The translations under genes were made by a program, and so were the position numbers. From positions 1 through 20,089 of the IMG/VR virus record IMGVR_UViG_3300032224_002167: a stretch of 20,089 nt of DNA. One strand, 5' to 3'. Shown piece by piece: positions 1-20,089 of the stretch (its first letter is position 1; the number at the start of each line of letters is the position of its first letter). Source of the DNA: a virus. The notes under the pieces were generated by a model that saw nothing but the letters and a program-made list of their open reading frames with translations, ran no database searches and was not told where the DNA came from.

Positions 1-42
1 ATTCTTGCCGTTGGAGGATTAACTTTGCCAGTCATAGCGTAA
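1..42 (+). CDS. C-terminal end of an upstream gene (partial)
   Basis: Reading from base 1 gives ILAVGGLTLPVIA followed by a TAA stop at 40-42. The next gene begins 18 bases later on the same strand, so this is probably the last 13 residues of the preceding late gene, whose start lies outside the window. The tail is too short to assign a family. The frame could be coincidental, since any open frame would show some tail here. Confidence 0.35.
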   Translation: MLAVGGLTLPVIA

Positions 43-60
43 CAAAAACCACATCTAAAA

Positions 61-384
61 ATGGAAATCTCAATCGAAAATCACAAGGCGTCTCTTGTTG
101 CTCAACAGGCGGAATTTGACGCACAACTTTCCGCAAAGTCTGAGGAAATTGCAGACCTTCAAACAGAACTAGCCAACAAAGATGCGGAAATCACAGCCAT
201 CACCGCCGACCGCGACAGAATCGCCAAGCTGCTCGCAGACGCTTCCGCCGCCTTTGACGCTGGCGACGTTGCAAAACTGTCAGCGATGCGAGCTGCCGAG
301 CTGCAAACCGAGAACGAAAAGAAGCTCGCAGCCGCACGCGCCAAAAAGGCGGAAGCGGAAGCGGAGATTGCGGAACTCACATGA
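61..384 (+). CDS. Small coiled-coil protein, late operon
   Basis: This encodes 107 residues rich in Ala, Glu and Lys, with heptad-like spacing over nearly the whole length (about residues 10-107). No signal peptide, membrane segment or enzymatic motif is visible, so a rod-like structural or scaffold role is the most that can be inferred. The ATG at 61 follows an A-rich leader (AAAACCACATCTAAAA) with no Shine-Dalgarno. Its stop overlaps the next start as ATGA at 381-384, so the two are probably translationally coupled. Position ahead of the lysis cassette suggests late expression. I do not recognise the family. Confidence 0.75.
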   Translation: MEISIENHKASLVAQQAEFDAQLSAKSEEIADLQTELANKDAEITAITADRDRIAKLLADASAAFDAGDVAKLSAMRAAELQTENEKKLAAARAKKAEAEAEIAELT

Positions 385-668
385 GCGAAAAAGAACAACG
401 GCAGCAGGAGCGAAGGCCACGATTCGACGGCACCATAAATCTTGGGCATATCCTCACCGCGCTTATGATGCTTGTCAGCGGGCTTATCGTCTGGACGCAA
501 TCGCAGGTTGTGCAAGCCAAACAAGATTTGCGGATTTCCTATATCGAAAAGACGGCAGCAGAAACCGCAGATTCCGTGAAGAAGGTTTCTGAAATGCAAC
601 AGCAGATGGCGCGCAGCCAAGAACACGTTGCAACCACGCTGGAAATTCTCACGAAGAAGTCGCTTTGA
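381..668 (+). CDS. Single-pass membrane protein with coiled-coil tail
   Basis: This encodes 95 residues: a charged N-terminus (1-15), one hydrophobic segment at about 20-40 (LGHILTALMMLVSGLIVW) and a polar, heptad-like C-terminal part (45-90). A charged N-terminus followed by a long polar tail favours N-in/C-out, which puts the coiled coil in the periplasm. That is the topology of inner-membrane spanins (Rz type) and of many small phage membrane proteins of unknown role. It is joined by ATGA overlap to the preceding gene and lies 16 bases before the lipoprotein gene. It could be an accessory lysis protein or antiholin; neither is shown by sequence alone. Confidence 0.75.
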   Translation: MSEKEQRQQERRPRFDGTINLGHILTALMMLVSGLIVWTQSQVVQAKQDLRISYIEKTAAETADSVKKVSEMQQQMARSQEHVATTLEILTKKSL

Positions 669-684
669 CACCCCGGCGCGAGAT

Positions 685-1350
685 ATGCGCAACCTCCGCA
701 TTCTTAGCGTCCTAATCATCCCATGCCTCGTCTCGTGCTCATGGTTCGCGCATAGGGCCCGCCACATTGAAGCCCCGAGCGCCACCGAACTCCACGCCCA
801 GCGCGCAGTGCTCGAAAACGGGGTGGCCGATGCTTCGAAGTCGGTCGCATCAGCGAAAAAGCACATCGAGGAAGCAAAGCTGCGCGCGGGTGAAACAAGG
901 ACCTCCCACGAAAAAGAGCGAAGCATCGCCAATGAAATCGGCCCGAAACTCGATGGCCTGCGCGCCCGTGTCACCGTCGAGCTGCGCCCCGAAGTGGATG
1001 CCCTTACCGAGCAGCTCGGAGTGCTGAGTGCGCAAAGCTCCACCACCGCAGCACTCATCGCCGACACCTCCACTAAGATCAGCGAGAGCGATGCGGAACT
1101 GCTCGCAACTTCCATTGTGCTCGCATCGTCACAAAAAGCCGCTGAGGAAATCCGCACAAAGCTCGGTCCCGACTACGAGCAGAAAGTCGCATCCATCACC
1201 GAAACTGCCAACGCCACCGAACTCGCCTACGCAGACACGAGCAAAAAGCTCATGTGGTATCGGGCCCACTGGTGGGGTGCATGGCTCGTCATCGCAATCG
1301 GGATTTCCGGATGCGTCGCGTTTTACGTTTTAAAAATCGCAGCCCGATGA
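685..1350 (+). CDS. Candidate unimolecular spanin (lipoprotein with C-terminal TM)
   Basis: The protein is 221 residues. An N-terminal lipoprotein signal (basic MRNLR, hydrophobic 6-16, lipobox LVSC with Cys18, Ser at +2) is followed by an Ala/Glu/Lys-rich, coiled-coil-like stretch (30-190) and a hydrophobic C-terminal segment at about 197-217 (WLVIAIGISGCVAFYVLKI). A lipid anchor for the outer membrane plus a C-terminal inner-membrane anchor is the defining topology of u-spanins such as T1 gp11, which fuse the membranes in the last step of lysis. T1 gp11 is shorter. I chose the ATG at 685 because it places the signal peptide at the N-terminus; the frame is open back to an ATG at 628 that would bury it. 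The stop overlaps the holin start (ATGA, 1347-1350). Function is inferred from topology and context. Confidence 0.7.
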   Translation: MRNLRILSVLIIPCLVSCSWFAHRARHIEAPSATELHAQRAVLENGVADASKSVASAKKHIEEAKLRAGETRTSHEKERSIANEIGPKLDGLRARVTVELRPEVDALTEQLGVLSAQSSTTAALIADTSTKISESDAELLATSIVLASSQKAAEEIRTKLGPDYEQKVASITETANATELAYADTSKKLMWYRAHWWGAWLVIAIGISGCVAFYVLKIAAR

Positions 1351-1724
1351 ACTTTCTCGCCCGCCTGCTCAAGTCGCTGCTGGTCAATTTCACCTCGCGG
1401 AAATTCTGGATGACCCTCGTCGCGATATATGCCGAGTGGTGCATCTATTGGGCCGTGGTCGCGAGCCTCTACACCATCAAAGACCAAGCACAAATCACCG
1501 CTTTCGTCAGCATCACGCAGCATTTTCAGTGGACCGTCACCACCATCCTGCTCGCGTATCTCGGAGTCCAAACCGCCGCCAATTTCAGCAACACCGCAGC
1601 CAATAGCATCGCGAGCGTCGTGCAAAACTCTTCCGCATTTGAAAAACGAATCAGCACCGAGGAGCACCTCTATAAATGCGAGCGACTCGATGCCAAAGAC
1701 ATCCCGGAGGCCGACGAAGTATGA
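1347..1724 (+). CDS. Holin-like small membrane protein
   Basis: This encodes 125 residues with a basic N-terminus (1-20), a hydrophobic segment at about 20-43 (WMTLVAIYAEWCIYWAVVA), a second at about 55-78 (WTVTTILLAYLGVQ) and a charged C-terminal tail (100-125). Size, two membrane spans and position directly before the endolysin fit a class II-type holin, which forms inner-membrane lesions that release endolysin. Holins share little sequence, so this rests on topology and position. The start overlaps the spanin-like stop and its stop overlaps the endolysin start, both as ATGA, giving a tightly coupled lysis cassette. Confidence 0.65.
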   Translation: MNFLARLLKSLLVNFTSRKFWMTLVAIYAEWCIYWAVVASLYTIKDQAQITAFVSITQHFQWTVTTILLAYLGVQTAANFSNTAANSIASVVQNSSAFEKRISTEEHLYKCERLDAKDIPEADEV

Positions 1725-2143
1725 CCCGCCGCTTTCAGCGAATCATCCCGTTTATCTTTGAATGGGAGGGAGGATACGACAACGACCCCGATGATCCCGG
1801 AGGTGAGACAAAATTCGGAATCGACAAGCGCAGCCACCCGCACGAGGACATTAAAAACCTCACGCTCGCTGACGCGAAGGAGATTTACTTTGATGAGTAT
1901 TGGGAGCCAGCGAAGTGCGAAAGCATGAGCGAAGGAATGGGCGAGGTCGTCTTTAATTGCCGGGTGAATTGCGGACAATCCCGCGTGGACAAAATCCTCG
2001 CCATCGCAAAAACCGCCGCCGCCTTCCTCGATGCGCAGGAGGATTTCTATCACCGCCTTGTGGCCGCGCGCCCCAAGTCGCAGAAATACCTCAAGGGATG
2101 GCTCAATCGCACCCGATCCCTGCGAAAATTCCTCAACCTCTAA
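1721..2143 (+). CDS. Endolysin, GH108-type muramidase
   Basis: The 140-residue protein opens with the GH108 signature: FEWEGGYDNDPDDPGGETKF at residues 13-32, with Glu16 of EGGY in the position of the catalytic acid and the DPGGxTxFGI block after it. Family members cleave the MurNAc-GlcNAc bond of peptidoglycan. Residues 75-135, including FNCRVNCGQSR, match the usual placement of the C-terminal PG_binding_3 region. The protein is somewhat shorter than typical GH108 lysozymes and has no signal peptide, so it needs the adjacent holin for release. The ATG at 1721 overlaps the holin stop. Confidence 0.88.
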   Translation: MTRRFQRIIPFIFEWEGGYDNDPDDPGGETKFGIDKRSHPHEDIKNLTLADAKEIYFDEYWEPAKCESMSEGMGEVVFNCRVNCGQSRVDKILAIAKTAAAFLDAQEDFYHRLVAARPKSQKYLKGWLNRTRSLRKFLNL

Positions 2144-2144
2144 T

Positions 2145-2375
2145 ATGCCCACTCAGATCGCATCCCTCTCCTCGAAAACGCTCACCGAGCGCATCCGCGA
2201 CTTTGTGAAAACACTGCCCGATGGAGAGGGATGGTCCACTAGCGAGATGACTGAGAAATTCAACGCCTCTTTCTCAATCATAAAAATTAACGCCACGCGC
2301 CTCGGGATCAAGCGCGATGGGAAGTGGTTTTTCGTGAACCCAAAAACCCGCGCAAAATATGCCCAAAAGAATTGA
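2145..2375 (+). CDS. Small winged-helix-like protein
   Basis: This encodes 76 residues. Residues 13-45 (TERIRDFVKTLPDGEGWSTS and the following helix) and the terminal KRDGKWFFVNPKTRAKY resemble the helices and beta-wing of winged-helix DNA-binding proteins, with 'GWSTSEMTEKFNASFSIIKI' as the possible turn and recognition helix. It could act as a late regulator or DNA-binding accessory. It starts one base after the endolysin stop and its end overlaps the phosphoesterase gene by 17 bases. The fold is read by eye and is not certain. Confidence 0.65.
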   Translation: MPTQIASLSSKTLTERIRDFVKTLPDGEGWSTSEMTEKFNASFSIIKINATRLGIKRDGKWFFVNPKTRAKYAQKN

Positions 2376-3399
2376 CCTATCTCCCGAGCAGGAAGTCATC
2401 GCCGCACTCGAAAACAAGCTGCGTGCCAAGGATGCCGCAGCCGCCGACCTCAAAGATAGCGTTAAGCGCGCACGCCACGAAGCGGATAAGTGGCGCGAGA
2501 AATTCGATGAACTGCTGGCCATCAAAGAGCCGCTCAAATGCGCCCCGCTCATCACGCCATCGCGCATCGGTCGGTCATCAGGAGTCGCGGTGGCCATGTG
2601 GAGCGACTGGCACGTCGCCGAGCGCATCGAGAAGCAAAAAGTGCGTGGCCTTAATTCGTTCTCGCCGGCCATCGCCCGCAAGCGCGCAGCGAAGTGTGCA
2701 GATTCCACCCTGCGCCTTTTCCGTCACGTCCGCGAAAGTTACAACGTGGACACTCTGCTCCTTTATCTCGGAGGAGATTTCATCACCGGATACCTTCACC
2801 CCGAGCTTGCGCAGACAAACTACATGGGACCCATCGAGGAGGGTCGCTTCGCGGAGGAATTACTCATCGGATGCATCAACAAACTCGCGGAGGAAAAGGG
2901 GATCAAAAAACTCCGCATCGTTTGTCAGCGAGGAAACCACGGTCGCACCACGCCAAAAATGCAGTTTAAAAACGATTTCGAGACATCTTATGAAACGTGG
3001 ATCTACGCCCACCTCGCCTCGCTTTTCAAAAGCCCGCGCATCGAGTGGGACATCCCGCAGAGCGATGTGCATTGCGTCGAGGTGCTTCCCGACTGGAGGA
3101 TGCGCGTATTCCACGGTCACCAGGTGAAATACAATGATGGAATCGGAGGAATCGGGATCCCGCTCAATAAATGGGAGAGCAAGCAAGACATCACCCGCCC
3201 CTGCGCGCACAACATGATGGGTCATTATCACACCTACATGGAAGGGAACACCCGCACCACGCTCAATGGCTCTCTCAAGGGTTACGACGAATATGCCGCC
3301 AGCGCGGGATTCCCGTATCAAGACCCACTCCAAGCCTTTCTACTCATTGACGCTGACCGCCGCATGGTCGCCCAGCGGATGCCCATTTTCTGCACATGA
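2359..3399 (+). CDS. Calcineurin-like metallophosphoesterase
   Basis: The 346-residue protein carries the five metal-binding blocks of calcineurin-type phosphoesterases in order: DWH (83-85), GGD (138-140), GNH (192-194), HGH (252-254) and GHYH (288-291). These hold a two-metal centre that hydrolyses phosphodiesters or phosphomonoesters; the substrate cannot be read from sequence. Residues 1-60 form a charged, coiled-coil-like extension before the catalytic domain. No signal peptide is present, so it is cytoplasmic. Such enzymes are common in phages, usually of unknown role (nucleic-acid end processing or nucleotide turnover are possibilities). Its presence right after the lysis genes is less usual. 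The stop overlaps the next gene as ATGA. Confidence 0.88.
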   Translation: MPKRIDLSPEQEVIAALENKLRAKDAAAADLKDSVKRARHEADKWREKFDELLAIKEPLKCAPLITPSRIGRSSGVAVAMWSDWHVAERIEKQKVRGLNSFSPAIARKRAAKCADSTLRLFRHVRESYNVDTLLLYLGGDFITGYLHPELAQTNYMGPIEEGRFAEELLIGCINKLAEEKGIKKLRIVCQRGNHGRTTPKMQFKNDFETSYETWIYAHLASLFKSPRIEWDIPQSDVHCVEVLPDWRMRVFHGHQVKYNDGIGGIGIPLNKWESKQDITRPCAHNMMGHYHTYMEGNTRTTLNGSLKGYDEYAASAGFPYQDPLQAFLLIDADRRMVAQRMPIFCT

Positions 3400-3620
3400 C
3401 CCGCGATGAGCTCTGGTCTCAGCTCGTGAAAAAGCATCCAGCGCTTTTGTCGCGTCGCGTGCAATTCTCGCCCGAGGATGTGAAAAAGTTTTTTGACTAC
3501 ATTTTCAAAACCGCGCTGGAAAAAGGGGAGTTTGATACCATCAAACAGGAGGCCGCCCATACCCCACATCCTTGCAACATTCCCGACTTTCTCCGCGAAT
3601 TTCTACCCCCGAAAACATGA
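3396..3620 (+). CDS. Hypothetical small protein
   Basis: This encodes 74 residues starting MTRDELWSQLVKKHPALLSR, predominantly charged and helical in appearance, with a Pro-rich end (HTPHPCNIPDFLREFLPPKT). No membrane segment, signal or metal motif is evident. It is coupled by a 4-base ATGA overlap to the phosphoesterase gene and followed after one base by the HExxH protein gene, so it belongs to the same late transcript. I do not recognise the family. Confidence 0.65.
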   Translation: MTRDELWSQLVKKHPALLSRRVQFSPEDVKKFFDYIFKTALEKGEFDTIKQEAAHTPHPCNIPDFLREFLPPKT

Positions 3621-3621
3621 C

Positions 3622-3879
3622 ATGCCGCGCAAACTCAAACAGCCCGTCGTCATCGATTCCCTGCTCGGTCGCCGAAAAGCCCTCGGTCTCTACCACCCGG
3701 ATGCTGGCACCATCGAAATTGACAAACGACTCAAAGGCAAAGCCCGCCTCGATACACTCATCCACGAGTATCTCCACCACATTTCACCAGCCTCCGAGGA
3801 AGAAGTGAACGCAGCCGCGACCGCGATGGCCGACTTCCTTTGGAAAAACCGCATCCGCATCATCGACTCCAATGACTGA
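3622..3879 (+). CDS. Small HExxH zinc-metalloprotease-like protein
   Basis: The protein has 85 residues. The motif HEYLHH (residues 48-53) is a zincin HExxH helix, with Glu49 as the would-be catalytic base and His48/His52 as ligands; Glu59-61 could give the third ligand in the manner of ImmA/SprT-like minimal proteases. Phages often encode such small domains, with proposed roles from repressor cleavage to structural maturation. The short length leaves only a minimal domain. I chose the ATG at 3622, one base after the preceding stop, although the frame is open upstream. Its last bases overlap the next gene by 8 bases. Confidence 0.72.
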   Translation: MPRKLKQPVVIDSLLGRRKALGLYHPDAGTIEIDKRLKGKARLDTLIHEYLHHISPASEEEVNAAATAMADFLWKNRIRIIDSND

Positions 3880-4315
3880 CACCGAAAAGAAAGAACACGC
3901 CACCCTCATCGAGAAGTGGAACGCCACCGACATCACCGCCGAACAAACCGAGCGCCTCGAACAGCTCGACGCCATCGCCGCGCTCACGCATCGCACCAGC
4001 ATCCCCGAAAGCGCCCGAAATGACCGCGAAGAAATCGTCCACGCAGCGTCCGGAGAGCTTCGCATCAAGTATGACCATGGTCAGCACGAGCACCGCACCG
4101 ACCTCCCATCCGGTGGACTCGCATGGTTCATCAACGCCACCCGCGAAGAAGCGCTCGACCTCATGGCCTACACCCACCACCTCAAAGCCAAAGCCGCATC
4201 GCTCCACGACCTCCACGAAAACATGGGAGCGCGCACCGTCACTCTCGATGAAGCCACCGCCATGCTTTGGGAAATCATCAGCGAAACGCCGCCAAGGAAG
4301 CACCCGAACTCCTAA
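3872..4315 (+). CDS. Hypothetical protein, last gene of late operon
   Basis: This encodes 147 residues of mostly polar, helical composition, with many His residues in the middle (HGQHEHRTDLP near 69-79; THHLKAKAASLHDLHE near 105-120). No recognised catalytic motif or membrane span is visible. It overlaps the previous gene by 8 bases. Its TAA stop (4313-4315) shares three bases with the TAG stop of the opposite-strand integrase gene (4312-4314), so the two genes meet tail-to-tail with no room for a terminator between them. Function unknown. Confidence 0.68.
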   Translation: MTDTEKKEHATLIEKWNATDITAEQTERLEQLDAIAALTHRTSIPESARNDREEIVHAASGELRIKYDHGQHEHRTDLPSGGLAWFINATREEALDLMAYTHHLKAKAASLHDLHENMGARTVTLDEATAMLWEIISETPPRKHPNS

Positions 4316-5451
4316 CGCGGAACGATACCCCAAAACTCTCCCGCAATTTTCCCCGTGATGATGCACCCGTCGAGCATCTTCACCGCCCGATAATGCCGGT
4401 GCAGCGTGTCCTCGCTCGCATGATGCCCGAGCATTGTTTTCAGCGCAGCCTCATCGCCGTGCATTGCAAAGTGCATCGAAGCCGCCGTGTGTCGCATCAC
4501 GTTTTTTGGCCATGGTAATTTCCAACCCGCCATCTCTCGCAAAGCCGCCCATCTCCGCTCCCATGAAAAAGGAAGCACCGCAGCGTGCCCGTCCTTCATC
4601 CATACCCGCAGCCACGCCACCGCATTTTCCGAAAGCCGCACCACCCTGCGCGCCCTGGTCTTCGCGCTCGCGCCGCTCACCACTACGATTGCGTCGTCGA
4701 GTTGAATATCGCCCGCACCCAGCTTTTCAATCTCCACCGTCCGAAGCCCCGCAAAAACACCAAGCGCCACATACGCGAGAAAGTCAGGAGCATGGTCGCG
4801 CATCACATCGAGCAGCCTGCGAGCCTGCGCCGGGGTCATGCACGAGACCTCCGTCTCATCCCGCAGCACCCGCACCTCCACGCCCTTCGTCGGGTCCATT
4901 GCAATCAACTCAGCCTTTTCCGCCATCGCAAAAAGCGCCCGCAAATCGCCGAGCTTCGAAGCCTGCGTCCTGCGCGCCCATCCACCCCCCGCAAGCCACG
5001 TTTCCAAATCCACCCGCACCACATCCACCAGCTTCACCGACTCCCGCCCGCGCGCAAACCCACGCCAAACCACCCGCAACGCGCCAAGATAAGACTCCCT
5101 AGCACCGCTCGCTCGCTTCATCTCCAGCGCCCGCTCCACCCATTCCCCGAGCGTCACCACCTCCCTGACCACTTTCGCATGGCTCAAGAAAAACTCAACC
5201 GCCTGCGAGAATCCCGCCCCGACCTTCGCTAGTCGCGCCTTCAAAAGCGCCACCTCAGCCAGCTCCCGCGGCGAAACATCACCGGCCCGTCCATGCTCCA
5301 GCCTCCCCGCCCGCATCGCATTCATCGCAGACACCGCCTCAGCCTTCGTCGAAAAATACCGCAGCACCCGCCTCTTCCCCGCCTCAAGCCGGACCACCCC
5401 ACAATCCAGCTCCCACGGTTTGCTGCGATTTTCTTTGTGTCGTATTTTCAT
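4312..5451 (-). CDS. int: Tyrosine recombinase / phage integrase
   Basis: The 379-residue protein has an N-terminal arm-binding-like region (1-90), a SAM-like core-binding domain (about 98-185, with WVERALEMKRASGARESYLG) and a C-terminal catalytic domain. Catalytic residues in order: Arg237 (AGLRTVE), Lys265 (SAKTRA), Arg320 (NVMRHTAAS), His343 (MLGHH) and the Tyr354 nucleophile (LHRHYRAV). The usual His of the HxxR box is Asn317. It catalyses site-specific recombination between attP and the host attB. The ATG at 5451 is preferred: the frame stays open to 5853, but that extension encodes low-complexity residues from the GGCTACRC repeats. A candidate attP lies just upstream. Confidence 0.92.
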   Translation of the reverse strand: MKIRHKENRSKPWELDCGVVRLEAGKRRVLRYFSTKAEAVSAMNAMRAGRLEHGRAGDVSPRELAEVALLKARLAKVGAGFSQAVEFFLSHAKVVREVVTLGEWVERALEMKRASGARESYLGALRVVWRGFARGRESVKLVDVVRVDLETWLAGGGWARRTQASKLGDLRALFAMAEKAELIAMDPTKGVEVRVLRDETEVSCMTPAQARRLLDVMRDHAPDFLAYVALGVFAGLRTVEIEKLGAGDIQLDDAIVVVSGASAKTRARRVVRLSENAVAWLRVWMKDGHAAVLPFSWERRWAALREMAGWKLPWPKNVMRHTAASMHFAMHGDEAALKTMLGHHASEDTLHRHYRAVKMLDGCIITGKIAGEFWGIVPR

Positions 5452-5460
5452 AAGAAAAGT

Positions 5461-5503
5461 GGCTACGCATCTGGCTACACTTCCCGCTACGCTTTGGCTA
5501 CAC
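5461..5503. repeat. GGCTACRC direct repeats, integrase-proximal arm
   Basis: Four octamers lie in the same orientation at 5461 (GGCTACGC), 5473 (GGCTACAC), 5485 (CGCTACGC) and 5496 (GGCTACAC), spaced 12, 12 and 11 bases, about one helical turn. They start 10 bases upstream of the integrase ATG. Arrays like this are typical of arm-type binding sites for the integrase N-terminal domain. They could instead be operators controlling integrase transcription. Confidence 0.6.
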
Positions 5504-5564
5504 TTTCTTGCACCCCGCAGCCTCCCGCAGCCCCTCCCTGCCCTACGTCCCGCCCCTGTTAAGA

Positions 5565-5585
5565 GTTGGCCGACAAGGATTCGAA
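5565..5585 (-). other. Candidate attP core (tRNA 3'-end-like)
   Basis: On the minus strand this reads TTCGAATCCTTGTCGGCCAA, which has the layout of a tRNA T-loop (TTCGAAT), the 3' half of the T-stem (CCTTG), the 3' acceptor strand (TCGGCCA) and a discriminator A. The bases on the 5' side do not complete the T-stem, so it is not a tRNA gene but could be the copied 3' end that phages carry as attP core. A U1-A72 acceptor pair would suit a tRNA-Gln-like target; that is a guess. Confidence 0.4.
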
Positions 5586-5625
5586 GGTAATCGCTGATGT
5601 TGATTTTGTGGGACTTGAGCGCAGT

Positions 5626-5645
5626 GGCTTCGCTTTTGGCTACGC
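5626..5645. repeat. GGCTWCGC direct repeats, distal arm
   Basis: Two octamers, GGCTTCGC at 5626 and GGCTACGC at 5638, repeat the sequence, orientation and 12-base spacing of the array next to integrase, but on the other side of the tRNA-like core. The core lies about 41 bases from this pair and about 62 bases from the other array. Repeats on both flanks are expected of P and P' arms of an attP. The rest of 5646-5714 shows no further motif. Confidence 0.5.
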
Positions 5646-5714
5646 TTTTTGTTTGAGTCACTACTCCTTGCCGGGGTGATGTTGGGAGACTTGGGTGGTT
5701 TTTTAGGATGGATT

Positions 5715-6149
5715 TTAAAAGCCTGCTACGTTCGGTTGTTTTTGGAAATCTTTGTCGCGCGGAATAATGAGGACGCTGATGAGAAATGTTTTTTTGTCTT
5801 CGCTCAATCCGGCCCAGAGCCGCTTTGTGTCGCCGGTGGTGCCGATGAGCCAACGCTGTCGTCCATCGGTGGTTTCAAGCTCGGTGACTTCGCGGTAGTC
5901 GGAGAGTTTGTAGAGGAGGTCGCTGACTTGGGTGTCGGTGAGCGCTTCACCGGATTCGAGGGTGTAGTATTCTTCAACCTCGACCCGCGTGTGGATGATA
6001 AAGCCGCCTTTTTTAAATACGAAGTTTTTGGACTCTCCGATTTTCGCGCCGATGGGTTGTCCAAAGCGTTTGATGAGTGCTTCTTTGTTTTCGCCTGGTC
6101 GCGCGAGCGCGGTGGACCCGATGAGCATGAGGGTGAGAATGATTTTCAT
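5715..6149 (-). CDS. Small secreted protein, possible lysogenic-conversion gene
   Basis: This encodes 144 residues with a classic signal peptide: MKI, hydrophobic core to about residue 13, and an ALA cleavage site at 14-16 before RPGENKE. The mature part (17-144) is mixed alpha/beta in appearance, with alternating strands such as NFVFKKGGFIIHTRVEVEEY and RQRWLIGTTGDTKRLWAGLS, and has no cysteine pair or catalytic motif I recognise. It would act in the periplasm or outside the cell. It has the same orientation as integrase and repressor, placing it in the block likely expressed in a lysogen. A cargo (moron) role is inferred from location and secretion only. Confidence 0.78.
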   Translation of the reverse strand: MKIILTLMLIGSTALARPGENKEALIKRFGQPIGAKIGESKNFVFKKGGFIIHTRVEVEEYYTLESGEALTDTQVSDLLYKLSDYREVTELETTDGRQRWLIGTTGDTKRLWAGLSEDKKTFLISVLIIPRDKDFQKQPNVAGF

Positions 6150-6240
6150 GGGGACACTTTACACATTGCGTTTCATCAATGCACGCGAAAAGGTTTGCCG
6201 TTCTCAAAAGCTGCGCCTATGGTTTGACGCGGGCTCCCTA

Positions 6241-6618
6241 CTACACGAAAACATCCACTTCTCGTATTTCTATCACCGTGTCTGAATGCTTTCGCGCTGA
6301 TGGGTGCGGGTCTTCCGCTCCGATAGCGGTGTCTTCGATGCCCAGCATGCGATTGATGCGCGCGAGCTGCTCATAGATGGTGTCTCGGTCGGTGATGGCC
6401 TCGACGCGGGAGAGTTTGCGAGCGTCGCGGATTTTTGTGACGATGGGTCCAAATTTGGGGACTTCTGCCTCCGCTAAAGAAAAAAACTCGGTCAAAATGC
6501 CGTCGAGCGAAGCGGTCTCGGAGCGTGACCCGAGGCATGCGCGCACTGCTCTTAATTTCTCAACTTGCGTAGGAGAAATGCGGATTTGTGGCCATTTATG
6601 AGGAGGTGCTGTTTTCAC
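6241..6618 (-). CDS. Candidate ribbon-helix-helix repressor
   Basis: With the GTG at 6618 the product is 125 residues. Residues 9-50 (WPQIRISPTQVEKLRAVRAC, then SRSETASLDGILTEFFSLAE) have the strand-helix-helix order of an Arc/MetJ-type ribbon-helix-helix domain, followed by a helical region (56-95) and a charged tail. Such proteins bind operators as dimers. It is transcribed away from the early operon, the usual place for a lysogeny repressor. I prefer GTG 6618 over ATG 6696 because a good promoter on the same strand (6656-6684) would start transcription near 6649, inside the longer version. No Shine-Dalgarno is obvious at 6618. The repressor role is inferred. Confidence 0.6.
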   Translation of the reverse strand: MKTAPPHKWPQIRISPTQVEKLRAVRACLGSRSETASLDGILTEFFSLAEAEVPKFGPIVTKIRDARKLSRVEAITDRDTIYEQLARINRMLGIEDTAIGAEDPHPSARKHSDTVIEIREVDVFV

Positions 6619-6655
6619 TGCATTTAAGAACTTAAAGAAAAAAATCTTGGGTGCA

Positions 6656-6684
6656 ATAGTAGATTTTTTGTTGCAATGTGTCAG
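6656..6684 (-). promoter_or_regulatory. Sigma70-type promoter for the repressor gene
   Basis: On the minus strand CTGACA (6684-6679) is separated by 17 bases from TACTAT (6661-6656), matching the -35 hexamer at 5 of 6 and the -10 hexamer at 4 of 6 positions with ideal spacing. The predicted transcript would start near 6649, about 30 bases before the GTG at 6618. Confidence 0.6.
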
Positions 6685-6699
6685 CACTTGCCCCATATG
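6671..6699 (+). promoter_or_regulatory. Possible early (rightward) promoter
   Basis: TTGCAA at 6671-6676 lies 17 bases before CATATG at 6694-6699. The -10 match is weak (3 of 6). The site overlaps the -35 of the minus-strand promoter, and its start point near 6706 would place the pseudoknot at the very 5' end of the transcript. TGCAAT also recurs at 6653 and 6672 and could be part of an operator. The exact promoter is uncertain. Confidence 0.3.
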
Positions 6700-6711
6700 T
6701 CATCACGTCAC

Positions 6712-6858
6712 GCGAAAACGAGACCAAATGAAAAACCTCAACACCACATCACGCAGCCTTGGAAAATATCTTGAATCCCGATCATCGGTTCAGGACTGCG
6801 CACTCCGCACTCGCGGATGTGTTGAGGTTCTCGTTTTCGCCCCGGTGGTCGGGATTCA
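6712..6858 (+). ncRNA. Predicted H-type pseudoknot in early leader
   Basis: Two long complementary pairs interlock. Helix 1 joins 6712-6723 plus 6735-6744 to 6819-6840: 22 base pairs with an 11-base bulge at 6724-6734. Helix 2 joins 6772-6788 to 6842-6858: 17 base pairs, continuous, with two G.U pairs (6782-6848 and 6785-6845). The order is 5' arm 1, 5' arm 2, 3' arm 1, 3' arm 2, with one base between the 3' arms, which is pseudoknot topology allowing coaxial stacking. The G.U pairs would be A.C mismatches on the other strand, so the plus-strand RNA is the likely functional form. The 3' end abuts the Shine-Dalgarno of the first early gene. The frame is open through it, but I regard it as a structured leader or cis-regulatory RNA. 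No known class is recognised. Confidence 0.6.
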
Positions 6859-6863
6859 GGAGG
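6858..6863 (+). promoter_or_regulatory. Shine-Dalgarno of first early gene
   Basis: AGGAGG, a full consensus site, sits 5 bases before the ATG at 6869. Its first A is also the last paired base of pseudoknot helix 2, so folding could hide or present the site. This site decides the start of the 60-residue gene over the in-frame ATG at 6729. Confidence 0.75.
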
Positions 6864-6868
6864 TAACC

Positions 6869-7051
6869 ATGAAAAAACACACAAAGAGCAGGAGGGTCAC
6901 TGGCGCAGCCGCGACGCCAACAAAAAAGAGCCGCACCCCCAGCGATGCGGGAATGGCACTAAACGCGACTACCGCTAAGAAAAAGTTTAACCCGACGTGG
7001 CTGCGCGAATTGAACGCAGCCACGTCTTTTATCGTGGGAGGTGCGAAATGA
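6869..7051 (+). CDS. Small basic early protein
   Basis: This encodes 60 residues, very rich in Lys, Arg, Ala and Thr (MKKHTKSRRVTGAAATPTKK at the start), with a less charged C-terminal 20 residues. The basic low-complexity N-terminus would suit nucleic-acid binding but no fold is recognisable. It is the first gene of the early operon, has the best Shine-Dalgarno of the region, and is preceded by the structured leader that may control it. Its stop overlaps the next start as ATGA. Function unknown. Confidence 0.65.
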   Translation: MKKHTKSRRVTGAAATPTKKSRTPSDAGMALNATTAKKKFNPTWLRELNAATSFIVGGAK

Positions 7052-7326
7052 GCGCCACGATTTGCGCGAAGGATGAGCAGGTCGCGCTGCTCGGTGAATT
7101 GAATGCGCTGCGCGTGAAGGTGCTTTCCGTGATGGAGGAAATCGGAAGCATGTGCTGCAATCTGCGCGATGCCGAGGAATGGGTTGCCACGAGCAACCCT
7201 TCACCCTCGGTGATTGAAAATGCGAAGTGCTCGATGGAGAGCGTTGCAGCGGGAGCGCAGGAAACCATGAATGTGCTTTTGCAAATTTTCCACAAGTGCG
7301 AGGAAATCACGGGAGGTTCGAAATGA
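7048..7326 (+). CDS. Hypothetical early protein
   Basis: This encodes 92 residues (MSATICAKDEQVALLGELNA at the start), largely helical with two long amphipathic stretches (about 8-50 and 58-85) and scattered cysteines (6, 31, 32, 60, 83) not arranged as a clear zinc site. The ATG at 7048 is preceded by GGGAGGTGCGAA, a good Shine-Dalgarno, and overlaps the previous stop. The same start module recurs at the next gene. No family is recognised; small helical proteins at this position are often host-takeover or regulatory factors. Confidence 0.7.
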   Translation: MSATICAKDEQVALLGELNALRVKVLSVMEEIGSMCCNLRDAEEWVATSNPSPSVIENAKCSMESVAAGAQETMNVLLQIFHKCEEITGGSK

Positions 7327-7505
7327 GCGCGACCATTGCTTTTGTGATGCTGGGTCTGATGTTTGCCGCGCTGGTGGCTCTCGCGTTTTATGCGGGCCGG
7401 GATTGCGGATGGAGGAGCGGGTGGAGAGCGGGGGTGCAGGATGAGAAGTTGCGGGATTCGCGGATGCTGGCCCGCTTTGACCAGCGCAAAGGGGGTGCTC
7501 TGTGA
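7323..7505 (+). CDS. Small single-pass membrane protein
   Basis: This encodes 60 residues: a hydrophobic segment at about 4-23 (TIAFVMLGLMFAALVALAFY) and a basic, Trp/Arg-rich tail. The positive residues after the span favour N-out/C-in. The ATG at 7323 follows GGGAGGTTCGAA and overlaps the preceding stop. The first residues MSATI match those of the upstream gene, reflecting a duplicated start module at DNA level. Role unknown; small early membrane proteins in temperate phages often act in exclusion or in altering host membrane functions, but nothing here shows that. Confidence 0.7.
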   Translation: MSATIAFVMLGLMFAALVALAFYAGRDCGWRSGWRAGVQDEKLRDSRMLARFDQRKGGAL

Positions 7506-7747
7506 GACACAACGGAACTGAGATTCACAATGGGCCGCGACCGCTGATGGCTACGCTCGACTTGGATGCGGGTCTGCCGAGCTGGTATGATCGCGGGGAG
7601 GTTTGGAGGAGTGTCGCCGCTGCTTGCAATGCGTGGCTCTTGAAGCGCGGGATTCCGATGAGCAGTGGGTGGAGAGCGATGAATCCCGAATCGAAGGAGC
7701 AGCAGAAAAACCTCGAAGCGCTACGGAAAGCGAGGGGTGAGAAATGA
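7502..7747 (+). CDS. Hypothetical early protein, GTG start
   Basis: This encodes 81 residues beginning at a GTG that overlaps the previous stop as GTGA (7502-7505). The middle (PSWYDRGEVWRSVAAACNAW) is Trp-rich and helical, the end is charged (KEQQKNLEALRKARGEK). No membrane span, metal site or catalytic motif is seen. The strict 4-base coupling supports it as a real member of the operon. Family not recognised. Confidence 0.65.
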   Translation: MRHNGTEIHNGPRPLMATLDLDAGLPSWYDRGEVWRSVAAACNAWLLKRGIPMSSGWRAMNPESKEQQKNLEALRKARGEK

Positions 7748-7881
7748 GCTTTCTTCGCAAACTGTTTTTGATGCCGCTCGCCGGGGTGCTTTTGATTGTC
7801 CTCGCTCCTGCGATGCTCGCTGCGGTTTTCATCCTGCCGGTGCTGATGGTTTTTGCGGAGCGCAAGGAGGGTGACCAATGA
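7744..7881 (+). CDS. Tiny hydrophobic membrane protein
   Basis: This encodes 45 residues. It begins MSFLRKLFLMPLAGVLLIVL, continues hydrophobic to about residue 37 and ends in a charged tail (AERKEGDQ). One long or two short membrane spans are possible, with the basic FLRK at the N-terminus favouring N-in. ATGA overlaps at both ends (7744-7747 and 7878-7881) and the GAGAAATGAG start context match its neighbours, which is the main evidence that it is a gene. Function unknown. Confidence 0.62.
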   Translation: MSFLRKLFLMPLAGVLLIVLAPAMLAAVFILPVLMVFAERKEGDQ

Positions 7882-8108
7882 GAGCGGGATACGCATGGAC
7901 TCGCACACCAAAGTGGGAAGCTGCTTTTGCGCGTCGCCGCAAGCTGGTGGTGCCAAAATGGAAGCGTGCATGGGATATGCGCGAAAGTGGCATGAAATAT
8001 TGGGAGATTGCGTCACGTTTAGGGGTGCGCATTGCCACGGTTTTCAAATTCGTCGCGAACTACGAAGAGCATCGCATCAACACGCAAGCGAAACGGAGGA
8101 CCGCATGA
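7878..8108 (+). CDS. Small helix-turn-helix protein
   Basis: This encodes 76 residues. A basic N-terminal part (1-33) is followed by a clear helix-turn-helix at about 36-60, ESGMKYWEIASRLGV then RIATVFKFVANY, in the style of HTH_23/sigma-region-4-like 'W.EIA..LGVs..TV' domains. It probably binds DNA and may regulate early transcription or act as a Cro-like factor; the partner site is not known. Four-base overlaps link it to both neighbours. Confidence 0.72.
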   Translation: MRAGYAWTRTPKWEAAFARRRKLVVPKWKRAWDMRESGMKYWEIASRLGVRIATVFKFVANYEEHRINTQAKRRTA

Positions 8109-8317
8109 GCGCTTTTCCCGCTGAGACTGCGGTGATGGTCGCGGAGATTCACCGCACTGCGCCGTATTCGTTCGAGGAGTTGGGTGCGCGCTGGTCGTGC
8201 TCGGTGGATACGGTGGAGCGAGTCGTGCGTCATCGGTTTCTTAAGGTGGGTCGCACTCGCATGGTGCGTCCTGGGACTTTGCTGAAAATCGAGGAAGAGA
8301 TGGAGGGTGCGCGATGA
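8105..8317 (+). CDS. Excisionase/MerR-like small DNA-binding protein
   Basis: This encodes 70 residues. Residues 20-45 (PYSFEELGARWSCSVDTVER then VVRHRF) followed by LKVGRTRMVRPGTLLKIEEE have the helix-turn-helix plus short wing of the excisionase/AlpA/HTH_17 group, where the chain after the HTH ends in a hairpin and a short helix. Members direct excision or regulate integrase. A directionality-factor role fits a phage with an integrase, but a plain regulator is equally possible. ATGA overlaps on both sides. Confidence 0.68.
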   Translation: MSAFPAETAVMVAEIHRTAPYSFEELGARWSCSVDTVERVVRHRFLKVGRTRMVRPGTLLKIEEEMEGAR

Positions 8318-8424
8318 TCTTTCCGCTTCTCATCATCAGCCTCGAAGGGGTTTCATGGGTGGTTTCTTCGTCGGGACAACAGCCGCTTGCTGCATTTCTA
8401 AAAATGCGAAGGAGGAGGAAGTGA
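8314..8424 (+). CDS. 36-residue ORF, coupling element
   Basis: It starts MIFPLLIISLEGVSWVVSSS and ends KMRRRRK. The first half is hydrophobic enough for a short membrane segment. Its final codons CGA AGG AGG AGG AAG contain the Shine-Dalgarno of the next gene, and both ends show 4-base overlaps (ATGA at 8314, GTGA at 8421). It may be a real microprotein or mainly a device to couple translation of its neighbours. Conservation of the product would decide. Confidence 0.5.
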   Translation: MIFPLLIISLEGVSWVVSSSGQQPLAAFLKMRRRRK

Positions 8425-8621
8425 ACGCTTTTGTGGTCGCTAAGATGTTGCTGGAGCCAAAAGCGGTGACGCTTTGGGTGCGCGATATGGGTGGTTTCAA
8501 TTTCCGATGGACTACGCAGCGGGGGATGGCCACGGAGTTTCACCGCATAGAAACCGCGAAGGTCGCCCAGGAGCGTCTCGGGGGTTCGATTCTCGATGTG
8601 TGCGAAGGGAGGGTCGCGTGA
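8421..8621 (+). CDS. Hypothetical early protein, GTG start
   Basis: This encodes 66 residues beginning (GTG read as Met) MNAFVVAKMLLEPKAVTLWV. The pattern suggests alternating strands (14-44) and a C-terminal helix (45-60). A strong Shine-Dalgarno, AGGAGGAGG at 8410-8418, precedes the GTG at 8421, which overlaps the previous stop. No known motif. The stop overlaps the next GTG start (8618-8621). Function unknown. Confidence 0.65.
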   Translation: MNAFVVAKMLLEPKAVTLWVRDMGGFNFRWTTQRGMATEFHRIETAKVAQERLGGSILDVCEGRVA

Positions 8622-8863
8622 TTTCCAAAGCCATCCACCAAGCCTCGTGCGATGGAACCACGACAGCCTCGCTGGGTCGGGAGCGCTGCACCTCGGGGGA
8701 GTCGTTCACCGCGCCTGATGAGCGGATGTCGCGTTTTGAGCTGACTGCGTTTTTTGTGCTGAGCCGCCAAGGATGGAAGGCTCGCGGGGGTCGTATTTTC
8801 TGCCCGCGCTGTGCGCAGAATCTCGGGTGCGAGGTTCGCAAAACCACGGAGGGTCACGCATGA
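8618..8863 (+). CDS. Small Cys-rich protein, possible zinc finger
   Basis: This encodes 81 residues from a GTG overlapping the preceding stop. The C-terminal part contains FCPRCAQNLGC (Cys62, Cys65, Cys71), a CxxC knuckle with a third Cys and a nearby His80, enough for a small zinc site. The N-terminal half is Ser/Thr-rich with two more cysteines (11, 24). RNA- or DNA-binding would be a reasonable guess for an early zinc-knuckle protein, but nothing more specific is visible. It is coupled by ATGA to the next gene. Confidence 0.62.
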   Translation: MISKAIHQASCDGTTTASLGRERCTSGESFTAPDERMSRFELTAFFVLSRQGWKARGGRIFCPRCAQNLGCEVRKTTEGHA

Positions 8864-9405
8864 GCGAGCACGAGCATCACGCCACGGAGGAGATGGTGGT
8901 CGAGAAGCATTTCGATTCGTCCACCACGCCGGATATGGCTGAGGAGATTGACAAGCCCGAGGAGATTCTCGCGGAGAAGCTCGGGATCTCGAAGATGGCC
9001 GCGCTCCGGGTGCTGGAATGGCACGCAGGGGAAGTCGCAAATGAGAGCGAGAAAGCGCGCCGTCATCAAATCGCGATTATTCTTTCGGAGCTGGTTCCTT
9101 CGCGCCCTGGTAATCTGGAAGCCATCGTGCTCGGTCTGATGTTTGCCTCGGGGACCGCAAATTTCGCGCAGCTCGGTTCGCAATCGGAAGCTGCGAAGCG
9201 CATGGCCCGCTCGGTGAAATGCCCGCACTGCGGGAAGGCCCACGAGCAAACGGTGACGCGCGCGCTCATCAGCCACTACACGCTGAGGTGGGCCGATAAG
9301 CTGCACCTCACGAATTACCGATTCCGCAGAGCGGAGGAGACGCGCGAGAATTGCAGGAAAGCCCGCATCGCCATCATCGCCCCACCGAAAGTTTCACACC
9401 CTTAG
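8860..9405 (+). CDS. Hypothetical protein with HTH-like and zinc-like motifs
   Basis: The protein has 181 residues. The N-terminus is acidic (1-35). Residues 36-57 (ILAEKLGISKMAALRVLEWH) look like a short helix-turn-helix, and the central block 88-118 (IVLGLMFASGTANFAQLGSQ and the following helix) resembles sigma-like HTH segments of phage proteins. CPHCGKAH at 121-128 supplies two Cys and a His of a possible zinc site. The C-terminus is basic. It is the last gene of the 4-base-overlap chain and ends at a TAG 25 bases before a gene of different composition. A DNA-binding regulator is inferred with moderate trust. Confidence 0.68.
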   Translation: MSEHEHHATEEMVVEKHFDSSTTPDMAEEIDKPEEILAEKLGISKMAALRVLEWHAGEVANESEKARRHQIAIILSELVPSRPGNLEAIVLGLMFASGTANFAQLGSQSEAAKRMARSVKCPHCGKAHEQTVTRALISHYTLRWADKLHLTNYRFRRAEETRENCRKARIAIIAPPKVSHP

Positions 9406-9430
9406 AGCGAAACCAAAACCACAAAAACAA

Positions 9431-10327
9431 ATGAACCACAAAAATAGCACCATACTCATGTCGAGACTGCTCAACTTGAGCAAACAAATGACCACTCAGC
9501 TAGAAATCTGGACGCCAGAAATGGCCAAACAAGTCCTAGACTCGCAGAACTCACAAAATAGAAAAATCAACGCAAATCACAGCAAGTCTTTGGCGTCAGA
9601 TATGTCCAATAATCGCTTTGCCGTGACCCACGAATCGATTGCATTTGATGAAACCGGAATATTGCTGGATGGCCAGCACCGCCTGCTCGCCGTCACGTTA
9701 GCAAACACAAGTGTAATTCTAAACGTGACGCGCGGGGTGCCGCGTTCGCATTTTGTAAATGGCGAGCCGCTTCCAACTTTCGAATCTATCAACTGCGGGA
9801 AGATTCGGAGCATTGCGATGACATTGCAGATGTCTGGAGTAAAGAATGCAACAAAGGTTGCATCGTGCAGTCGAGTAATAGCGCTGACCGCAGCCAGCTT
9901 GAGCTACGACAAGAAGCTGACCAATTACCAAATCCACGAGATATCTGAAATAATCGGGGAGTCACTGCACACTGTGATTTCATTATTTCCGAAAGGAACA
10001 CTGCTGCGCCCGACCTCGCCGGTTCTTGCCGCCATTACTCTTTACCACATCGTTTACCCATGCCCCGCATTGGAATTTGCGAAGCTATTGATGACAATAT
10101 CGGGTGTGCAAGATTGCCCGTCCCGCGTCCTCGCTACGTGGATTACGAATCATAGCACATCAGGTGGAGACAAGACGATTCCGTTTTTCGGAGCCGCAGC
10201 AAACGCATTGCGGTTTTTCCACGAAAACAAGCCGTGCGGAAAATTATTCAGCACCGATGCAGCCATTGATTGGATTCACGGTCTCAATCCCCATCTCCGC
10301 CGCACGATTTGTGAAGTGGTGAAATAA
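9431..10327 (+). CDS. ParB/sulfiredoxin-fold protein
   Basis: The protein has 298 residues. Residues about 43-100 carry the phage ParB-like signature: NRKINANHSKSLASDMSNNR, then FDETGILLDGQHRLLAV with DGQHRL at 80-85, as in the ParB/Srx nuclease or CTPase-type domain. The remaining 200 residues are helical and unassigned. Related phage proteins are mostly uncharacterised; DNA binding, nuclease or CTP-dependent clamp activity are the known functions of the fold. Its base composition is visibly more AT-rich than its neighbours and its leader is A-rich without Shine-Dalgarno, which suggests recent acquisition. ATG 9488 (MTTQLEIWTPEM) is an equally good start. Confidence 0.78.
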   Translation: MNHKNSTILMSRLLNLSKQMTTQLEIWTPEMAKQVLDSQNSQNRKINANHSKSLASDMSNNRFAVTHESIAFDETGILLDGQHRLLAVTLANTSVILNVTRGVPRSHFVNGEPLPTFESINCGKIRSIAMTLQMSGVKNATKVASCSRVIALTAASLSYDKKLTNYQIHEISEIIGESLHTVISLFPKGTLLRPTSPVLAAITLYHIVYPCPALEFAKLLMTISGVQDCPSRVLATWITNHSTSGGDKTIPFFGAAANALRFFHENKPCGKLFSTDAAIDWIHGLNPHLRRTICEVVK

Positions 10328-10342
10328 ATAAAACTGAAAAAT

Positions 10343-10948
10343 ATGAGCAAAAAACTACTTACTGACATCGCTGCGAGTCTTCAAATGTTTGAAGCGCGCA
10401 GTCTCAATCTCCCGCCTGACATAACACTTGAGCAATTTTCAGACATTGGTCGTTTTCTGAAACAATGCTCGGATGCGTCTCAGCTTTGGCTTCAAGACTG
10501 GAAGGCCCAAGGGGAGCGCATACTTGGCTCGGATGCGGTCGCGATGACTTGTCAGCAGCTCGAACTGGAAATCGGAAGTCTGCCCGCGCTGGTGGCTCCC
10601 GAGGACCGCATCAAGTCGCTTTCGCCTGAGCATCACTTTGTGGCCGCTCGGATGTGCGAGGACTCCGGGGATGCGAAGAGGTGGCTGCAAACCGCGGTCG
10701 AAGCTAACCTCGACGCTCGCCAGCTTTCGCTGAGCATCAAAGCGGGGGAAATTCGACGTGCCTCTCCCCAAGCCGCCGGTGCGCGCATGGGTGTCGCGAC
10801 TCCGCACACGGTGCTGCTTGCTTGGCAACATTACAGGAGCGCGGTGCATCCGAGCAAATACGATGGAGAGGACGCGGAGGAAGTGCGCGAAGTGTTGATG
10901 GAGGTCTTTGACGAAATCCGCGAGTTTTGCGCGCAGCTTAAAAAGTAA
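10343..10948 (+). CDS. ParB-associated-like helical protein
   Basis: The protein has 201 residues and is mainly helical. The stretch at 93-137 (LSPEHHFVAARMCEDSGDAK, then WLQTAVEANLDARQLSLSIK) resembles the 'lS.eHa..l......a..Wl..a...glS.ReL...I' helices found after the HTH of ParB/KorB-type proteins and in phage replication accessory proteins. That gives a plausible DNA-partition or replication-adjacent role but no firm family. The start at 10343 follows an A-rich leader (ATAAAACTGAAAAAT). It is followed after three bases by the TOPRIM gene. Confidence 0.68.
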   Translation: MSKKLLTDIAASLQMFEARSLNLPPDITLEQFSDIGRFLKQCSDASQLWLQDWKAQGERILGSDAVAMTCQQLELEIGSLPALVAPEDRIKSLSPEHHFVAARMCEDSGDAKRWLQTAVEANLDARQLSLSIKAGEIRRASPQAAGARMGVATPHTVLLAWQHYRSAVHPSKYDGEDAEEVREVLMEVFDEIREFCAQLKK

Positions 10949-10951
10949 GCC

Positions 10952-11878
10952 ATGAGCATCGCTGACTGCCGCTCTAAACTCCCCATGCCTGCGCTTTGGC
11001 GTATGCTTTGGCCCGGTGTGGAAGGTCCGCACGAAGGCAAGCGTGCGCAGATGGTGGTGGCTGCCTGGAGGGGGGAGAATACGCCCTCGGTGAATGTGAC
11101 GATGAATGGGGATGGATGGCTCTTTTTTGACCACGGTCAAAAGGCCGGTGGTGATGAGTTGAAGCTGGTGGAGCTGGCCCACGGGTGCGAGCGGAAGAAG
11201 GCAATGGAGATTTACCACACGATGGCTGGTGTGGAGTGGAAGACTGCCGCCGCACCTTCGGGGGATAGGAACCCGAACGCAAAGATTGTCGCGTGCTATG
11301 ATTATCTCGATGAGGCCGGAAAGCTCAAGCATCAGACTGTGCGCTTTGAGCCTGGTCTGCGTCCGGGGGAGCGGAAGTCGTTTCTCCAGCGCAGGCCCGC
11401 GCAGCCGGGGATGACTCAAGCGACTCGCTCGGGTCGCAAGGAAGCGAAGAAGGACAACCGCGATGGCCGCTGGTGGCTATGGACTCTCGAAGGGATTGAG
11501 CCGGTGCTTTTCAATCTGCCCGCCATCATGTCCACCTCGGGGGAGATATGGCTCGTGGAAGGTGAGAAGGATGCGCTCGCGCTGGGGAAATTCGGGGTGG
11601 TGGTGACGACTGCACCGATGGGTGCGAAAAATTGGAGGGAGTCCTACACGAAAGCGCTCGCGGGTCGGGACGTGGTGCTGTGCGGTGACTCGGATTCTGC
11701 GGGGGTCGCGCATCTGCTCACGGTGGGTCGCGCGCTGCGCACTGCGGGGTGCTCTGTGAGCACGATGAAGTGGGAAGCGGTGGTTGGGGAAAGCGCGACC
11801 ACGGAGAAGTGGGATGCTGCGAAATTTTTACAGGGCAACAGCGAGATCAGGCACGCGGACCTGAGACTCCCAAATTGA
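10952..11878 (+). CDS. TOPRIM primase-like protein
   Basis: The protein has 308 residues. The N-terminal part (10-95) resembles the DNA-binding region of CHC2-type primases (PMPALWRMLW, GENTPSVNVTMNGDGWLFFD, GGDELKLVELAHG) but lacks the Cys-His-Cys zinc ligands. Residues 197-292 form a TOPRIM domain: IWLVEGEKDA with Glu203, and VVLCGDSDSAG with the acidic pair Asp246/Asp248. TOPRIM primases make RNA primers. It works next to the AAA+ helicase gene at 12236, so primase and helicase are separate proteins here rather than one chain. No Shine-Dalgarno is obvious. Confidence 0.82.
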   Translation: MSIADCRSKLPMPALWRMLWPGVEGPHEGKRAQMVVAAWRGENTPSVNVTMNGDGWLFFDHGQKAGGDELKLVELAHGCERKKAMEIYHTMAGVEWKTAAAPSGDRNPNAKIVACYDYLDEAGKLKHQTVRFEPGLRPGERKSFLQRRPAQPGMTQATRSGRKEAKKDNRDGRWWLWTLEGIEPVLFNLPAIMSTSGEIWLVEGEKDALALGKFGVVVTTAPMGAKNWRESYTKALAGRDVVLCGDSDSAGVAHLLTVGRALRTAGCSVSTMKWEAVVGESATTEKWDAAKFLQGNSEIRHADLRLPN

Positions 11879-11933
11879 AACCGCAGCGCAATCCGCCGTT
11901 GCCTGCATCGAATGGTTAGCCATCAACGTCAAT

Positions 11934-12227
11934 ATGCCAAACATCATCAGCCCAACAATCGTGGTCCTTTGGGAACACGAACTCATCGCCGCCGCAAAAT
12001 CTCTCGCGCCGTTTGCGAAAGGTGGAAAGCCATCAGAGAAGGACGCCGAGAACATGATGCGTGCCTGCTTCGCGGCTCTCTACTCGCCGGAACTCGTCAG
12101 TGGTGAACATCCGGTGACGATAATGAACTGCCGAGAAACCGTGATCCACGCGGAGGCTGGCCGTGTGTCGAGTCCGCTGGAGTCGGTGTGCGGTTTGACT
12201 GACTTCAGCACTTCGCCCTCGAAATAG
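11934..12227 (+). CDS. Hypothetical small protein, replication module
   Basis: This encodes 97 residues starting MPNIISPTIVVLWEHELIAA, with an amphipathic helical first half and a Ser/Thr-rich end. It sits between the TOPRIM primase and the helicase genes, with 55 bases of apparently non-coding sequence before it and 8 after it. There is no Shine-Dalgarno at the ATG at 11934, so the start is uncertain. No motif is recognised; the position suggests a replication accessory. Confidence 0.5.
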   Translation: MPNIISPTIVVLWEHELIAAAKSLAPFAKGGKPSEKDAENMMRACFAALYSPELVSGEHPVTIMNCRETVIHAEAGRVSSPLESVCGLTDFSTSPSK

Positions 12228-12235
12228 TTTTTTAT

Positions 12236-13813
12236 ATGCCATCTCCTCTCGATGCTCTCCGCGCTGCGCTGGTCCCATTTGATGAATGGGAGGCTGAGCA
12301 CATGGAAGCCTCGCCTGCGGTGCAGCCGGTGGTGGTGGATGGGGATTTCCGTGAGCGAATCAAGATGCCAGGGGATGGTCAGGACCCGCGAGATTTTCTG
12401 ATTGCGATGGGGAAGCTGGCCGCGCGAAATGGGTTTTACTTTCGAGCGGGTCAAGCGTGGTTTTATGACGTGAGACAGAAGATGCTCCAGCCGGTGAACT
12501 CTACGGGGTTTTGCGGGAGGATTTTGGATTTCTGCATTTTGGAGCAGTTCGCGGTGAATAAGGGTCGCGATATTTCGGTGATGATGAGCGGGGAGCTTGC
12601 AGGTCGGGTGATTGCCTCGCCGCAATTTCTCATGGAGTTGCCTGAGATTGCGCGGGTGTCGCAGGTGCCTCTTCCGGTGCTACGCAAGGGGAAGCTGCGT
12701 CTGCTTTCCGATGGGTATGATGCGGAGACTAAGACGCTGGTCATCGAGAAGATGAAGCTGCCCGAGATGTCTGCCGAGGATGCGGTCGCTGGCCTGCGCG
12801 CTCGCTGGCTCGGTGAGTTTCCGCTGAAGGACAAGGAGAAGGATTTTGCGGTGCTGGTGACGGGCATGCTCACGCCTTTCTGCGAGCTGCTCGTGCCCGC
12901 GTTCGCCACGCGCCCCGCGTTTGTTTTCACATGCAATCGCGAAGGTGGTGGGAAGACGCTCGCTGCGCGCTTGTGCCTTTGCCCGGTGCACGGGAAGGTG
13001 GAAATCACGCCGCCTCCGGAGCGGAAACATGATGCGGAACTAAAGAAGCTGCTGGGGTCGGTGGCTGCTGCGGGGAAGAGCTACATTCTTTTTGATAACT
13101 GGAAGGGTGACGTGGAATCGGGTGCGCTGGAGGGTTTCATCACCTCGAATGTGTGGAGTGACCGCACGCTGGGGAAGTCCGAGCTTTTCACTGCGGAGAA
13201 GTCGTGCCTGGTGTATGTCACCGGGAACTCTGCGAAGGTGTCGCCAGATATGCGTCGTCGTTCGCTGTTCGTCCATCTTTTCGTGGAGGAGGTGAGGACG
13301 GAGAGCAGACACATCACTCGGAGGATTGATGAGGAGGACATTTTGACCGACCGCGCTGAGCTGCTGGGGTATCTTTGGAGCATGGTGAAGCATTGGCACG
13401 CGCAAGGGATGCCCAAGGCGAGCGTGGACCACGGGAGTTTCGGGAAGTGGGGTCATGTGGTGGGAGCTATCGTGGAGGCCGCCACGGGGTCGTGCCCGCT
13501 CGTGCAAGCCGCAGATGATGGGGATGACGTGCTGAGCGCGTTTGAGAGGCTGCTGGACTTCGTGATGGAGGGCAATGACCAGGATGAAGCGCGCATCGAG
13601 CCGGGGGTGCTGCTCGATGAAGCGCGGGAGCTGGGTGGGTTTGACCGCATCGGAGAGGATGAGCCGAGTGAGCCGAGTGAGTTAAGGTCTGAGCGCATGT
13701 GGTTCGGCGCGCTGTGCAAACGATTCGTCGGGAGTAAGTTTGCAAAGTGGAGGTTCGACGCGACCACTGGCGCTCGCCAGCATCGCCGCTACATCATCAC
13801 GCGGGCCGCGTGA
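12236..13813 (+). CDS. D5-like AAA+ replicative helicase
   Basis: The protein has 525 residues. Residues 1-200 are an unassigned N-terminal region. The ATPase core follows: Walker A CNREGGGKTLAAR (Lys240, Thr241), Walker B-like SYILFDNW (282-289, Asp287 followed by Asn rather than the usual Glu), a sensor-1-like VTGNS (Asn331) and an Arg cluster DMRRRS (339-343) that could hold the Arg finger. This order fits the SF3/D5-type helicases that pair with primases in phages. The C-terminal part (430-525) includes an acidic, Ser/Pro-rich linker (EDEPSEPSELRSE) and a basic end. It probably unwinds DNA at the phage origin together with the TOPRIM protein. Confidence 0.8.
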   Translation: MPSPLDALRAALVPFDEWEAEHMEASPAVQPVVVDGDFRERIKMPGDGQDPRDFLIAMGKLAARNGFYFRAGQAWFYDVRQKMLQPVNSTGFCGRILDFCILEQFAVNKGRDISVMMSGELAGRVIASPQFLMELPEIARVSQVPLPVLRKGKLRLLSDGYDAETKTLVIEKMKLPEMSAEDAVAGLRARWLGEFPLKDKEKDFAVLVTGMLTPFCELLVPAFATRPAFVFTCNREGGGKTLAARLCLCPVHGKVEITPPPERKHDAELKKLLGSVAAAGKSYILFDNWKGDVESGALEGFITSNVWSDRTLGKSELFTAEKSCLVYVTGNSAKVSPDMRRRSLFVHLFVEEVRTESRHITRRIDEEDILTDRAELLGYLWSMVKHWHAQGMPKASVDHGSFGKWGHVVGAIVEAATGSCPLVQAADDGDDVLSAFERLLDFVMEGNDQDEARIEPGVLLDEARELGGFDRIGEDEPSEPSELRSERMWFGALCKRFVGSKFAKWRFDATTGARQHRRYIITRAA

Positions 13814-13820
13814 TTTCCCC

Positions 13821-13849
13821 GCGCCCTATGTGGCGCATCGCTCGTTTTT
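13821..13849 (+). terminator. Weak intrinsic terminator after helicase gene
   Basis: GCGCC (13821-13825) and GGCGC (13832-13836) form a 5-bp GC hairpin with a 6-base loop just downstream of the helicase stop. A run of five T follows at 13845-13849. The T run is 8 bases from the stem, so it may be inefficient or not a terminator. Confidence 0.3.
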
Positions 13850-13865
13850 GCAAAGCGGTCACGGA

Positions 13866-13976
13866 GGTGACAGTGTGACAGTCCCATGATGTTTTCTATA
13901 TCGCTGGAGGTTCTCACGCAGATCTGCGCCTGCGTGTGTAGTGCATAGCATTGCTAGGGACTGTCACACTGTCACC
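13866..13976. repeat. Perfect 20-bp inverted repeat with structured loop
   Basis: GGTGACAGTGTGACAGTCCC at 13866-13885 is exactly complementary to 13957-13976, enclosing 71 bases. Inside lies a second hairpin, CACGCAG (13915-13921) with CTGCGTG (13930-13936). Each arm also carries a tandem GTGACA / TGTCAC. The element lies between replication and packaging genes, a common place for an origin, a terminase recognition site or a regulatory RNA. Confidence 0.75.
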
Positions 13977-14227
13977 CCCCCCCAAGCTACTACAAAGAAA
14001 GACAAGCACTTACAAAAACAGAGGGGGGGTTACACTCCCCAAAGAACTGTCACCCCCACCGTCACCCCCGTAAGCCCGCCACCCACATAAAAGGAATCTT
14101 TTTTCCTGACCCCCTGTCTCGATCGTTTTGTCGCCAAGGGAAAGTCAGAGAGAAGTGACGGGAACCTTAACGCATCCCGCCTACACCCGCTTGCGCGTTC
14201 TTGCGCGTTTGACAGCGCCCGCGCAAT

Positions 14228-14899
14228 ATGGCCCGCGCCCTCTCCCTTATCGTTAAAGACTACGCCCGCGAAACTGGCTGCGCATTGCGCACAGCTCAGC
14301 TTCACGCGAAGCTCAAGGATCCCCGCTGGACCGAGTATCTCGCCGCGCGCGGTGCATCCACTCCCGGCCCCGCGACCCCATGTGAGCAAAGCCAGCCCTC
14401 GAATGAGATGGAGGCCCGCGTCCGGGAGCGAGCGGAGATGCACCAGCTCGTAAAGACCGAGGTTGTCCGGTATCTGGCCGCTGGGGATATCACCATGTTT
14501 GTCACCCTGAGCCGCCGCGAAGAGGAACTCGATGCCGCGTGGAGAGCCGCCACCAAAGACTGGCTCGACTTCGAGAAGCGTGCAGGCCGCCTGGTCGAGC
14601 GCGACCATCACACAAACAAGGCCCTTCGCGCCCTCGCCTCTATCGCGGCAGTGGTCAGAAACATGGCCAACGAACTCGGTCCTCGCCTCATGCCGTTTTC
14701 TCCAACCGAAGGTATCGCCACAGTTCGCGAATGGCAAGCTACCCGCCTTGACCCGCAGTTCGCCGCCGCCCGCGCAGCAATTACGGGCCCCATCACCGAA
14801 CAAAACGCTGTGACGCCTCCCTCTAACGAAAAAAGGGGCGCGTGGGAGGAAATCACCATCCCCCGCGTATCCAGCACAGACCCCGTCATCCATGCCTAG
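14228..14899 (+). CDS. Terminase small subunit-like protein
   Basis: The protein has 223 residues. The N-terminal segment (8-32, VKDYARETGCALRTAQLHAK) looks like a helix-turn-helix for DNA recognition; a Pro/Ser-rich linker (43-60) and a long, charged helical middle (60-165) suited to oligomerisation follow. Small terminase subunits bind the packaging site on phage DNA and hand it to the large subunit. The assignment rests on the HTH, size and position upstream of the large terminase, with one gene between. No Shine-Dalgarno is evident at 14228. It overlaps the next gene by 8 bases. Confidence 0.55.
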   Translation: MARALSLIVKDYARETGCALRTAQLHAKLKDPRWTEYLAARGASTPGPATPCEQSQPSNEMEARVRERAEMHQLVKTEVVRYLAAGDITMFVTLSRREEELDAAWRAATKDWLDFEKRAGRLVERDHHTNKALRALASIAAVVRNMANELGPRLMPFSPTEGIATVREWQATRLDPQFAAARAAITGPITEQNAVTPPSNEKRGAWEEITIPRVSSTDPVIHA

Positions 14900-15596
14900 C
14901 CTCACCGGAAAAGACCTCATCGACCTCCGTGGAGCGCGCACCCTGCGGGATATGCTAAAAATCGCACCCCCCGCGAAAGCCCCCCGCTCAGAGGTCGCCT
15001 TCGGCCTGCCTAAAAACCTCATCCACATCAAGAAAGCCAAAATCTCCCGCATCCACGAAGGTCGCAAAGGACTCAAGCGCCTCATCAAGCCCGAAAACGC
15101 CCACTGCGTGCTCGCAGCCCTGCCCGAGCACGAAGACGACCGCACGCACTGCGTCCTGCGCGGAGACTTCATCCTGTGCGACATCCTCCCGCTGCTACTC
15201 ACCACCCGCCTCGCGTCCACCGTCCGCGTCAGCAGCCTCAGCATGAGCATCGCCAACGCCAAAAGCCTCGCCTCCCTCGTCACCACCGGTCGCACCGGCA
15301 CCCTCAGCGTCCACCTCTCCCAATACTTCGCCAACCTCGACAGCGAGACCGTCTATGCCGAGTGCATGAAAATCCTGCGTCCCCACGCAAAAGTCACCCT
15401 GTCCCGCACCCACGCCAAAATCATGCTCGTCGAGATGCTCGATGGTGCCCGCTACGTCTTCGAGGGTAGCGCCAACCTCAGAAGCTCCGACAGCATCGAA
15501 AACCTCTGCATCATCAACGACCCCGCCACCCACGACTTCCACGCCTCCTGGATGGATGAAATCGCCGCCCGCCGCCCGCTGGAAATCGAGAAATGA
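14892..15596 (+). CDS. Phospholipase D-fold protein (single HKD motif)
   Basis: The protein has 234 residues. The C-terminal half holds one HKD-type motif: His174-Ala-Lys176 (RTHAKIMLV), then EGSANLRSSDSIEN with GSAN at 192-195 and Glu203, as in PLD-superfamily nucleases. Only one motif is present, so the active site would form in a dimer, as in bacterial Nuc. The N-terminal 65 residues are basic. The fold includes nucleases, phosphodiesterases and helicase-associated domains. Lying between the small and large terminase genes, overlapping both (8 and 4 bases), it may act on DNA ends during packaging or degrade non-phage DNA; the substrate is not known. Confidence 0.7.
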   Translation: MPSLTGKDLIDLRGARTLRDMLKIAPPAKAPRSEVAFGLPKNLIHIKKAKISRIHEGRKGLKRLIKPENAHCVLAALPEHEDDRTHCVLRGDFILCDILPLLLTTRLASTVRVSSLSMSIANAKSLASLVTTGRTGTLSVHLSQYFANLDSETVYAECMKILRPHAKVTLSRTHAKIMLVEMLDGARYVFEGSANLRSSDSIENLCIINDPATHDFHASWMDEIAARRPLEIEK

Positions 15597-17398
15597 CCAC
15601 CCTCGCCTCACTCCTCGGAGAACGCGATGACCCCATCGCGGAGCAAATGCTCAGCGTGCTCGACCGTGGTGAAATACCTCAGCCCGTCGAGTGGGCCGAG
15701 CGCCAGTCATTTTCGCAGCGCATCAGCCCTGCCGCCCCGGGACTCTTCTCATTTTCGCTCACCCCCTACCTGCGCGATTTCGTCGCATCGTTCGCAGACC
15801 CCACCGTCACCGATGACACCGCAGTCATGGCCTCGCAGGTCGGGAAAACCACAGCCCTCATGCTCGGGGTCGGGTGGTCCATCCTCCACCAGCCCGGTCC
15901 CACGCTCTGGGTCACGCCCACCGAAGCCTTCGCCCGCTCCTTCTCGCAAACCCGATGGATGCCCTTCGTGAACGACAACCCCGAGCTGTCCGCCATCAAG
16001 CCCACCGACAAAGACCTCTACAAGCTACTTGAGCAACACTACCAAAGCTGCACCCTCAATTTCGTCGGGTCGAATTCCACCTCCCAGCTTATCTCCCGCC
16101 CCATCCAGCTATTTATCGGTGATGAAATCGAAGAATGGCAGCGCGCCACGAACGATGGCACCAGCGCCCTGCGCCAAGGAGAGCAGCGCACCAAAGCCGT
16201 CCCCGGAGCCAAGCGCATCAAATGCGGAACCCCAAAGCTCATCGCGGGAGAGCTGTGGCAAGACTTCCTCGCCGGTGACCAGCGCCACTACCAAATCCCC
16301 TGCCCCGAGTGCCGCGTCCCCTTCATCTTCGAGATGAAAAAGAATACCCTCCAGTGGAGTCACGAAGCCAAGGATAAAACCGGAATCTGGAACCACGCCA
16401 AAGTCCTCGAAACCGCCCGCTACCACTGCCCATCCTGCGATTTCCAAATCCGCGACCATCACAAGCCCTCCATGCTCCGCGCTGGAGCCATGCACCGCGC
16501 CCGCCCCGAAGCCCCCGCACATCGCCGCTCCCGCCACCTCAACTCCTTCTACTCCCCGTGGGTCAGCTTTGGCCAGATGGCCGTCGAGTTTCTCCGCGCG
16601 CAGGATTTATTCGGTCTGCAAGATTTCACCAATGGCTATCTCGGACTCCCGTGGGAAGACCAGGTCGCCGGTGTCCACGATGACAAAGTCCTCGCCCTGC
16701 GTCGCGATGACTTCGCTTTCTATTTTCGCGACCTCGGAGGTGGACTCTCCTGCTGGGCCGCTACCGAGTGCCCGTGCGACCCCGTCATCGTCACCCTCTG
16801 CGCAGACCCCGGCCAAACAAAAACGCACTGGACCGTAGAAGCCCGCGAAAGCGATGGCACCGCATGGCTCCTCGCCTACGGAACCGTCCTCAGCATCGAG
16901 GACTTGCTAAAAATCGTCCCGCTCCTCGAATGGCCCATCAAAAACACCGAGCGCACCGCCCGCGTGCAAGCCGGTCTCGTGGATTCCGGTGATTTCACCA
17001 ACCGCGTCTATTCCATGTGCGCCCGCAGCAAAAACGTCCTTTTCCCCAGCAAAGGATCCACCGCGCAATTCGGCACATGGGGACAAAGCGAAACCCGCGA
17101 CTACCCCGGACTCATCCTCTACACCTACACCGATTTCAGCGCCAAGTGCGCCCTCTACCTCGAAACCATCGCCCAAAAACTCCCGCCCCGCCTATGGTGG
17201 CCAAGCAACGCAGGACACGAGTTTATCAGCGGACACATGGGTCAGAAAATGGTGCAAACCCGCACCGCACGCGGATACACCAAATTCTGGAAACCCCAAC
17301 CCGAGGATCATTTCGGAGACTGCTCCAAACTCCACCGCATCTCCTGGTGGATCCTCGAACACAAACTAGGTCGCACCCCCGAGCCACCGCCCGCCTAG
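15593..17398 (+). CDS. terL: Terminase large subunit (GpA family)
   Basis: The protein has 601 residues, typical for the lambda GpA family. ATPase: Walker A-like MASQVGKTTA (79-88, Lys85) and Walker B IQLFIGDEIEEW (171-182, Asp177/Glu178). A zinc-ribbon insertion has Cys237/Cys240 (CPEC) and Cys279/Cys282 (CPSC). The nuclease region begins near VTLCADPGQTKTHWTVEA with Asp405. The protein pumps DNA into the prohead and cuts it at genome ends. The start at 15593 overlaps the PLD-gene stop (ATGA). Confidence 0.93.
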   Translation: MTTLASLLGERDDPIAEQMLSVLDRGEIPQPVEWAERQSFSQRISPAAPGLFSFSLTPYLRDFVASFADPTVTDDTAVMASQVGKTTALMLGVGWSILHQPGPTLWVTPTEAFARSFSQTRWMPFVNDNPELSAIKPTDKDLYKLLEQHYQSCTLNFVGSNSTSQLISRPIQLFIGDEIEEWQRATNDGTSALRQGEQRTKAVPGAKRIKCGTPKLIAGELWQDFLAGDQRHYQIPCPECRVPFIFEMKKNTLQWSHEAKDKTGIWNHAKVLETARYHCPSCDFQIRDHHKPSMLRAGAMHRARPEAPAHRRSRHLNSFYSPWVSFGQMAVEFLRAQDLFGLQDFTNGYLGLPWEDQVAGVHDDKVLALRRDDFAFYFRDLGGGLSCWAATECPCDPVIVTLCADPGQTKTHWTVEARESDGTAWLLAYGTVLSIEDLLKIVPLLEWPIKNTERTARVQAGLVDSGDFTNRVYSMCARSKNVLFPSKGSTAQFGTWGQSETRDYPGLILYTYTDFSAKCALYLETIAQKLPPRLWWPSNAGHEFISGHMGQKMVQTRTARGYTKFWKPQPEDHFGDCSKLHRISWWILEHKLGRTPEPPPA

Positions 17399-17420
17399 CC
17401 TTTGACTCTCCCCCCGGTGC

Positions 17421-17759
17421 ATGGCCGCACCCGAGTCTAAAAACTACATCCGCGCATTTCTCCGTCGCACCTACACCCTCGCCCAGCTTCAGACGCTCAG
17501 CGCAGCCATCGGGGTCAGCGTCATCACCGGGGACTGCAGCGCGGTCGAGGTGCTGCTCACGAATGCGGGATTCGAGGGAGGAAATGCGGGAGGTGTCGTG
17601 CGCGGGGTGGACCGTCTCGACATCGGGAACATCTGCGAAGAACTCATCTCCGAAATGGTGCAAGCTGGTGTGACATCGTGGACTGCCGCGCAAAGCTCCA
17701 CCGACTTCCGCCGTGCCACCGTCACGCACTCGCGCGCAGCCGTCTATGGCGCATTCTGA
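17421..17759 (+). CDS. Hypothetical head-module protein (gpW-position)
   Basis: The protein has 112 residues. It occupies the place of the small head-completion gene (gpW) between terminase and portal in lambda-like phages. The start ESKNYIRAFLRRTYTLAQLQ and later DIGNICEELISEMVQAG are helical; the end is Ser/Ala-rich. gpW itself is shorter (68 residues) and I see no decisive gpW motif, so the role is inferred from position only. It ends in TGA at 17757-17759, overlapping the following small ORF by 14 bases if that starts at 17746. Confidence 0.65.
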   Translation: MAAPESKNYIRAFLRRTYTLAQLQTLSAAIGVSVITGDCSAVEVLLTNAGFEGGNAGGVVRGVDRLDIGNICEELISEMVQAGVTSWTAAQSSTDFRRATVTHSRAAVYGAF

Positions 17760-17985
17760 TGCGATGTGCTGGTGTGGTCGAATCAAAAAGACCACCGCGC
17801 AAATCAGAAACGGAGTCGTCTTTTCCCGCCTCACTTGCGAGCGCGGACACTTTGACAGTCTCCCCCCGAAATGCCCGCCAATTCAAATGACCTTTCGCCC
17901 AAATCAAAACGCGGAGGTGCCCGCACAGGTGCAGGTCGCAAATCTCTCGGTGCGCAAATCGCGAGCGGAGTTGTCGCTGGAATAG
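17746..17985 (+). CDS. Small zinc-ribbon-like ORF overlapping portal gene
   Basis: The product is 79 residues (or 73 from ATG 17764). MCWCGRIKKTTAQIRNGVVF followed by SRLTCERGHF gives CxC and CxxGH pairs, spaced as in a small zinc ribbon. The C-terminal 38 residues are encoded in the 115 bases that overlap the portal gene in another frame (17871-17985), an unusually long overlap for this phage. The N-terminal zinc part lies outside the overlap and looks genuine; the tail may be incidental. Confidence 0.5.
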   Translation: MAHSDAMCWCGRIKKTTAQIRNGVVFSRLTCERGHFDSLPPKCPPIQMTFRPNQNAEVPAQVQVANLSVRKSRAELSLE

Positions 17986-19406
17986 CATCCATCCAGAACC
18001 GCAGCTACGAAGCCGCAGAGCGCTACCAGCAAAACCGCCACCCCGTCTATTCGCCCACCTCCCCGCGTCTCGACTTCCAAGCCTACGACCGCACCGAGCT
18101 GGCCCGTCTCGCATGGTGGGCCTATAACAACAGCCCGGAAACCCGCCGCGGGATTGATGCCACTTGCCGTTACACCGTGGGAGCCGGTCTCATCCCGCAA
18201 TCGCTGGTAAAAGACACCACCATCCGCGCCCAATACGAAACCGCCTTCCGCGACCGCTACACCACAAACGCCTTCGCCTTCGACCTAGCTGCCCGCGACA
18301 ACTTCCTCACCGCGCAAACCAGCATCCTCAAGCACACCATGCTCGCGGGTGATTTCTTCGGTCAGTTCGTCCTCGATTCCAACGGTGGAGCCATGATGCG
18401 CTTCGTCCCCGGTGAAAACGTCGCATCGCCGGGAGAAACCGACCCCGCGTGGTTCGATGGAGCAAAAATCAACAGCAACGGTCGCACCATCGCGTGGAGA
18501 ATCTACGAAGCAGTCGGTGGAAACAAAGCCACCGAAGTCCCCGCTGAGTCCCTGCTCCATTTCGTGGATGACCACCGCAAAGGATACGTCCGTGGCCCTT
18601 CTCACCTCGCCCCCGCACTCAACGACATCCGCGACACGATGGAGATGATCGGTTTCACCAAGCAAGCGTTCAAAGCCGCAGCGCAGCATCCGTTCGCCAT
18701 CTTCTCACCCGATGCTGGAAAAATCGGACTCGGTGCCGCGCTCACCGCAGCTAATGCCACCGCAAACACGCAGGCCATGATCATCGACCAGCTCGACAGC
18801 AGCGTCGGTCGTATGGAGATGAAGCCGACCGACCGCATTGAGCACTACAAAAACGAGCATCCCGGAGACACCTTCGAGCCGTTCATGGATTTTCTTCAGC
18901 GTCGCATCGCCTGGGCGCTTGGTCCTGCTCCCGAGATTATCTTCACCGGAAAAAACACGGGAGGTGTGGACTTCCGCGCCAAGCTCGCAGACGCGCAAAT
19001 CTTCTTCGATTCCCGCCGCAACTGGCTCGTCGAAAAATTCTGCCGACCATTCTGGACCTTCGCTATCTGGCACGAAATCGAAGCCGGTCGCCTGCCCTAC
19101 ACCGAGGACTGGTATCGCGTCGGATTTCTTGGACCTGCTGATGTCAGCGTGGATTTCGGTCGCGACTTCAAAACGCTCTGCACCCTCGCCAGCGAAGGTC
19201 ACATCAGCAGCGACACCGTAGGTCGCCTCGTGGGCATAGACCCCGATGCGGAAGATGACCTCATCATCAACCGAGCCATCGCCCGCCGCAAAAAAGTAGA
19301 GGATGCCGCAAAAGCCTCCGGAGTCCCCATCACTTTCGGGGAAGTTTTCGCCGGTGACGGAATGCCTGCCCCGGTGCCCACAGCAGCGCCAGCGGTGCAA
19401 CGATAA
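17871..19406 (+). CDS. Portal protein, lambda gpB family
   Basis: The protein has 511 residues. After a basic N-terminal tail (KSKRGGARTGAGRKSLGAQ, 11-29) the region 75-115 (RTELARLAWWAYNNSPETRR, IDATCRYTVGAGLIPQ) is characteristic of lambda-type portals, where a helix precedes the 'VvGtGl.P' strand. Later blocks such as HFVDDHRKGYVRGPSHLAPA and GPAPEIIFTGKNTGGVDFRA also fit. Portals form the dodecameric ring at one head vertex through which terminase pumps DNA. The start at 17871 is not fixed by a Shine-Dalgarno; no later ATG would keep the conserved part, so it stands. Confidence 0.9.
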   Translation: MPANSNDLSPKSKRGGARTGAGRKSLGAQIASGVVAGIASIQNRSYEAAERYQQNRHPVYSPTSPRLDFQAYDRTELARLAWWAYNNSPETRRGIDATCRYTVGAGLIPQSLVKDTTIRAQYETAFRDRYTTNAFAFDLAARDNFLTAQTSILKHTMLAGDFFGQFVLDSNGGAMMRFVPGENVASPGETDPAWFDGAKINSNGRTIAWRIYEAVGGNKATEVPAESLLHFVDDHRKGYVRGPSHLAPALNDIRDTMEMIGFTKQAFKAAAQHPFAIFSPDAGKIGLGAALTAANATANTQAMIIDQLDSSVGRMEMKPTDRIEHYKNEHPGDTFEPFMDFLQRRIAWALGPAPEIIFTGKNTGGVDFRAKLADAQIFFDSRRNWLVEKFCRPFWTFAIWHEIEAGRLPYTEDWYRVGFLGPADVSVDFGRDFKTLCTLASEGHISSDTVGRLVGIDPDAEDDLIINRAIARRKKVEDAAKASGVPITFGEVFAGDGMPAPVPTAAPAVQR

Positions 19407-19432
19407 CCCAGAACAAAATCCGCCCGATGAAT

Positions 19433-19452
19433 CTCATGCCGGTGAGCATGAG
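19433..19452 (+). other. Short hairpin between portal and protease genes
   Basis: CTCATGC (19433-19439) and GCATGAG (19446-19452) form a 7-bp stem with a CGGTGA loop in the 83-base gap between the portal and protease genes. There is no T run after it, so it is not an intrinsic terminator. It could stabilise or process the mRNA. A 12-codon ATG-to-TGA ORF covers it and is probably meaningless. Confidence 0.4.
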
Positions 19453-19489
19453 CGCGGGTGTGTGATTTGACACGCACAAACTCAGCAAG

Positions 19490-20089
19490 ATGACCGAGCT
19501 TTATCTCTACGACACCATTGGAGCCTTCGGGCTTTCCGCGAACGCATTCATCGAGCAGGTTCGAGCCGTCCCCGCTGATTCCGCAATCACCGTCGCAATC
19601 AACAGCGATGGTGGAAGCGTGACCGATGGCAACGCAATCATCGCCGCCCTCCAGCGTCACCCCGCAGGATACACCGCCCGTGTGGATGGTCTCGCCGCTT
19701 CGATGGCCGCAGTCATCGCCTTCACCGCACCGAGCTGCGTCGCCAGCGATGGTGCGATGTTCATGGTCCACAACGTCCAAGGTGCCGCGAGCGGAGATGC
19801 TGAGGATCTGCGTGCCTACGCTGACATCATCCAGAAATTCAACGACTCCATCGTGGGTCGCATCGCCGCGAAGACCGGAAAGAGCGTCGAGGAAATCGCC
19901 ACAATGCTCGATGCGGAAACATGGCTCACCGCGCAGGAAGCGCTCGACATGGGTCTCATCGCCAGCATCACCGCCCCACTCGCCGCCGCCGCGCAGCTCA
20001 AAGAATTTCCAATAGTAGCCAAGGCCCAGCTCGGAAACATCGTCTCCGAACTCAAGAGCCTGCGAGAAATCGTCGCGGCGAAGGAAACC
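19490..20089 (+). CDS. ClpP-like head maturation protease (partial)
   Basis: The first 200 residues are visible and the frame is open at the window edge. It shows the S49/ClpP-type serine protease fold of phage head proteases: INSDGGSVTDG (38-47, oxyanion loop), DGLAASMAAV (66-75) with nucleophile Ser71, MVHNV with His94, and DAETWLTAQEALDMGLI with Asp141 as the likely third catalytic residue. Such proteins cleave scaffold or capsid precursors during head assembly; in lambda the equivalent (gpC) follows portal B, as here. After residue 165 a linker toward a scaffold or capsid region begins. The start at 19490 (MTELYLYDTI) is typical. Confidence 0.9.
   Translation, partial: MTELYLYDTIGAFGLSANAFIEQVRAVPADSAITVAINSDGGSVTDGNAIIAALQRHPAGYTARVDGLAASMAAVIAFTAPSCVASDGAMFMVHNVQGAASGDAEDLRAYADIIQKFNDSIVGRIAAKTGKSVEEIATMLDAETWLTAQEALDMGLIASITAPLAAAAQLKEFPIVAKAQLGNIVSELKSLREIVAAKET

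Follow-up and report, generated by a model that had tools for sequence, protein, structure and literature searches.

The window analysed here, a virus record of 20,089 bases taken at its full length, contains a structured element between a minus-strand gene block and a plus-strand early operon. An integrase gene lies on the minus strand (4312-5853). The first gene of the early operon, ORF1 (plus strand, 6869-7051), encodes a Lys-rich protein of 60 aa without a family match; it is preceded by a plus-strand Shine-Dalgarno sequence, AGGAGG (6858-6863), and its stop codon overlaps the start of the next gene (ATGA, 7048-7051). A Toprim primase (10952-11878) and a replication ATPase/helicase-like protein (12236-13813) are encoded further along. 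The nearest named relative of the latter was found in Akkermansia phage Moulinsart (33% identity), and the replication genes link the phage to Verrucomicrobiota phages.

Scans of IMG/VR with proteins and with helix-shaped DNA patterns recovered one close relative, IMGVR_UViG_3300027754_000298 (G001; a 31-kb record, of which positions 12000-31378 are designated L014). Gene order is common to both phages, and several differences were noted. The integrase module of the window (4305-6613, the integrase plus minus-strand ORFs of 144 and 151 aa) is absent from the relative, where approximately 240 unrelated bases stand instead, and no integrase domain was found anywhere in its 31-kb record. A 298-aa gene matching phrog_5931, of unknown function (9431-10327), is missing there, while its neighbours are 92-95% identical. 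The relative's ORF1 has 34 aa, with internal deletions amounting to 26 codons (window 6886-6961; L014 13088), and the first five codons and the C-terminal end are kept. Inside the end of ORF1 in the window, positions 6994-7032 form a perfect 12-bp hairpin followed by the U-rich UUUUAU, a possible attenuator; 6 bp of this hairpin are left in the relative, which also has one C-G to A-U double change. A translation-controlled attenuator at this site was left out of our claim, the hairpin being predicted at -24.1 kcal/mol here and -4.1 kcal/mol in the relative.

Behind the helicase gene, both phages carry an iteron-type origin (window 13863-14075; L014 19106-19313). In the window its units are of the GTGACAG type in opposed arms (13867, 13875 / 13961, 13969, 14047), and the core is nearly unchanged between the phages. 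The relative's units have changed together to GGTTTACG (19109, 19117 / 19206, 19214, 19292, 19303). The two helicases are 97% identical in residues 1-440 and 52% identical in residues 441-525. Because the units changed together and the helicase diverges at 441-525, the sequences suggest that the origin repeats and the C-terminal DNA-binding domain of the helicase may have switched specificity together.

A putative early promoter, TTGCAA-17 nt-CATATG, was read by eye on the plus strand at 6671-6699 (TTGCAA 6671-6676, CATATG 6694-6699), and transcription from it would start at approximately 6704-6707. The relative has the same spacing (TTGACG-17-CAAATG). The original prediction had the transcript beginning a few bases before the first long helix of the element, and the predicted start does precede that helix, which opens at 6712; the promoter itself, however, was not listed by the consensus scan, which returned no plus-strand promoter at 6671-6699. 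Upstream of the promoter, window positions 6613-6640 are conserved with the relative and contain a near-palindrome, TTTAAGAACTTAAA (TTTAAGAATTTAAA in the relative), a possible operator.

The element itself consists of two pairs of complementary arms on the plus strand, in the interlocking order and at the positions first described. Helix 1 joins a 5' arm (6712-6723 and 6735-6744) to a 3' arm at 6819-6840, in which 6829-6840 pairs with 6712-6723 and 6819-6828 with 6735-6744. The 22 bp with an 11-nt bulge that had been proposed were borne out as 12 + 10 bp around plus-strand positions 6724-6734. This bulge is identical in the relative and holds a leader ATG at 6728-6730, a position corrected here from 6729, which is in frame with the ORF1 start at 6869. 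The open frame from this ATG continues into ORF1 without a stop in both phages. The second loop contains a small plus-strand hairpin, UCCGC-ACUC-GCGGA (6804-6818), whose sole change in the relative, C6810U, falls in the hairpin loop.

Helix 2 joins the 5' arm at 6769-6788, hereafter the anti-Shine-Dalgarno arm, to a 3' arm at 6842-6861. It had been given as 17 bp and is actually 20 bp, with three further pairs between 6769-6771 and 6859-6861 (U-A, C-G and U.G). Its non-Watson-Crick pairs are all G.U, as claimed, but number three (6771.6859, 6782.6848 and 6785.6845) rather than two; counted as plus-strand RNA, such departures account for 3 of 20 pairs here and for 5 of the relative's 23. Helix 2 was also said to stop at the first base of AGGAGG. 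Because the three extra pairs take in G6859, G6860 and A6861, it instead includes AGGA and closes the ribosome site of ORF1 (ATG 6869). The Shine-Dalgarno sequence is conserved in the relative, where the helix lengthens to 23 bp and covers the whole AGGAGG.

A competing local hairpin, P3, was found in the minimum-energy fold of the plus-strand RNA (6752-6756/6796-6800, 6769-6775/6789-6795 and 6778-6781/6785-6788), where it occupies the 5' arm of helix 2. Its partner strand, UUCAGGA at 6789-6795, repeats the sequence of the Shine-Dalgarno stretch at 6855-6861 (UUCAGGA). This UUCAGGA is identical in the relative, but its partner there lies slightly upstream of 6769.

The view that such pairing would be very unlikely by chance was upheld by dinucleotide shuffling of 6704-6870. 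No continuous stem in 118,599 shuffles matched helix 2 in strength, and interlocked stems that were both at least as strong as the weaker segment of helix 1 appeared in one of the 118,599. The minimum-energy fold of 6700-6880 lay 4.1 standard deviations below shuffles (z = -4.1). In a joint scan of 12 sequences, 10 related loci alongside the window and the relative, interlocked pairs this strong were encountered only in the two elements. Across 488 kb of window and related phage and prophage DNA, with both strands counted, helix 2 was the strongest stem overlapping a Shine-Dalgarno sequence in each of the two phages.

We examined conservation between the two phages across this region. Over 179 nt, the plus-strand block at 6704-6882, comprising the 5' untranslated region and the first ORF1 codons, matches the relative at 96.1% identity. 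Scored per 12 nt, identity is 33-75% in 6636-6707, 83-100% in 6708-6875 and 0-75% in 6876-6959, falling to 0-67% downstream of approximately 6888. From this profile, the conserved block runs from near the predicted start of transcription through the fifth ORF1 codon. Third codon positions in nearby genes diverge more (41 of 335) than the leader does (7 of 165 positions; p = 0.0035); among coding genes elsewhere, 17% of 165-nt windows equal or exceed the leader in conservation. Conservation of the reading frame instead of the pairing had been named as an observation that would count against an RNA element. The leader changes stand at 1 synonymous to 6 nonsynonymous compared to 365 to 194 in the phage's genes, so that 6 of 7 alter an amino acid in the leader frame as against 194 of 559 (p = 0.009), and thus the leader frame is not what is conserved.

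The pairing is largely kept, with 1 of 42 pairs broken in the relative. This single loss is in helix 1, where G6821U breaks the pair C6742-G6821. In helix 2, C6770U turns a C-G pair into U.G and keeps it, and A6768C adds a C-G pair, giving the 23-bp helix. C6757U removes a mismatch in the local hairpin, and the remaining 3 of the 7 leader changes fall in loops, which are nearly as conserved as the stems. Avoidance of paired sites is weak and not significant (2 of 84 paired against 5 of 66 unpaired sites changed; p = 0.24), and the two sequences, 96% identical, contain no compensatory double changes.

The two helices were then compared as alternative folds. Nested folds of the window reach -63.1 kcal/mol with helix 1 and -57.8 kcal/mol with helix 2, and those of the relative -60.4 and -59.8 kcal/mol, so that the fold of helix 1 plus P3 and the fold of helix 2 are predicted to lie 0.6-5.3 kcal/mol apart. 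In the helix-1 fold the helix-2 5' arm is tied up in P3 by the UUCAGGA partner. The nested model has this open state dominating in the window, with a helix-2 probability of approximately 0.001 (0.10 in the relative). Removal of the 5' arm of helix 1 makes helix 2 the predicted fold, and when a ribosome footprint is masked at the leader ATG, the nested model loses helix 1 and shifts toward helix 2. In folds of successive prefixes, helix 1 is already present at a stage when the 3' arm of helix 2 has yet to be made. The Shine-Dalgarno sequence is thus paired in one predicted state (AGGA here, the whole AGGAGG in the relative), and the competing structure that would free it, helix 1 plus P3, is present by prediction only.

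Coexistence of both helices was assessed by a rough energy sum, which gave -58 to -73 kcal/mol depending on the assumed penalty, compared to -63 kcal/mol for the nested fold. A pseudoknot is sterically possible, since the 24-nt loop reaches approximately 150 A where approximately 118 A is needed. The nested alternatives are nearly isoenergetic with the rough pseudoknot estimate; both helices may coexist as a pseudoknot, and a two-state switch fits equally well.

Similar elements were sought in several collections. The original prediction recognised no known class, and this view held when Rfam was searched: no Rfam 15 family exceeded its gathering threshold in the window, no known aptamer (riboswitch) family was matched, and a permissive scan of 6600-6960 returned only a chance microRNA match (E 9.1). 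DNA searches found no relative of the element in GenBank phages and a single 25-nt chance match in plasmids. A search of 388 Verrucomicrobiota genomes with the element gave matches that were short and weak (E 8e-4 to 7e-3); those examined, eight in number, were short single pieces that look like chance. Gene 2 gave nothing convincing in the same 388 genomes, and the helicase matched in 22 of them. The best helicase match, G031, was set aside as an Akkermansia-phage-type helicase (34% identical to that of the window) with no shared leader region. No similar element was found in the distant IMG/VR relatives or in Akkermansia phage Moulinsart.

Several known leaders share parts of this arrangement. 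The repZ leader of ColIb-P9 (IncI-alpha) was the subject of a 1998 study by Asano and Mizobuchi (cited in PMC10724649). A short pseudoknot in that leader reportedly activates translation under control of an antisense RNA. The element here resembles it in having a leader frame (RepY in ColIb-P9), a Shine-Dalgarno sequence hidden in a stem and, as a candidate, a pseudoknot. It differs in its long stems, in a leader frame that runs into ORF1 without a stop and in that no antisense RNA was seen. In the MS2 maturation-gene leader and in aapA/hok-type toxin mRNAs, metastable hairpins act as transient structures that set when translation is possible (PMC6733600). Local and long-range pairings likewise appear to compete here for the anti-Shine-Dalgarno arm, whereas this leader belongs to the early operon of a DNA phage and its long-range pairing interlocks with a second long helix.

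The leader pseudoknot of the T4 gene 32 type was described in a 2010 review as perhaps the only viral pseudoknot in translational autoregulation (PMC3014915). In T4 the pseudoknot is small and coaxial, lies 67 nt upstream of the start codon and acts as the seed for gp32 binding; ribosome sites of this type are unstructured and A+U-rich with UUAA(A) repeats (PMC3014915). The element shares with it a pseudoknot, here a candidate, in a phage mRNA leader upstream of an initiation region whose translation it would control. In contrast, the stems here measure 20-22 bp, and a G-rich ribosome site, AGGAGGUAACC, lies within helix 2. The first gene encodes the 60-aa Lys-rich protein without a family match in place of a protein that binds single-stranded DNA and the leader, and no single-strand binding protein is known to take part. 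As modelled, the element would belong to the broad kind of translational switches that close a Shine-Dalgarno sequence, and it lacks the defining features of the T4 gene 32 type.

The earlier proposal of a cis-acting leader RNA heading the early operon is supported by the limits of the conserved block, by the unconserved leader frame and by helix 2 hiding the Shine-Dalgarno sequence. A part in deciding entry into the lytic operon, also put forward in that proposal, is conjectural. We consider it somewhat better than an even bet that 6704-6882 acts in cis as a regulatory leader on the early mRNA, governing translation of ORF1 and, through the ATGA overlap, of the next gene, with helix 2 as the closed state, P3 inside helix 1 as the opposed state, and an order of opening and then closing. 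It probably serves as an RNA switch in the translation of early genes, with a design that is without a match in the databases searched. Counting against this reading are the poor conservation of ORF1 itself, the lost pair in helix 1, the absence of compensatory changes and, in the window, the dominance of the open state in the nested model. We infer transcription from the promoter drawn here, together with the folding order and the direction, timing and trigger of control. Helix 2 (20 bp here, 23 bp in the relative) would cover the Shine-Dalgarno sequence when the leader is closed; when it is open, the anti-Shine-Dalgarno arm would be held in P3 inside helix 1. As transcription proceeds, P3 and helix 1 can be the first to form, so that new transcripts may start open and close later, either as a pseudoknot or through refolding. 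The outcome would be a burst of early translation followed by shut-off, and the switch could be reset by a factor, by RNase III or by a ribosome on the leader ORF. This open-then-close timer is the version we prefer, by analogy with MS2 and the metastable hairpins of PMC6733600.

Other explanations account for parts of these observations. The helices could serve as substrates of RNase III, or form a 5' cap for the protection or maturation of the early mRNA, with translation control as a by-product. Helices of 22 and 20 bp, each two helical turns, with near-perfect pairing would suit RNase III, and so would the location in an early leader; the lambda N leader and T7 early RNA contain processing or stability elements of this sort. 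Such a role, however, does not require helix 2 to overlap the Shine-Dalgarno sequence exactly, nor does it call for the UUCAGGA copy or for conservation of the loops, and we regard it as unlikely. That the repeats act as DNA, as an operator, attachment site or replication origin, is an idea suggested by the nearby integrase gene (4312-5853) and the position between opposed transcription units. Yet the relative keeps the element though the integrase module (4305-6613) is absent there, a separate iteron-type origin lies at 13863-14075, the departures from pairing read as G.T on just one of the strands, and the conserved block matches the limits of a transcript leader plus initiation region. A DNA role is decidedly unlikely on this account, and an attP reading in particular was rejected, as the element does not travel with the integrase gene.

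A reading in which the frame itself (6728-7051) is the gene, encoding a 107-aa protein from ATG 6728 or a leader peptide that explains the conservation, draws on the frame being open from 6728 through ORF1 in both phages and on the exposure of its ATG in the helix-1 bulge. The excess of amino-acid-altering changes over the pair's pooled genes, the strong Shine-Dalgarno sequence at ORF1, 141 nt downstream, and the lack of a family match for the ORF1 part make it highly improbable. The near-equal conservation of loops and stems and the long stable structure would also suit a stand-alone structured phage non-coding RNA acting in trans and ending at ORF1 by happenstance. Against this, no plus-strand terminator was found directly after the element, which abuts and includes the ORF1 initiation region and has no Rfam match, and we give such an RNA only a slim chance.

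A more specific proposal is made tentatively, as a minority possibility: the element may represent a new class of RNA in phage early leaders. Such an RNA would combine two stems of approximately 20 bp, interlocked as one large pseudoknot so as to close ribosome access to the first gene, with an internally copied Shine-Dalgarno stretch and a bulge displaying a start codon, and would serve as a timer or sensor of early translation. If this is true, a far larger pseudoknot closing the ribosome site would widen the T4 gene 32-type kind, and the element would offer a compact system for testing whether phages time their early genes through RNA refolding.
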